Source: Rhizobium sp. NXC24
Lineage (GTDB): Bacteria; Pseudomonadota; Alphaproteobacteria; Rhizobiales; Rhizobiaceae
DNA length: 64,000 nt
Assembly: GCF_002944315.1 (NCBI RefSeq)
Contig: NZ_CP024311.1
Location: 286,501 to 350,500, forward strand
Reading direction: 5' to 3'
Of this stretch, positions 1 to 64,000 are shown one piece after another (within the stretch, counting starts at the first letter, position 1; each line of letters starts with the position of its first letter). The position numbers were made by a program, and so were the translations under genes. Below the pieces are notes generated by a model. That model searched no databases, was not told the origin of the DNA, and worked only from the letters and a program-made list of their open reading frames with translations.

Positions 1-96
1 GCGCCGAGTGGCGAAGTGGTGGACCTCGTTTTCCGCGAGCGCGAGATGGATCTGACCATCGGTCAGCCGGATTTCGGCAGCGTCGCGGGGCTGTAA
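1..96 (+). CDS. C-terminal end of an unidentified protein (truncated by window edge)
   Basis: An open frame runs from the first base to a TAA at 94-96 and encodes the last 31 residues of a protein, ending in DFGSVAGL. The codons are GC-rich like those of the neighbouring genes, which supports real coding. The fragment is too short to assign a family. It is convergent with the glycosyltransferase that follows. Confidence 0.5.
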   Translation, partial: APSGEVVDLVFREREMDLTIGQPDFGSVAGL

Positions 97-128
97 TTTT
101 GAGGCATTCCGGCAAAAGCCGAGCCGCC

Positions 129-971
129 TTACCGTTCGCCGCCGCCCCCGACAATCGATTGAGGCTTGGCCTTCACGGTATAGGCCCAACGGCGGATCTG
201 GTCGCAGAAGCGGAACCAATGCGCTGTTGCGCGCAATAGAAAATGCCGCTTCACCGCGCGGTAGTGGACGCGCTTGCCGATCGTCGTTTCGGCGCGGAAT
301 GGACTGAAATCCGCGACGTTTTCAAGGGTGGCGAAAGTTTCGACCCCTGTCGACCAGCCACGCTCGAGCGCGACATCGTAAGGCAGAAGCATCGGCTTCA
401 GCGCGACCAGCAGCTTCTTCGCGGCCTGCCGGTTGACGATGTAGCATGCCGCCGATCCCTGCGGTCCGTGCATGCAGCGGCCGACAATGTCGCACTCGGC
501 GGTTTCGGATATCGGCTTGAAGCCGACCAGACGATGATTGACGAGCTTCACCAGGCGTGCGCCGCAAACGCTGTCCATGGCGGCGAGCGCACGGGGTATC
601 AATCTATGGTTGAGCTCAACATCATCCTCCATGATGATCGCCATCTTCTCGCCGCTTGCGACAAATTGCTGCAGGGCAAGCAGATGGCTGCGGTAGCAAC
701 CATATTCGCCGGCCAGCAATTTACGCCCGTTGTGATAGATGAATTGCCGCGGCTGGAAATCGACGCGGTCGCGTTCCGGAATCGTCTTACCGTCGATAGC
801 GGGAATTCGAGTGACATTTAGCCCGTATTGGGCGGCCTGTCCGCGCAATCTTTCCCAGCGTTCGGGCGAACGGTCGAGGTTGATGACGTAAATGCGAACT
901 TGCGAGGCCGGATTATCGGCGCTGGGTACTTCCGCACATGCGATGATCCGATTGGTCCGCTCCAGAATCAC
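129..971 (-). CDS. Glycosyltransferase family 25 (LPS/surface glycan type)
   Basis: The 280-residue product matches GT25 enzymes, which transfer galactose or glucose to lipooligosaccharide. INLDR at residues 30-34 opens the domain, GEYGCYRSH follows near 88-96, and the acidic EDD motif (115-117), expected to bind metal and nucleotide sugar, is intact. There is no signal peptide, so a cytoplasmic location is likely. I chose the GTG at 971 because GGGAG lies five bases upstream and the domain begins soon after. An ATG at 1070 is also in frame but would add 33 residues unlike the family and lacks a ribosome site. The gene stands alone. The acceptor cannot be told from the sequence. Confidence 0.8.
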   Translation of the reverse strand: MILERTNRIIACAEVPSADNPASQVRIYVINLDRSPERWERLRGQAAQYGLNVTRIPAIDGKTIPERDRVDFQPRQFIYHNGRKLLAGEYGCYRSHLLALQQFVASGEKMAIIMEDDVELNHRLIPRALAAMDSVCGARLVKLVNHRLVGFKPISETAECDIVGRCMHGPQGSAACYIVNRQAAKKLLVALKPMLLPYDVALERGWSTGVETFATLENVADFSPFRAETTIGKRVHYRAVKRHFLLRATAHWFRFCDQIRRWAYTVKAKPQSIVGGGGER

Positions 972-1260
972 CTTTACTCCCAAAAATAGAAATCCCGACC
1001 AAGATAAACTAAAGCGACAGCCCCATTTATATATAACAGGCTTCTCACTTTTCGCAAATTCAGATTGCACGCTTATAGTGTATGCTCAAGTAAAAGCGTT
1101 TTCGCTGACGTAATTTGCTGTGAACGAATGTGCGGTTGCAGACATGCCGGTTTCCGAGGTCATTTTCATGCGTCATCTGTTGGCGCTGCATGGGCATCAT
1201 TATATCTGAGACAGACGGCGTATTGTCATTCGCCTGCATGCCGGAAGGATCCTGAAATCC

Positions 1261-1592
1261 ATGTGGACCAGACCGAAAATCGTCATTGCCGCGTTACTTC
1301 TCGCCGGCCTCGTGCCCGTGGCTGCCTTTGCCGACAATCCGCTGCTCCCCAAGCCCTATGTCCGCCCGATCTATCCCTATAAGAACCTTCCGGGGGTGAC
1401 GGAACCGAAGATGGCTGCGACGAAAAATTCGAGTGCCGCACGACCACGGTGCGCATACGCGGATTCCACGAGGGCGTCTTCTATCACAACATGCCGCGTC
1501 TCGGTTATATCTGCGAACAAAACGGCGTCATCTCCGAAGGCACCGGCAAACCGAACTATCAGTATTGGCAATATAACGGCCCCAACAGATAG
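1261..1592 (+). pseudogene. Small secreted protein broken by a frameshift in a G run
   Basis: Translation from ATG 1261 gives a clean signal peptide (about residues 1-24, ending AAFA) and a proline-rich segment ending PYKNLPG. The reading then falls into low-quality sequence. From about 1398 another frame takes over with good coding character (CDEKFECRTTTVRIRGF, later LGYICEQNG and YQYWQYNGPNR) and stops with TAG at 1590-1592. Adding one base to the five-G run at 1392-1396 joins the two into a secreted protein of about 110 residues with three cysteines. The family is unknown to me. The break is either a real inactivating mutation or a homopolymer sequencing error. Confidence 0.6.
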
Positions 1593-1679
1593 GCTCGGCC
1601 ATTCCTCCAAAATAACTGGCAAGGAGATCGATCCGCTGCGCCCCGCCCCAGAGCGGCAGCGTGTTCTTAAACGTCAATC

Positions 1680-1694
1680 TGAAAATGAATTTCA
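1680..1694. promoter_or_regulatory. Candidate operator TGAAA-N5-TTTCA upstream of the sugar ABC operon
   Basis: The inverted repeat TGAAAATGAATTTCA lies about 90 bp before the Gfo/Idh start codon. Apart from one extra T it equals the reverse complement of the repeat at 10505-10518 between the divergent NTF2-like gene and ridA. Paired short AT-rich inverted repeats of this shape are typical of RpiR/MurR-family sites, and such a regulator is encoded at 11078. Binding by that protein is inferred. Confidence 0.4.
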
Positions 1695-1786
1695 TCATTT
1701 CGAGTATTTTCCCGAAGCGCGTTGACGAATGGGAAAATTTCGCTCAAGCTGACGAAAATAAATTACGCAGCGGGAACGTTACCAGT

Positions 1787-2947
1787 ATGCGAGTGGGGAT
1801 CATTGGACTCGGATTCCGTCTGGGATATCTGGGGTATGTTTTCAAAGCGATCGATGACAGCTTCGAGATCGCGGGCTATGTGGATCCCGAGCCGGCGGGC
1901 CTTCAGGGCCTGACCGAAAACGGCATTTCGGCCGGCAAGGCCTATGCCTCCCCGCAGGAGCTGATCGCCAGTGAAAAGCTCGACCTGCTGATGATTGGTT
2001 CGCCGAACCACATGCATCTCGATCATATTCGCCTCGGGCTTGAGGCAGGTCTCAAGATTTTCTGCGAAAAGCCGATCGTCACGAGCATTAGGGACAGTAT
2101 CGAGCTTGCCCGCCTGATGGCAAAATTCGGCCATGAGCGGCTAATGGTCGGCCTCGTCCTGCGCTATTCGCCGATGTATCGCGATCTGCTCGTCGCGCAG
2201 GCCGAAGGAAAGCTCGGTCGCATCGTTTCCATCGAGGCGGCCGAGCATATCGAACCCTACCACGGCGCCTTCTTCATGCGCGACTGGCGCCGCTACGAAC
2301 ATTATTCCGGCAGCTTCATGCTGGAGAAATGCTGCCATGACCTCGATCTCTATAATGGCGTTGTCGGCGCGCGACCGGAGCGGGTCGCAAGCTTTGGCGG
2401 GCGCAAGAGCTTCATTCCGGAAAACGACCCGGCAAGGGAGGGCATCAACGATCTCGAGCTTTTCCATCGCAAGCCGAGCGGCTGGATGGGATCGGACAAG
2501 GTTTTCGACAGCGATGGCGACATCATCGATTACCAGGTGGCGATCGTCGAATATGCCAACGGCGTCGGCATGAACTTCCACACCAATCTGAACGTGCCGG
2601 ACCAGTTCCGTCGCTTCGCCATCATGGGCTCGCGCGGCATGGCGGAAGGCGATTTCATTCGCGGCTATTTCAACGTCCACGAGATGCTCACCGGCAACAA
2701 GGTGATCGAGAAGACCTATGCGACGCGCACGGTGCTTTCGCAGCACTACGGCGCTGACGAGCAGATGGCGGCCGATATCATCTCGCATGTCAGATCGGGG
2801 CAGCATCTGCCGGTCTCGACATTGAATGCGCTCGAAGCGGGCATTCTTGCCTTGTCGATGGACGAGGCTCGCAGGAAGAGAGCCGTCGTCGATCTCCGCC
2901 CGATCTGGGACGAGTTCGACGAAGCGCTGCACTCGCGGGCCGCATAG
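1787..2947 (+). CDS. Gfo/Idh/MocA family NAD(P)-dependent oxidoreductase
   Basis: The 386-residue protein has the N-terminal Rossmann motif GIIGLGF (residues 4-10) and the family's EKP motif (94-96), whose lysine takes part in sugar-hydroxyl oxidation or reduction. A C-terminal alpha/beta substrate domain follows. I used the ATG at 1787 because the nucleotide-binding strand begins immediately after it; an upstream GTG at 1661 would add 42 unlikely residues. It is the first gene of an operon with a sugar ABC transporter (13 bp to the first permease), so it probably oxidises the imported sugar or a derivative in the cytoplasm. The exact substrate is not evident. Confidence 0.85.
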   Translation: MRVGIIGLGFRLGYLGYVFKAIDDSFEIAGYVDPEPAGLQGLTENGISAGKAYASPQELIASEKLDLLMIGSPNHMHLDHIRLGLEAGLKIFCEKPIVTSIRDSIELARLMAKFGHERLMVGLVLRYSPMYRDLLVAQAEGKLGRIVSIEAAEHIEPYHGAFFMRDWRRYEHYSGSFMLEKCCHDLDLYNGVVGARPERVASFGGRKSFIPENDPAREGINDLELFHRKPSGWMGSDKVFDSDGDIIDYQVAIVEYANGVGMNFHTNLNVPDQFRRFAIMGSRGMAEGDFIRGYFNVHEMLTGNKVIEKTYATRTVLSQHYGADEQMAADIISHVRSGQHLPVSTLNALEAGILALSMDEARRKRAVVDLRPIWDEFDEALHSRAA

Positions 2948-2960
2948 AGGGAGGCGCAAG

Positions 2961-3845
2961 ATGGGTGTTCAACGCAGCACAGTCATCTTCGCCTGGCTCC
3001 TGCTTCTTCCGGCCGTTCTCTACGTCGTCGTCATCGTCGCCTATCCGCTGGTCGACACCGTCATCCTGTCCTTCACCGACGCCTCGCTGAAGAAGCTGAC
3101 AAACTGGGTCGGCTTCGAAAATTATGCGAAGATTTTCAACGAAACATTTGCCTCGGTGATTGTCCGCACCTTCATCTGGACGTTCTTTTCCGTGTCGATC
3201 AAGATGATCATCGGCACCTTCGGGGCGATGATGCTGAATTCGGCGGTTCCAGGCCGCTCGCTTTTTCGGGTACTGACCATGCCTCCCTGGATCGTGCCGA
3301 TGGCGATCGGCATCTTCATGTGGGGCTGGATGTATAATGGCCAGTTCGGCATGATTTCCGGCCTGCTGCAGCGCTTTGGTCTCGTCGATGGCCCGGTTGC
3401 CTTTTTGGCCTTTGGCAGCACGGCCTTCTGGGCGACGATTATAACGGACGTCTGGATCGGCGTGCCGATGGTGACGCTTTATATGCTGGCTGCCATGCAG
3501 TCGATTCCGCAGGATCTCTACGAGGCCGCCTGGACGGATGGTGCCGGGCGGTCCTACCGCTTTCGCCGCATCACGCTGCCGCTCCTGGTGCCCTCGCTGG
3601 TCACGATGTCGATGCTGTCGCTGATTTCGACGTTCAACTCCTTCGACATCATCTGGATCTTGACCCGCGGCGGTCCGAATGGCGAGACGACGACGATGAT
3701 CATCGATACCTATCGTACGGCGATCGGCTCCTACAAATATGGTGAGGGGGCGGCCCGTGCGGTGCTGATCTGCATCTTCCTGTCGCTCTTCTGCCTCGCT
3801 TACTTCCGCCTGACCAGCCGCTTTGCCACGGGGGACAAGCGATGA
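2961..3845 (+). CDS. Sugar ABC transporter permease, MalF/UgpA type
   Basis: This 294-residue inner-membrane protein has about six hydrophobic helices, the first at residues 8-30. The EAA loop that docks on the ATPase is at 188-207 (EAAWTDGAG...LP). GAGGCG lies before the ATG. The stop codon overlaps the next gene's start in an ATGA arrangement, indicating translational coupling. It forms the translocation channel together with the second permease at 3842. Confidence 0.9.
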   Translation: MGVQRSTVIFAWLLLLPAVLYVVVIVAYPLVDTVILSFTDASLKKLTNWVGFENYAKIFNETFASVIVRTFIWTFFSVSIKMIIGTFGAMMLNSAVPGRSLFRVLTMPPWIVPMAIGIFMWGWMYNGQFGMISGLLQRFGLVDGPVAFLAFGSTAFWATIITDVWIGVPMVTLYMLAAMQSIPQDLYEAAWTDGAGRSYRFRRITLPLLVPSLVTMSMLSLISTFNSFDIIWILTRGGPNGETTTMIIDTYRTAIGSYKYGEGAARAVLICIFLSLFCLAYFRLTSRFATGDKR

Positions 3846-4699
3846 ACCACCCTTCGATGATCAATCGCTACAGATGGTATGAACTTATCGGCATCTATGC
3901 CGGTATTCTGCTGTTCCTTACCTTTGTACTAGCGCCCTTCATCGAAGGGTTTCTGGTTTCGCTGAAGCCGCTCAGCCAGCTTTTCTCGTCACCCTACCGT
4001 TTCATTCCCGAAAACGGTTCGTTCGCCGCCTATCGGACCATGTGGACCAGTGTGCCGGGCTTCGGCTGGTACATCTTCAACTCGTTCCTGATTTCCGGCA
4101 CGATTACCATCATCGTGCTGATCCTGGTGGTGCCGGCTGCCTATGCCTTCGCGCGTTTCGAGTTCAGGGGCTCCGGACTGCTGCTCGGCGCCTTTCTCGC
4201 CGTCAAGATGTTCTCCGGTGCGGTCCTGCTGATTCCGCTGTTCCGGCTCATGCGTTCCTTCGGCGTGCTCAACACCTATTTCGCCATGATCGTGCCGGGC
4301 GTCGCCTTCATCATCCCAACCGGGATCTGGCTGCTGCACACCTATATGAAGCGCATCCCCCGGGAGCTTGACGAGGCCGCTTATGTCGATGGCGCAAGCC
4401 AACTCTACACGCTGCGCCGCGTCATCCTGCCGATCGCGATGCCGGGCATCGTCGTGGTGGCGATTTCCTCCTTCATCGAAGCCTATGCGCAGCAGTTCAT
4501 CTATGCGCTCACATTCAATTCAAAGACCGAATACATGCCGTTGCCGGTTGGGCTGTTCGCTTATTTCGGCCGGCAAGAGGTTGTCTGGAATGAACTCATG
4601 GCTGCAAGCTTCGTCGGCATCGCGCCGGCGCTGGTCGTGATCTTCTTCCTGCAGCGCTATCTCGTCAGCGGTCTGACCGCCGGCGCGGTGAAGCAATAA
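3842..4699 (+). CDS. Sugar ABC transporter permease, MalG/UgpE type
   Basis: The 285-residue polytopic protein carries the EAA motif in the form ELDEAAYVDGAS...ILP, with six predicted membrane segments (first near residues 15-35, last near 255-275). It starts inside the previous permease gene by four bases. The length and the position of the EAA loop near the C-terminal third are normal for MalG-type partners. Confidence 0.9.
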   Translation: MNHPSMINRYRWYELIGIYAGILLFLTFVLAPFIEGFLVSLKPLSQLFSSPYRFIPENGSFAAYRTMWTSVPGFGWYIFNSFLISGTITIIVLILVVPAAYAFARFEFRGSGLLLGAFLAVKMFSGAVLLIPLFRLMRSFGVLNTYFAMIVPGVAFIIPTGIWLLHTYMKRIPRELDEAAYVDGASQLYTLRRVILPIAMPGIVVVAISSFIEAYAQQFIYALTFNSKTEYMPLPVGLFAYFGRQEVVWNELMAASFVGIAPALVVIFFLQRYLVSGLTAGAVKQ

Positions 4700-4734
4700 A
4701 TCGTCCAAAATCACTAGAGAAGGGGAGCTTAAAC

Positions 4735-5964
4735 GTGACATTCCATTTCAAAACAGGGCTGTTGGCCCTTGCTTTGCTCGGCTCCACTGCGCTTGGGGCC
4801 GTGAATGCTCAAGCCGCCGACAAGGAAATTAGCTGGATCTATTGCGGCGACAGCATCGATCCGATCCATGTGAAATATATCAAGCAGTGGGAAGACAAGA
4901 ATCCCGGCTGGGCGGTCAAGCCGGAAGTCGTCGGCTGGGAGCAGTGCCAGGATAAGGCGACGACGCTCGCCGCAGCCGGTACCCCGGTCGCCATGGCTTA
5001 TGTCGGCTCGCGCACCCTCAAACAGTTCGCGGAGAACGATCTGATCGTTCCGATCCCGATGACGGACGAGGAGAAGAAGAGCTACTATCCGAATATCGTT
5101 GATACCGTCACCTCCGACGGTCAGCAGTGGGGTGTTCCGATCGCCTTCTCGACCAAGGCGCTCTATTGGAACAAGGACCTCTTCAAGCAAGCGGGTCTCG
5201 ATCCGGAAAAGCCGCCGACCACCTGGGCCGAGGAAATTGCCGATGCCAAGGCGATCAAGGAGAAGACCGGTATCCCCGGCTATGGATTGTCGGCCAAGAC
5301 GTTCGACAACACCATGCACCAGTTCCTGCACTGGGTTTACACCAACAACGGCAAGGTGATCGACGGCGACAAGATCGTCCTCGACAGCCCGGAAGTGCTG
5401 GCCGCCCTTCAAGCCTATAAGGATATCACGCCTTATTCCGTCGAAGGACCGACCGCTTACGAACAGAACGAAGTGCGCGCCATCTTCCTGGACGGCAAAG
5501 TCGGCATGATCCAGGCGGGCTCGGGTGCTGCCTATCGCCTGAAGGAGACGAAGATCAACTGGGGCGTCGCACCGCTGCCGCTCGGTCCTTCAGCCAAGGG
5601 CCAAGGCACGCTGCTCATCACCGACAGCCTTGCGGTCTTCAAGGGCACCGGCGTCGAGGACAAGGCAATCGAATTCGCCAAGTTCATCACCTCTCCCGGT
5701 CCGCAGGGCGAATACGAACTGCAAGGCGGCGCCGGTCTGACGCCTCTGCGTCCTTCGCCCATGGTCGATGAGTTCGAAAAGAAGGATCCTTTCTGGAAGC
5801 CGTTCATCGACGGCATCGGCTATGGTGGTCCGGAACCGCTGTTCAAGGACTATAAGGGCTTTCAGAACGTCATGATCGAGATGGTCCAGTCCGTTGTGAC
5901 CGGCAAGGCCCAGCCGGCGGATGCCTTGAAGAAGGCAGCCGGGGATCTCGAGCAATATAAATAG
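4735..5964 (+). CDS. Family-1 extracellular sugar-binding protein of the ABC transporter
   Basis: The 409-residue product starts at a GTG preceded by AGAAGGGGAGC. A Sec signal peptide covers about residues 1-28 (cleavage after AQA), placing the mature protein in the periplasm. The rest resembles MalE/UgpB-type solute receptors: the GWEQC and VGSRTLKQF strands, a central WGVPIAFSTKALYWNKDLF segment, and a C-terminal lobe ending AAGDLEQYK. It should capture the ligand for the two permeases just upstream. The ligand is unknown; the dehydrogenase in the operon and the hexosaminidase further on suggest a sugar or amino sugar. Confidence 0.88.
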   Translation: MTFHFKTGLLALALLGSTALGAVNAQAADKEISWIYCGDSIDPIHVKYIKQWEDKNPGWAVKPEVVGWEQCQDKATTLAAAGTPVAMAYVGSRTLKQFAENDLIVPIPMTDEEKKSYYPNIVDTVTSDGQQWGVPIAFSTKALYWNKDLFKQAGLDPEKPPTTWAEEIADAKAIKEKTGIPGYGLSAKTFDNTMHQFLHWVYTNNGKVIDGDKIVLDSPEVLAALQAYKDITPYSVEGPTAYEQNEVRAIFLDGKVGMIQAGSGAAYRLKETKINWGVAPLPLGPSAKGQGTLLITDSLAVFKGTGVEDKAIEFAKFITSPGPQGEYELQGGAGLTPLRPSPMVDEFEKKDPFWKPFIDGIGYGGPEPLFKDYKGFQNVMIEMVQSVVTGKAQPADALKKAAGDLEQYK

Positions 5965-5979
5965 GCTTGCAAATCGCCG

Positions 5980-6006
5980 GGCCGCGCGCATCGCGCGCGG
6001 CCTTTT
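5980..6006 (+). terminator. Strong intra-operon hairpin with U tract
   Basis: A perfect 10-bp GC stem (GGCCGCGCGC, loop ATC, GCGCGCGGCC) is followed by TTTT. It sits 16 bases after the binding-protein stop and about 40 bases before the ATPase start in the same orientation. It may terminate part of the transcripts, or protect the 3' end of the upstream message, so that the binding protein is made in excess over the ATPase. Confidence 0.7.
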
Positions 6007-6048
6007 GAGCCCCGCCCGCCTGATGGCGGCGCCGCGCGGAGACAGAGT

Positions 6049-7185
<1,137 letters not shown>

Positions 7186-7396
7186 AAGCCCTTGGGGCCG
7201 CCTCGCACTTCGAGGCCCTGCCAAGTCCGCAAGCGCTCCCGTGTCAGTGCTCCCAGGATGAGGCCGAGCGGTCACCACGCATCAACGCAAAGACGATATA
7301 TGCAGCCGCGAGGCGCGGAAGGTGAGCCCTCATGGTGAGGTGGCGCGCAGCGCCCTCGAACCACGAGAGCGGGTGGTTGGCACAATCAGCGGCGCC
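7186..7396. repeat. Convergent intergenic region with paired inverted repeat elements
   Basis: This 211-bp spacer separates two convergent operons and has no coding frame. Two similar blocks face each other. One (about 7204-7268) has TTCGAGG followed later by CAGGATGAGG. The other (7325-7380) carries CCCTCATGGTGAGG, a small GGCGC/GCGCC hairpin and CCCTCGAACCACGAG. Related blocks that read TTCGAGG...GATGAGG are common in rhizobial intergenic DNA. A role in termination from both sides is plausible but there is no clear U tract. Confidence 0.4.
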
Positions 7397-8500
7397 CTAC
7401 CAGACCAGCCCGCGCGCCGCGACATCCTCGATGCGGGTCACGATGCCGTCGCGGTGAAACACCATGCGGTCGTAAAGGTTGGAGACGACGCAGGTGTGGT
7501 TGGGGATGATGCGGATCTTCTCGCCGATCGCCGGCTGAGGCCCGGTGCATTTCGAAAGATCGATCACCCCATGCTCTTCCGAAAGGTTTGTGATGACCGC
7601 TTCGGGGTAGCCGACCACGGTGCCGTAGTCCGAAAAGCCGAGGAGATCGGAGGTCAGCGCTTTGGAACCGGCGTCGATGACGGCGCGGTCTGGCGTTGGG
7701 CGCGAGACGACGGTCGCGAGGATATGCATGGCGCAATCGTCCTCGCTGCAATGGCCCGCCCGCACCATGGACCGATCGTTGTAGATATAGGTGCCCGCAC
7801 GGTGCTCAGTGGCCGCCGTCACCAGATGCGCCTCGTAGAGGCTCGGCGAGCCGCCGCTGCTGACGATGGGGCATGCGATGCCATCACGCTTCAGGAGCGA
7901 GATGGCCTCGGCCAGAAAAGCCTGTATGGCGGCAGCGCTATTTGGCTTCGGATATGTCATCAGGCCGCCGAAGGTCAGGCCCGGCCTGCCGGCAATATGC
8001 CTTGCCAATGCCGCGGCCTCTTCCGGCGACTGCACGCCGCAGCGCCCGCCGCCGGTATCGCACTCCACCAGCACGGTGAGCGGTTTGCGCGTCGCGAAAT
8101 GGGCTGACAGGCCGTCGACCGTAACCGTGCTGTCGGCGACGACTTTCAGCCCGGAAATGCGATCGTTGAGGTCAGAGAGGCGAGCGCGCTTTTCCGGACC
8201 GAGGATGTTGAAGGTGATGAGGATATCTTCGAAGCCGGCATGGGCGAACACCTCGGCCTCGGTGATCTTCTGGCAGTTGATCCCGTTGGCGCCTGCCGCC
8301 ACCTGGGCGCTCGCCAGCGCGGGGATCTTGTGCGTCTTGATATGCGGCCGGAAGTTCAGCCCATGCGCATCCATATAGGATTGCACGCGGGCGATATTCG
8401 CCATCATGCGGTCTTCGTCGATGATCGGGCGTGGCGTCGAAAGATCGTCAATGCGGTCGCCTGGCCTGGGGCTGATGTCCGAGACGATATCCTGCGCCAT
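7397..8500 (-). CDS. D-threonine aldolase / D-serine dehydratase-like PLP enzyme
   Basis: The 367-residue protein is a fold-type III PLP enzyme. PHIKTHK at residues 52-58 holds the PLP-binding lysine in an alanine-racemase-like barrel. GGGRCGV follows, and the C-terminal D-serine-dehydratase-like domain ends with the metal-site pair His-x-Cys in PNHTCVV. The ATG at 8500 lies one base after the stop of the upstream M81 gene, with GAGGGA ahead of it, so the two are co-translated. Members cleave D-threonine-type beta-hydroxy D-amino acids or dehydrate D-serine; sequence alone does not decide which. A dehydratase would release 2-aminoacrylate, the substrate cleared by RidA, encoded at 10601. Confidence 0.82.
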   Translation of the reverse strand: MAQDIVSDISPRPGDRIDDLSTPRPIIDEDRMMANIARVQSYMDAHGLNFRPHIKTHKIPALASAQVAAGANGINCQKITEAEVFAHAGFEDILITFNILGPEKRARLSDLNDRISGLKVVADSTVTVDGLSAHFATRKPLTVLVECDTGGGRCGVQSPEEAAALARHIAGRPGLTFGGLMTYPKPNSAAAIQAFLAEAISLLKRDGIACPIVSSGGSPSLYEAHLVTAATEHRAGTYIYNDRSMVRAGHCSEDDCAMHILATVVSRPTPDRAVIDAGSKALTSDLLGFSDYGTVVGYPEAVITNLSEEHGVIDLSKCTGPQPAIGEKIRIIPNHTCVVSNLYDRMVFHRDGIVTRIEDVAARGLVW

Positions 8501-8501
8501 A

Positions 8502-9992
8502 TCAGGCAGCTCCCTCTTGTAACCCATGCGGGTCGGCAACCATCGGCCATATATCCTTGGGCGCGCGGCGATAGGGCGTGCGCGCCGGATTGTTCGGATA
8601 GGGCGTTCCGGCCGAACAGTAAAGGATTTCCGACGCGATCTTGGAGAAGGATGCGAAGAAGTGGTTGGTCGACTTGATCACCAGGATCTTCTTCTGCGTG
8701 GGATCGATGCCCATCACCGAGAAAAGGCTCGGATCGAAGCTTTGGGCGCGCGTCGAATTGAGGATGATGTCGATGCCTTCGAATTCAATATGCGCCGCAT
8801 CGCCGAAGGGCGCCAGGCTTTCGCCGAAGCGCATTTCGGCATTGGCGACCAGACGCACGACCTTGACGACGCCGTCGATCGGATTGCCGGTGCCGGGCGC
8901 AGATTTCGCTCCGAAGCGCAGCGGAATTTCCGCACCTTCGCCGGCCGCCATGCAAATCTGCACCGCCATCGGGTCCCAGATCGTGCCGATCGCCGTGTCA
9001 CAGGCGCCGCGGGTCAGCAATTCTTCGAGGATGACGGTCGCATCGCCCGCCGTGCCGCCGCCGGGATTGTCCCAGACATCGGCGATGACGACCGGACCCG
9101 AGCGTGCGGCCCCCGAACTGGCAGCCATGGCCTCGGTCACGGCCTGCTTTTCGTCGATCTGCGGCATCATGAAGGTGCCGCGCTTGGAAAAGAGCTCCAA
9201 GCCGAGGTCGCGGGCGAGGGCGGAGCCCTTATCCGGCTTATTATCTGTGACGACCAGCAGTTTCGTACCCATTTCCGGGACGTCGCCGGCCATAAAGCCG
9301 TGAATCACGGAGATGGACAGAATATCAGCATCGCTTTTCTCGAGCGCCATGATCTTGTCGACGAAGGAGCGCATCGGCTCGCGCGAGGTCGGAAAGACGT
9401 CGATCATACGGCAATCGAAGGCCGACATGACCGGCTGTACGCGGCCCCCCAGCGTATCGACGGCGATGCGCCAGAGGTCTTCGGCGCGATCGACGAAGTC
9501 CGTATGCGGGAATTCCTTGAAGTAGACGAAGAAATTTGCCGCTGCGAGACGCTTTTTCGTCAGATGGCTGTGTGGATCAAGTTCGGCGCAGACGAGAATG
9601 TCCGGCCCGACGATCTGACGGACCCGCGACAGGAAATCGCCCTCGGGATCCTCGTAGCCGGCGGCAACCATCGCGCCATGCAGGCCGAGCACGACGGCAT
9701 TGACCGGCATGGCGGCGCGAAGCTGGTCGAGGATTTCGTCACGCAGGCCCTCGTAGGCCGTGCGATTCACAAGGCCGGCCGGGTCGGCCCAGGCGGCCGT
9801 GCCCTCGATCAGCTCCCAGCCCCTTTCCGCGGCCACTCGCCGGCCGACTGTGATCGGCGCCGAACAAAGCGTCGGCGTCTCCGGATGCTCGCCCGGCGGC
9901 GCATAGAGGGAAGCCTCGAAGGCGCGCCGATCGACGCAGATCGGAGAAAAAGTGTTCGTCTCGGTCGCGAGCACCGCGGTGAAAATGCGCAA
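8502..9992 (-). CDS. M81 family metallopeptidase (microcystinase MlrC-like)
   Basis: At 496 residues it has the usual MlrC-family size. The N-terminus contains TETNTFSP, then LGLHGAMVAAGYEDPEGDF (about 105-123) and ELDPHSHL, with His and Asp residues expected to bind zinc. The C-terminal half contains DVWDNPGGGTAGDAT. The named member hydrolyses linear peptides from microcystin, but most relatives sit in catabolic clusters and their substrates are unknown. It is the middle gene of a three-gene operon, 11 bp after the NTF2-like gene and 1 bp before the PLP enzyme. Confidence 0.85.
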   Translation of the reverse strand: MRIFTAVLATETNTFSPICVDRRAFEASLYAPPGEHPETPTLCSAPITVGRRVAAERGWELIEGTAAWADPAGLVNRTAYEGLRDEILDQLRAAMPVNAVVLGLHGAMVAAGYEDPEGDFLSRVRQIVGPDILVCAELDPHSHLTKKRLAAANFFVYFKEFPHTDFVDRAEDLWRIAVDTLGGRVQPVMSAFDCRMIDVFPTSREPMRSFVDKIMALEKSDADILSISVIHGFMAGDVPEMGTKLLVVTDNKPDKGSALARDLGLELFSKRGTFMMPQIDEKQAVTEAMAASSGAARSGPVVIADVWDNPGGGTAGDATVILEELLTRGACDTAIGTIWDPMAVQICMAAGEGAEIPLRFGAKSAPGTGNPIDGVVKVVRLVANAEMRFGESLAPFGDAAHIEFEGIDIILNSTRAQSFDPSLFSVMGIDPTQKKILVIKSTNHFFASFSKIASEILYCSAGTPYPNNPARTPYRRAPKDIWPMVADPHGLQEGAA

Positions 9993-10003
9993 CGCCGTCG
10001 CCT

Positions 10004-10489
10004 CTATTCCATTGGATTCGGCAGGTAACCGGTAAAGCCGGAAATCTTCCAGCGGCCATTATGCAGACGGCAATAATAAAGCGTCTGCCATTTCAGCACA
10101 TCGACGTCGCCATCGGCTTTCTTCAGGCTGCCATCGAATTTCTTGCGCACCAGCGCCATATCGCCTTCGATCTCGATGTCTTCCAGCGTAGTCGTCGTAA
10201 AGATGGCGGTGCGCGGGTCTTCCGCAAAGGATTGGCCGGCAAAATCGCGCGCTTGCCGCAACCATTCGTCGCGGTAGGCCGCAAGCGTCGGGAAGGTGAG
10301 GCGCCATTTGTCGGGACTGACTTCGCGGCGGCCGTCGATGCCGATGAAGCCGTCTTCGACGAAATCGTCCGCCACCTGCGACCAGTCGGCTGCGAGAAAG
10401 GCGTCGATATCGCGCGGCACCAGCATCTCCCAGATTGCGTGCCGGGCAGCGTCGTCGGCAGGGAAGGGATTTTTAAAGGGATCGCGCAT
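10004..10489 (-). CDS. NTF2-like (SnoaL fold) protein of unknown function
   Basis: The 161-residue protein has the pattern of a cone-shaped NTF2-like fold: an N-terminal helix pair (DIDAFLAADWSQVADDF) followed by strands ending in LYYCRLHNGRWKISGFTGYL. I chose the ATG at 10489 because GGCGGG lies ahead of it; an ATG at 10519 has no ribosome site and falls inside a putative operator. It is the first gene of the operon with the M81 peptidase and PLP enzyme and is divergent from ridA. Such proteins can be small-molecule isomerases or ligand binders; no catalytic residues can be assigned. Confidence 0.7.
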   Translation of the reverse strand: MRDPFKNPFPADDAARHAIWEMLVPRDIDAFLAADWSQVADDFVEDGFIGIDGRREVSPDKWRLTFPTLAAYRDEWLRQARDFAGQSFAEDPRTAIFTTTTLEDIEIEGDMALVRKKFDGSLKKADGDVDVLKWQTLYYCRLHNGRWKISGFTGYLPNPME

Positions 10490-10504
10490 TGTACCCGCCA
10501 ATAT

Positions 10505-10518
10505 TGAAATTCTTTTCA
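10505..10518. promoter_or_regulatory. Candidate operator TGAAA-N4-TTTCA in the divergent promoter
   Basis: The inverted repeat TGAAATTCTTTTCA lies in the 111-bp region between the divergent NTF2-like gene and ridA. Its reverse complement (TGAAAAGAATTTCA) matches the repeat at 1680-1694 except for one base of spacing. Control by the RpiR-type regulator encoded one gene downstream of ridA is inferred. Confidence 0.4.
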
Positions 10519-10600
10519 TAAATTGCGATTTTCACTGGTCAAATTCTGCTTTCTATGGTCATTTGTCAACGTGTCACGAAAATAATTTGCAGGATTGAAA

Positions 10601-10990
10601 ATGACCATCAAGCGTTATGGCGCTGTCCAGACGGGTGCGGGCGGCAAGCCGCTGCCTTTCGCGCGCGCTGTCGAAGCCAATGGCTGGCTCCATGTCTCCG
10701 GCCAGGTCGCCATGGAAGATGGTGAGATCATCGATGGCGGCATCGTCGCCCAGACCCATAAGGCGATCGGCAACCTCATCGCCATTCTCCATGAAGCCGG
10801 CTATGACCTCGAGCATGTCGTCCGCGTCGGCGTGTGGCTCGATGATCCCCGTGATTTCTGGAGCTTCAACAAGATCTACCAGGACTACTTCGGCGCGCAT
10901 CCGCCGGCGCGCGCCTGCGTGCAGTCGTCGATGATGGTGGATTGCAAGGTGGAGATCGACTGCATCGCCTACAAGGCGCCGGAAGCGTGA
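10601..10990 (+). CDS. RidA family enamine/imine deaminase
   Basis: The 129-residue protein is of standard RidA (YjgF/YER057c) size. It has the conserved WLHVSGQ strand, GVWLDDPRDF and PPARACVQ, whose arginine binds the substrate carboxylate in RidA. RidA trimers hydrolyse reactive 2-aminoacrylate and related imines formed by PLP enzymes. The ATG at 10601 follows AGGA; an in-frame TTG six bases earlier is less likely. It is divergent from an operon with a D-serine dehydratase-like enzyme, which fits a clearing role for that reaction. Confidence 0.88.
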   Translation: MTIKRYGAVQTGAGGKPLPFARAVEANGWLHVSGQVAMEDGEIIDGGIVAQTHKAIGNLIAILHEAGYDLEHVVRVGVWLDDPRDFWSFNKIYQDYFGAHPPARACVQSSMMVDCKVEIDCIAYKAPEA

Positions 10991-11077
10991 GGTAGGAAGA
11001 CTGTCAGGGGCTGCATGATCTTGGAAGGGCGCATAGCGGCTTTTGGATAGGATTGTGCATTAAAATGGGGGACGTCT

Positions 11078-11941
11078 GTGGATATTTTCACGACCATGCA
11101 GGAGGAAAGAGGGCGGTTGTCGCAGTCGGAAAACCGCATTGCCGACATCGTCCTCAACGATTTCGAATTTGCGGTCAACGCCTCCATTATCGAGCTTGCC
11201 GGCAAGGCGGATGTTTCGCCGCCGACCGTGACGCGCTTCTGCCGTCGGCTCGGCTGCGAGAGCTTTTCCGATTTCAAGGTGCAGCTTGCCCGCACCGCCT
11301 ATGTCGGCATGCGCTACATCAAGCCGGAGCCGAAGAGCATCGCGCCGGCGGATGTCGCGCAGGACATCATCACCAAGGCGCAGAATGCGCTGTTCCTGCT
11401 GCATCGCGGGCTGGATATCCCCGCCATCGAGCAGGCCTCCAACAGGCTTGCCGGCGCCGAGATGATCTACGCCTTCGGCTCCGGCGGCAATTCCTCGATG
11501 ATCGCCAGCGAGCTGCAGAACAGGCTGTTCCGCCTCGGCCTGCGCGTCACCGCCAGTTCCGATCACAGCATGCAGTTGATGATGGCCGCCGCCGCCAAGC
11601 CGACGGACGTGCTGATCGGTTCGTCGCTGTCGGGCCGCAATGCCGAGCTGGTGCGGGCCTTTATGCTCGCCCGCGAAGCCAAGGTGCCGACGATTGCGTT
11701 GACGCAGAGCCACAGTCCGGTGGCGCTTGCCGCTGACATCACCGTGCCGGTCGATTTGCCCGAGGGCAACAATATCTATCGCCCGACATCGACGCGCATC
11801 GCCTATCTCGCGGTCGTGGATATCCTCGCCAGCCTTGTCGCTTACCGCATCCAGCCGCAAGCGACGGTAACGCTGCGTCGCATCAAGCAACAGCTCGTCA
11901 CTCATCGCGACGGCGACGACCGCCAGCTTCTCGGGGACTAA
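11078..11941 (+). CDS. MurR/RpiR family transcriptional regulator
   Basis: The 287-residue product has an N-terminal RpiR helix-turn-helix (about residues 1-77, with the recognition segment SPPTVTRFCRRLGC) and a C-terminal SIS phosphosugar-binding domain (about 120-260, GSGGNSSMIASELQ and IGSSLSGRNAELV). It starts at a GTG after GGGGGAC. These regulators sense phosphorylated sugars. The gene lies 88 bp after ridA, and two matching inverted repeats at 1680 and 10505 are candidates for its targets. Confidence 0.88.
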   Translation: MDIFTTMQEERGRLSQSENRIADIVLNDFEFAVNASIIELAGKADVSPPTVTRFCRRLGCESFSDFKVQLARTAYVGMRYIKPEPKSIAPADVAQDIITKAQNALFLLHRGLDIPAIEQASNRLAGAEMIYAFGSGGNSSMIASELQNRLFRLGLRVTASSDHSMQLMMAAAAKPTDVLIGSSLSGRNAELVRAFMLAREAKVPTIALTQSHSPVALAADITVPVDLPEGNNIYRPTSTRIAYLAVVDILASLVAYRIQPQATVTLRRIKQQLVTHRDGDDRQLLGD

Positions 11942-11953
11942 AGCGATTCTAAT

Positions 11954-12053
11954 GCATGTCGCGCAAAAGTGTGCGGCGGTTTTGCGAAAACGACATGCAA
12001 AAACAAGGAGCTAAAGCGTGGGAGCGAATCTGAAAGATCGCGACGAGCTTTAG
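11954..12053. repeat. Composite intergenic palindromic repeat, copy A
   Basis: The first half (11954-11999) is an imperfect palindrome with arms TGCATGTCG/CGACATGCA and inner arms CGCAAAA/TTTTGCG around GTGTGCGGCGG. The second part (AGCTAAAGCG...CTTTAGG) forms a weaker hairpin. The same layout recurs at 53812-53905, and the first half alone, inverted, at 49371-49419. This is a dispersed rhizobial-type repeat lying between the regulator and the SDR gene. Confidence 0.65.
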
Positions 12054-12120
12054 GAAAAGTGCGTGAGCCGCTTTCCGTCCGGAATTGCGAAAGAACAGAA
12101 ACGCAGCAGGGGAGAGATGC

Positions 12121-12897
12121 ATGACCCGATCCGTCGCCATCGTTACCGGAGCTGCCGGCGATATCGGCCGCGCCATTGCCCGGCGTCTCGCGGATGATCA
12201 CGATATCGTCCTGCTGGTCGATATCGATGCCGCTGCCGTTCGAAAGGCTGCGGAAGAGCTGGGACCGGCGGAACGCTTCATCGCCCTGAAAACCGATGTC
12301 ACCAGCGAGGCCGACCTTGCCGAAATGGCAAAGGCCGCCGCGGGACTGGGTATGGTCAAGACCCTGGTCAACAATGCGGGAGCGGCCCGCGCCGTCAGCC
12401 TGCATGATACGACGCCGGATATCTGGCGCGCCGACAATGCCCTTAATCTCGAAGCCGCCTTCCTCTGTTTCCGCGCCGTCGAGGATATGCTGAAGGCGTC
12501 AAAGGGATCGCTGGTCAACATCGCCTCGGTCAACGGCATGGCCGTCTTCGGCCATCCCGCCTATAGCGCCGCCAAGGCTGGTTTGTTGCATTTCACTCGG
12601 CTGGTCGCGGTCGAATACGGCAAGTTCGGCATCCGCGCCAATGCGGTCGCGCCGGGCACGGTGCGCACGCAGGCCTGGGAGGCGCGTGCGGCCGCCAATC
12701 CCAATGTCTTCGAAGAGGCCCGCCGCTGGTATCCGCTGCAGCGCGTCGTCGATCCGGCCGATGTCGCCAATGCCGTTGCCTTTCTCGCCGGCCCGCTTGC
12801 CAGCGCCATCACCGGCGTCTGCCTGCCGGTCGATTGCGGCCTGACGGCGGGGCAGGCCGAGCTGGCGCATACATTTTCACAGTCCGATCATTATTGA
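12121..12897 (+). CDS. Short-chain dehydrogenase/reductase
   Basis: The 258-residue classical SDR has the cofactor motif TGAAGDIG (9-16), NNAG (84-87), and catalytic Ser136, Tyr148 and Lys152 (YSAAK). The C-terminal part ends in the usual CLPVDCGLTAG. AGGGGAGAG precedes the ATG. It is 27 bp upstream of the GH20 hexosaminidase and probably co-transcribed with it, which suggests oxidation of a sugar or polyol from the same pathway. An aspartate (VDID) after the second strand suggests a preference for NAD. Confidence 0.88.
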   Translation: MTRSVAIVTGAAGDIGRAIARRLADDHDIVLLVDIDAAAVRKAAEELGPAERFIALKTDVTSEADLAEMAKAAAGLGMVKTLVNNAGAARAVSLHDTTPDIWRADNALNLEAAFLCFRAVEDMLKASKGSLVNIASVNGMAVFGHPAYSAAKAGLLHFTRLVAVEYGKFGIRANAVAPGTVRTQAWEARAAANPNVFEEARRWYPLQRVVDPADVANAVAFLAGPLASAITGVCLPVDCGLTAGQAELAHTFSQSDHY

Positions 12898-12924
12898 ACG
12901 CTTGTCGTTAAGGAGAGAATAGAT

Positions 12925-14844
12925 ATGCAGCCGGCTTCCTATCATCTCGAAAACACCTGGTCCCCCGATGGCGGACCGAACGGCCGCCTGACCTTTACGC
13001 TGATCAATCTCTCGGATGCGCCGCTCACCGGTTTCCGCCTCGTCTATACCTCGCTGACGCGCGTCATCGATCCCAAGGCTTGCGACAATGCCGTCTTCCT
13101 GCGCCGCAACGCCAATTTCCATGAATTCGCCCCGCCTGCCGGCCTCTCCCTGGCATCGGGCGAAAGCTGGACCTTCAGCGTCAGCGGCCTGAACCGGACA
13201 GCGAAACATTGCACCGATGGCGCCAAATCCGCCTATCTGACACTGTCCGACGGCAGCCATGTGCCGGTGTCCGTCACCGATCTCCTGCTTGAAGGTCGCG
13301 TCAGCGAGCCGCCGCCGGTGCTGCTGCCGGAAGGCAAGCTCGATCTTCCCTTCGCCATCCAGCCTTGGCCAGCGGCGATCGATGCCAAGCCGGGCGAAAG
13401 CTTTCCGGTCGTGCTCTATCCCGTCAAGGGAACCGATGCTGCCAGCCTGAAGGCAGTTGCGACGTCGCTGGCGCTCTTCCAGCGCCTGTTTCCGGCCAAT
13501 CACGCGCCATTCAGCCTCATAGCCGCGCCGCAGGGCAGGCCCTTGCGCTTCGTCGAGCGGCCGGCTCTCGCCAAGGAAGCTTATCAGCTCACTTTCTCGG
13601 CCGAAGAGATCACGCTTGCCTATGGCACTGAGGCCGGGCGTCTCTATGGTTTGACGACCTTGGCGCAGCTTCTGGACGGCGCGCGGCGCGAACCCGGCAA
13701 ATTCCGCTTTCCGGCCGCCGGCACGATCTCCGACCAGCCGCGTTACGGCTGGCGCGGCTGCCATCTCGATGTCTCCCGGCAATTCCACCCGAAGGAGAAT
13801 GTGAAGCGGCTGATCGATATCCTCGCCTGGCTGAAGCTCAATATCTTCCATTGGCATTTGACCGACGACGAGGCCTGGCGGCTGGAGATCAAGGCCTATC
13901 CGCAGCTAACCTCGACTGGCGTGCTGCGCGGCCCGGACGAACCTCTGCTGCCGCAGCTTGGAAACGGCGCTGAGCCGGTGGACGGCTCCTATTCGCAGGG
14001 AGATGTCAGGGAGATCGTCGCTCATGCTCTGGCGCTCGGCGTCGAGGTCGTGCCGGAAATCGATATTCCCGGCCACAGCACAGCCGCCCTCGTCGCCCTG
14101 CCGGATCTGGCCGACGGGCAGGAAGCGCCGGAGAGCTATCATTCCGTCCAGGGCTATCCCAACAATGCCCTCAACCCGGCCGTGGAGCCGACCTATGAGT
14201 TCCTCGGGAAAGTGTTCGATGAAATGGTCGAGCTGTTTCCCTCCGAATATATCCACATCGGCGGCGACGAAGTGGCCAACGGTTCCTGGCTCGCCTCGCC
14301 GCTCGCCCGCAAACTGATGGAGCAGGAAGGCATATCCGGCACGTTCGCGCTGCAATCCTATTTCCTGAAGCGGGTGAAGACGATGCTGACGGCGCGCGGC
14401 CGCAAGCTAGCCGGCTGGAACGAAGTCGCCCATGGCGGCGGCGTCGGCACGGAAGGCACGCTGCTGATGGCCTGGGAGAAACCGGAGGTCGGCATCGAGC
14501 TTGCGCGCGAAGGCTATGATGTGGTGATGACCCCCGGCCAGGCCTATTACCTCGACATGGTGCAGGCGGAAGCCTGGCAGGAGCCGGGCGCGAGTTGGGC
14601 CGGCACCGTACCCCCAGCGCATACCTACGCCTATGAGGCGGAAGGCGAGTTCCCCGAGGAATTGAAGGACCGGATAAAGGGCGTGCAGGCCTGCATCTGG
14701 CTCGAAAATTTCCTCTCCCGCGCCTATTTCAACCGCCTCGTCTTCCCCCGGCTGCCGGCCATCGCCGAAGCCGCCTGGACGCCGAAGGCGGGCAAGAATT
14801 GGGAGCGCTTCGCCGCGATCGTGCGGCTCAGTCCGGCCCTATAG
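12925..14844 (+). CDS. GH20 beta-N-acetylhexosaminidase
   Basis: The 639-residue enzyme has an N-terminal beta-sandwich region (about 1-130), a GH20b-type domain, then the catalytic barrel. HWHLTDDEAWRLE and the acid pair Asp448-Glu449 in HIGGDEV are intact; the barrel releases GlcNAc or GalNAc from glycan or chitooligosaccharide ends by substrate-assisted catalysis. No signal peptide is visible, so it likely acts in the cytoplasm on imported oligosaccharides. It is the last gene of the RpiR/SDR group. AAGGAGAGA precedes the ATG. Confidence 0.9.
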   Translation: MQPASYHLENTWSPDGGPNGRLTFTLINLSDAPLTGFRLVYTSLTRVIDPKACDNAVFLRRNANFHEFAPPAGLSLASGESWTFSVSGLNRTAKHCTDGAKSAYLTLSDGSHVPVSVTDLLLEGRVSEPPPVLLPEGKLDLPFAIQPWPAAIDAKPGESFPVVLYPVKGTDAASLKAVATSLALFQRLFPANHAPFSLIAAPQGRPLRFVERPALAKEAYQLTFSAEEITLAYGTEAGRLYGLTTLAQLLDGARREPGKFRFPAAGTISDQPRYGWRGCHLDVSRQFHPKENVKRLIDILAWLKLNIFHWHLTDDEAWRLEIKAYPQLTSTGVLRGPDEPLLPQLGNGAEPVDGSYSQGDVREIVAHALALGVEVVPEIDIPGHSTAALVALPDLADGQEAPESYHSVQGYPNNALNPAVEPTYEFLGKVFDEMVELFPSEYIHIGGDEVANGSWLASPLARKLMEQEGISGTFALQSYFLKRVKTMLTARGRKLAGWNEVAHGGGVGTEGTLLMAWEKPEVGIELAREGYDVVMTPGQAYYLDMVQAEAWQEPGASWAGTVPPAHTYAYEAEGEFPEELKDRIKGVQACIWLENFLSRAYFNRLVFPRLPAIAEAAWTPKAGKNWERFAAIVRLSPAL

Positions 14845-14989
14845 GCAGATGTCCAGGGTCGTGATTGCCGCAGCCGTGATTGCCTGCATTGCCGGCAGCG
14901 CATGGCTATGTCACGAAACTGATAGAATAGATGCAGGATAATGTGGTTCCTTTCGATAGCGACGTCTGTCACCTAGAAGAGGAAACCCC

Positions 14990-15301
14990 ATGAAGAAGAT
15001 CATTTTGCTCGTGGCATTGGCGCTATCCGCCTCAAGCGCAATGGCAATGTCCCGCTATGACTCCCATCGCATGACCTGTTCGGCTCTTCACGACAAGATT
15101 GCCCGAGAGGGCGAAATCGTCCTGCGATACCCCTCGCACAGCGTCAACAATCTGATGATGTACGATCGCTACGTCTCAAACTCGGCGGCCTGCATTAACC
15201 GTGGTGCCATGTCGAGCGCCTCAGTGCCAACCTCGGACAATCCGAGCTGCAAGGTTCAGCGCTGTGTCTCGACGACGGGGAAGGGGCATAATCGCAAGTG
15301 A
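14990..15301 (+). CDS. Small secreted cysteine-containing protein, unknown function
   Basis: The 103-residue product has a clear Sec signal peptide (residues 1-20, cleavage after AMA). The mature part of about 83 residues has four cysteines (TCSAL, AACIN, SCKVQRC), consistent with two disulfides in the periplasm. AGAGGAAA precedes the ATG. I do not recognise a named family. It stands alone after the hexosaminidase gene. Confidence 0.6.
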   Translation: MKKIILLVALALSASSAMAMSRYDSHRMTCSALHDKIAREGEIVLRYPSHSVNNLMMYDRYVSNSAACINRGAMSSASVPTSDNPSCKVQRCVSTTGKGHNRK

Positions 15302-15394
15302 GCGATGTAAGCCGACTCTATTCAATGTCGGGTTCGATCTGAAAAGCTGCAGAGAAGGAGATCTCGGGACCTCTGCTTCCGGGAAGATCTGCGG

Positions 15395-15434
15395 TTTGAT
15401 TTTGGCGGCGATCAAATCAGATTGGTATCCAGAA
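15395..15434. repeat. Diverged copy of the tRNA-Leu 3' end and flank (attL-like)
   Basis: These 40 bases align without gaps to 16863-16902 with 30 identities. The shared parts are TTTGAT, a second block ending GATCAAA, then TGGT and CCAGAA, which correspond to the tRNA-Leu 3' terminus with its CCA. The rest of the 305-bp gap 15302-15606 holds no gene. The copy marks the left side of the segment carrying the SIR2-like gene. Confidence 0.5.
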
Positions 15435-15606
15435 TTATGGATATTAGCCCTCATTCTCAGCAACAATGGTTATTGAGTAATGTTAGATAGTAGAGCGGCC
15501 CACAGTACCCTTTGCAAATGGAGCATAACGGGTCCAATCTTCGAATCGCGCATATAGATCAAATGTGCATTTCTTGGAACCCAACGAACTTTCAGGCCCT
15601 CTACTT

Positions 15607-16662
15607 ATGTTCAAAGACAATACTGTTTTTGTGATTGGTGCTGGTGCTAGCGACGAATTTAATTTGCCGGTCGGCTGGAAATTGATGAACACCATCAAGC
15701 AAAACTCAAAGTTCCGTTTTGACTACGGGCTTAAGGAGGGTGTCAAAGAAATCCACGATGCAATCGTCAGGCGGTATGAGAACCGCAACGATGAAATCAA
15801 TGCCCGTTTTGAGGCATGCGCAGAGATTTACCGGGCGATTGACTCCGCCGGCTCGATTGACTCATTCATCGACCGAAACAATCACGTGCCACATATTGCC
15901 GAAGTGGGAAAGCTTCAGATTGCCTATGCTATTGCAAAAGCGGAAGGTGCTTCGAAGCTCGCGGTTAACCGAGATAGGAACAGGCAGGATCTAAACTGGG
16001 AAGCTCTAGATAACGCGTGGATTGCGACTTTCGCTCGGGCGCTATTCGACGGCGTTCGCACAACCGACGTCGACAACATTGGTAGCAATATTACCATTAT
16101 CTGTTTCAACTACGACAGATGCATTGAATTTTATCTTATCGCGGCCATTGAACGGAGTTTTTATAAAGTTTCCCGCGAGCAGGCGTACAAGATTGTTAGT
16201 AACATGCGGATCATACATCCGTATGGGACGTTGGGAAGGCTCCCTCAGGGCTTGTTGGACCGGGACTACATACCCTACGGCCCCGATCTCGATCGATTGG
16301 ATCTTTGGAGAGTAAGCGAGTCGCTCGTCACGTGGTCTGAGTCGATTCGTGATTCACAACAAGTGGATGCGATTAAGACTGCCATCGCCCAAGCGAGAGC
16401 TATTGTATTCTTGGGTTTTGCTTTCGCCAATCAAAACATGCGGTTACTTGAGGCTAACATCCCCGAAGGCAAATCCTACTATACCAAGGTCTACTCCACC
16501 GGATACGGCGTGCCGACTCAGGTGGAAGGGGCTCTCAAGGAAAAGATCACAAAGCTATACAGCGCGAGAATGGACGAGTTCATGGCACGATACATTCAGA
16601 TCGAACACGGGCAGAAGTGCGCTGACTTCATAAACACTCATTTGATCAACCTGATGCAGTAG
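15607..16662 (+). CDS. SIR2-like domain protein, probable accessory/defence gene
   Basis: The 351-residue protein has the marks of the SIR2-like NAD-hydrolase superfamily: VFVIGAGAS (7-15) as nucleotide loop, CFNYDR (166-171), the catalytic-type His in HPYG (204-207) and FLGFAFANQN (268-277). SIR2-like modules are NADase effectors in several anti-phage systems, but here there is no partner gene (no HerA, Argonaute or NTPase). It is read from the ATG at 15607; a GTG at 15565 would add 14 residues. Codon use is clearly more AT-rich than in the neighbours. With the tRNA-Leu gene beside it and the repeat at 15395, transfer is likely. A defence role is inference. Confidence 0.7.
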   Translation: MFKDNTVFVIGAGASDEFNLPVGWKLMNTIKQNSKFRFDYGLKEGVKEIHDAIVRRYENRNDEINARFEACAEIYRAIDSAGSIDSFIDRNNHVPHIAEVGKLQIAYAIAKAEGASKLAVNRDRNRQDLNWEALDNAWIATFARALFDGVRTTDVDNIGSNITIICFNYDRCIEFYLIAAIERSFYKVSREQAYKIVSNMRIIHPYGTLGRLPQGLLDRDYIPYGPDLDRLDLWRVSESLVTWSESIRDSQQVDAIKTAIAQARAIVFLGFAFANQNMRLLEANIPEGKSYYTKVYSTGYGVPTQVEGALKEKITKLYSARMDEFMARYIQIEHGQKCADFINTHLINLMQ

Positions 16663-16862
16663 AACCCGACTTGGTGCTTCAATAAAGTTTAGAGCCAGAT
16701 TTCTCACAGGTATTCACGGAGCAGCCGTGGCGAGATTACCCACATGGAGAGATGGGCGTCGGAAGAACCTTCGAAGCCACCGCGCGGCCCAAGCCCCAAG
16801 CGCATTGCCGCAGGCCTTTGTCACAAGGCACAAAACGCGCAAACTTTCACGAAATCTAACTC

Positions 16863-16902
16863 TTTGATCTTGGCAGTGATCAAAAGGAAATGGTGCCCAG
16901 AA
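16863..16902. repeat. tRNA-Leu 3' end and flank, attR-like partner of 15395-15434
   Basis: The segment covers the last twelve bases of the tRNA gene (including encoded CCA) and 28 bases beyond it. The flank contains a small palindrome (TTTGATC...GATCAAA). It is the presumed original of the diverged copy at 15395-15434. Integrases often use tRNA 3' ends, but no integrase gene lies nearby. Confidence 0.5.
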
Positions 16903-16975
16903 GAGGACTCGAACCTCCACGCCTCGCGGCACAGGTACCTGAAACCTGCGCGTCTACCAATTCCGCCATCTGGGC
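16891..16975 (-). tRNA. tRNA-Leu (anticodon CAG)
   Basis: Read on the minus strand, the 85 nt fold as a class II tRNA. The acceptor GCCCAGA pairs with TCTGGGC, the D-arm contains GGAATTGGTAGAC, the anticodon stem CAGGT/ACCTG encloses loop TTCAGGT (anticodon CAG), a long variable arm follows, then the T-arm with GGTTCGAGTCC, discriminator A and encoded CCA. It reads CUG codons. A good promoter lies just upstream (16986-17014). Confidence 0.96.
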
Positions 16976-16985
16976 GACGGACACG

Positions 16986-17014
16986 CATGTAAGGGGGTGG
17001 CTGTCCGGTGTCAA
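16986..17014 (-). promoter_or_regulatory. Sigma-70 type promoter of tRNA-Leu
   Basis: On the minus strand TTGACA (17014-17009) and TACATG (16991-16986) are separated by 17 bp. The -10 box ends 10 bp before the mature tRNA 5' end, as expected for a short leader. Confidence 0.6.
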
Positions 17015-17060
17015 CAGGGTTTTTGAAGTTTTCGTGGCAATCTTGAAAAAAGCGGTTGAA

Positions 17061-17079
17061 GCCCGGGTTAACCCCGGGC
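17061..17079 (-). terminator. Possible terminator overlapping the phosphohexomutase stop
   Basis: A 7-bp GC stem GCCCGGG/CCCGGGC encloses the stop codon in its loop. On the minus strand it is followed, after about ten bases, by six T residues (17051-17046). The gap makes it an imperfect intrinsic terminator. Confidence 0.35.
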
Positions 17080-18498
17080 CGCCGCCCAGGCGCGGATGAG
17101 GCCAAGTCCCTGTTCCAGCAAGGCCTTTGCCTCGTTTTCATCTGCCGCTTCGACATAGCAGCGCATCTCCGGCGCATTGCCGGAGGGGCGGAAATGGATG
17201 ATTCGGCCGTCGGCCAGCGTCACCCGCAGCCCGTCTATATCGCTCTTTGACGCGACGCCGGCGACCGGCGCCAGGAAGGCGGCGAGATTGGCGTCGGAGG
17301 CGCGCAGATAGGCCATCAGCGCCCCGCTGGTTTCGACCGGAAAATTCTCCAGCCGGTCGGCGGCGGCAAACGGCAGGCGGTAGTTGGCGGCAACGGCCGA
17401 CAGCGATTGCTCTGCCCGCGCGGCGGCGTAGAGCGTCGCCAGGATCGGCAGGAAGCTGTCGCGCGTCGGCAGGGCGCGGATCGGCTGTCCCTCGATGATG
17501 AAGCGGCTTGCCGTCAGCGTGCCGCCATTGGCCTCGAAGCCCATGACATTGGCCTTGCCGGCCGCTAAGGCCTCATCCATGCCGGCGATGACATAGGGCG
17601 AGCCGACGCGGGTGCGGGTAACGGCGTAGGAGCCGGCGGCCTCGATGCCGGAATTGGAGGTGACCGGCGTCACTACGACTTCCGCGCCGAGGAAATTCGC
17701 GGCAATCAGGCCGAGCAGGTCGCCGCGCAGCGGCTCGCCGGTTTCATCGGAGACAAGCGGCCGGTCGCCATCGCCATCGGCGGAGACGATCGCATCCAGC
17801 CCATGCTCCGGCGCCCAGCCCTTCAACAGGCGGATGGTTTCGGCCGAGACCGCTTCGGTATCGACCGGGATGAAACTTTCGGAGCGGCCGAGCGGCACGA
17901 CGCGCGCGCCGTAATGGGCCAGCACCAGGCCGAGCAGATCGCGCGCCACGGTGCTGTGCTGATAGACGCCGATGGTGAGGCCGGCGAGGCTGTCGGCGGG
18001 CAGCAGGGCGACATTGCGCTCGAAGAACAGCGCCTCGGCTTCCGCCTTCCGGTCGTCGCAAGTGCCGGGCGTCTCATCGAGGTCGGCGTCGCCGATGTCA
18101 GCGGCCTCAGTGCTGATTGCCAGCTCGTCCTGCTTGTCGATCTCGCCGTCGGGGCGGTAGAATTTGATGCCGTTGCGGTCGGCCGGAATATGCGAGCCGG
18201 TGATCATGAGCGAGGCGGCCTTGAGCTCTAGTCCGTAAAGCGCCAGCGCCGGGGTCGGCACCGTGCCGCAATCGACTGGCGTGAGGCCGGCGCGTTTCAG
18301 CGCGCCGATGCAGGTGGCCGAGATCGCCGGGCTGGACTCGCGAAAATCGCGGCCGACCAGGATGAGATCGCCGGGCTGCGCATGGCCGCTCTTCAACAGG
18401 TGGCGGGCATAGGCCGTGGCGTAGAGGGCAGATGCCCGTCCCATGAGATCGACGGACAGGCCGCGAAGGCCGCTGGTTCCAAATTTCAAGCTGCTCAC
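17068..18498 (-). CDS. Phosphohexomutase (phosphomannomutase/phosphoglucomutase family)
   Basis: The 476-residue alpha-D-phosphohexomutase has FGTSGLRG at the N-terminus, the phosphoserine loop TGSHIP (Ser102), the metal loop DGDGDR (241-246), the sugar loop FEANGG (321-326) and the phosphate loop RPSGNAPEMR (437-446). It should interconvert hexose 1- and 6-phosphates for surface polysaccharide precursors. The sugar loop differs from the common GExSGH form, so preference for mannose or glucose is uncertain. The start is a GTG at 18498 with GAGGAGA seven bases before it. It is a single gene. Confidence 0.85.
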   Translation of the reverse strand: MSSLKFGTSGLRGLSVDLMGRASALYATAYARHLLKSGHAQPGDLILVGRDFRESSPAISATCIGALKRAGLTPVDCGTVPTPALALYGLELKAASLMITGSHIPADRNGIKFYRPDGEIDKQDELAISTEAADIGDADLDETPGTCDDRKAEAEALFFERNVALLPADSLAGLTIGVYQHSTVARDLLGLVLAHYGARVVPLGRSESFIPVDTEAVSAETIRLLKGWAPEHGLDAIVSADGDGDRPLVSDETGEPLRGDLLGLIAANFLGAEVVVTPVTSNSGIEAAGSYAVTRTRVGSPYVIAGMDEALAAGKANVMGFEANGGTLTASRFIIEGQPIRALPTRDSFLPILATLYAAARAEQSLSAVAANYRLPFAAADRLENFPVETSGALMAYLRASDANLAAFLAPVAGVASKSDIDGLRVTLADGRIIHFRPSGNAPEMRCYVEAADENEAKALLEQGLGLIRAWAAARG

Positions 18499-18676
18499 GT
18501 GCAATCTCCTCGGAATGTTGCGCCTCTTATGGAACAAGCGGGGGAAAGGATCAACCGATCGATCGCGGCCGATAGCCGCCTTCGCGCCCCTGGTTTTGCC
18601 TTGAGGGAAGCCCCAAATATAGAGCGAGCCGCGGGAAAAGATGCTGGGTCGCCAAGACCAGCAACAGGAGTCTGCC

Positions 18677-19102
18677 ATGACTGTTTTCGGCAAGATCGCG
18701 TTCGGCTGCGCCGTCAGCCTCGTTTTGTTGTCGCCACCGGATCTCGCCAATGCGGCCTCGAACAGCCCGAAGCTCGGCCTGCCTCCCCCAAGGGTTGGGC
18801 CCACTGTTTGCGACGCTCGCGGTTGTTTCGGTTTCGGCTCGCAGCAATGGTACCGCCCGCCTGGCTATCCCATTCCCTATACGCCGCGGAGCCTCGATAG
18901 GAGGTCGCGCTTTGACAATCCCCGCATCTATATCCAGCCGCGCAATCCTGTTCCGCCGAGAACCAATTACCCGGCGCCGGTCAACAATCGCACGCGGCAT
19001 CAGATATGGTGCTCCGAACATTATCGGACCTACAATCCCGGCACCAATCTCTACACCACCCTTCACCACGGCTTTCAGACCTGCCGCTCCCCCTATTATT
19101 GA
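18677..19102 (+). CDS. BA14K-like secreted protein
   Basis: The 141-residue protein starts at the ATG after ACAGGAG and has a signal peptide (about 1-28, cleavage near ANA). The proline- and tyrosine-rich middle is followed by a C-terminal motif WCSEHYRTYNPGTN...CRSPYY, which matches the BA14K signature of alphaproteobacteria (WC..RYRSY...C.SPY). BA14K of Brucella is a lectin-like immunoreactive protein; in rhizobia the role is unknown. It is probably periplasmic or surface-exposed. Confidence 0.65.
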   Translation: MTVFGKIAFGCAVSLVLLSPPDLANAASNSPKLGLPPPRVGPTVCDARGCFGFGSQQWYRPPGYPIPYTPRSLDRRSRFDNPRIYIQPRNPVPPRTNYPAPVNNRTRHQIWCSEHYRTYNPGTNLYTTLHHGFQTCRSPYY

Positions 19103-19214
19103 GTGAGCGGGAGCGCCTCTGGCGCCGGTTTCAGCACAGAGCACATCCATTCGCCTTGTCTATATGAGGAAGCGAAAATAAATCGCTTGCTTTTCTCGCG
19201 ACTTGGGCAGTCCC

Positions 19215-19220
19215 TATAAT
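19215..19220 (+). promoter_or_regulatory. Consensus -10 box before the small basic protein gene
   Basis: TATAAT is a perfect -10 hexamer 43 bp before the ATG at 19264. The region 17 bp further upstream has no good TTGACA, so activity may depend on other features. Confidence 0.35.
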
Positions 19221-19263
19221 GTCGCCGCTTCCACAGGGTCGCGGGCGAAGCAAGGAGCCCAAA

Positions 19264-19401
19264 ATGGCAAAGGGTCAATTGAGAAGTACCCGCGAAGCGC
19301 GGAAACCCAAGAAGGGCAAGATCGTCGCTGTAAAGCAGCAGCCTGGTTCTCAGGTCAGGCAGGCTGCCAGCACGATCAGCCTCGGCAGGAAAGATAAGTG
19401 A
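19264..19401 (+). CDS. Small basic protein of 45 residues, unknown function
   Basis: The 45-residue protein begins MAKGQLRSTREARKPKKGK and is strongly basic in its first half, which suggests RNA or DNA contact. CAAGGAGCC stands eight bases before the ATG and a TATAAT box lies upstream, both supporting expression. It looks like a conserved rhizobial hypothetical protein, but I cannot name a family. Confidence 0.6.
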   Translation: MAKGQLRSTREARKPKKGKIVAVKQQPGSQVRQAASTISLGRKDK

Positions 19402-19497
19402 CGGAGCGAAGACGCGCCGCAGGCCGCGCCTTCTCGATATGTCAGTCGGCGGAATATCGGCCGGCGCGCCGCGGAGGTGCGCCGGAGAATGGGGTAG

Positions 19498-19791
19498 TCA
19501 GCTCTCCAGCGATCCGCGGTCGGTATGGCCGAGATCGCGATCGGGATCGATGATATCGCGCACCCGCTGCTTCAGCTCCTTCGGACCGGGGAAGCCGCCG
19601 TCGCGCTTGCGCTCCCACAACAGCTCGCCATCGATACGGATTTCGAAGTTGCCGCCCGTGCCGGGGATCAGCGCCACTTCGCCCACGCTGTCGCTGAAAG
19701 TTTGCAGCAGTTCCTGCGCCATCCAGCCGGCGCGCAGCAGCCAGTTGCATTGCGTACAATAGAGAATGGTGATCCGGGGCTTGTCGGTCAT
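19498..19791 (-). CDS. SelT/SelW/SelH family (Rdx) protein
   Basis: The 97-residue protein has the thioredoxin-like start ILYCTQCNW with a CxxC pair (Cys replacing selenocysteine), a central GTGGNFEIRIDGELLWERK and GGFPGPKELKQRVRDII, all typical of the SelW-like Rdx fold. It is likely a cytoplasmic redox protein. The ATG at 19791 begins MTDKPRIT immediately before the first strand. Confidence 0.85.
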   Translation of the reverse strand: MTDKPRITILYCTQCNWLLRAGWMAQELLQTFSDSVGEVALIPGTGGNFEIRIDGELLWERKRDGGFPGPKELKQRVRDIIDPDRDLGHTDRGSLES

Positions 19792-19912
19792 CGGCGGTTT
19801 CCTTGTTGTTTGCTGACATTTAGGCTCAACTTTAATCGGCCGCAAGCTGGCCTCTTGCGTCGTCGGCCCTCCCATGTTCATTTTGCCCGAATTGTATTCG
19901 GGGGTCATGGGA

Positions 19913-20641
19913 ATGCGGGTCGCCATCGTCGAAAACATGAAAGATACGCCGCTCGGCGCCCTCGGCATCGCGCTGGAAGAAGCGGGAGCGGAGATCGAAT
20001 GGTTCCGTGCGTGGGATGGCGAGCGGCTTCCGAGCGATGTAGCGGCGCATGATGCGCTGGTGGTGCTCGGCGGCGAGCAGAATGCCCGCGACGACGACAC
20101 CCACCCCTATCTGCCGGAGCTCGCAAGGCTCATGCGTCGGTTCGAGGAGGCCGACAAGGCCGTGCTCGGCATCTGCCTCGGCAGCCAGATTCTGGCCCGC
20201 GCCTACGAGGCCGAAAATCTTCTCGGTGCCGCCCATGAATTCGGCTGGAAAACCGTCGGCGTCACCGAGGAAGGCAAGGCCGATCCGCTGCTATCTGCTT
20301 TGGGCGATGATTTCACCATCTTCCAATGGCACTCCGACACGTTTTCGCTGCCGACAGGCGCCATTCGCCTCGCCACCAACGCGGTGACCAACAACCAAGC
20401 CTTCCGCATCGGCCGCGCCGCTTACGGCACGCAGTTCCATTTCGAAGCCAATACCGCCGTTGTCGAAGGCTGGCGGACGGAGTTCAAGGCGACGATCGAG
20501 CGCAACGAACCCGGCTGGCTGGAGCGCTATGCCGAGATCGCCGCAAAGAATGCACCGGCGGCTGAGATCGCCGGGCTGACGATCGCCCGGGCGTGGGTGA
20601 GGACGATTGGTGCTGAGGTGGAGCTGCAGGCGGCGTCTTAG
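19913..20641 (+). CDS. Class I glutamine amidotransferase-like protein
   Basis: The 242-residue stand-alone GATase1 domain has the nucleophile elbow GICLGSQ (Cys about 85) and a C-terminal His-x-Glu (QFHFEAN). It resembles the GMP-synthase-like amidotransferase group that includes gamma-glutamyl hydrolases. No synthetase partner is adjacent, so the acceptor is unknown. A GGGGG block lies eight bases before the ATG at 19913; an ATG six bases earlier is an alternative. Confidence 0.82.
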   Translation: MRVAIVENMKDTPLGALGIALEEAGAEIEWFRAWDGERLPSDVAAHDALVVLGGEQNARDDDTHPYLPELARLMRRFEEADKAVLGICLGSQILARAYEAENLLGAAHEFGWKTVGVTEEGKADPLLSALGDDFTIFQWHSDTFSLPTGAIRLATNAVTNNQAFRIGRAAYGTQFHFEANTAVVEGWRTEFKATIERNEPGWLERYAEIAAKNAPAAEIAGLTIARAWVRTIGAEVELQAAS

Positions 20642-20664
20642 AGCGGTTCAATCGGCTAGCCCAT

Positions 20665-21489
20665 CTATTGCGGCTCTCCATTGCCGGAGGCGATCTGTGC
20701 CGCCCCGCCTATAGCGTTGCGAAATGCGTCATCGAAGCTGACGCCGCGGATTCGCCAGTGATGGATTTTTCCACTTTCCATCATCGACCAATCGGCGACC
20801 CAGCCGAGATCCTTGTCGCTCCAGACAAGCGAACCCGCCAAGGCGATATCGCCGCCGATGGTCTTGGCCAAGGCATCGAGTTCCTGCTGTGCCGTCCCCG
20901 TCAAACCCGTTGTGGTGAGGCCCCGGCTGACCAGCATTGCCTTGTTGGGCATAATGATTGCCATGGCAAACGGTCTGGCGGCCGCTTCGAAAGCGTCGAT
21001 CATGTAAGGGCTTTCGTCACCGTCGCGGGTCAGCGTGAAAGTGCGTTGCGCATCGCGTACGACCAAGAAAATCGCGAGTTTCGGGCGCGGTGACAGCCAC
21101 GGCTTGTGCCCGAGCGTGGACAGCAATTGATCGATGGTATCGGGCATGTAGATGCAAGTGAGGTCCTGCGGCCGGTCGTGGGTGCCTTGCTCGTCATGGA
21201 TCGGGATACCTTCCAGGCGATCGCGATAGCTGTAGGTCGCGACGAAGGAGCCGGCACGCGGCAGCATCGCTTGAAAGGCATTCTCCGTCGTCACACGCTG
21301 ATCGCCGCTGACCCTGACCAGCACGCGACCCAGGCAATCCTTGAAGCCGAGTTCGCGATTGATGGCGCCAGTGCCGGTAACGATTGCCTGCGCTCGGTAA
21401 AGCCGGCTCTGATCATCGGCGTGAGCGACGGCTGCCTCGTTGATGACTGCGAGCGCGAAGGCGATGGCAATCGATCGTGATTTCAACAT
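20665..21489 (-). CDS. DUF2066 domain-containing exported protein
   Basis: The 274-residue protein starts at the ATG at 21489 and has a signal peptide (about 1-24, cleavage after AHA). The body begins LYRAQAIVTGTG and includes DCLGRVLVRVSGD, typical of DUF2066 proteins, whose function is unknown. It is periplasmic or membrane-associated and convergent with the amidotransferase. Confidence 0.7.
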   Translation of the reverse strand: MLKSRSIAIAFALAVINEAAVAHADDQSRLYRAQAIVTGTGAINRELGFKDCLGRVLVRVSGDQRVTTENAFQAMLPRAGSFVATYSYRDRLEGIPIHDEQGTHDRPQDLTCIYMPDTIDQLLSTLGHKPWLSPRPKLAIFLVVRDAQRTFTLTRDGDESPYMIDAFEAAARPFAMAIIMPNKAMLVSRGLTTTGLTGTAQQELDALAKTIGGDIALAGSLVWSDKDLGWVADWSMMESGKIHHWRIRGVSFDDAFRNAIGGAAQIASGNGEPQ

Positions 21490-21632
21490 CGGGATATCTC
21501 CGAACGCTGCCATGGTGTCGTGAAAACAAGCGGCAGGCAATGTCAGATTATGATGGCCGAGCGACGTTGACGATGGCTTTGACAACGGCGTCAAGGCCAC
21601 TAGATTTCATAGAAACCGGAGGAGGCGAGATC

Positions 21633-22088
21633 ATGATCCAGCCAGAATTACCCTGGAAAGGTGGATGCCGTTGCGGGGAGGTGCGACTGAAGATCAGCGC
21701 CAAACCGCTATTGACCATGGCCTGCCATTGCACCGGCTGTCAGCGCATGTCCTCCAGCGCCTATTCGCTGAGCGTCGCCATTCCGAGCGAAGGTTTCGAA
21801 GTCACGCAAGGCGAACCCGTTATCGGCGGCATGCACGACGAAAACCTGAAGCACTATTTCTGCCCCTACTGCATGACTTGGATGTTCACGCGCCTGGAAG
21901 GGTTCGACTGGTTCGTCAACCTGCGCCCGACCATGCTCGACGACCCCAGTTGGTTCACGCCCTTCGTCGAGACCTGGACAAGAGAAAAATTGCCCTGGGT
22001 GACGACACCGGCAAAGCACAGCTATGCGGCGCTGCCGGAGATGAACGAGTATGAGGGGCTCATCAAGGAGTATGGGGAGCAGGCATAA
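21633..22088 (+). CDS. GFA family (glutathione-dependent formaldehyde-activating-like) protein
   Basis: The 151-residue protein carries the zinc-binding cysteines of the GFA/CENP-V fold: GGCRCGEVR, ACHCTGCQ and YFCPYC. GGAGGAGGC precedes the ATG at 21633. Most members are uncharacterised carbon-sulfur lyase-like proteins, so formaldehyde activity should not be assumed. Confidence 0.82.
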   Translation: MIQPELPWKGGCRCGEVRLKISAKPLLTMACHCTGCQRMSSSAYSLSVAIPSEGFEVTQGEPVIGGMHDENLKHYFCPYCMTWMFTRLEGFDWFVNLRPTMLDDPSWFTPFVETWTREKLPWVTTPAKHSYAALPEMNEYEGLIKEYGEQA

Positions 22089-22111
22089 ATTCTAGCTGCG
22101 AAATCGTGCCG

Positions 22112-22342
22112 TCAGAATTGCCTGTATTTTCCGAACGGCACGCCATGTTTTTCAACGTAAGCATTGGCTTGTTCGATAGCCTCGGCGTTTTCCAGACGCC
22201 ATAGGCGCTCACGCTCGGCTTTGATGGCGTGCGCTATGCCATCTTCGGCCGCACGCGCGATATTGATTTTCAGTTCACGGGCATCTGAAAGCAGTCTTTC
22301 GTCCAGAGACAAAATGGCGGCTTTGCGCGTCGTTTGGGCCAT
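22112..22342 (-). CDS. CcdA family antitoxin without a CcdB partner
   Basis: The 76-residue protein has an N-terminal ribbon-helix-helix region, a helical middle (ELKINIARAAEDGIAHAI) and the typical CcdA tail NAYVEKHGVPFGKYRQF. In ccd loci ccdB follows directly. Here the 3' side holds a convergent GFA gene 23 bp away and no CcdB frame. It is either a solitary antitoxin, a remnant, or a regulator. Confidence 0.75.
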   Translation of the reverse strand: MAQTTRKAAILSLDERLLSDARELKINIARAAEDGIAHAIKAERERLWRLENAEAIEQANAYVEKHGVPFGKYRQF

Positions 22343-22401
22343 GAGGCGTTCCTCAAATTATGCCCAAACTATATGCGCGTGATCCGCCATTCAGAAGAGC
22401 T

Positions 22402-24225
<1,824 letters not shown>

Positions 24226-24407
24226 GCGCGCCATATAGCAGCGCCGCCCCGCGCCGCAAAGCGGAAAAGCGGGGTTTTGGCGGCTATATTCGCATGAAGG
24301 CAGGCTTTTCGGGCGCTCCATTTATCAAGATCATTATCGCGCTTGATTCCATTATTTGATCGTGTATTTCTCTTATATTGGAATTTCAGTCGAATAGTGC
24401 GGGGCAG

Positions 24408-24980
24408 ATGATAGACGACGATCTGGAACTGGCGATCGGGGCGCGCATCAAGCAGTTGCGCATCGCTCGCGGTCTGACGCTGGACGAGCTGGCGAATGCC
24501 TCCGCCGTCAGCCGTGCGATGATTTCGCGCATCGAGCGGGCCGAGGCGAGCCCGACGGCGTCCTTGTTGTCAAGGCTCTGCGCAGCCCTCGGCCTGTCGC
24601 TCTCAGCCTTCTTCGCCGAGGACGCCAAGGACGTGTCGCCATTGGCTCGCCGCGACCAGCAAGCGGTCTGGCGCGATCCGGAAACCGGCTATATCAGACG
24701 CGCCGTCTCGCCACCGGGAACGGAATCGAAGGTGGATGTTGTTGAAGTCGTCTTCCCCGCCGGCGCACGCGTTAGCTTTCCTCCGAATGCCGCGAGCCTT
24801 GCCATGACACAACATGTCTGGCTGTTCGAAGGCGAGATGGAGGTGACCCATCGTGATGTCACCCATCGCCTGATGCCCGGGGATTGCCTCTTCATGGGCG
24901 TCGGCGACGGTCATGCCTTTCATAATCCCGGCGAGGGTCCGGCGCGCTATTGCGTCATCCTCGATCGCGGCCGCTCATAA
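24408..24980 (+). CDS. XRE family regulator with C-terminal cupin
   Basis: The 190-residue protein has an N-terminal helix-turn-helix (about residues 7-65, LTLDELANASAVSRAMISRIER) and a C-terminal cupin domain (about 110-188, with VFPAGARVSF and MPGDCLFMGVGDGHAFHNPG). Such regulators sense a small ligand in the cupin. The ATG at 24408 follows GGGGC. The GNAT gene begins 18 bp downstream, so the two form an operon. Confidence 0.88.
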   Translation: MIDDDLELAIGARIKQLRIARGLTLDELANASAVSRAMISRIERAEASPTASLLSRLCAALGLSLSAFFAEDAKDVSPLARRDQQAVWRDPETGYIRRAVSPPGTESKVDVVEVVFPAGARVSFPPNAASLAMTQHVWLFEGEMEVTHRDVTHRLMPGDCLFMGVGDGHAFHNPGEGPARYCVILDRGRS

Positions 24981-24998
24981 TCGTCAAGGACCTTTTTC

Positions 24999-25520
24999 AT
25001 GCCCGATATTCGTCTTCTTTCCGCCGCCGAAGCCCGCGCCGTCGCTCCTGACCTCTGCGACGTGCTCGCCGATTGCGTCAACGGTGGCGCCTCGGTCGGC
25101 TTCATGCAGCCGTATAAGCCAGCCGACGCCATGCCCTATTGGCAAGGCGTCGCCGACAGCGTCGAGAGCGGCGCTACGCTGCTCTTGGTAGCCGAGATCG
25201 AGGGCAAAGTTGTGGGTACCGTGCAGGTAGGCGCGGCGCAGATGCCGAACCAGCCGCATCGCGGCGATCTCAAGAAATTGCTGGTGCATCGCTCTGCGCG
25301 TGGCAAGGGGCTGGCGCGACTGCTGATGGCGGCGGCTGAGCGTGAAGCGGCCAAGCGCGGCAAGACCCTGCTGGTGCTTGATACCGCAACCGGCAGCGAA
25401 GCCGAAGCCATCTATCCCCGTCTCGGCTGGCAGCGGGTCGGGGTCATCCCCGATTACGCCATGTGGCCGGAAGGCGGCCTTTGCGATACGACGCTGTTCT
25501 ATAAGCGGATCGCCGCCTGA
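24999..25520 (+). CDS. GNAT family N-acetyltransferase
   Basis: The 173-residue protein has the acetyl-CoA pyrophosphate-loop region in KLLVHRSARGKGLARLL and the following helix AAEREAAKRG, then LVLDTATGSEAE and YPRLGWQRVGVIPDYA. The substrate is unknown. It is cotranscribed with the XRE-cupin regulator, which may respond to the same compound. Confidence 0.85.
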   Translation: MPDIRLLSAAEARAVAPDLCDVLADCVNGGASVGFMQPYKPADAMPYWQGVADSVESGATLLLVAEIEGKVVGTVQVGAAQMPNQPHRGDLKKLLVHRSARGKGLARLLMAAAEREAAKRGKTLLVLDTATGSEAEAIYPRLGWQRVGVIPDYAMWPEGGLCDTTLFYKRIAA

Positions 25521-25535
25521 ACTCGGTTGGCATAG

Positions 25536-26144
25536 TCACTGTGAAAATGCGGCAAGCGCGTCATTCAGCGTCGAAGTCGTCGTCCAGTGCATGGCCTTCC
25601 AGCCGAATTGCCGCGCGGCCTCTATGTTGGCGGGATAATCGTCGATGAAGGCGATCTCATGGGCTTCGATACCGACGCGCTCGGTGGCCAGCCGGAAGAA
25701 TTCAGGCGCGGGCTTCTGGTAGCCGAGCATGGCGGAATAGAAGATGCCGTCGAAATAGGAGGATAGGTCAAGCTTTTCCATCAGATAGGCGGCGCGGCGA
25801 TGCTCCTGGTTGGTCGCCAGGTACATCGGGATGCCCTTGGCCCGCAGCGCCGCGAGGTCGCCAAGCAAGGCTTGGTCGAGGCGGGAGTCGTTCTCGAACC
25901 AGTAGTCGATCAGCGTTGAGGCGCTCAGCCCCGGCGCGATCCTCTCCAGAACGCGGGTGAGCCGGGGTTCCAGATTGTCGCGGCCGGTAACGACGTCTCC
26001 CCAATGGTCTTTCCTGAAGAATTCTTCCTGAAGCACCTCACGCTTGATACCGAGATCGCGTTCCAGATAGGTGCAGTAGTGCAGGCCATCGCCGGGTCGC
26101 CCATGCACCAGCACACCGTCGACATCGACCATCAGAACTTTCAT
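25536..26144 (-). CDS. HAD superfamily hydrolase
   Basis: The 202-residue haloacid-dehalogenase-fold protein has nucleophile and acid Asp7/Asp9 in DVDGV, the ATNQEH segment (motif II), Lys in YQKPAPEFF (motif III) and the acidic DDYPANI (motif IV). It is most likely a small-molecule phosphatase. The start is the ATG at 26144 next to the first strand. It is convergent with the GNAT gene. Confidence 0.82.
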   Translation of the reverse strand: MKVLMVDVDGVLVHGRPGDGLHYCTYLERDLGIKREVLQEEFFRKDHWGDVVTGRDNLEPRLTRVLERIAPGLSASTLIDYWFENDSRLDQALLGDLAALRAKGIPMYLATNQEHRRAAYLMEKLDLSSYFDGIFYSAMLGYQKPAPEFFRLATERVGIEAHEIAFIDDYPANIEAARQFGWKAMHWTTTSTLNDALAAFSQ

Positions 26145-26296
26145 GCGGCGCGAATCTCCCAGTGGAATGGAAGGCATGGGGAAGGTGGCGTTGTTTCTGC
26201 CGGCGATCAAGAGCGCATGCGGCTCTTTTTTCCGTCCTGCAATCCGTGTAAGCCTCTGCATTCCCCAGGGAATTTAGCCGGCGTCAGGAGGCTGCC

Positions 26297-27322
26297 ATGC
26301 GCGTCATCTATTCGGAAGATCACAAGCTGAGGGACGCCAAGACAGAACTGCATGATGGGCAGCTTGTGACGCCTTTCGAAGCGCCGTTCCGTGCCGAATG
26401 GATATTGGCCGCCGTGAAGGAGGCCGGTTTTGCGGACATCGTCGCGCCGGAAGCGCATGGGTTGGAGACGGCGCGCAAGGTTCACGATCCGGCCTATCTC
26501 GATTTTCTGGGCGTGGTCTGGGAGCGCTGGGTTGCGGCCGGTTACAAGGGTGAGGCGATCGCCAATTCTTTTCCCGTGCGGCGCACCAGCCAGCGCGTGC
26601 CGGAAAACATTGTCGGCATGATCGGCCATTATGCCAACGCCGCCGACACCTCGATCACCAAGGGCTCCTATGAAGCGGCGCTCGCATCGATGCGCTGCGC
26701 ATTGACGGGTGCCGATTGGCTCCATGCCGGCAATCGCTATGCCTTCGCCCTCTGCCGCCCGCCCGGCCACCACGCCGGATACGATCTCTTCGGGGGTTAT
26801 TGCTTCATCAACAATGCCGCCGTCGCCGCGCAGCGGCTGCGCGACCACGGCACGAAGAAAGTGGCCGTGCTCGATGTCGATTTCCATCATGGCAACGGCA
26901 CGCAGGATATCTTCTATCGGCGCGGCGATGTCTTCACCGCTTCGCTGCATGGTGATCCCATCCATGCCTTCCCCTATTTCTTGGGTCATGTCGACGAGAA
27001 GGGCGAAGGCGAAGGGTTGGGGGCGAACCGCAATTATCCGATGCCGCGCGGCACGTCCTGGGAAGAATGGTCGGCGGCACTTGCCGAGGCTCTCGCCCGC
27101 ATCAAGAATTTCGGCGCGGAGGCGATCGTGCTCTCGCTCGGCGTCGATACGTTCGAGCGCGATCCCATCTCCTTTTTCAAGCTGACGTCGCAGGATTTCA
27201 TTCGCATGGGCGAGCGCGTTGCCGGCGCCGGCCTGCCGGTTCTCGTCTGCATGGAGGGCGGTTATGGCGTGCCCGAGATCGGCCTGAACGTCGCCAACGT
27301 CCTCATGGGCCTCGAAGCCTGA
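26297..27322 (+). CDS. Acetylpolyamine amidohydrolase-like histone deacetylase family enzyme
   Basis: The 341-residue enzyme has the length of characterised bacterial acetylpolyamine amidohydrolases. The tandem histidines in PPGHHAG (about 155-161), the zinc aspartate and histidine in DVDFHHGNG (about 193-201), and LSLGVDTFERDP with the second zinc aspartate are present. It should deacetylate acetylputrescine, acetylspermidine or similar compounds in the cytoplasm. GTCAGGAGG precedes the ATG. The EamA exporter follows 97 bp later. Confidence 0.88.
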   Translation: MRVIYSEDHKLRDAKTELHDGQLVTPFEAPFRAEWILAAVKEAGFADIVAPEAHGLETARKVHDPAYLDFLGVVWERWVAAGYKGEAIANSFPVRRTSQRVPENIVGMIGHYANAADTSITKGSYEAALASMRCALTGADWLHAGNRYAFALCRPPGHHAGYDLFGGYCFINNAAVAAQRLRDHGTKKVAVLDVDFHHGNGTQDIFYRRGDVFTASLHGDPIHAFPYFLGHVDEKGEGEGLGANRNYPMPRGTSWEEWSAALAEALARIKNFGAEAIVLSLGVDTFERDPISFFKLTSQDFIRMGERVAGAGLPVLVCMEGGYGVPEIGLNVANVLMGLEA

Positions 27323-27419
27323 GACGGGCCTGGATCAACGCGCGTGATCGCAGGATGAAAAGTTTGAATTTGTCAGTCCAGGGCCAGATCTCTAAAAAAC
27401 CCGCATAAGAGGAGAGGTC

Positions 27420-28334
27420 ATGGACCAGCAGCTTATCGAAAGTGGCACGGATGGCGGCGCGGCGCTGATGCCGCATCCGGATGTTGCGCCATCCTCCGGC
27501 GGCATTGCCGCCGGCGTGCTGATGTGCGTCCTGTCCATGTGCAGCATCCAATTCGGCTCGGCATTGTCGTCTCCGATCATCAATACCTATGGACCCGTCG
27601 GCGCGACGTGGCTGCGGCTCGTCTTCGCGTCTGCCGCACTGGCGATCATCGTCCGTCCGAAGATCATGAGCTACAGCCGCTCGCAATGGATCAGCGTGCT
27701 GGCACTTGGTTCCGTATCGGCGTTGATGACGGCTTCCTTCTTCTCGGCGATTGCGCACATTCCGCTGGGTCTTGCGGTCGCGATAGACTTCCTCGGACCT
27801 CTGCTTGTCGCGACCCTCGGCTTCGGGTTGAGCCGTCAGCTTCTCTGGCCCGTCTTCGCCGGCGTCGGCGTTCTGCTATTGGCCTATGACGGTGAGGAAT
27901 GGGTGGGCAATCTGCCGGGCATCCTTTTTGCCTGCGGCGCGGGCGTGGGCTGGGCCTGCTATATCCTGTTGACGAAGAAGGTCGGCAACGCCTTCCAGGG
28001 TCTCGAAGGGCTTTCCATGTCACTGCTGGTCGCGGCGGTCGTTTCAACACCTTTCGGCTTTGCCTCCGCCGCCCCGCATCTGACAGCCTCTGGCCTCCTC
28101 GAAATCGCCGGCCTGGCACTGCTCGTTCCGCTGCTCCCCTATGTGCTGGAAATGGTCGCGCTGCGGCGCATGCCGACCTCGTCCTTCGGCATCCTCATGA
28201 GCCTGGAACCCGCCATTGCTGCCGTTGCCGGCTTTATTATCCTGTCGCAGCCGATGACGCCGTCGCAGATGTTCGGCACGGCCCTCGTCGTCGCCGCCAG
28301 CATCGGCGCAACGATTTTCGCCACGAAGGGCTGA
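27420..28334 (+). CDS. EamA family (RhtA-like) inner-membrane exporter
   Basis: The 304-residue protein has about ten membrane segments in two EamA repeats and aligns with the RhtA-type amino-acid exporter pattern (PIINTYGPVGATWLR, then AIAHIPLGLAVAIDFLGPL and LVPLLPYVLEM in the second half). Export of threonine, homoserine or a related metabolite is likely. AGAGGAGAGG precedes the ATG. Confidence 0.85.
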   Translation: MDQQLIESGTDGGAALMPHPDVAPSSGGIAAGVLMCVLSMCSIQFGSALSSPIINTYGPVGATWLRLVFASAALAIIVRPKIMSYSRSQWISVLALGSVSALMTASFFSAIAHIPLGLAVAIDFLGPLLVATLGFGLSRQLLWPVFAGVGVLLLAYDGEEWVGNLPGILFACGAGVGWACYILLTKKVGNAFQGLEGLSMSLLVAAVVSTPFGFASAAPHLTASGLLEIAGLALLVPLLPYVLEMVALRRMPTSSFGILMSLEPAIAAVAGFIILSQPMTPSQMFGTALVVAASIGATIFATKG

Positions 28335-28336
28335 GC

Positions 28337-28804
28337 TTAGACAGTCTTCCTCGCCGGATCGTCCAATGCCGGATTATAGAAGAGTGAGAGCGTCAGGCTC
28401 TTGGCGATGCGCTCGGCTGTCGCCATGAACCAGGCCCTAGCTTCATCCGAGGGCGCGATATCCGCAAGCGTTTCCGAAAAAAGCGCCAGCCATTCTGGAA
28501 AAAGGTCCGGCGCGATGCCTTCGACGCCGAGATGAGCCTGCACCGGCTTGCCGCCATAGGCGCCGTTTTTGAACGCAACCGACGACCAGAAGCGTTTCAT
28601 CTTCTCCATATGGTCCGGCCACCGACCGGCAAGACGACCGTCAAAAACCGGACCGAGCCGGGGATGCGCCTGAATGCGTCCGTAGAAAGTATCGACAAGC
28701 CGGTCGATGAAGGCTGCATCGATGCCGATGCGCGTCATCTCGGCTTCGGCCTTCTCGCGGATGCCGGCCAGGTGAGCGGCGCGACCCTGTATGTCAATGT
28801 TCAT
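28337..28804 (-). CDS. Group III truncated hemoglobin
   Basis: The 155-residue protein has the features of group III trHbs: an N-terminal helix region with FIDRLVDTFYGRIQAHPRLGPVF, WPDHMEKMKRFW in the E helix, and the proximal histidine in VQAHLGVEGI. It probably binds oxygen or nitric oxide. Its end lies 3 bp from the convergent exporter gene. Confidence 0.88.
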   Translation of the reverse strand: MNIDIQGRAAHLAGIREKAEAEMTRIGIDAAFIDRLVDTFYGRIQAHPRLGPVFDGRLAGRWPDHMEKMKRFWSSVAFKNGAYGGKPVQAHLGVEGIAPDLFPEWLALFSETLADIAPSDEARAWFMATAERIAKSLTLSLFYNPALDDPARKTV

Positions 28805-28984
28805 GTCATGCTCCTGCCGCCGCTCAGCATTTTGCGCAATACGGCGTTTGTCGGCCCTCTATCTATGCATTTTCATGGCGCAACCAAGATGTCATGCCGC
28901 CGTTGCGGCAATCTGTCAAAGTCATGGGGTAGTTGGCTCGGCATAGTCTGTTAGCCCTTGACCCCAGTGATCGTCCACTTTAGT

Positions 28985-29001
28985 TTTAGAATAATTCTAA
29001 A
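28985..29001. promoter_or_regulatory. Iron control element (ICE box), probable Irr site
   Basis: TTTAGAATAATTCTAAA is a perfect 7-3-7 inverted repeat that agrees with the ICE motif bound by the iron regulator Irr in Rhizobiales. It ends 13 bp before the mbfA start codon. Irr represses mbfA in related bacteria when iron is scarce. Confidence 0.75.
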
Positions 29002-29014
29002 GATGGAGATTTTT

Positions 29015-29998
29015 ATGTTGCTCGGGTTTTTCCGCTCGCCAAAACGTTCCTTTGCCTCTTTGTCCGAACAGGAAATTCTCGCCATTGCCATCGCCTCGGA
29101 AGAGGACGATGCCCGCATTTATCTCGCCTATGCCGATATTCTAAGAGACAACTATCCCGATTCCGCCAAGGTGTTCGAGGACATGGCCGAAGTCGAGGAT
29201 ACCCACCGCAAGACGCTGATCGACATGCACCGCAAGCGTTTCGGCGAGCGTATCCCGCTGATCCGGCGCGAACATGTCAACGGTTTCTATGAACGCAAGC
29301 CGGACTGGCTACGCAAGAACCTGTCGCTCGAAGCCATCCGTGCAGAAGCCGAGGGCATGGAACAGCAGGCCTATAATTTTTATGTCGAGGCGGGCAAGCG
29401 GGTTTCCGACGCCTCGACGCGCCAGCTCCTCGGCGATCTGGCGCTGGCGGAACAAGGGCATGAAGACATTGCCCGCATGCTTGGCGACAAGCACACGCCG
29501 GAATCGGTGAAGGAAGAAGAGGATGCGGATGCCCGCCGCAAGTTCGTGCTCACCTATGTGCAGCCGGGCCTTGCCGGCCTGATCGACGGCTCGGTCTCGA
29601 CGCTTGCGCCGATCTTCGCCGCCGCCTTCGCGACGCAGCAGACATGGCAGACCTTCCTCGTCGGCCTGTCGGCTTCCGTCGGCGCCGGCATATCCATGGG
29701 CTTCACTGAAGCCGCCCATGACGACGGCAAGATTTCCGGCCGCGGCTCGCCGATCAAGCGCGGTTTTGCCTGCGGCATCATGACGGCACTCGGCGGATTG
29801 GGCCATGCGCTTCCCTATCTTATTCCCAATTTTTGGACCGCCACGATTACTGCGGCCATCGTTGTCTTCTTCGAGCTGTGGGCGATCGCCTTTATTCAGA
29901 ACAAATATATGGAGACACCGTTTCTCCGCGCCGCCTTCCAGGTCGTTGTTGGTGGCTCCCTGGTGCTTGCAGCGGGCATACTGATTGGAAATGGGTGA
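29015..29998 (+). CDS. mbfA: Membrane-bound ferritin A (MbfA), iron exporter
   Basis: The 327-residue protein fuses an N-terminal ferritin-like four-helix domain (about 15-165) to a C-terminal VIT1/CCC1-like membrane domain (about 180-327). The helices carry iron-binding Glu and His residues in EEDDARIY, EDTHRK, EGMEQQAYNFY and EQGHEDIA. It exports iron and protects against iron and peroxide stress in rhizobia and Agrobacterium. GGAG six bases before the ATG at 29015 decides the start over an ATG at 29003. The ICE box just upstream supports iron control. Confidence 0.9.
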   Translation: MLLGFFRSPKRSFASLSEQEILAIAIASEEDDARIYLAYADILRDNYPDSAKVFEDMAEVEDTHRKTLIDMHRKRFGERIPLIRREHVNGFYERKPDWLRKNLSLEAIRAEAEGMEQQAYNFYVEAGKRVSDASTRQLLGDLALAEQGHEDIARMLGDKHTPESVKEEEDADARRKFVLTYVQPGLAGLIDGSVSTLAPIFAAAFATQQTWQTFLVGLSASVGAGISMGFTEAAHDDGKISGRGSPIKRGFACGIMTALGGLGHALPYLIPNFWTATITAAIVVFFELWAIAFIQNKYMETPFLRAAFQVVVGGSLVLAAGILIGNG

Positions 29999-30018
29999 GA
30001 CGCGATCGGCGAAGCCGA

Positions 30019-30043
30019 CGAAACGATCCAGTGAATCGTTTCG
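30019..30043. terminator. Hairpin downstream of mbfA
   Basis: A 9-bp perfect stem CGAAACGAT/ATCGTTTCG with loop CCAGTGA lies 20 bp after the mbfA stop. There is no U tract, so it may be a repeat element or mRNA 3' stabiliser rather than a true terminator. Confidence 0.35.
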
Positions 30044-30154
30044 CGCGTCGAACGCCCTGAGCCCAAGCGAAGGGCCGGCGGGCACGGCATAGGCGATGTC
30101 TTGTCTTGTTCTGTAGGACGAAGATCAGACCGTTCTAAGGATTTTTGGAAAAAC

Positions 30155-30182
30155 AAAAGGCCGGCAGATGTGCCGGCCTTTT
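30155..30182 (-). terminator. Intrinsic terminator of the C93 protease gene
   Basis: The stem AAAAGGCCGGCA/TGCCGGCCTTTT with loop GATG is almost perfect over 12 bp. On the minus strand it is followed by TTTTGTTTTT. It lies 24 bp beyond the stop of the leftward gene and could also end plus-strand transcripts from mbfA. Confidence 0.85.
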
Positions 30183-30206
30183 GTATGAGTTCTGTTCTTA
30201 TGGTGA

Positions 30207-30806
30207 TTACTTGACGGCTCCGACGAGGACGTCGTTGCCATTTTCGATGGTGACCCAGCGGCCGGCATTGTAGCTCGCCTGGCGCTTCAGATAGGAATAG
30301 GGGGTCTGGTACCAGACCTTCACCTCGTCATCGAGATTGTCGAGAATGTAGTCGCCCTGATCGGTGCGCAGCGTCAGCACGGCATGGCCTTCGCCATCGG
30401 GTTTGCGTACGACCGTCATCAGAAGGTTGGCGGCGGAAATACCCTTCTGCATGAGAAGCTTGCGCTTCAGAAGCGCGAAATCTTCGCAGTCACCGGCCGT
30501 CTTCGGATATTCCCAATATTCTTCCTGGCCGTAGACTTCCATGTCGGTGGCAGGCGTGATGGTCTTGTTGACGCGCAGGTTGACCTGATTGACCAGCGTC
30601 CAGGTGGCGGCGTTCATATCGACAGGACCGGTATTGCGCGTCGGGCCGCATTCGTCGGCATGACGCTCGCAAAACTCATAGTGCCCGATGGGCTGGGATG
30701 TTACACCGCCGATGGTCATCGATGCGGTGTTCTGGGGGGCCGGCATGGCCGACGACGACATCGCAACTATAGCTGCGAAGGCAACGAATACGCCCTTAAT
30801 ACGCAC
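30207..30806 (-). CDS. Transglutaminase-like cysteine peptidase (BTLCP, family C93)
   Basis: The 199-residue protein has a signal peptide (about 1-22) and a papain-like core with Cys107 in AGDCEDFALLK, His141 in GHAVL and Asp156 in LDNLDD, all intact. It acts in the periplasm; relatives of this bacterial family cleave adhesins or modify cell-surface proteins. GTG codons at 30812 and 30806 both fit; AAGGA is eight bases from the second, so I used that. A strong terminator follows. No partner substrate is encoded nearby. Confidence 0.85.
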   Translation of the reverse strand: MRIKGVFVAFAAIVAMSSSAMPAPQNTASMTIGGVTSQPIGHYEFCERHADECGPTRNTGPVDMNAATWTLVNQVNLRVNKTITPATDMEVYGQEEYWEYPKTAGDCEDFALLKRKLLMQKGISAANLLMTVVRKPDGEGHAVLTLRTDQGDYILDNLDDEVKVWYQTPYSYLKRQASYNAGRWVTIENGNDVLVGAVK

Positions 30807-30832
30807 GCCCACTTTCCTTGTATCGTCCCTGC

Positions 30833-30846
30833 ATTTGTTAACAAAT
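30833..30846. promoter_or_regulatory. Perfect 14-bp palindrome before the C93 gene
   Basis: ATTTGTTAACAAAT lies 27 bp upstream of the leftward start codon, between it and a TTGACT element at about 30873. It may be an operator; the regulator is unknown. Confidence 0.3.
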
Positions 30847-30919
30847 TGTTAATGTAAGGGGGCGCGCCAAGTCAATCGTTACTTAAGTGTTAACAGCGGA
30901 ACCAGCCTTTATGGTTAAT

Positions 30920-31019
30920 TTCAGCACAATCAAGAGGCTAGTCGCCACAATTCAATGCCTCTTATGATTACCGGAAGGCATGCGGGTTCTACCCCGCGGC
31001 GGGCCGTCCGCGGGTTTTT
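30920..31019 (+). ncRNA. Putative small RNA ending in a plus-strand terminator
   Basis: The region between two leftward genes contains, on the plus strand, a hairpin AAGAGGC...GCCTCTT (30932-30963) followed by a strong stem CCCGCGG/CCGCGGG (30993-31014) and TTTTT (31015-31019). No plus-strand coding gene ends here, and the U tract faces the wrong way for the leftward hydrolase. A short independent transcript would explain it. The 5' end is a guess and no clear promoter was found. Confidence 0.35.
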
Positions 31020-31040
31020 CACAAAGCTATCTATATGTTT

Positions 31041-31853
31041 TTACGGATGATTATGGAGCGCCAGCGTCTCCGCTGCGGTCAACATGCGCTCGATATCCTG
31101 CGGTCGGGACAGCCGATGATCGCCGTCACGCACAAGTGTTAACACGACATCGTCGGCCGGCAAATGTTCGACCAATCTTAACGAATGGGCAAAGGGCACA
31201 TCCTCGTCCTGCATGCCCTGTAGGATATGAACCGGGCAGCCCGTTTCGATGATGCCGGTCAAGACGCGGTTGGCGCGGCCGTCCTCGATGAGCGCGCGGG
31301 TGAAGATATTCGGCTCGGGACTATATTCTGAAGGCTCCTCGAAATAGCCGCGTTCGGCAAGCGATCTCCGCTCGACATCGGAAAGGTTCGGCTCGATGAG
31401 ATCGATAGTGAAGTCCGGGGCGGGAGCAATCAGCACAAGGCCCTGGATGGCCGGTGTCTTCTTGCGCTTGCGCAGTTCCTGGATGAGCCGCAGCGCGATC
31501 CAGCCGCCCATGGACGAACCGACAAGGACGATCCGCTTCGGCTTGGCGTAGTCGATGACGGCGAGCGCCTCTTCCAACCAGCGCGAAATCGTGCCGTCGG
31601 TGAAGACGCCGCCGGATTGGCCATGGCCCGAATAATCGAAGCGGATGCAGCCGAGGCCCAGCCGTTCGGCAAGCGCGTCGAGCTCCAGCGCCTTGGTGCC
31701 GCTCATATCGGAGCGATAGCCGGAGAGCCACACGAAGGTCGCGCCCTTTGCGCCTTTCCTGGCCGCGCGCAGTTGCACGGCGATCTGCCGTTGGTCGTCG
31801 GCGCTGCCCACGGAAATAAAGGTCGGTTCAAGGTCGGCTAGTGCTTCGGACAT
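31041..31853 (-). CDS. Alpha/beta-fold hydrolase
   Basis: The 270-residue protein shows the nucleophile elbow GSSMGGW, an early [11 protein letters not shown] segment with the oxyanion region, and a late acidic/His part ([12 protein letters not shown] and DGDHRLSR) supplying the remaining triad residues. It is related to palmitoyl-protein thioesterase ABHD10-like and serine aminopeptidase-like hydrolases; the substrate is unknown. GGGAG lies six bases before the ATG. Confidence 0.82.
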
Positions 31854-32036
31854 TAAAAACTCCCGGAATTTTGTGCTTTATAGAGCAGATTCGCACCCGC
31901 GCGAGTGCAAAAATCCTCCCGATTTCTGAAGAAGCGCATGCGCTATTTTGTGATGTTGCTGTGTCCTTTGCGCATCTTACGGCTGCGCCGCACAGTATTG
32001 GCACACGGGAGGTGATTTTTTCCTGGCATCATGCTA

Positions 32037-32065
32037 TTGACTTCACCGCAGCTTTTACGACATTT
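32037..32065 (+). promoter_or_regulatory. Probable promoter of infC
   Basis: TTGACT (32037-32042) and ACATTT (32060-32065) are spaced by 17 bp, about 67 bp before the infC start. The -10 match is weak. Confidence 0.35.
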
Positions 32066-32131
32066 CCGTCAGTTGCGCCGACGGGAGCGAGAGGCTGCAG
32101 CAATCCGAAACAATTCGTGGAGAGTACGACC

Positions 32132-32668
32132 ATTCGCAGACCCTTTAAAACCGATGCGCCCGTGAAGGACGGGCCACGTTCCAACAGGGAAATCCGCATT
32201 CCCAAAGTTCAGCTCATCGCGGCTGACGGCCAGAATATGGGCATCGTCCCAACCGACCAGGCATTGAGAATGGCAGAGGAGGCCGGTCTCGATCTGGTGG
32301 AGATTTCCCCCAACGCTGAACCGCCTGTGTGCAAGATCCTCGATCTGGGCAAGCTGAAATACGCCAACCAGAAGAAGGCCGCCGAGGCGCGCAAGAAGCA
32401 GAAGGTCGTCGAAGTCAAAGAAATCAAGATGCGCCCGAACATCGACACGCATGACTACGACGTGAAGATGAAGGCGATCGAACGTTTCTTTGAAGAAGGC
32501 GACAAGGTGAAGGTGACCTTGAAGTTCCGCGGCCGTGAAATGGCCCACCAGGAACTCGGCATGAAGCTTCTCCAGCAGGTCAAGGAAGATACGCTCGAGA
32601 TCGCCAAGGTCGAAGCCGAGCCCAAGCTCGAAGGTCGCCAGATGATGATGGTGCTTGCGCCAAAGTGA
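32132..32668 (+). CDS. infC: Translation initiation factor IF-3 (apparent AUU start)
   Basis: The 178-residue protein has the normal IF-3 length: an N-terminal domain with [12 protein letters not shown] and a C-terminal domain ending [12 protein letters not shown], joined by a Lys-rich linker. It prevents premature 30S-50S joining and checks the start codon. Homology begins at IRRPF, where the codon is ATT, with GGAGAG seven bases upstream. There is no suitable ATG or GTG with a ribosome site, although an in-frame GTG lies five codons earlier. AUU starts are known for infC and allow self-repression. Confidence 0.95.
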
Positions 32669-32694
32669 GGCGCGAGCAGACGTAAGAGGCCGGA

Positions 32695-32717
32695 GCCGTC
32701 CTGTTGGGCGGCTTTTT
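32695..32717 (+). terminator. Terminator after infC
   Basis: The stem GCCGTCC/GGGCGGC (one G-U pair) with loop TGTT is followed by TTTTT, 27 bp after the infC stop. It separates infC from the rpmI-rplT unit, which has its own promoter at 32778. Confidence 0.7.
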
Positions 32718-32777
32718 CCTTTTGTGCTCCGGGTTGATGCCTGTCATCGATCCGTAAAAGAATCCCCGCCGTGCCCG

Positions 32778-32806
32778 TTGCACTTACAGGCGACTGCGGT
32801 TATAAG
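32778..32806 (+). promoter_or_regulatory. Promoter of rpmI-rplT
   Basis: TTGCAC (32778-32783) and TATAAG (32801-32806) with an exact 17-bp spacer form a strong sigma-70-type promoter. It would start a leader of about 175 nt ahead of rpmI. Confidence 0.6.
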
Positions 32807-32815
32807 CGCGCGTCC

Positions 32816-32847
32816 GAACTGACCGGCAGGGCATGCCGTGGCAGTTC
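32816..32847 (+). other. Structured 5' leader of rpmI-rplT
   Basis: GAACTG...CAGTTC and an inner CGGCA/TGCCG stem form a hairpin at the very 5' end of the predicted rpmI transcript. The leader continues to 32987 with further GC-rich pairing. Ribosomal protein leaders such as that of L20 mediate feedback by mimicking rRNA; the same is possible here but not shown. Confidence 0.35.
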
Positions 32848-32987
32848 AGAATGCTGGCGGAGCGGTTCGTCACCGTATCCGCCGTTCAACAACAAACGCT
32901 CCGGCACCTTGTCGCAGCCCCGGCCCAGCCGGATCTGTGGGGAGGCTTTTTACAAAGCGCGCCAGGAAGCATCGAAGGAGTAGCAAA

Positions 32988-33191
32988 ATGCCCAAGATGA
33001 AGACGAAGTCCTCTGCCAAGAAGCGGTTCAAGATCACCGCGTCCGGCAAGGTCAAGGCAGCCGCTGCTGGCAAGCGCCACGGCATGATCAAGCGTACCAA
33101 CAAGTTCATTCGCGACGCCCGCGGCACCATGGTTCTCGCAGAGCCGGATGGCCGTAAGGTTGTCAAGAACTACTTGCCGAACGGTCTCTGA
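32988..33191 (+). CDS. rpmI: 50S ribosomal protein L35
   Basis: The 67-residue basic protein starts [15 protein letters not shown] and ends KNYLPNGL, matching bacterial L35. AAGGAG lies before the ATG at 32988. rplT follows after 37 bp. Confidence 0.97.
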
Positions 33192-33228
33192 GACTATTCG
33201 TAACGCTATAGACTAAGGAGATCATGAA

Positions 33229-33633
33229 ATGGCACGCGTAAAAAGAGGCGTTACCGCCCACGCCAAGCACAAGAAGGTTCTGAAGGCAGCCAAGGGCTTC
33301 TACGGCCGCCGCAAGAACACCATCCGTACCGCCAAGGCCGCCGTCGACCGCTCCAAGCAGTACGCTTACCGCGACCGTAAGATCAACAAGCGCAACTTCC
33401 GCGCCCTCTGGATCCAGCGCATCAACGCTGCCGTCCGCGAATTCGGCCTGACCTACGGCCGCTTCATCGACGGTCTGAACAAGGCTGGCATCGAAGTCGA
33501 CCGCAAGGTTCTCTCCGACATGGCGATCCATGAGCCGGAAGCTTTCGGCGCGCTCGTCGCCGCCTCCAAGAAGGCGCTGGAATATCTCAAGGACGCCGGC
33601 ACGAAGAACGAATTCGAAGCTGCTGTGAACTAA
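33229..33633 (+). CDS. rplT: 50S ribosomal protein L20
   Basis: The 134-residue protein begins [16 protein letters not shown] and includes [14 protein letters not shown] and RRNFRALW-like [14 protein letters not shown], standard L20 features. It binds 23S rRNA early in assembly and is often an autoregulator of this operon. AAGGAG precedes the ATG, and an intrinsic terminator follows. Confidence 0.97.
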
Positions 33634-33667
33634 CACCGCTTCGCACGTATTTCGTGTATTCATTGCA

Positions 33668-33698
33668 AACCCGCGCTGGCAAAACCGGCGCGGGTTTT
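33668..33698 (+). terminator. Intrinsic terminator after rplT
   Basis: The stem AACCCGCGC/GCGCGGGTT with further inner pairing is followed by TT then TTGTG, 34 bp after the rplT stop. It ends the rpmI-rplT message before the separate pheST unit. Confidence 0.75.
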
Positions 33699-33950
33699 GT
33701 GTTTGCAGCACGCATGATCGAGCCCATTTGGCCTGATCAAAGCGCGCGCCGCCGCCGGCTGTGGCCGAACTTCGGCACATGACCCGTTTTCTTGGCGGGT
33801 TTTTGTCATTTGCCCGTTGATTGGCCGCGTGCACATGGGTAGTGATCTGCAGCGCTTCATCGTTGCCACCAGCTATCCGATGTATGTGTTCACCAATTAT
33901 TCTGCGGAATGAGCGGCGCGGTGAGCCCGCCCTCCGCAAGGCAGGACAAG

Positions 33951-35033
33951 ATGACGGAACTCGATACTCTTGAAACCCAACTCATGGCCGATGTGGCCGC
34001 TGCCACGGACGAGCAGGCGATCGAAGCCGTCAGGGTCTCCGCTCTCGGCAAGAAGGGCTCGGTTTCAGAACTGTTGAAGACGCTGGGCTCGATGTCGCCG
34101 GAAGAGCGGCAGACGCGGGGCGCGGCGATCAATGCGCTGAAGAATTCGGTGACCGACGCCATCAACGCCCGAAAGGGTGCGCTGCGCGATGCCGCGATCG
34201 AGGCCAAGCTGAAGGCGGAGACGCTGGACGTCAGCCTGCCCGTGCGTTCTTCGCCTGCGGAACGCGGCCGCATTCATCCGATCAGCCAGATCGTCGACGA
34301 GATCACCGCCATCTTCGGCGACATGGGCTTTTCGATCGCCGAAGGTCCCGACGTCGAGACCGATTATTATAACTTCACGGCGCTGAACTTCCCCGAAGGG
34401 CACCCGGCCCGCGAGATGCACGATACCTTCTTCTTCCAGCCGGACGAGAAGGGTGAGCGCAAGGTGCTGCGCACGCACACTTCGCCGGTGCAGGTGCGCA
34501 CCATGGAGACGCGGAAGCCGCCGATCCGCATCATCATTCCCGGCAAGACCTATCGCCAGGATAGCGACGCCACGCATTCGCCGATGTTCCATCAGGTGGA
34601 AGGCCTCGTCATCGACAAGACGGCGAATGTCGCCAATATCCGCTGGGTGCTGGAAGAATTCTGCAAGACCTTCTTCGAGGTCGACAATGTGACGATGCGC
34701 TTCCGCCCCTCCTTCTTCCCGTTCACGGAACCCTCGTTCGAGGTCGATATCCAGTGCGATCGCTCCGGCCCGATCGTCAAGTTCGGCGAAGGCACCGACT
34801 GGATGGAAATCCTCGGCTGCGGCATGGTTCACCCGAACGTGCTGCGCTATGGCGGTCTCGATCCGGATGAATATCAGGGCTTTGCCTGGGGCATGGGCCT
34901 CGACCGCATCGCCATGCTGAAATACGGCATGCCCGACCTGCGCGACTTCTTCAACGCCGACGTCCGCTGGATGAACCACTATGGCTTCCGCCCGCTCGAC
35001 ATGCCGACACTGTTCGGCGGTTTGAGCGTGTAA
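33951..35033 (+). CDS. pheS: Phenylalanyl-tRNA synthetase alpha subunit
   Basis: The 360-residue class II catalytic subunit has an N-terminal coiled-coil (about 1-85), [13 protein letters not shown], the motif 2 region [18 protein letters not shown], and motif 3 [13 protein letters not shown] near the C-terminus. I used the ATG at 33951 (family-like N-terminus MTELDTLE); an ATG at 33909 is less likely. It forms an alpha2-beta2 enzyme with PheT. The 250-bp stretch before it carries a small CCCG/CGGG hairpin with a T run (about 33783-33806) but no clear leader peptide. Confidence 0.97.
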
Positions 35034-35049
35034 GGAAGGGATAAAGCAC

Positions 35050-37473
35050 ATGAAATTCACACTCTCCTGGCTGAAAGAGCACCTGGAAACGGACGCCACG
35101 CTCGACGAGATCTGCGCCCGCCTGACGATGATCGGGTTGGAAGTGGAAGACGTCGACGACAAGGCGGCATTCAAGCCCTTCGTCATCGCCAAGGTCCTTT
35201 CCGCCGAAAAGCATCCGCAGGCCGACCGGTTGAAGGTGCTGATGGTCGACAACGGCTCTGGCAAGCCGGTCCAGGTCGTCTGCGGCGCGCCGAATGCCCG
35301 CGCCGGCCTCGTTGGCGCCTTCGCGGCTGCCGGCACCTATGTTCCTGGTATCGATGTAATCCTGACGGTCGGCAATATCCGTGGCGTCGAAAGTCACGGC
35401 ATGATGTGCTCGGAAAAGGAGCTGGAAATCTCCGACAGCCATGACGGCATCATCGATCTGCCGGAAGATGCGCCCGTCGGCACCAGCTTTGCCGCCTATG
35501 CCGGCCTCGACGATCCGATGATCGAGATCAACCTGACGCCGAACCGTCCCGACTGCACCGGCGTCTACGGCATCGCTCGCGACCTCGCCGCTTCCGGCCT
35601 CGGCACGCTGAAGCCGCGCCTGACGCCGACCTTCGCCGTCGACGGCGATACGCCGGTGGACTTGAAGATCGAGCTCGATGATGCCGCCCTCTGCCCAGGC
35701 TTCGCGCTCCGCCTCGTACGCGGCGTCAAGAACGGCCCGAGCCCGAAATGGATGCAGCAGCGGCTGCTGGCGATCGGGCTGCGCCCGATCAGCGCGCTGG
35801 TCGACATCACCAACTACATGACCTTCGATCAGGGCCGGCCGATGCACGTCTTCGACGCCGCCAAGGTCAAGGGCAATCTGGTCGTGCGCCGTGCCCGGGA
35901 TGGCGAGACCTTGCTGGCGCTGGATGAGCGCGAATACAAGCTCAATCCCAACAATGTTGTCATCTCCGATGATGATGGCGTCGAGTCGATCGGCGGCATC
36001 ATGGGCGGCGAGCATTCCGGCTGCGATGAGAACACCGTCGACGTGCTGATCGAATCGGCGCTTTGGGACCCGATGAACATCGCCAAGACCGGCCGCAGCC
36101 TCGGCATCATCACCGATGCCCGCTATCGTTTCGAGCGCGGCGTCGATCCGGAATATATGGCTCCCGGCCTGGAACGCACGACCGAGCTGGTGCTCGCCTG
36201 CTGCGGCGGTACCGCCGCCAAGGCCAAGGTCGAAGGCTATAAGGGCTACGACGCCAAGATCGTCGATTTCCCCTTCTCCGAGGTCAAGCGTCTGACTGGC
36301 CTTGACGTCTCGGTGGAAGAGGGCAGGTCAATCCTGACGAAGCTCGGCTTTTCGGTCTCCGGCTCGGGCGAGCGGGTCTCCGTCGCAGTTCCCTCTTGGC
36401 GGCCGGATGTCGATGGCAAGGCCGATCTCGTCGAAGAGATCATGCGCATCCATGGTGTCGACAATATCAAGCCGCAGCCGCTCGCAAGCCACAACGCCGT
36501 CAACGGCAAGATCCTGACAACGCTGCAGATCCGTACGCGCACCGCCAAGCGCGCGCTTGCCTCCCGCGGCATGCTGGAAGCCGTCACCTGGTCCTTCATC
36601 TCCGAAGATCAGGCCAAGCTCTTCGGCGGCGGCTCCAATGCGCTGAAGCTTGCCAATCCGATCGCCGCCGACATGTCCGACATGCGTCCCTCGCTCCTGC
36701 CGGGCCTGCTGTCGGCTGCGCAGCGCAACGCCGACAAGGGCTATGGCGACGTCGCGATCTTCGAAGTCTCCGGCACCTATGAAAACGACAGGCCCGAAGG
36801 CCAACGCCGCGTCGCCGGCGGCATCCGCCGTGGTACTGCGACGTTGACGGGCGCCGGCCGCATGTGGTCGAACGCCGCCAAGGGCGGCGGCAAGCCGGTC
36901 GATGTCTTCGACGCCAAGGCCGACGCACTGGCCGTGATCGAAGCCTGCGGCCTGCCGATGGGCAATATCCAGATCGAGCAGGGTGGCCCCGCCTGGTATC
37001 ATCCGGGCCGCTCCGGCACCATCAAGATGGGTCCGAAAGTCGTGCTCGGCTATTTCGGCGAATTCCATCCGAAGACGCTGGAAGCGCTCGATGTCACCGG
37101 CGCGCTTGCCGGCTTCGAGGTCTATATCGACGCCATGCCGGAGCCAAAGAAGAAGACGACGCGCACCAAGCCGGCGCTGGAGCTTTCGCCGTTCCAGGCA
37201 GTCAAGCGCGACTACGCCTTCGTGGTCGACAAGACTGTGGAAGCCGGCGCCGTCATCCGCGCCGCCACGGGCGCCGACCGCAAGCTGATCACCGGCGTCA
37301 ATGTCTTCGATATTTTCGAGGGCGCATCGCTCGGCGACGGCAAGAAGTCGATCGCCATCGAGGTGCAGATCCAGCCGGCCGAGCGCACGCTGACCGACGA
37401 GGATTTCGAGGCGCTGACCCAGAAGATCGTCGCCAACGTGACGAAAACGACGGGTGGCGTGCTTCGGGGGTGA
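35050..37473 (+). CDS. pheT: Phenylalanyl-tRNA synthetase beta subunit
   Basis: The 807-residue protein shows the N-terminal tRNA-binding (EMAP-like) domain (about 40-150, [11 protein letters not shown]), the B3/4 editing domain with LDEREY, the B5 domain, a catalytic-like domain and the C-terminal anticodon-binding FDX-ACB domain (about 715-807). It begins 16 bp after pheS, so the two are co-transcribed. A hairpin at 37479 ends the unit. Confidence 0.97.
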
Positions 37474-37478
37474 CAAGG

Positions 37479-37510
37479 TTTCCCTTCTCCCCGCCTGGGA
37501 GAAGGGGAAA
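37479..37510. terminator. Bidirectional hairpin between pheT and the NTF2-like gene
   Basis: TTTCCCTTCTCCC pairs with GGGAGAAGGGGAAA (one bulged C) around a CGCCT loop, in the 40-bp gap between convergent genes. The purine/pyrimidine stem is a frequent rhizobial 3' element. Confidence 0.65.
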
Positions 37511-37513
37511 GAC

Positions 37514-37873
37514 CTACCGATGCAAATGGTAGACCTTGTTGACGATGGTCCACCGTCCGTCGATCTTCAGCAGTGACAGATAGTCGGAAAAGCGCATGCC
37601 GGCGAATTCGTCGACGACTTTGACGCTTGCGGCATCACCTTCGATATCGATCAGCTCGATCTCCATCAGCGGCACAGTGTCGGGCGGTGCGCTGCCTTCT
37701 TCAACGATGGCGCTGATGAATTCGTCGCGCGTCATCCATTCCACCGCACCCTGATAATTGCCTATGATCGCTACTCGTGGATGGAGCGCCTTGCGCAATG
37801 CCGGCTCGTTCGCGAATGCCATGCCATCGACATAGAGGTGAACAACCGCACGGATTGCTTGCTCTTCTGACAT
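37514..37873 (-). CDS. NTF2-like nuclear transport factor 2 family protein
   Basis: The 119-residue protein has the helix-strand order of the NTF2/SnoaL fold (AVVHLYVDGMAFANEPALRKALHP, then LLKIDGRWTIVNKVYHLH) and resembles the putative lumazine-binding subgroup. Its function is unknown. GAGGAATAG precedes the ATG. Confidence 0.72.
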   Translation of the reverse strand: MSEEQAIRAVVHLYVDGMAFANEPALRKALHPRVAIIGNYQGAVEWMTRDEFISAIVEEGSAPPDTVPLMEIELIDIEGDAASVKVVDEFAGMRFSDYLSLLKIDGRWTIVNKVYHLHR

Positions 37874-37963
37874 CTCGCTATTCCTCGTTTGAGTGCCTGT
37901 TAATATAGCATAAACGCCCCAACTGGCAAAAACGGCGGCGTGATCGCGAGGATTTGACCGGTC

Positions 37964-40051
37964 TTATTCTACGAAAATCCGTACGCTGGCGGCCCGGCCG
38001 GCGGCATCGATGACGGTCAGCGTCGAATAGCCGGCGCCATCCGGAATCCATTGATTGGTGCGGCGGCGAGAGAGATCGGGCAGCGGCTTGCCGTTGGCGA
38101 GCCAGCGGAACGGCGCGCGGCCGCCCTGCAGCTTCAATGCCAGCGGCATCGGTGGGTTGGCGCCGCTGCTCGCGCCAAGATCGACGCGCGCCCCCTCTGG
38201 CGGATAGACGATCTGTGGCGCCGGCTCGCGGGTCGAGGCTGACAGCAAGCCGGCGGCCGTCACCGAAAAACGCCGCTGGCTGATCGGCAGTTCGGTGGCG
38301 GAAATGCGCACCGCGCCCATGGGCGCCGGCGGAAACGGCGCGATGGCGACGCCGGATTTGGCGAAGCCTTCGAAGAGGATGGGGGCGGCTGAGACATAGC
38401 CCGCCAGGCCCGGCACCGCGCCATTGTCCGGCCGGCCGACCCAGACGCCGAGCACATGCGCACCATCGTAGCCGACGGACCACGCGTCGCGGTTGCCATA
38501 GCTGGTGCCGGTCTTATAGGCGATGCCGAGCTGCTTGCTGCCGGCCGGTGCAATGATATCGGAGAGAATGTCGGTGATGTTCCAGGCTGCGACCGGCTCC
38601 ATCAGCGGCTCGCTTTCGATCGGCCCGGGTTGATCCTGAATGCCGTCGCCGATCCGCATCGGTTTGCCGCGGTTGGCAAGGCCTGCATAGAGCTGCACCA
38701 GATCCTTGAGCGTGATGCCGACGCCGCCGAGGCCGATGGCGAGGCCCGGCGCTTCGTTGGGCGGCAATACCGGCTTCACCTCGGCGCGGCGGAAACGCAC
38801 CAGCAGCCGCGTCGGCCCGACGGCGTCGAGCAGACGCACGGCCGGCACATTGAGCGACAGTTGCAACGCCTCGCGCACGCTGACATCGCCCTGGTAGGTC
38901 ATGTCGAAATTGCGCGGGCGATAACCGTAGAAATCCGCAGGACGGTCCTCGATGATCGTTTCCTGGGCGACGTATCCTTCTTCGAAGGCAAGGCCGTAGA
39001 TGAAGGGTTTCAGCGTCGAGCCGGGCGAGCGCAGGACACGAGTCATGTCGATCCAGCCGGAGCGGCTGGAATCGAAATAATTGGCCGAGCCGACCTCACC
39101 GACGATGTCGCCGGTATGTGCATCCGCCATCACCATGGCGACAGAGACCTTCGGTCCCAACCGCTTCGATGCTTCATCGGCGACGATTTCAAGGCCTTGC
39201 TGAATATCCCGGCGCAGCGTCGTTCGGTGCCGGATGACGCCGGGTTGCTTGCGTAGCGCGGCCTCCGCGAGATGCGCGGCATAGGCCGGCAATTGCCGTC
39301 GCTTCGCGGGGACCGGGACGAGCGCTGCCCGCTCAGCTTCACCCTCGCCGACGGCAGCCGCAACGGCAGCGCGATCGAGCACGCGGCGGCGGGCTGCCTC
39401 GGCGCTTGCGAGATTGCGGTCCGGCCGGCGCTTTTCCGGTAATTGCGGCAGAGCGACCAGCAAGGCCGTCTGTGCGACGGTCAAATGCCGCGGCTCCTTG
39501 CCGAAATAGGCAAGGCTTGCCGCACGCACACCCTCCAGATTGCCGCCATAGGGCGCATGCGTCAGATAGAGATCGAGGATTTGCTCCTTGCTGAGCCGCC
39601 GCTCGATCTGGATGGCGCGGACGATCTGCAGCAGCTTTGCCGTCACCGACCGCTCATTGCGCGGCTCGATCAGCCGCGCCACCTGCATCGATAGTGTCGA
39701 GCCGCCCGAGACGATGCGGCCATGGCTAACGAGCTGCACAAGTGCCCGGCCGAGCGCCATCGGGTCGACGCCGTGATGGTCGTAGAACCGCCGGTCCTCG
39801 TAGGCGACCAGCATGCGCAGGAATTGCGGATCGACATCGGCGACATCGGTCTTCAGCCGCCAGCGCCCCTCCGGCGTGGCGAAGGCTCGGAGCAACTCGC
39901 CATTGACGTCGAGCACCTCTGCCGAGACGATGCCGGCCTTGTCGAGCGGAGGCGGAAAGGCGCGATCGCCGGCCTCGAGGCCAAGGACAAGCGCCGCCAC
40001 CGAGAGGGCGCTCACCCCGACACCGATCGCAATTTTCCATCGTGTCTTCAT
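37964..40051 (-). CDS. pbpC: Penicillin-binding protein 1C
   Basis: The 695-residue protein has an N-terminal membrane anchor (about 8-26), a GT51 transglycosylase with EDRRFYDHHGVDP and SGGSTLSMQ, a transpeptidase with SPGSTLKPF (catalytic Ser), SLN and KTGTSYGNRDAW, and the C-terminal BiPBP_C domain typical of PBP1C. It builds peptidoglycan in the periplasm. It starts 9 bp after the alpha-2-macroglobulin gene, a common pairing of PBP1C with a periplasmic A2M. Confidence 0.93.
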   Translation of the reverse strand: MKTRWKIAIGVGVSALSVAALVLGLEAGDRAFPPPLDKAGIVSAEVLDVNGELLRAFATPEGRWRLKTDVADVDPQFLRMLVAYEDRRFYDHHGVDPMALGRALVQLVSHGRIVSGGSTLSMQVARLIEPRNERSVTAKLLQIVRAIQIERRLSKEQILDLYLTHAPYGGNLEGVRAASLAYFGKEPRHLTVAQTALLVALPQLPEKRRPDRNLASAEAARRRVLDRAAVAAAVGEGEAERAALVPVPAKRRQLPAYAAHLAEAALRKQPGVIRHRTTLRRDIQQGLEIVADEASKRLGPKVSVAMVMADAHTGDIVGEVGSANYFDSSRSGWIDMTRVLRSPGSTLKPFIYGLAFEEGYVAQETIIEDRPADFYGYRPRNFDMTYQGDVSVREALQLSLNVPAVRLLDAVGPTRLLVRFRRAEVKPVLPPNEAPGLAIGLGGVGITLKDLVQLYAGLANRGKPMRIGDGIQDQPGPIESEPLMEPVAAWNITDILSDIIAPAGSKQLGIAYKTGTSYGNRDAWSVGYDGAHVLGVWVGRPDNGAVPGLAGYVSAAPILFEGFAKSGVAIAPFPPAPMGAVRISATELPISQRRFSVTAAGLLSASTREPAPQIVYPPEGARVDLGASSGANPPMPLALKLQGGRAPFRWLANGKPLPDLSRRRTNQWIPDGAGYSTLTVIDAAGRAASVRIFVE

Positions 40052-40060
40052 CGCCTGCTC

Positions 40061-43000
40061 TTACTGCTGTGCTGCCAGCACCTCCATGCGGCCCATCGCC
40101 GTGCGGGCCGAGAATTGCGGACGATACATGTCCTCGACGCTCGCGGCCGGATGATCGTAGGTGCCGGGGGTAACGGCACGGACGACATAGGCGAAGGTCA
40201 GATCACGATCGGCGCCGGTGCTCTGGTCGAAAGCGGCGACGAAGCGGTCGTTGCGGAATTCGACATGGGCCGGCTGGATATCGCTGAGCCAGTCGAAGTT
40301 CGAAAGCTGGGCGCTGTTGACGATGCTCGGATTGTCGATCTCGAAGCCGGCGGGCAGGAGATCGGTTACGAGAAGGCGCTGCGGCCAGTCATTGTCCTCG
40401 GTAACATGCAGCACCACGACGTAACGCTCGTTCTGCTGCGCTTGGCTGACATTAGCCTCCTCGCCATCGAGCGTGTAGTACTTGCGCTCGATCTTGAAGC
40501 CGTTGCCGCCGGCCGGCAGTGGTGCGACCGGAGCGGCGACCGTAGTCACCGCGGCCGATAAGGGCTGGCGTGTGGTGTTGGTGACGGTCAGCGGATGTCC
40601 CATCAGGGCGTCGCCGGTCATTTGGGCCATGTAAGCGCCGCTATGGGCAGCGCCGTTGACATCCAGCGTCAGGCCGTCATCGCCGTTCTGCAGGGCGCGG
40701 GCAGCGAGCAGCATCCAGGTTTGTTCCTGGGTGCTGGTATAGGTCTTGGTCTGCCATTCCTTGGCAACGACCGACGCCAGATCTGGAATGATCGGGGGCA
40801 CAGGGCGGCTTTCGGCAGCAAGTGCCAGCACGGCCGCGCCGTCGCGCAGCGACGAACCGTAGTCGGAACGAGCGAAGCTGACCTTGGTCACCGCCGCCTT
40901 TTGCGACATCTGCAGCGCATCGACGAAGATGTTGCGTGAGCGCTGGGCATCGCCATAGAGCGCGAGAGCGGCCGCCAGATGTGCCTTGGAGAGTGGCGTC
41001 GGGAAGTCGTTCAGCATGGCGTCGGCGTAGTAGCGCAGATCGCTGATCGAAGCCTTCTTGTTGCGGGCGAGCACGTAGAGCGCATAGGCGATCTCGTTGC
41101 CCTGGTCCTTGACGTTGGTGTTGATGCTCAAGGAGTTCTGCAGGTTTTCCAGTGCTTGCACCATGGCCTGATCCGGCACGGTGTATTTCTGCTCGCGGGC
41201 GCGGGTCAGGAAGTCTGTGACATAGGCGTCGAGCCAGAGATCGCCGGAGCCCGGAGCCCAGAGGCCGAAGCTGCCCGTCGACGACTGATAGGACATTTCG
41301 CGATAGATTGCGTCCTGAACGCGCTTGTGGATTTCAGCGTCGTCGGCAAGACCGTTCTTGATCGCCATATCGCTGAAATAGAGCAGCGGCATCGCGCTGC
41401 TGGCTGTCTGCTCGGCGCAGCCATAAGGATAGCGGCTGAGGCTCATCAGCAAAGCGGGCACGTCGAAGGCGCTGGAGCGGCTGACATTGAGGCTGACGGA
41501 AGCGCCCGGCAGCACGCTATCGGCCAAAAGGTCGGCATTGACTGTCAGGCTCTTGCCGGGGGCAAGCGCGATGACGCGCCGTTCGGTGACTGGTAGCTGC
41601 GCCGGGCGAACTGGAATATCGACCGATTGATCGAGCGACATGCCGGAAGCATTCGACAGCTTGATCGAAACCGTACCGTCGCCGGGCTGTCCGCCGGTCA
41701 GCGGCAGCGTGATGTTGTATTTACCGCCGGTCTGTAGGTTGATCGTCTGCTGCGCAGCGCTTGCATCCACGGTCACGGCCGAGTTGCCCGTCACTGCCAG
41801 CCTGTAGTCGCCGGCGGGCGCGTCAGTATTGGCGATATCGAGCCGGAGATTGGCCTTATCCCCCGGAGCGAGGAATTTCGGCAGGCTAGCGGTGACGACG
41901 ACGGGGTCGCGGATGATCACATCCTGCGTCGCATGGCCGATCCCGGCCTTCGACCAGGCGACGGCCATCAGGCGTGCCGTGCCGTTGAACTGCGGAATGT
42001 CGAAGCTGACATTGGCCTTGCCACTGGCATCGAGCTTGATCGGGCCGGAGAAGAAGGCGATCAGCTTTTCCGTCGGCGGGCTGGCCTGCAAGGCCGCCTG
42101 TCCGCCATCGCCACCGGTGCGCAACCGCCCGGTGGCGCCGAGCGAGCCGTCGATCAGGCGGCCGTAGAGGTCGCGGATTTCGAGGCCGAGCTGGCGCTGG
42201 CCGTAATACCATTCGTCCGGGGCTGGCGGCTGGTAGCGCGTGAGGTTGAGAATGCCGACATCGACGGCGGCAACCGTGACATAGGCATCCTCGTTGGCGC
42301 CCGCGCCCGCCACCTGCACGCCGATAGTCAGCGGCTGACGGGGCAGGGTCTTCTGTGGCGCATCGAGCTTGACCTGCAGCTTGCGTTCGCCGGGATCGAC
42401 GATCGCCCATTTGATGCCGATTGCGCGCATTGGCATGCGGCTTTCCTGGGCATCGCCGGGGCGGAAGAGGGTGGCGGTTACATAGGTGCCGGCGCCCCAA
42501 TCGGCGGTGACGGGGATGTCGACTTCGCCGCCGGTGGCGCCGATATCGGCATTGGTCACCGAGATCAGCGTTTCGGACCCGGCCGTCACCATCAACTGGC
42601 CGGCGTAACGCGAGGTCACCTTCAGCTTGGCAGTATCGCCGACATGGTAGCTGTCCTTGTCGAGCGCAATTTCCAGTGCGTCCGGCGTTTGCGTCGAGGC
42701 GGAAGCGACATACCAGCCGGCGTTGAATTGGACGCTGGATTCCGGCCCGTTCGGATCGGCCGTCTCTACTTCCAGCCGGTAGCGGCCCCAGGTCACCGGC
42801 ACCGAGATTCTAGCGCCGTCCGTTGTGGCGTTGACCGTGCCGGTGGCGACCTGCTTGGTCGACATCACGGGCTCGTATTTCCAGCTACTGCCGTCGCGAT
42901 ACCATTGGTAGTCGCGTTCGACACTGAGCAGCTTCCAGGTCAGGCCCTGCATGGCCTGCTTCTGGCCGTTCTGGTCGACGGCGATGACATGGAAGTTGCC

Positions 43001-45568
43001 GATGGAATTTTCGCCGAGATCGCCGTCGAATTCCGGCTTGATGCCGATCCGCGGCCCATCCGCCTTGACCGGCAGCGTCAGGGAGCGCTCGACGGCCCGG
43101 CCGCCGGCCTCCTGCATGCGCACGGTGATGTTGGCATTGAGGAGCTGCGTGGTCGAAGGCGTGTCGGCTATGGTGACGTCGAAGGTCGTCTTGCCGTCTT
43201 CGTCCAGCGCCTGCAGGTCTTCCAGCGGCATTTGCGAGCTTTCGGCCTTGTTGTCGCTGCTGCTGTCGCTATCGCTGTTGTCCTGCCCGGCGCCCTCGTC
43301 GGCGAGGCCGAATTCATAGCCCTTATAGTCGGCGCTCTCGCGGGTCGGCTTCAGCGTCACTTCGCCTTCGAGGCTTAAACCCGCGGCCGGCGCGCCGTAG
43401 AGGTAGCGCCCTTCGATATTGACCGGTGTGGGTTGGCCGACTTCGATCGCCTTCGCGTCGCTCTTCATGTCGAATTCGATGCGATCCGGCACGAAATCGT
43501 CGACGAGGAAGGTCTGTGAGCCGATGGAGGTGCCCTTCGGGTCGGTATAGATGTTCATTGTCCAGGTGCCGCGCATCGAGGTCTGCTGTAGCGGCAGGTC
43601 GACATTGTAGCCGCCGAGCTTGCCGCCGTCGGTGACGATGCGGCGGTCCTCGACGCCGTCGGGGCGCAGGAAGACGAAGGTGAGCGGCAGGTTCTCGACC
43701 GCCATCGAGCTGACGTCGCGGGCAAGAGCGGAGGCATGCACCGTCTCGCCGGCGCGGTAGATGCCGCGTTCGGTCCAGGTGAGCAGATCGATCGCGCCCG
43801 GTGCCGTGCGGCCGGTGACGCCGCGGTCGGAGAGATCGAAGCCCGCACGGGTCATGTCAAGGAAGACGTAATCCTGGTCGCCGTTCTGCGCCGTGATGAC
43901 GGCCGGGGTCATGCCTGCCGTGCCGCGCATCAGGCCGGCGCTGAAGGTGGCGCGGCCGTTCGCATCGGTCTTCGCAGTGCCAAGGATTTCATTGTTCTTG
44001 GCGAGCAGTTGCAGTTCGACGCCAGCGATCGGCTTGGCGCTGCCAAGCGAGCGGGTGAAGACGTTCAAGCCGTCGGTGCCGGCATAGGTCGTGACACCGA
44101 TGTCGGAGACGACGAACCATTGCGTAGCCTGCGGATCCCACTCCTGGCCGCCGTTCGGTGTGACGGCGGTCAGGACATAGACGCCCGGCTTGCGCTTGGG
44201 CAGCGCCTCGTCGACCGGGAAACTTGTGACGACGTCCTTGTTGAGGTCCTGCTGGATATCGATTGAACCCTGCCAGACCAGTTCGCCGCTGGTGTCCTGG
44301 ATGGTCTGGGCGCTATAGCTGTCCATCTGCGTCAGGAACTGCGAATTGCTGAGCAACTGGGCAATGTTGCGGTCGCCGATGCGGTAGAGCTTCAGATTGG
44401 CCGTGGTGGTGTTGACCGAAACCAAGGGAATGCCGCGACGCGCCGTCGACGGCAGCACGAAATTGTCGCCGGTGAAGCGGATCGAGGCGGTGCGGTCCTT
44501 GACATAGACATCGATGTCCACCTGGGCGGCAAGGTTCTCATCGACAGAGGAGGGCAGGCCGCGGCGCAGCGAAATCTTGTAGTGCTGGCCGAATTCGAGG
44601 CCTTCGACGCAGATCTGGTTGTCCTTGGCGTCGACGCCCTTGGGGGCGGCGCCGTTGACGGTCACGAAGGGCGTGTAGTCGACGCCGCTCTTCACCAGTT
44701 TTTCGGAGAATTGCAGGCAGGCGCGGGGCGAGGCGTTGTCGTTGTCCAGCGTGTTGCCGGTGACACGGAAGCCCTGCCGGGCTTTGAGATCGTCATAGGC
44801 GGCCTGGATCGTCGGGGAGCCGGCCAGAGCGAGGCTTGCCTTATAGGCGCTGAGCGCCTGGCGATAATTCTGTGCATTCTGCAGCGAGGTAGCGAGCACG
44901 GCGAGTGCGTCGGCGCGGCTGCGCGTCGTGCGGGAAAGCTGATAGCCGTTGAGAGCAGCGTAAGCCGCCTGGGTGGCGACGGTTGTATCGTTCGTTATCG
45001 TGTTGGCGGCCCGTGCCATCTCGACCCAGAGCGCGCCATTGTCAGGCGCAAGCGACAGCGCGCCCTGGAAGGCGTTCAAGGCATTGTTGACGTTGCCGGA
45101 GGTCAGCTCGATGCGGCCGAGCGCCGTCAGGCTTTCGACGCCTTGTCCCTTCAACTCATTGGCGAGCGTGAGCCTGCTCTTCGCATCGCGCGCGCTCTGT
45201 ACGAAATTGTCGGAAAGGAAGGGGAGGGCGGGTGCGGCGCCGATATCCGGCTCGTTGGCGGCAGCCGTTTCGACGATCTTGCCGGCGACAGCGCCGGGGA
45301 AACTGTTGAGCTGGTTGAAATCGGACTTCAGGAAGCACCATTTCACCTTGGGATTATAGGTGAAGGCCTTGCAGGATTTGTCGCCGATGCAGGATGTCGA
45401 GCACTGGTCCAGCGTGACATTCTGTTCGGTGCGCAGATCGAAGCCGAAATAGTCCCCATCCTGTGTGGTGACCACCTGGCGCTTCGTATCGGCGGCGCTC
45501 GCCGGCGTCAAGGCAGCGAAGGTGGCGAGAAGAAAAGCGGAAAGTCCGATAAACGCGCGCTTAGACAT
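40061..45568 (-). CDS. Bacterial alpha-2-macroglobulin with N-terminal PAN domain
   Basis: The 1835-residue protein has a Sec signal peptide (cleavage after ASA, about residue 26) without a lipobox. A PAN/apple-like cysteine domain follows (about 30-100, DQCSTSCIGDKSCKAF), then a helical TPR-like region (about 120-240), macroglobulin domains, and the thioester motif Cys1384-Ala-Glu-Gln1387 (YGCAEQT). Bacterial A2Ms trap proteases in the periplasm and work with PBP1C in cell-wall repair. The start at ATG 45568 has GGGGGGAC ahead of it. E. coli ECAM is a lipoprotein; here the protein seems soluble or bound by the PAN domain. Confidence 0.9.
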   Translation of the reverse strand: MSKRAFIGLSAFLLATFAALTPASAADTKRQVVTTQDGDYFGFDLRTEQNVTLDQCSTSCIGDKSCKAFTYNPKVKWCFLKSDFNQLNSFPGAVAGKIVETAAANEPDIGAAPALPFLSDNFVQSARDAKSRLTLANELKGQGVESLTALGRIELTSGNVNNALNAFQGALSLAPDNGALWVEMARAANTITNDTTVATQAAYAALNGYQLSRTTRSRADALAVLATSLQNAQNYRQALSAYKASLALAGSPTIQAAYDDLKARQGFRVTGNTLDNDNASPRACLQFSEKLVKSGVDYTPFVTVNGAAPKGVDAKDNQICVEGLEFGQHYKISLRRGLPSSVDENLAAQVDIDVYVKDRTASIRFTGDNFVLPSTARRGIPLVSVNTTTANLKLYRIGDRNIAQLLSNSQFLTQMDSYSAQTIQDTSGELVWQGSIDIQQDLNKDVVTSFPVDEALPKRKPGVYVLTAVTPNGGQEWDPQATQWFVVSDIGVTTYAGTDGLNVFTRSLGSAKPIAGVELQLLAKNNEILGTAKTDANGRATFSAGLMRGTAGMTPAVITAQNGDQDYVFLDMTRAGFDLSDRGVTGRTAPGAIDLLTWTERGIYRAGETVHASALARDVSSMAVENLPLTFVFLRPDGVEDRRIVTDGGKLGGYNVDLPLQQTSMRGTWTMNIYTDPKGTSIGSQTFLVDDFVPDRIEFDMKSDAKAIEVGQPTPVNIEGRYLYGAPAAGLSLEGEVTLKPTRESADYKGYEFGLADEGAGQDNSDSDSSSDNKAESSQMPLEDLQALDEDGKTTFDVTIADTPSTTQLLNANITVRMQEAGGRAVERSLTLPVKADGPRIGIKPEFDGDLGENSIGNFHVIAVDQNGQKQAMQGLTWKLLSVERDYQWYRDGSSWKYEPVMSTKQVATGTVNATTDGARISVPVTWGRYRLEVETADPNGPESSVQFNAGWYVASASTQTPDALEIALDKDSYHVGDTAKLKVTSRYAGQLMVTAGSETLISVTNADIGATGGEVDIPVTADWGAGTYVTATLFRPGDAQESRMPMRAIGIKWAIVDPGERKLQVKLDAPQKTLPRQPLTIGVQVAGAGANEDAYVTVAAVDVGILNLTRYQPPAPDEWYYGQRQLGLEIRDLYGRLIDGSLGATGRLRTGGDGGQAALQASPPTEKLIAFFSGPIKLDASGKANVSFDIPQFNGTARLMAVAWSKAGIGHATQDVIIRDPVVVTASLPKFLAPGDKANLRLDIANTDAPAGDYRLAVTGNSAVTVDASAAQQTINLQTGGKYNITLPLTGGQPGDGTVSIKLSNASGMSLDQSVDIPVRPAQLPVTERRVIALAPGKSLTVNADLLADSVLPGASVSLNVSRSSAFDVPALLMSLSRYPYGCAEQTASSAMPLLYFSDMAIKNGLADDAEIHKRVQDAIYREMSYQSSTGSFGLWAPGSGDLWLDAYVTDFLTRAREQKYTVPDQAMVQALENLQNSLSINTNVKDQGNEIAYALYVLARNKKASISDLRYYADAMLNDFPTPLSKAHLAAALALYGDAQRSRNIFVDALQMSQKAAVTKVSFARSDYGSSLRDGAAVLALAAESRPVPPIIPDLASVVAKEWQTKTYTSTQEQTWMLLAARALQNGDDGLTLDVNGAAHSGAYMAQMTGDALMGHPLTVTNTTRQPLSAAVTTVAAPVAPLPAGGNGFKIERKYYTLDGEEANVSQAQQNERYVVVLHVTEDNDWPQRLLVTDLLPAGFEIDNPSIVNSAQLSNFDWLSDIQPAHVEFRNDRFVAAFDQSTGADRDLTFAYVVRAVTPGTYDHPAASVEDMYRPQFSARTAMGRMEVLAAQQ

Positions 45569-46018
45569 AAGTCCCCCCAACGCTGTCCGTTTCGATTGGC
45601 CGCACTCTTCAAACTTCGGGCTAATTTGTCAACCGAGCGTCGAGATCTAAAAGCGGGATTTCGACCATAACGATCTATTTGATGTGAAGCCTTCGATCAA
45701 AAATTGGTACTTTAGTCTACGCTTTTCAAGGCTTTCGACAGAACGCTCGATGGGAATGCCAATCATCCAGTTCGCAATGGACTGCGCGTGCGAAGATGTC
45801 ATTCGGCACGGATAAGCAGAGAAAAATCAAAAGCTTATTTTGTAGAAGGTCGATACCTTGTTTCGCAGTACAGACCTTTACAGAGCGTCTGTTTCATCCT
45901 CATGACGATGGCTGCTGAGGATCGCGTTCAGTTCGTCATCGAATAGATGTGTCACCTGTTCATCGGCACCGGCGAGGGGGCGCCGGTGCCGATGTTGCGT
46001 GAGAATGGCTGACGATCC
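45569..46018. other. Intergenic region between the A2M and aldo/keto reductase genes
   Basis: This 450-bp gap holds no convincing gene. On the minus strand a good -35 box TTGACA is at 45632-45627, 59 bp before the A2M start, but its -10 partner is weak. The AT content is higher than in flanking genes. The right end contains the hairpin listed at 45961-45994. Confidence 0.5.
45961..45994 (-). terminator. Long perfect hairpin after the aldo/keto reductase gene
   Basis: A 14-bp perfect stem CATCGGCACCGGCG/CGCCGGTGCCGATG with loop AGGGGG lies 24 bp beyond the leftward gene's stop. No U tract follows on the minus strand, so it may act as an mRNA 3' stabiliser or a Rho-type end. Confidence 0.5.
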
Positions 46019-47032
<1,014 letters not shown>

Positions 47033-47150
47033 TTAATTCCGAGCCGCGACGACAATGATTGCCTGCCGCGTGACAAGCGAGAAACTATGCCTGGCGATAA
47101 CGAATGAAAATGCATGCAAATCCAAATAGGCTGTTCTATTATTTAGATCA

Positions 47151-48044
47151 ATGAACAGAACCCAGCTCTCTCAGTTGGCGGTCCTCGCCGCCGTTGCTGC
47201 CCATCGCAGCTTCCGTTCCGCCGGCAAGGAATTATCGATTGCGCCCTCCGCCGTCAGCCATGCGATCTCCAGCCTGGAGGAAAGCCTCGGCGTGCGGCTG
47301 CTTGCCCGCACCACCCGAAGTGTGTCGCCGACGGAGGAGGGTAAGCTGTTGTTGGAACGCCTGGCGCCGGCACTGGAGCAGATCGATATTGCCTTGGAGG
47401 ATACGCTTGCCGCCCGCGGGCGTCCGGCCGGCAACCTTCGCATCACCGCGCCGCGTTTTGCGACCGACCTGCTGCTCGCCCCGCGGCTCGGCGATTTCCT
47501 GAACACCTATCCCGATATCACGCTGGAAATCGCCAATGAGGATGGCTTCAGCGATATCGTCAAGGAAGGCTTCGATGCCGGCATTCGCCTGGAGGAGAGC
47601 ATCGAAGGGGATATGATCGCGGTGAAGGTCTCGCCGGATATCCGCACCGTCATCGCCGGCTCCCCGGCCTATTTCGAGAAGAATCCGAAGCCTTTGCATC
47701 CGCGCGATCTCGTCCATCACCGCTGCATCAAGCGACGATTTACCGATGGCTCTCTCTATCGCTGGGAGTTCGAGAAGGACGGTCGTGAGTTGATCGTCGC
47801 CATCGACGGGCCTTTGATCGTGATCGAGGACCGGCTTGCGGTTCTGGCGGCGATCAATGGCGCCGGCCTCGCCTATCTGTTTGACATCCGCGTGCAGCAG
47901 GAACTGGCCGAGGGCAAGCTCATCCGCGTGCTGGAGGACTGGTGTGCACCCTATCCCGGCTTCTGCATCTATTATTCCAGCCGCCGTCAGATGCGCCCGG
48001 CACTCAGGGCCTTCATCGATTTCTTCAAATATACCGGGCAATAG
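47151..48044 (+). CDS. LysR family transcriptional regulator
   Basis: The 297-residue protein has an N-terminal winged helix-turn-helix (about 1-65, SFRSAGKELSIAPSAVSHAISSLE) and a LysR substrate-binding domain (about 90-290). It is divergent from the aldo/keto reductase, the usual arrangement for a LysR regulator and its target. The inducer is unknown. Confidence 0.9.
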   Translation: MNRTQLSQLAVLAAVAAHRSFRSAGKELSIAPSAVSHAISSLEESLGVRLLARTTRSVSPTEEGKLLLERLAPALEQIDIALEDTLAARGRPAGNLRITAPRFATDLLLAPRLGDFLNTYPDITLEIANEDGFSDIVKEGFDAGIRLEESIEGDMIAVKVSPDIRTVIAGSPAYFEKNPKPLHPRDLVHHRCIKRRFTDGSLYRWEFEKDGRELIVAIDGPLIVIEDRLAVLAAINGAGLAYLFDIRVQQELAEGKLIRVLEDWCAPYPGFCIYYSSRRQMRPALRAFIDFFKYTGQ

Positions 48045-48086
48045 GAGAGCAGCGGGGCAGGCCCCGCCGCTCTTGCCACGAGGCAA

Positions 48087-48581
48087 TCACGCTGCGGCTT
48101 TCTGATTGGCAGCGGTCATCGCCAGCTTCGAGAGGATCTTGTCGGTATTTCCCTCTTCCTGCAGCGTCTGGTCGAGCAGCTTGACCACCTGCTGCTGGCC
48201 GAGTGTGTTCGCCCAGGTGCGCAGCGTGCCGTAGCGGGCAATCTCATAATGCTCGACGGCCTGCGCGGCGGAAATCAGCCCGGCATCGAGAGCGGGCGTT
48301 CCCTTGAATTCGTCGATGATCTCTTCGCCTTCGGCGATGATTCCTTGAATGGCTTCGCAAGTCTTGCCTTGCGCGCGTTTGCCGATCAGTTCGAACACCT
48401 GCTGCAGGCGTTCCACATGTCCTTCGGTTTCCTGCAGATGCTTTTCGAAGCCGGCCTTGAGATCCGGCGATTGCGCTGCGCGAGCCATCTTGGGCAGTGC
48501 CCGAACGATTTGCCGCTCGGCATAATAGATGTCCTTCAGTGTATCGTAGAACAGATCTTCCAACGTCTTGTCCTTGGCCAT
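48087..48581 (-). CDS. DUF892 (YciE/YciF) ferritin-like protein
   Basis: The 164-residue four-helix protein begins KTLEDLFYDTLKDIYYAERQI and has Glu/His residues (EKHLQETEGHVERL and VEHYEIARYG) that form a di-iron-like site in the YciF family. It is linked to stress responses. GAGAGAGATA precedes the ATG. Confidence 0.88.
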   Translation of the reverse strand: MAKDKTLEDLFYDTLKDIYYAERQIVRALPKMARAAQSPDLKAGFEKHLQETEGHVERLQQVFELIGKRAQGKTCEAIQGIIAEGEEIIDEFKGTPALDAGLISAAQAVEHYEIARYGTLRTWANTLGQQQVVKLLDQTLQEEGNTDKILSKLAMTAANQKAAA

Positions 48582-48750
48582 TATCTCTCTCTCCGTGTTG
48601 TCAGAGCCTGATTTTTCTGGGATGCCGCTCGACGGCGACCCCTACAGAAGCCAGTGCAATCCCAATTGTTCCCGCTGCTGACAAATTCGGGGTGGCGGCG
48701 TGAGATAAGGTGTCTGTACCAGTCACGCGGGCGGAGAGAGGTTCGAGACG

Positions 48751-49368
48751 ATGAAGAAGCCGGGATCGATGAAGGGGCTGGAGGAGCTCGGCCGCGTCCG
48801 GCTGTCGAAGAATTTCTTCCTGCGTGATTTCCTGCACTCGGAGATCGCCGATTTCCATCGCATTCCGAATATCCCCGATGATCCTGATCTGGCAATCGAG
48901 ACCGGCAGCCGGCTTTGCGAGGAGCTGCTGGAGCCGCTGCAGGCGACCTTCGGACGACTGCATATCCGTTCAGGCTACCGCGCGCCCGAGGTCAATGCCT
49001 TCGGCAACAGGAACGGCTTCAATTGCTCGACCAATGCCCACACCGCCACGCATCATATTTGGGATATGCGCGATCTTGATGGTTGCATGGGCGCGGCAGT
49101 CTGTATCGTCGTGCCGTGGCTGATCGACAATTGCCGCGAAGAGGGAGATTGGCAGAAGCTTGCCTGGTGGATCCACGATCACCTGCCCTACGCTTCGCTC
49201 TGCTTCTTCCCGAAATTATGGGCCTTCAACATCCAATGGCACGAGCGGCCGCAACGGACGATCCAGAGCTATGCCCCGCCGCGCGGCATGCTGACCAAGC
49301 CCGGCATGGCAAATTGGCAAGGCGATCATTCGGCCCTCTACGAAGGATTTCCGAAACCGGTTATTTGA
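48751..49368 (+). CDS. Peptidase M15-like hypothetical protein
   Basis: The 205-residue protein has LSKNFFLRDFLHSE and the segment IRSGYRAPEVNAFGN (72-86), close to the SGYRSPEVN signature of M15A D-Ala-D-Ala carboxypeptidases and phage endolysins. The following metal-ligand region is altered (AHTATHHIWDMRDLDGCMGAAVC), with extra residues and a Cys where Asp is usual; a late WH (163-164) could be the last ligand. There is no signal peptide. It may be a divergent or inactive M15 protein. Confidence 0.55.
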   Translation: MKKPGSMKGLEELGRVRLSKNFFLRDFLHSEIADFHRIPNIPDDPDLAIETGSRLCEELLEPLQATFGRLHIRSGYRAPEVNAFGNRNGFNCSTNAHTATHHIWDMRDLDGCMGAAVCIVVPWLIDNCREEGDWQKLAWWIHDHLPYASLCFFPKLWAFNIQWHERPQRTIQSYAPPRGMLTKPGMANWQGDHSALYEGFPKPVI

Positions 49369-49370
49369 CT

Positions 49371-49419
49371 GGGCATGATCTTATCCAAAAACCGCTTCAC
49401 ACTTTTTGGGATCATGCCC
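49371..49419. repeat. Intergenic palindromic repeat, copy C
   Basis: GGGCATGATC...GATCATGCCC with an inner CCAAAAA/TTTTTGG-type stem fills the gap between convergent genes. It is nearly the reverse complement of the first half of the repeat at 53812. Its last base overlaps the stop codon of the leftward GNAT gene, so it probably serves as a shared transcription end. Confidence 0.65.
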
Positions 49420-49862
49420 TAAAAACTGATGCGGTAACGAATGTGTCCGTCGCTCTCGACATAGCTGTCGTAGAGCTTGCGGGCCGTCGCGTTGCTCTCT
49501 TCCGTATGCCAATAGAGCCGCGCCCAGTCGTTCTTTTGGCAGAGGGCGACGAGGTCGTCCATCAACGCCCGGCCGACACCCCGGCCACGTGCGCTTTCAT
49601 CGACGAACAGGTCTTCCAGATAGCAATCCGGCGTACGCACCCAGGTGCCCTCATGCGTCAGGCAGAGCGTGAAACCCTTCACCTCGCCATCGACTTCGGC
49701 GACGCGCATGAATATGGCGGACGCCGGATCGAAGACCCGGCGCCATGTCTTGTCGGTAATATCCGGCGCGATGCCGACGCCATAGAAAGCGAGATAGTCG
49801 GCCCAGAGCTCGCGCCAGCGGCTTTCGTCTTCTGGCTTGGCATCGCGGATCACCACGGTCAT
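49419..49862 (-). CDS. GNAT family N-acetyltransferase
   Basis: The 147-residue protein has the acetyl-CoA loop in LFVDESARGRGVGRALMDDL and the motif B segment WARLYWHTEESNATARKLYDSY, typical of GNATs acting on small molecules or peptides. It stands 19 bp after the aldo/keto reductase gene and may be in its operon. Confidence 0.87.
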   Translation of the reverse strand: MTVVIRDAKPEDESRWRELWADYLAFYGVGIAPDITDKTWRRVFDPASAIFMRVAEVDGEVKGFTLCLTHEGTWVRTPDCYLEDLFVDESARGRGVGRALMDDLVALCQKNDWARLYWHTEESNATARKLYDSYVESDGHIRYRISF

Positions 49863-49881
49863 CGTTTTGTCCCTGCCTACG

Positions 49882-50832
49882 TTATTCGCCGGCTTTGTCG
49901 AGCAGCCTCATCGCTTCGTCGGAAAGCGAAAGCTTTGCCGAATTGATCAGCGCGTCGAGCTGGCTGAGACTGGTGGCGCTGGCGATCGGCGCGGTAACAC
50001 CCCGTTTGCGCAGCAGCCAGGCGAGCGCGACATCGGCCGGCGTGGATTTGGTTTCCGCCGCGACTGTATCAAGAGCGGCGAGAATGCGGAAACCCTTGTC
50101 GTTGAGATAAGTCGCGACGCGGTTTTCGCGCGCCCGGCCTTCGGTATCGGCCTTGCTGCGGTATTTGCCGGTGAGGAAGCCGGCCGCGAGGCTGAAATAG
50201 GTGATGACGCCGATTTCTTCCTTGACGCAGAGGTCCGCGAGCGGACCTTCGAAGCTGTCGCGCGCATAGAGATTATATTCCGGCTGCAGCACGTCGTAGC
50301 GCGGCAGGCCAGCCTTGGCCGCGGCGTCGAAGGAGGCCTGCAACTGCTCGGCATTGAGGTTGGAGCAGCCGGCATGGCGAATCTTGCCCTGTTCCTTCAG
50401 CTTGGCATAGGCGCCGAGCGTCTCCTCATGCGGGGTTTCCGGGTCCGGCCAGTGCGAGAGGTAGAGGTCGATATAGTCGGTCTGTAGGCGCTTCAGCGAA
50501 TCCTCGACCGCCTGCAGGATGTAGTCCGCCTTCAGCCCTTTCTTGCCGGGACCCATTTCCGAGCCGACCTTGGTGATGATAATGGCCTTGTCGCGGGCGA
50601 CACGGCCCTGCTTCAGCCACTTGCCGATGATCTCCTCGGAATCGCCGCCCTTGTTGCCCGGAACCCAGCTTGAATAGACGTCGGCTGTATCGATTGTGTT
50701 GAAGCCGGCGTCGAAGAAGGCGTCGAGCAGAGCGTAGGAGGTCCTCTCATCGGCCGTCCAGCCGAAGACATTGCCGCCTAAGACGATCGGCGCGGTGAAA
50801 AGATCAGTTCGTCCAAGCTTACGCATTTCCAT
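49882..50832 (-). CDS. Aldo/keto reductase
   Basis: The 316-residue barrel enzyme carries Asp/Tyr in TIDTADVYSSW, Lys in IITKVGS and His in YLSHWPDP. The family is the same as, but the sequence differs from, the enzyme at 46019. The ATG at 50832 (MEMRKLG) has GGAGAG in front. The substrate is probably an aldehyde. Confidence 0.88.
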   Translation of the reverse strand: MEMRKLGRTDLFTAPIVLGGNVFGWTADERTSYALLDAFFDAGFNTIDTADVYSSWVPGNKGGDSEEIIGKWLKQGRVARDKAIIITKVGSEMGPGKKGLKADYILQAVEDSLKRLQTDYIDLYLSHWPDPETPHEETLGAYAKLKEQGKIRHAGCSNLNAEQLQASFDAAAKAGLPRYDVLQPEYNLYARDSFEGPLADLCVKEEIGVITYFSLAAGFLTGKYRSKADTEGRARENRVATYLNDKGFRILAALDTVAAETKSTPADVALAWLLRKRGVTAPIASATSLSQLDALINSAKLSLSDEAMRLLDKAGE

Positions 50833-50944
50833 AATGGCTCTCCAAATCACTTGAGCAAAAACCGGCGTGGGGAAAAGGCCGGAAGGGGAGGGGACGTCGC
50901 GGCAAGCTATCGTTCTACCATTGGAAATGCCACTAACGATTATT

Positions 50945-51937
50945 TTATTCGGCCGCCGATCGTCGGTAGTGGCTGGGCGGCAGCTCATTATACTTCGACC
51001 AGACGCGCCGCATATGCCGCGGCGAGGCGAAACCGGATTTTTCCGCCACGCGCTCCATATCCAGCCGCGAGTTAGCGAGCACATCGCGGGCGAGCGTGAC
51101 GCGCATCAGATTGACATAGGCGGTTACCGACAGCCCGGCATGCTCCTGAAACAGGCGGGAAATATGCCGCGCGCTCATCGCGCCGATACCGGCGAGCTCC
51201 GCGAGCGACCAGCCATGGGCGGGATCGGCCATGATCGCATCCTGAACGCGGTGAATGGCGGGATGCACATGGTTGCGGCCGCTGAGCCAGGGCGAAAGCT
51301 GCGGGTCGGCGCCGGTGCGGCGCATGTAGACGACCATGTGTCGGGCGATGGTCAACGCTGTCACCGGCGAGGTGAGTTTCGAGACGATGTGCAGCATCAG
51401 GTCCGTGCCGGTGGAGATGCCGGCGCTGGAATAGCGCTCACGGTCCTCGACGTAGAGCCGGTTGTCGAGAACCCGCGCAGTCGGGGCATGGTGCTGAACT
51501 TCCTCGATGCACGCCGCATGCGTCGTGCAGGCATAGCCTTCGAGCAGCCCGGCGCGAGCAGCAAGTACGGCCCCAGAGCAGATGGTGATGAGGGTGACGC
51601 CCGGACGGATTACCGTCCTTAGCCAGGTGGCGAGGAGCCTATTCTCTTCATCGATGTCGCCGGCATCAGCCGGCGGCGTGACGCTGCCGGAGACGATAAC
51701 CAGTGCACCATCGGGAACACGATCGGGCAGCGGCAGCAGGTCGGCAAGCGTCAGACCGATCGAAGTGGTCTGGGTCGGCCGGGCAGCAATGAAACGGTAA
51801 TCGAACAGGATATCCTCCTGTTCGATATTGGCGCGGCGCAGAACCTCCACCGGCCCGGCGACATCCATCAGCAGCGTATAGGGTGGCAGTACGACATAAA
51901 CGGGAATGGTCCGGAGGTGTCGGCCGGTTTGGTTCAT
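50945..51937 (-). CDS. GlxA family AraC-type transcriptional regulator
   Basis: The 330-residue protein has an N-terminal DJ-1/PfpI-like domain (about 10-185, with the nucleophile-like elbow TICSGAVLAA) and a C-terminal AraC double helix-turn-helix (about 225-325, AGLSVTAYVNLMRVTLARDVL). Its ATG overlaps the stop of the isochorismatase-like gene by 4 bp, so the two are translationally coupled and the regulator may respond to a substrate of that enzyme. Confidence 0.9.
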   Translation of the reverse strand: MNQTGRHLRTIPVYVVLPPYTLLMDVAGPVEVLRRANIEQEDILFDYRFIAARPTQTTSIGLTLADLLPLPDRVPDGALVIVSGSVTPPADAGDIDEENRLLATWLRTVIRPGVTLITICSGAVLAARAGLLEGYACTTHAACIEEVQHHAPTARVLDNRLYVEDRERYSSAGISTGTDLMLHIVSKLTSPVTALTIARHMVVYMRRTGADPQLSPWLSGRNHVHPAIHRVQDAIMADPAHGWSLAELAGIGAMSARHISRLFQEHAGLSVTAYVNLMRVTLARDVLANSRLDMERVAEKSGFASPRHMRRVWSKYNELPPSHYRRSAAE

Positions 51938-52500
51938 GCAGCGCTCCTGGTGGTCGCGGCGGCAAGCGCATCGTCCACGGTGGCGATGCGGGCAAATCGA
52001 CCTGATAGCACCAGCTCGGTCCGCTTCTTGATATCATCGGCGCTGAACACCGTGCCGGACGCGTGCGTCATCGGGAAAGTCAGCGTCGCCTCGGTGACAT
52101 AGTCGACATCGTAGCCGAGGTCCGAGGCGTGGCGCGTCGTTGTTTCGCAGCATTGTTCGGTGCGGATGCCGGAAACGATCAGTTTGCGGATGCCATTTTC
52201 CACCAGCCAGACGTCGAGACTGGAACCCACGAGCGCGGAATGGCGGGTTTTGTGGAATACGGCGTCGGCCTCCAGCGCAATCTCCTCGAGCTTGCGGACA
52301 TATCCGCTCGCCAGGCTGAAATGCTCGTCGCCATCGACATGGAAAATCTGGACCACCGGAATGCCGCGGGCTTTGGCTCCGTCGATCAGTGCCTGTAGCC
52401 GGTCGACGAAATCCGGCAGATCATCGGTTTGCCAGTATGGGCGCTGACGAAAGGACTCCTGAACATCGATGACCAGCAAGGCGGTGTCGGCATGGGACAT
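51934..52500 (-). CDS. Isochorismatase-like cysteine hydrolase
   Basis: The 188-residue protein has the catalytic triad Asp12 (VIDVQ), Lys84 (FHKTRHSAL) and Cys117 (GIRTEQC) in the expected order. Members are amidases such as nicotinamidase or N-carbamoyl hydrolases. It is first in an operon with the GlxA-type regulator. Confidence 0.88.
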   Translation of the reverse strand: MSHADTALLVIDVQESFRQRPYWQTDDLPDFVDRLQALIDGAKARGIPVVQIFHVDGDEHFSLASGYVRKLEEIALEADAVFHKTRHSALVGSSLDVWLVENGIRKLIVSGIRTEQCCETTTRHASDLGYDVDYVTEATLTFPMTHASGTVFSADDIKKRTELVLSGRFARIATVDDALAAATTRSAA

Positions 52501-52815
52501 TTTCGTATCTCCTGTGTTTGAAGGATAACCGAAGCTAGACCCGCCTTGATAGCCTCAAAAGCCAAAAGCCGGACAAAATGAGGACAAATCCGGCCATAGA
52601 GACATCCAGCAGCGCAACGAGTTTTCGGCTTGACGCTGCTCCATGCCATTGCGCCTTGGATAAGTGCCGAATAGAGTTGGTCCCGGTTTCGTCGCGAGCG
52701 AGACGACCCATCGTTTCGTTCCACCCATCAATTTCATAAGGTCCTGTTCGAAAGCCGCTCAGCGCTTGCCGCCCTGCGGTTGTTTGCTTCGGGATCGTGC
52801 TCCAGGAGGAAAATC
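52501..52815. other. Divergent intergenic region, no gene seen
   Basis: This 315-bp space separates the leftward isochorismatase gene from the rightward Gfo/Idh gene. It contains no coding frame with a ribosome site and no strong hairpin. A TTGACG at about 52633 has no good -10 partner. The right end carries AGGAGGAAAATC, the ribosome site for 52816. Confidence 0.5.
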
Positions 52816-53802
52816 ATGCTGCGTTTCGGAATTTTGTCGACCGCCAAGATCGGCCGCGAACTCGTCGTGCCGGCTATTCAGGATGCGGAAAATTGCGTGG
52901 TGACGGCAATCGCCAGCCGTGATCTGGGGCGCGCTCGCGACATGGCGGATCGCTTCTCCGTCCCGCATGCTTTCGGCTCCTACGAGGAAATGCTCGCCTC
53001 GGACACGATCGATGCCGTCTATATTCCGCTGCCGACTTCGCAGCATGTCGAATGGACGATCAAGGCGGCCGATGCCGGCAAGCATGTGCTCTGCGAAAAG
53101 CCGATTGCGCTGAAGGCCAACGAGATCGACAGCCTGATCGCTGCCCGCGACCGCAACAAGGTGCTGGTGACGGAAGCCTATATGGTTACTTATACGCCGG
53201 TCTGGCAGAAAGTCCGCTCGCTGCTGCAAGCCGGCGCCATTGGCCGGCTGCGGCACATCCAGGGCGCCTTCACCTATTTCAACCGCGATGCCGGCAATAT
53301 GCGCAACATCCCGGAACTCGGCGGCGGCGGCTTGCCCGATATCGGCGTCTATCCGACGATCAGCACCCGCTTCGTTACTGGTCGCGAACCCCTGCGCATC
53401 CAGGCGGTCACCGAGCGCGATCCGGAATTCGGCACGGACATCTATTCCAGCGTCAAAGCCGATTTCGGCGATTTCGAGATGACCTTCTATATCTCGACGC
53501 AGATGGCTGCCCGCCAAGTCATGGTTTTCCACGGCACGGACGGTTTCATCGAGGTGAAGTCTCCCTTCAATGCCGACCGCTATGGCGCCGAAGAGCTGGA
53601 GCTGACCAATCGCGGCCATTCGGAATCGCAGATCTTCCGCTTCCCCGATAGTCGTCAGTACAAGCGCGAGGCGGAAGCCTTTGCCTCGGCCGCAATGGGC
53701 AAGGGTGCGGAAGTCGTGACGCTCGAAAGCTCGAAGCTCAATCAGAAGGTCATCGACGCCATTTATCGCGCCAGCGAGAAGGATGGCTGGGAGCCGGTCT
53801 GA
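52816..53802 (+). CDS. Gfo/Idh/MocA family oxidoreductase
   Basis: The 328-residue protein begins [16 protein letters not shown] (Rossmann loop) and has the EKP motif in [12 protein letters not shown] (about 94-96), then the substrate domain with [12 protein letters not shown] (His replaced at the usual DxGxxxH site by Tyr-Pro context). It resembles the D-xylose/glucose-fructose oxidoreductase-like subgroup. The start at 52816 has an excellent AGGAGG. It is a single gene, unlike the operonic paralogue at 1787. Confidence 0.87.
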
Positions 53803-53811
53803 ACTGGTGGA

Positions 53812-53905
53812 GCATGATCCCAAAAAGTGCGCAGCGGTTTTTGGATAAGATCATGCAAAATCAAAGAGCTAGAGCATGATGACGATTCGAAGGAAAGTCA
53901 TCGTC
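53812..53905. repeat. Composite intergenic palindromic repeat, copy B
   Basis: The first palindrome GCATGATC...GATCATGC (53812-53856), with inner CCAAAAA/TTTTTGG, is followed by AGCTAGAGCATGATGACG and a GATGAC/GTCATC hairpin. The layout equals copy A at 11954. The element lies between two convergent genes. Confidence 0.65.
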
Positions 53906-53907
53906 CT

Positions 53908-54294
53908 CTAGGGATTTTGACGGTGGCGGAAGACGAAGCGTGAATAGCCGAAGAAGCTGAACGCAGTCGCCGCCGCCGAGGCCAGGATCAGCGCGATAAT
54001 CGGCTTAAGGGTGGGCGCGGAAACGAGCAGCGAGCTGAACAGGGCATAGTTCAGCAATGCCGAGGTCAGGCCGACCGAACCATAGCGGAAGCCTTCGGCC
54101 GCGAGCGAGCGGTTGGAACGGCCAAAGGTGAAATTGCGGTTGAGAAACCAGGTGGCGAGCAGCGCGCTCGGGATCGAGATTGCTCGGCCGACGAAGGGGC
54201 CGAACGGCGTGAACCAGAGCAGCAGATGCAGCACGCCCGCATCGACCACGAAGCCGATGCCGCCGGCGATCAGGAAGCGAAGGAGCTTCTTCAT
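53908..54294 (-). CDS. GtrA family membrane protein (putative lipid-linked sugar flippase)
   Basis: The 128-residue protein has four membrane helices, beginning LLRFLIAGGIGFVVDAGVLHLL and with TWFLNRNFTF in the middle, as in the GtrA/DPMS family. GtrA-type proteins are thought to flip undecaprenyl-phosphate-linked sugar across the inner membrane. The start overlaps the GT2 gene by 4 bp. Confidence 0.88.
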   Translation of the reverse strand: MKKLLRFLIAGGIGFVVDAGVLHLLLWFTPFGPFVGRAISIPSALLATWFLNRNFTFGRSNRSLAAEGFRYGSVGLTSALLNYALFSSLLVSAPTLKPIIALILASAAATAFSFFGYSRFVFRHRQNP

Positions 54295-55304
54295 GCAGCC
54301 TTGGCCTTTTTCCTCCGGCTCGCCGGCTTTTCGTGTTCGGCCATATAGAGCGTTTGCTCATCGCCAATCTGCCGCGATGGCGGTTTGGCCAAGCTCATAT
54401 AGTGGATGCGAAGCTGTTCGGCGCGGGCGCGAGCGACGGAATCGAGGATCAGTCCGGCTGTGAACAGCATGAAGGAAATCATCATCAACGCCATCGACAG
54501 TACCCAGGTGGGCATGCGGGCGACCATGCCGGTTTCGAAATATTCGACAAAGACCGGGATCATGAAGCCGATACTCGCTTCCATGAACATGGCGCCCAAA
54601 ATGCCGAAGAAGGCGAAGGGCCGCGTTTCCTTCATCAGCATCGCGAACATCCAGAGGATCTTCCAGCCGTCGCGGAAGGTCGAAAGCTTGGAATGCGAAC
54701 CCTCCGGCCGACGACCGTAATCGAGTTCCAATTCGCTGACGGGCAGCTTCAGCCGGGAAGCATGCACCGACATTTCCGTCTCGATCTCGAAACCGCCGGA
54801 GACAGCCGGGAAGCTCTTGACGAAGCGCCGGGAGAAAGCGCGGTAGCCGGAGAAGATATCCGTGAAATCGGCGCCGAAGATCGTGCGGTAAAGCCAGTTG
54901 AAGATCCGGTTGCCGAAGGCATGGCCCTGTCGGCCGGCATCGTCATGTACGCCGCGGCGTGTGCCCACCACCATGTCCGAGCCTTCGGTCAGAAGTGTGC
55001 GGATCAATTCCTCGGCATCATCAGGCGCATAGGTGCCGTCGCCATCGGCCATGAGGTAGATGTCTGCGTCGATATCAGCAAACATGCGGCGCACCACATG
55101 GCCTTTGCCCTGACGCCGCTCGCGTACGACGGTCGCGCCCGCAAGCATGGCATGCAGCGCTGTGCCATCGGTGGAGTTGTTGTCGTAGACGTAAATGCCG
55201 GCATTCGGCAGCGCCTCGCGAAAGCCGCGTACGACCTGGCCGATGGTTGCGGCCTCGTTGTAGCAGGGCAGGAGAACGGCGATATTCAGGTTCTCATTCC
55301 ACAT
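54291..55304 (-). CDS. Family 2 glycosyltransferase (GtrB/DPMS-like)
   Basis: The 337-residue protein has an N-terminal GT-A domain with VLLPCYNEAATIGQVV, the acidic DGDGTYAPDD and GTRRG, and two C-terminal membrane helices (about 225-300). It likely transfers a sugar from a nucleotide donor to a polyprenyl phosphate at the cytoplasmic face. I chose the ATG at 55304 because the fold begins directly after it. It forms an operon with GtrA. Confidence 0.88.
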   Translation of the reverse strand: MWNENLNIAVLLPCYNEAATIGQVVRGFREALPNAGIYVYDNNSTDGTALHAMLAGATVVRERRQGKGHVVRRMFADIDADIYLMADGDGTYAPDDAEELIRTLLTEGSDMVVGTRRGVHDDAGRQGHAFGNRIFNWLYRTIFGADFTDIFSGYRAFSRRFVKSFPAVSGGFEIETEMSVHASRLKLPVSELELDYGRRPEGSHSKLSTFRDGWKILWMFAMLMKETRPFAFFGILGAMFMEASIGFMIPVFVEYFETGMVARMPTWVLSMALMMISFMLFTAGLILDSVARARAEQLRIHYMSLAKPPSRQIGDEQTLYMAEHEKPASRRKKAKAA

Positions 55305-55542
55305 GGTCTCTGGCCAATTCCTACGCATGACTTTCACTTGAGGCCCCGACGGATAATTCGAATGAGAACTTATCCCGCTGCGCGTTAATAAGACCCTATG
55401 GCTGAGGATGAAAAATGGCAGGTTGTGATCTCTGCGGGAACATTATCGTGATATCGGCTGCGGCGTGGGCCTGCTTTACCCTTTCTTGATCGGCAGCCGT
55501 TAGCATGGCGCCCTTGCATGTCCTTCAAACACGAGGTTCGAA

Positions 55543-57378
55543 ATGGTGCAGGCGGTGGGATTATCGCGTGGATCGGCACTGGCGGTAACGCAGAAGACGT
55601 CTTCGCGCTGGTCGCAGCCATGGCTCGTCTCGCTGATCTACAGCGCCGTCATCATCGCCGCGCTGTTGATCCTCAATCGTCACGCCACGGACTATGTCGG
55701 CCCCGACAATGACGACATCATGCGCCTGGTCGAAGTACGCGATTTTCTCGGTGGCCAAGGCTGGTTCGACATGGTGCAATACCGCCTTGGCCTCGATGGC
55801 GGCACGCTCATGCATTGGTCGCGCTTCATCGACCTGCCGATCGCTGGCCTGATTGCCTTCTTTCGACTGTTCCTTGCGCCGGAAAACGCGGAGGCGGCAG
55901 CGCTTACGGTTTGGCCGCTGCTGCTCGTGCTGCCGCTGATGTTCTCCATGGGCCTAGCCGGACGCCGCATCGCCAGCACGGAAGGCATGCATTTCTCGCT
56001 CGGTCTGACGGCGCTCTTCATCCTGGTGTCGAGCCGTTTCAAGCCGGGCTCCATCGACCATGACAATGTGCAGCTCGGGCTTGTCGCGCTCACGGCCGCC
56101 ATGCTGGCCGACGAAACCTGTAGGCCGCGTAATTTCGTCATCGCGGCCATCGCCCTTGCCATCGCCCTCGGCATCGGTGCGGAGACCACGCCGTTCGTCG
56201 CGGTCGCCTGCATGGCTGTTGCCGGGCTCTGGGCGTGGGATGGCGAGATTTTCGCGCCCGCCGCCCGCGCCTTCGCCTTGACGCTGACGATCGCCGTCAG
56301 CGCCGCTTTCTTCGCGCTGGTGCCGCCGCATCTCTATTCCAACGTCACATGCGACAATCTCTCGCTCGGCTTCTATAGCATCATCAGCATCGGCGGCGCC
56401 GGCCTGTTATTGTCCGCGCTGTTTGCCAGCCGCCTGTCGCGTCCCTGGCGTCTGGCGGTGTTGGCGGCCAATGGCGCCGTTGTCTTCGCGACGACATTGG
56501 CGATCGCGCCCCAATGCCTGCGCAATCCGCTCGCCGATCTCGATCCGATGCTGGTGCAACTTTGGTTGAACAGCGTCACCGAGGCGCAGTCGATCCTGAC
56601 CCTGTCCCATCATCAGCCGGATTCGCTCGGCGCGTTCTATGCCACCGGCCTCATGGCGATCGTGGTCTGCATCTTCCGCATGATGCGCGGCGAGCGTGCC
56701 CGCTTGCATGCCGTCCTTTTGGCGATGGTGGCCGTCAATTGGATCATCGCGCTGGTGCAGGTGCGCGGAGCCGAGTTTTCCAATCTGCTCGCCATTCCGC
56801 CGCTCGCGCTGCTGCTTGCCGAGCTTCGTCGCATCTCCGTCGCTGACACGGAAGATATGGGCGCGGCCTTCTTTTATGTTGCCGCCACGCTGCTTTCGGT
56901 ACCCGCCGTCTGGGCCGTCGGCGGCGCGCTTGCCAACAACGGGATCGCAAACAGTTTCTCCGCTCCAGTCGCCAATGCGGAAGAGAAGGGAGAATGCGCC
57001 TCAAAGGACGCGCTGGCGCCGATCGCTAGTCTCGATCCCGGCGTCGTTGCCGCGCCGTCCAACATGGGCTCGCCCATGCTGCGCTTCACGCCGCATCGCG
57101 TGCTGTCGGCTCCTTATCATCGCAACCAGGGTGGTATGCTGACCGAGCTGCACATCGGCCTTGCGGAGCCGAAAGAGGCAGAAGCCTTCCTGCGCGGCGC
57201 CCATGTAACATTGCTTGCCTTCTGCCCCAGCGACCCGCAAGTGGAAGAAGTTTCCAAGCTGAAGCCGGAAGGGCTCTACGCCCAACTCGGCCAGGGGCAT
57301 GTGCCCGCCTATCTCGAACCGATCCCAGTGGCGGCGAAGTCGGACGTGCAGTTCTTCCGGTTCAAGCCGCAGGATTGA
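55543..57378 (+). CDS. Large polytopic membrane protein, GT39/GT83-like
   Basis: The 611-residue protein has about twelve hydrophobic segments and an early luminal loop NRHATDYVGPDNDDIMRLVEVRDF with paired acidic residues, similar in layout to GT-C glycosyltransferases (PMT/ArnT type). A C-terminal soluble part (about 465-611) follows. It is divergent from the GT2-GtrA pair over 238 bp and could use their lipid-linked sugar to glycosylate a surface polymer. The assignment rests on topology and context. Confidence 0.6.
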   Translation: MVQAVGLSRGSALAVTQKTSSRWSQPWLVSLIYSAVIIAALLILNRHATDYVGPDNDDIMRLVEVRDFLGGQGWFDMVQYRLGLDGGTLMHWSRFIDLPIAGLIAFFRLFLAPENAEAAALTVWPLLLVLPLMFSMGLAGRRIASTEGMHFSLGLTALFILVSSRFKPGSIDHDNVQLGLVALTAAMLADETCRPRNFVIAAIALAIALGIGAETTPFVAVACMAVAGLWAWDGEIFAPAARAFALTLTIAVSAAFFALVPPHLYSNVTCDNLSLGFYSIISIGGAGLLLSALFASRLSRPWRLAVLAANGAVVFATTLAIAPQCLRNPLADLDPMLVQLWLNSVTEAQSILTLSHHQPDSLGAFYATGLMAIVVCIFRMMRGERARLHAVLLAMVAVNWIIALVQVRGAEFSNLLAIPPLALLLAELRRISVADTEDMGAAFFYVAATLLSVPAVWAVGGALANNGIANSFSAPVANAEEKGECASKDALAPIASLDPGVVAAPSNMGSPMLRFTPHRVLSAPYHRNQGGMLTELHIGLAEPKEAEAFLRGAHVTLLAFCPSDPQVEEVSKLKPEGLYAQLGQGHVPAYLEPIPVAAKSDVQFFRFKPQD

Positions 57379-57459
57379 GGGTGCCCGTATCGCAGGTGGG
57401 CTGACTATTGCAGCCGATGCGACTCTGTCACAAATCGCCGATAGCCTGCGTTATCTAGT

Positions 57460-58035
57460 ATGTCGGACCAACGGATCTTCATGGAAGAACAATCGCGCGC
57501 TGAACCGTCGAACATCCTGCGCAAGGTGAGTGGGCGCTTCTTTCGTTCTGTCCCTGTCGAACGCCTCGACCATGTCCTCGATCCTCCGGACGAGAGGAGC
57601 GCGGGCCGCTATCATCGGCTCGGTCAGCCTGCCCTTTATATGAGTGGGTCCCCCGAGTGGGCGGTCATGGCGATTTCAGGTTATATGCGCGAAGACGGGC
57701 GGAGGCGTGTTGTTGTGCCGTTGTTGGTCGGCGACGCATTTGTGCTCGATCAGCATGATCAGCAGGCGTGTGAACGGCTCGGCATTGATCGGAATGCCTC
57801 CAATTTCCCCTGGCGCCCCGCACTGGCTGCCGGCGAGGAGCCGCCGTCCTGGCGCACCGCCGATGCTGCCAGAGCGGCGGGTGCCGATGGCATCATCGAT
57901 CGATCAAGAATGATCCCCGGTGGCTGGCATCTCAATCTGTTTCGCTGGAATGCGCTCGGCGGTCCATCTGTCGAGGTGAGCGGTGATCCGGTTGATATTA
58001 CTTTGTCGGAAGATGGCCCGAAGTGGGGTCTGTAA
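57460..58035 (+). CDS. RES-domain-like protein with altered active site
   Basis: The 191-residue protein shows the RES-fold order: Arg50 in AGRYHRLG, Tyr60 in PALYMSGSPE, and Ser149 in GIIDRSRMIPGG, followed by HLNLFRWN. RES toxins degrade NAD+ using conserved Arg, Glu and Ser. At the Glu position (11 residues after Tyr60) this protein has Ala71. No Xre/MbcA-type antitoxin gene is adjacent. It may be inactive or have another function. Confidence 0.6.
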   Translation: MSDQRIFMEEQSRAEPSNILRKVSGRFFRSVPVERLDHVLDPPDERSAGRYHRLGQPALYMSGSPEWAVMAISGYMREDGRRRVVVPLLVGDAFVLDQHDQQACERLGIDRNASNFPWRPALAAGEEPPSWRTADAARAAGADGIIDRSRMIPGGWHLNLFRWNALGGPSVEVSGDPVDITLSEDGPKWGL

Positions 58036-58075
58036 CCAAAGCTTTGTAAATCCCTTTTGCGCACATGCGCCCGGA

Positions 58076-58303
58076 TCAGGCCTGGCGACGCTCCAGCACG
58101 TCGAGCGTGATGAGATAACCAATGAAGCCGAGGTTGTAACCGCCGAGCGCAACGAACAATGTCGTCAGAGGCGGCGGAACCACGGAGGCGGCGACGGCTG
58201 CCATGAAGGCGATGCTGACCAAGGCCGCGCCCAGGATCGAACCGATCGCCGAACGCTGCAGGCCGGCCGCAATTCCGATGATCATGGCGGTTACGAATAT
58301 CAT
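58076..58303 (-). CDS. Small two-helix membrane protein, unknown function
   Basis: The 75-residue product has two or three hydrophobic segments (about 1-38 and 42-68) and ends LDVLERRQA. A strong GAGGAGGTGGAG precedes the ATG. It is divergent from xseA. I do not recognise a family. Confidence 0.6.
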   Translation of the reverse strand: MIFVTAMIIGIAAGLQRSAIGSILGAALVSIAFMAAVAASVVPPPLTTLFVALGGYNLGFIGYLITLDVLERRQA

Positions 58304-58440
58304 CGCTCCACCTCCTCTTTACCAAAAACAAGTTTGCACAGAATTGCACGAGGATGGCTAAGAAAGGCTTTGTTGATAGGGTTAACGCATGATGAAGGAA
58401 TAGGCTCCGCATTTGCGGCGACTTTCGATAAAAGGACCGT

Positions 58441-60057
58441 ATGAGCAGCTTCTTTGAGAATGATTCGCCGACGAATCTTGCGGAATATTCCGTCTCGGAA
58501 TTGTCCGGATCGATCAAGCGCACCGTTGAGAGCGCCTTCGATCAGGTGCGTGTGCGCGGCGAAATTTCCGGCTATCGCGGACCGCATTCCTCCGGCCACG
58601 CCTATTTTGCCCTGAAGGATGACCGGGCCCGCATCGACGCGGTGATCTGGAAAGGCGCATTTTCCAAGCTGAAATTCCGCCCCGAGGAAGGAATGGAAGT
58701 CATCGCCACCGGCAAGGTGACGACCTTCCCGGGCTCCTCGAAATACCAGATCGTCATCGAAACGCTGGAGCCGGCAGGCGCTGGTGCGCTGATGGCTCTG
58801 CTGGAGGAGCGCAAGCGCAAGCTCGGCGCCGAGGGCCTGTTCGATGCGGATCGAAAGCGCCGTCTTCCTTTCATGCCCAAGGTCATCGGTGTCGTCACCT
58901 CGCCGACCGGCGCGGTCATCCGCGACATCCTGCACCGCATCTCCGATCGTTTCCCCGTGCATGTTCTGGTGTGGCCGGTGAAGGTGCAAGGTGACGGGTC
59001 CGGCGATGAGGTGGCGAATGCGATCCGCGGCTTCAATGAATTTGTACCAGGGGGCGCCGTTCCCCGCCCGGACGTGCTGATCGTCGCCCGTGGCGGCGGC
59101 AGCCTGGAGGATCTCTGGAGCTTCAACGACGAGGCGGTCGTCCGCGCTGCCGCGGCGAGCGAGATTCCATTGATCTCCGCCGTCGGTCACGAGACCGACT
59201 GGACGCTGATCGACTATGCCGCCGACGTACGGGCGCCGACGCCGACTGGAGCCGCGGAAATGGCCGTGCCGGTCAAGGCTGAACTTGAGGCACAGCTCGC
59301 AAGCCTTTCCGCCCGCCTGCAGGGCGGTATGGGCAGGCAGATGGATCAGCGTCGGCAGGCGGTGCGTGCCCTGCTTCGGGCGCTGCCCTCGCTCGACCAG
59401 CTTCTGGCCCTGCCGCGCCGCCGCTTCGATGAGACCGCCGCCGGGCTGGGCCGTGGGCTGGAGATGAACACGCTCAACAAGCGCCGCGCCTTCGAGCGCA
59501 TCGCCGCGCATCTGCGGCCCGATGTGCTGTCGAATCGTATCGCCGAGCGGAGGCAGATGCTGAGCGAGCGGATCAATCGCGCTGAGCGCACCGTCGAGCG
59601 GATGATCGATCGCGCCCGCGCCCGCATCGGCCGCGCCGATGCGGTTTTCGCCACGCTGCCGTCGCGGCTGGCGGCGCAGACCGGCCGCGCCCGCGATCTG
59701 TTAGGCAATCTTTCCCGCCATGCCGACACCGCGATACGCCATCAGCTCGTGCGGGCGCGTGGCGAGTTGGTGGCCCAGGAGCGGATTTTGCAATCGCTTT
59801 CCTACAAGAACGTGCTGAAGCGTGGCTACGCCGTCGTGCGCGACGCGACCGACCGGCCCGTTTCTTTGGCAGCAGCGCTTGCCACGGGCGCCGCGATCTC
59901 GATCGAATTTGCCGATGGCCGCATCGGTGCCGTCACCGGCGACAACCCTGCCACTGCATCGCCGGGGGTGCCGCCGGAAGGCACGCCGCCGCCGAAGAAG
60001 CGGGCCGCGAAACCGGCTGATGCCGCCGATCCGCCGAAGCAGGGAAGCCTGTTCTAA
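58441..60057 (+). CDS. xseA: Exodeoxyribonuclease VII large subunit
   Basis: The 538-residue protein has the N-terminal OB fold ([23 protein letters not shown]), the central [15 protein letters not shown] region, the catalytic [24 protein letters not shown] (about 244-266) and a long C-terminal coiled coil. The C-terminus ends in a Pro/Lys-rich low-complexity tail. It degrades single-stranded DNA together with the small subunit XseB, not encoded here. Its stop overlaps the next gene (TAATG). Confidence 0.95.
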
Positions 60058-60653
60058 TGCGCATCCTCCTCGTGCTCGCCCATCCTCTTGGGGATAGTTT
60101 TGCGGCTGCAGTAGCGAAAACTGCGGAGGAGACTCTCGTCGCCGGCGGGCATCAGGTGGATCTGCTCGATCTCTACCGTGAGGATTTCGACCCGCGCCTC
60201 TCCGAAGTCGAGCGGCGCGGTTATTTCGATGAGCCTTATGACGCTTCCGTCGTCGAGAATATCGTCGCCCGGCTGCAGGCGGCCGAGGGGCTGATGCTGG
60301 TCTTTCCACAGTGGTGGTTCAATTTTCCGGCCATCCTCAAGGGCTTCTTCGATCGGGTCTTCGCTCCCGGCGTCGCTTTCCGCCACGATGCTGCCGGCGG
60401 CCGCATTGTGCCGCAATTGAGCAATATCCGCCTGTTCTGGGCGTTGACGACGACTGGTTCGCCCTGGTGGATCGTGCATCTCTACATGGGCAATCCGGTG
60501 CGCCGCCTTTTGAAACGTGGCATCGCCGCCTTCTGCTCAAAGCGGCTCGATTTCCGTATGTTGACCCTGCACGATATGGATCGGATCGGCGAAGCCGGGC
60601 GTCTTGCCCATCTTGCACGCGTCAGGAATGCCCTGGCTGCCCTTTCGCTTTGA
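60057..60653 (+). CDS. NAD(P)H-dependent oxidoreductase, flavodoxin-like fold
   Basis: The 198-residue protein resembles NQO/KefF-type quinone reductases: LVLAHPLGDSFAAAV (FMN-binding loop), VFPQWWFNFPAILKGFFDRVF and LTTTGSPWW. It reduces quinones or similar compounds. It overlaps the xseA stop by one base and is translationally coupled to it. Confidence 0.87.
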   Translation: MRILLVLAHPLGDSFAAAVAKTAEETLVAGGHQVDLLDLYREDFDPRLSEVERRGYFDEPYDASVVENIVARLQAAEGLMLVFPQWWFNFPAILKGFFDRVFAPGVAFRHDAAGGRIVPQLSNIRLFWALTTTGSPWWIVHLYMGNPVRRLLKRGIAAFCSKRLDFRMLTLHDMDRIGEAGRLAHLARVRNALAALSL

Positions 60654-60754
60654 ACCAACTAATCCTCCCGGTATCCAACCAATCAATTCGGCTGATATGC
60701 GGTTTTGGCGACGTATGTTATTCTAACACCATGTTTTTTTAGGAGGGCCATACG

Positions 60755-61864
60755 ATGAGGTTGGCCTCTTATAACGTCGAAAACCTGTTCGACCGCGCCA
60801 AGGCGATGAATCTCGATAGCTGGGATGAAGGCCGCCCGATCTTGGAGAAGTTCGCCGCACTCGAAGGCCTGCTCGGCCAAGTGAGCTATAACGACGCCGA
60901 CCGGAAAAGGATGACGGAACTGATCGTCCAGCTTGGCCTGGAGAAAAGCGATACCGGTCCCTTCGTTCTCCTTCGGCGCAATCGCGGTGCGCTGTTGACG
61001 CGGCCGAAGACGGGCGGTGTCGTCGTCATCGCCGATGGCCGCGCCGATTGGGTCGGCTCGCTGGAGCTGCGCGAAGAGCCGGTGGATGAAGAGGCGATGC
61101 GCAACACGGCGCGCGTCATCGGCGATGTCAATGCCGATGTGCTGGGTATTGTCGAAGTCGAAGGCCGGCCGGCACTCTCTTCCTTCAATTCATTGATCGT
61201 GCCGGCTGTCGGCGGCGATCCTTTCGCGCATGTCATGGTGATCGACGGCAATGATGAGCGCGGTATCGATGTCGGTCTCATGACGCGGAAAGATTTCCCG
61301 ATCGATTTCATGCGCAGCCATGTCGATGATCGCATGCCGGATGGTTCGCTGCTCTTCTCGCGGGATTGCGCCGAATATCGTGTTACGACGCCCGCCGGCG
61401 CGACGCTCGTCGTTTTGGTCAACCATTTCAAAAGCAAGGGCTATGGCGGCGTGCAGGTTTCCGATGCCCGCCGCAGGACGCAAGCGAAGCGGGCGCGGGA
61501 AATCTACGAGGCGCTGTTGACGGAAGGTGTCGATTACGTCGCCTTGATCGGCGACCTCAACGACTATCCCGATAGCCAGCCGCTGAAGCCGCTGACCACC
61601 AGCACCCTGAAGGATGCCTTTACCCATCCCGACTTCGATGATGGCGGCTATCCCGGTACCTATGGCCTCTGCAACACCACCAACAAGATCGACTATCTTT
61701 TCCTGTCGCCGACGCTTTTCGACAAGGTTCAAGGCGGTGGCGTTTTCCGCAGGGGCTTATGGCCGGGATCGAGGCCGAAGCGCTGGGACGTCTATCCGGA
61801 GCTGACGGCGGAAAAACAGGGCGCCTCGGACCATGCGGCCGTATGGGTGGATCTCGATATCTGA
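60755..61864 (+). CDS. Endonuclease/exonuclease/phosphatase family protein
   Basis: The 369-residue protein has the EEP-fold motifs: SYNVENLFDR, IVEVEGRPAL (metal Glu), GDLNDYPDSQP (Asp-x-Asn) and GASDHAAVWVDL (Asp-His pair). It is a metal-dependent phosphodiesterase or nuclease of unknown target. There is no signal peptide, so it is likely cytoplasmic. A purine-rich AGGAGGG precedes the ATG. Confidence 0.87.
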   Translation: MRLASYNVENLFDRAKAMNLDSWDEGRPILEKFAALEGLLGQVSYNDADRKRMTELIVQLGLEKSDTGPFVLLRRNRGALLTRPKTGGVVVIADGRADWVGSLELREEPVDEEAMRNTARVIGDVNADVLGIVEVEGRPALSSFNSLIVPAVGGDPFAHVMVIDGNDERGIDVGLMTRKDFPIDFMRSHVDDRMPDGSLLFSRDCAEYRVTTPAGATLVVLVNHFKSKGYGGVQVSDARRRTQAKRAREIYEALLTEGVDYVALIGDLNDYPDSQPLKPLTTSTLKDAFTHPDFDDGGYPGTYGLCNTTNKIDYLFLSPTLFDKVQGGGVFRRGLWPGSRPKRWDVYPELTAEKQGASDHAAVWVDLDI

Positions 61865-61865
61865 A

Positions 61866-61896
61866 AATACCTTCGCTCCATCGAAACGAAGGTATT
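61866..61896. terminator. Bidirectional hairpin between the EEP and M29 genes
   Basis: AATACCTTCG pairs perfectly with CGAAGGTATT around an 11-nt loop, in the 38-bp gap between convergent genes. It is a likely shared terminator although the U tracts are short. Confidence 0.6.
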
Positions 61897-61902
61897 GATG
61901 AC

Positions 61903-63156
61903 TTACGCCCACTCGCCTCTGCGCATGACCGGCACGCGCGAGCCGTCGAACTTGATGCCGTCGATGTCGACCTTGTCGGAGCCGATCATCCAGTCGATGT
62001 GAATGAGGCTGGAATTGCCGCCCTGGGCCTTGATCTGCTCCTGGCTCAACGTCGCGCCATCGATGAAGCACTTGGAGTAGCATTGGCCGAGCGCGATGTG
62101 GCAGGACGCATTTTCGTCGAACAGCGTGTTGTAGAACAGGATGCCGCTGGCCGAGATCGGCGAGGAATGCGGCACCAATGCCACTTCGCCGAGGCGCCGC
62201 GCGCCTTCGTCGGTATCCAGCACCTTGTTCAGCACCTCTTCGCCGCGCGACGCCTTCGCCTCGACAATGCGGCCGCCTTCGAAGCGAACCCGGATATTGT
62301 CGATCAGCGTGCCCTGATGCGAGAGCGGCTTGGTCGAGGAGACATGACCTTCAACACGCAGCGCATGCGGCGTGGTGAACACCTCTTCGGTCGGGATGTT
62401 CGGGTTGCAGGTGACGCCGTTTTTGGCGACCGAGGCGCCGCCATGCCATTCGTGGCCATCGGCAAGGCCGATCTTCACGTCCGTGCCCGGACCCTGGAAG
62501 TGCAGGGAGGCGAAGCGCTGGCCGTTCATCCAGGCCGAACGCTTGTGCAGATTGGCATTGTGCTCAGCCCAGGCCCCGATCGGATCCGGCACGTCGACGC
62601 GCGAGGCGGCGAAGATCGCCTTGGCGAGCTTGGCGACGGCGATGCCTTCCGGATCGTCCGGGAAGACCAACTTCGCCCAGGAGGGATTGGGGTAGGAGAC
62701 GATGTTCCAGTTGATGTCGAAATTGGAGATCTTTTCCAGTGCGGGCTTGTAGGCGGCGGAGTTGGCGCGATTGGCACGCGCGACCCTGGCCGGGTCCTGG
62801 CCGGAGAGCAGCATCGGATTATCGCCGGAAATGGCAAGCCGCGCGGCGTTGTTGGCATAGGCCTTGGCCATGCCTTCATAGAGCCAACTCGAGGCGCGGT
62901 CGAAGCTCTCCTCATGGCCGTATTCATAGCGGGCAAGCGTGGTTTCTTCGTCGGAATAGAACGTGGTGACGAGACCGGCGCCGGCCTTATAGGCCTCGCG
63001 GGTGATCAGCCGCACCAGCGGCATCGCGACGACCGGCGCGGTAATAACCAGGTCCTGGTTCTTCTGCAGTTGCAGCCCGACCTTCACGGCCACTTCGGCA
63101 AGCTTTTCCAGCTTGGCGGGATCGACGGGATGATGGTTGGGGGAGGCGAACGTCAT
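61903..63156 (-). CDS. M29 family aminopeptidase (AmpS/T-like)
   Basis: The 417-residue metallo-aminopeptidase has VTCNPNIPTEEVFTTPH with the metal Glu, FYNTLFDENASCHIALGQCY and HIDWMIGSDKVDIDG carrying His/Asp ligands, in the order seen in the M29 family. It removes N-terminal residues from peptides in the cytoplasm. Length and motifs are complete. Confidence 0.92.
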   Translation of the reverse strand: MTFASPNHHPVDPAKLEKLAEVAVKVGLQLQKNQDLVITAPVVAMPLVRLITREAYKAGAGLVTTFYSDEETTLARYEYGHEESFDRASSWLYEGMAKAYANNAARLAISGDNPMLLSGQDPARVARANRANSAAYKPALEKISNFDINWNIVSYPNPSWAKLVFPDDPEGIAVAKLAKAIFAASRVDVPDPIGAWAEHNANLHKRSAWMNGQRFASLHFQGPGTDVKIGLADGHEWHGGASVAKNGVTCNPNIPTEEVFTTPHALRVEGHVSSTKPLSHQGTLIDNIRVRFEGGRIVEAKASRGEEVLNKVLDTDEGARRLGEVALVPHSSPISASGILFYNTLFDENASCHIALGQCYSKCFIDGATLSQEQIKAQGGNSSLIHIDWMIGSDKVDIDGIKFDGSRVPVMRRGEWA

Positions 63157-63246
63157 GGCAAACCTGCGTGTGAGGATCGGAAGAACGGTCCCAGACTTAG
63201 ACTTGTTTGCGACGGAAATGAAGGCCGTTTTGTTCTTTTGGCACGA

Positions 63247-63720
63247 TCAGGCAATCAACGGCGCGGCCTTCGCCTTCAAAATCCTCAGCGCATCCTGGGG
63301 GTTAAGGCGCACTTGCAGGCCGCGCTGGCCGCCGTTGATATAGACATAGGCCTCGGCCATCGCCTGTGCCTCGATCGCCGTCGGCACCGTCTTCTTCTGG
63401 CCGAAAGGGCTGATGCCGCCGACATGATAACCCGTCAGCCGCTCGGCATCGGCGGGCTTCATCATAGCCGCCGATTTGCCGCCAAACGCGCCGGCGAGCT
63501 TTTTCATGCTGACCTCATGATCGGAGGGGACAACCACGCAGACCGGCTTGCCATCCACCTCCGCCATCAATGTCTTCAACACCCGATGCGGCTCCTCGCC
63601 CAACGCTTCCGCCGCCTGCATGCCGACACGCTCGGCATTCGGATCGTAGTCATAGGTATGGACGGTGAAGGCAACCTTGGCCTGAGTCAGCACCTGCGTG
63701 GCGCGGGTGGTTTTGGACAT
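63247..63720 (-). CDS. ybaK: Cys-tRNA(Pro) deacylase YbaK/EbsC
   Basis: The 157-residue protein begins MSKTTRATQVLTQAK and includes VLKTLMAEVDGKPVCVVVP, KKLAGAFGGKSAAM and GYHVGGISPFGQKK, matching the YbaK editing domain, which hydrolyses Cys misattached to tRNA-Pro. The ATG at 63720 is chosen on homology; earlier in-frame starts overlap the upstream antitoxin gene. Confidence 0.92.
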   Translation of the reverse strand: MSKTTRATQVLTQAKVAFTVHTYDYDPNAERVGMQAAEALGEEPHRVLKTLMAEVDGKPVCVVVPSDHEVSMKKLAGAFGGKSAAMMKPADAERLTGYHVGGISPFGQKKTVPTAIEAQAMAEAYVYINGGQRGLQVRLNPQDALRILKAKAAPLIA

Positions 63721-63751
63721 GCGGATACCGGTGTCTTTGGCGATGCGGATC

Positions 63752-63979
63752 TCATCCGCGCTTAGAATGAATGCGGTCGAGCTTTTCAAGAATTTCCAAT
63801 CCGCGCGCGCTATCACCGTTTGCTGCTCTCAGGCGGAAGCGTGTTTCGGCGTCGAACTCAGTCAGCGCTTTCGTTGAAAGTTCTTCGAAAAGCTTGTTGA
63901 GGCTCGTGCCGCGGGCGGCGGCAAGAGCTTTCAGTCGCTCATGTTGATCGTTTGGAAGGCGGATTGTCAGTGTACTCAT
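63752..63979 (-). CDS. Ribbon-helix-helix (HicB/CopG-like) antitoxin without toxin
   Basis: The 75-residue protein starts with a ribbon-helix-helix DNA-binding motif (LTIRLPNDQHERLKALAAARGTS, LNKLFEELSTKAL) and continues with a charged helical tail that could bind a toxin. AAGGAGG precedes the ATG. The next gene downstream is ybaK, 31 bp away, so no toxin gene follows; one could lie on the other side beyond the window. Confidence 0.7.
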   Translation of the reverse strand: MSTLTIRLPNDQHERLKALAAARGTSLNKLFEELSTKALTEFDAETRFRLRAANGDSARGLEILEKLDRIHSKRG

Positions 63980-64000
63980 GTCAAAGCCTCCTTTGAGTAA

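Follow-up and report, generated by a model that had tools for sequence, protein, structure and literature searches.

The locus described here lies in a 64-kb stretch of Rhizobium DNA, the whole of which was analysed and is called the window below. It consists of a tRNA-Leu gene with the anticodon CAG, a pair of repeats, one of which runs into the 3' end of that tRNA, and a single gene between them (Table 1). The original prediction had placed one gene between the repeats, and this is what we found: the gene encodes a protein of the SIR2 fold, and each remaining frame of at least 80 amino acids within 15435-16862 either overlaps this gene or extends across the tRNA. It had also been described as AT-rich, and its GC content of 48.7%, against 60.6% for the window, bears this out. 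The third-position GC (GC3) of the gene is the fifth lowest among 37 ORFs. Elsewhere, the final quarter of the window holds a cluster of ORFs with low GC3 (49083-49946, 54333-55388, 57759-58523 and 61759-63765; 0.53-0.59 against a median of 0.75). An Rfam scan of 14800-17200 returned the tRNA as its sole match.

Table 1. Features at and around the tRNA-Leu(CAG) locus, in window coordinates
Feature	Position	Strand	Remarks
Glycoside hydrolase family 20 (hexosaminidase-type) gene	12925..14844	+	Backbone marker
Native backbone left of the insertion	14845..15367		Common to G059 (to 15367) and G013 (to 15315)
Small ORF, 103 aa	14990..15301	+	No Pfam family; edge of the variable interval in 8 further loci
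Far att-like copy, degraded	15395..15434		75% over 40 bases, E 0.002
Stretch common to the G282 locus, about 1.13 kb	15587..16717	+	83% DNA identity; takes in the gene with 20 and 55 bp of flank
SIR2-like gene, 351 aa, sole cargo	15607..16662	+	SIR2 fold and motifs; probable NAD-cleaving effector
Probable integrase start remnant	16745..16805	-	ATG at 16805, about 16 codons; codons-only E 0.032
Integrase leader remnant	16810..16842	-	Leader-only profile, top match in the window, E 5.7e-5
tRNA-side att-like copy	16863..16902		Last 12 tRNA bases and the hairpin after the tRNA
tRNA-Leu, anticodon CAG, integration target	16891..16975	-	ARAGORN; Rfam tRNA 16894-16975, 53.5 bits
Phosphoglucomutase/phosphomannomutase gene	17068..18804	-	Backbone marker, opposite side of the tRNA

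Neither Pfam nor NCBIfam gave the SIR2-like protein a name above their cut-offs, PHROGs had no match for it, and Foldseek alone returned TM-scores of about 0.4. The residues N168 (in FNYD) and H204 (in HPYG) are invariant across 35 homologues, and judging from the motif, the spacing and the general features of such enzymes they would be the catalytic Asn and His. They lie in the motifs that hold the Asn and His of NAD-cleaving anti-phage SIR2 enzymes. On the strength of its fold and motifs the protein is probably an NAD-depleting defence effector, which by analogy would destroy NAD upon phage infection. Relatives of the gene were found in plasmid records (14, each below 60% identity), and none was found in phage records.

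The count of 30 identities in 40 positions between 15395-15434 and 16863-16902, on which the original prediction was built, was reproduced. Chance similarity of the two copies was ruled out, as none of 500 dinucleotide shuffles of the surrounding 2 kb gave more than 25 identities. Elsewhere in the window the best placement of the 40-base repeat reached 22 identities in the same orientation and 24 on the opposite strand. Of the tRNA, the far copy covers 12 bases, two of them mismatched, compared with the 18-19 bases reached by the whole elements described below; it is the most degraded of that series, and its hairpin is better kept than its tRNA core. The type of hairpin that follows the tRNA in the window recurs after the same tRNA in other species. 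Several unrelated kinds of hairpin stand right after tRNA-Leu(CAG) across species (loci L035-L103 and L253-L272), and the same integrase type goes with the same hairpin between loci (for example G009, G114, G098 and G037), as if elements brought their own terminator to this tRNA.

Of 120 genomes of the genus, 119 (that of the window among them) gave a match to the tRNA stretch, and 81 loci were examined: the window and 80 of the 118 other matched genomes, comprising all of the 34 best matches and a remainder chosen by hand. At least seven loci (G099, G011, G098, G037, G054, G112 and G025) were picked for a known integrase, and short stretches are among those examined (G102, G114, G077, G043 and G066). 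Chromosomal homology to the close species G013 and G059 ends just left of the far repeat. Beyond this point a check for other cargo at the same position came out positive, as the interval genes differ among close species: pyridoxamine-oxidase-type, short-chain dehydrogenase and LysR genes in G013, a DUF5131 gene and its partner (matching PADLOC PDC-M41B and PDC-M41A) in G059, and a WcbI-type gene in G002. The small ORF at the left border is present in 8 of the first 60 other loci examined, where 219 to 2790 bp separate it from the tRNA (1592 bp in the window). A search for empty sites had been proposed as well; among the loci examined no truly matching one was found, because the 219 bp separating the small ORF from the tRNA in G034 do not align to the left flank of the window.

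Direct repeats into the 3' end of the tRNA were found in 11 of the 81 loci, the window included, which is not a rate because the loci were partly selected for integrases. The repeat-bearing loci beside the window are G009, G054, G098, G037, G099, G011, G018, G112, G025 and G040; G096, whose repeat is the hairpin only, was left out of the count. Nine such loci have repeats of 19-26 bases at 88-100% identity (six of them exact) that end 18-19 bases inside the tRNA. The repeat of G025 measures 26 bases at 92%, and that of G040 79 bases at 85%. In all 10 other repeat-bearing loci the tRNA is adjoined by an integrase, whole or in part, with full-length frames in G009, G054, G098, G037, G099, G011 and G018 and reduced ones in G112 (three pieces), G040 (N-terminal part) and G025 (a fragment). 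Integrases are also present in G114 and G001, with no repeat within the stretch searched; 28 N-terminal integrase residues (86%) are left in G023, and G028 retains a start that contains a stop. The loci at tRNA-Leu(CAG) form a decay series running from a full-length integrase through a broken one and an N-terminal fragment to a start remnant. Integrase-profile matches in G009, G018 and G040 are circular because the profile was partly built from their tRNA-Leu integrases. Independent confirmation came from Pfam (above cut-off) and PHROGs for G009, and from PHROGs for G018 and G099, in which the Pfam integrase match is below cut-off. G098 has DUF6538 and an integrase match below cut-off, and G040 has DUF6538 alone, below its cut-off, together with similarity to the G009 integrase.

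The cargo of these loci is varied. Related CAP12/Pycsar-type TIR proteins (L041, 14274-16559, in G040; L259, 14438-16366, in G025) are the main cargo of the G040 and G025 remnants, which measure 3.6-3.9 kb between their repeats. The cargo includes an Mrr enzyme in G054, a type I restriction protein in G018, an HsdR-N protein in G009 and a TIR_2 protein without a PADLOC match in G011; the G035 cargo protein matched neither the PADLOC models nor a TIR domain. Among ten cargo proteins, seven are PADLOC matches, one has a TIR domain only and two have neither, and since they were picked by hand the seven are not an unbiased rate of defence cargo. A transposase-like frame of the IS66 type, named by eye, lies about 4.1-2.5 kb left of the tRNA in L099 (G009); at its position an Mrr-like gene is whole in G054, the G009 copy being shorter.

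The window retains a trace of such an integrase. A profile of the leader and start, trained on G040, G112, G028 and G025 without the tRNA and the hairpin, matches 16842-16746 with an E-value of 3.4e-11 in the 64-kb window, where the next best is 0.28. Taken separately, the leader and the codons each give the top match of the window, and the two matches are adjacent, that of the codons being weak. The window and G040 are 74% identical over 138 bases of leader and start, the tRNA end included; the start of the remnant reads MRLGLGPRGGFEGSS and its G112 counterpart MRLRLVSPMVSKGSS. For an integrase of the tRNA-Leu(CAG) group the expected start, with the frame reading away from the tRNA, lies about 85-90 bp from its 3' end, and the ATG at 16805 stands 85 bp from the tRNA end at 16891 (87 bp in G040 and 86 bp in G112). 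No integrase gene was found in the 15395-16902 interval among the matches listed, and translated searches of the window, G282 and L113 turned up no convincing piece of an integrase, again among the matches listed.

An old leader and start also occur immediately past the far repeat, at 8-15 kb from the tRNA, in L254 (G011), L255 (G098) and L253 (G099). In these three genomes a newer integrase-bearing element landed beside an older remnant, in successive integrations at one tRNA. Because the profile matches beyond the far repeats, the leader is old at tRNA-Leu, and the remnant in the window may therefore stem from an element other than the one that carried in the SIR2 gene.

The sequences themselves show the two repeats, homology to the leader, intact and broken integrase elements of sister species at the same tRNA, and differing cargo. 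We consider it probable that 15395-16902 is what is left, in CIME-like form, of an integrative element that entered a tRNA hotspot, lost its integrase and has a stand-alone SIR2-type gene as its sole cargo. The original prediction, that an element integrated at the tRNA and afterwards lost its integrase, was right as to the layout and probably right as to the history, and draws support from the sister integrase elements, the decay series, the remnant, the break in the backbone and the variable cargo. In this history an integrative element with a tRNA-Leu integrase would have made the insertion in the window, entering the 3' end of tRNA-Leu(CAG) by means of a tyrosine integrase whose gene lay beside the tRNA. 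Integration would have duplicated the tRNA end and the hairpin, the tRNA-side copy keeping the tRNA whole. The far copy may then have drifted to 75% and the integrase gene, save its leader and probable first codons, have been lost, presumably in that order, with one cargo gene between degraded att sites as the outcome.

Relatives of the SIR2 gene are encoded in 18 of 148 genus genomes, that of the window included, and as far as coordinates allow none of the 17 others has one at tRNA-Leu(CAG). The closest, in G282, is 87% identical and lies 113 bp from a tRNA-Arg(CCG) whose 3' end faces the gene. None of the 18 G282 integrases recovered by a PF00589 search is near it, which is no proof of absence since the same search missed the G018 integrase at tRNA-Leu. 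A 3'-facing tRNA lies within 600 bp in 10 of the 90 relatives' loci (window not counted) versus 4 of 347 control ORFs drawn from the same loci (Fisher p = 4e-5), although the ten are not all independent: a single tRNA-Met site is common to L141, L148 and L150, L137 stands beside a tRNA cluster, and the tRNA of L142 is short. Within 300 bp the figures are 6 of 90 versus 4 of 370 (p = 0.005), and for 5'-facing tRNAs within 600 bp they are 0 of 90 versus 4 of 347. Nine tRNA isoacceptors, that of the window included, have an adjacent SIR2 relative. When 13 tRNA-adjacent genes were tested for a far repeat, the window and L113 alone beat all 100 shuffles; L113 has the window layout at a tRNA-Thr, with one gene and a 30/35 tRNA-end repeat 137 bp beyond it. 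The real score was matched by 4 of 100 shuffles for L222, 8 of 100 for L155 and at least 24 of 100 for the other nine, and no clear far repeat was found in these 11 cases. An integrase-like ORF occurs in 8 of the 90 relatives' loci in the stretch searched, among the matches listed. No conserved partner gene was found, the largest neighbour cluster being 7 of 43 loci.

One tRNA-Met in three Rhizobium-group genomes (L141, 7971-9052; L148, 5446-6527; and L150) has a SIR2 relative in the 285-aa range. The gene segment of L148 is inverted relative to L141 and 80% identical to it, within collinear flanks that are 90-92% identical; either the two genes were inserted independently at this tRNA end or one of them has flipped there. 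No clear-cut empty tRNA-Met site was found for the L141 group when sought.

These data bear on how else the gene could have arrived. It is unlikely, though it deserves weighing, that the SIR2 gene came by homologous or illegitimate recombination into old att and integrase litter, with the repeat at 15395 left by an earlier, unrelated element. In several species the integrase leader has long stood at this tRNA, G013 has the same leader as the window (85% over 135 bases) with different cargo, the homology to G282 takes in the gene and its short flanks and excludes the att sites, and far repeats were not found in most tRNA-adjacent cases, all of which would suit such an origin. However, the gene sits exactly within the repeat pair, the backbone homology breaks beside the far repeat, and generic recombination does not predict the enrichment of SIR2 relatives at tRNA 3' ends. 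That enrichment, confined to 3' ends and absent from the evenly divided controls, speaks for a one-gene SIR2 cassette that moves between tRNA 3' ends with integrases supplied in trans and was never in a larger island here. The recurrence of the layout in L113 and the opposite orientations at one tRNA-Met point the same way; yet we regard such a cassette as quite improbable here, as a clear far repeat is lacking in 11 of the 13 tRNA-adjacent cases, the window itself retains an integrase remnant, and the unit common to G282 is without att sequence. If it were true, the SIR2 family would be a minimal tRNA-parked defence cassette and not island debris. That there was no integration, the repeat being a second terminator-like hairpin arisen by convergence and the gene an ordinary intergenic insertion, is very hard to credit: the hairpin is the best-kept part of the repeat and such hairpins follow tRNA-Leu in many species, but the similarity is in register across 12 tRNA bases, exceeds every shuffle, and involves a hairpin that lies outside the backbone common to G013 and G059.

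With the remains of an integrative element as the preferred reading, the locus illustrates graded decay at one tRNA gene within a single genus, beginning with complete integrase elements and ending with a solitary cargo gene, and suggests that cargo of the defence type can survive after the apparatus of its transfer has gone. The CIME kind of element is already known. In the literature covered, which mostly excluded subscription journals, we found no paper on the SIR2 gene or on the site in Rhizobium, and no account of this member, of the graded decay at tRNA-Leu(CAG) or of the tendency of the SIR2 family to lie at tRNAs. tRNA-Leu(CAG) is a place to seek further defence genes in Rhizobium, and the stand-alone SIR2 family is mostly unannotated, with a bias toward tRNA 3' ends that is open to testing.

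Several anti-phage systems employ SIR2 domains. KomC is the SIR2-domain NADase of the Kongming system; it is about 15% identical to the window protein and has 264-277 aa versus 351, and a KomA or KomB neighbour was not seen in the window. The SIR2 proteins of Nezha (SIR2-HerA), ThsA of Thoeris and DSR2 are 12-16% identical to the window protein, which unlike them has no HerA-type partner, SLOG domain or long C-terminal region; DSR2 chains are about 920-1000 residues long, with a long region after the SIR2 domain. The two-gene SIR2 systems (Nezha, Thoeris, Kongming and short Argonaute) have an adjacent partner, whereas the window gene is single, as judged by neighbour clustering. The G040 and G025 remnants resemble the window in having one main effector-type cargo, there a TIR-domain protein, with a reduced integrase at the same tRNA, and differ from it in their better-kept repeats (85% over 79 bases and 92% over 26) and in the larger part of the integrase that is left. 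The tRNA-targeted phage-related elements and islands of Sinorhizobium meliloti, as presented in PMC11476347, use tRNA sites and tyrosine integrases, as here. According to that paper every one of its site-specifically integrated phage-related sequences had an integrase gene, whereas in the window, which comes from another genus, the integrase is gone; SIR2 is not mentioned in the portion of that text searched. As defined in PMC5704250, a CIME (cis-mobilizable element) is a decayed ICE or IME that has lost its integration and transfer genes and kept attL and attR. The window differs in its one cargo gene and its strongly degraded far att, and it is called CIME-like for its layout, with descent from an ICE or IME and mobility as conjecture. 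It shares with CIMEs, so described, a cargo flanked on both sides by att-like copies of the tRNA end, an integrase reduced to a start remnant, and a lack of transfer genes. Accretion, which PMC5704250 describes for CIMEs, has its likeness in G011, G098 and G099, where newer elements stand beside old remnants at the same tRNA.
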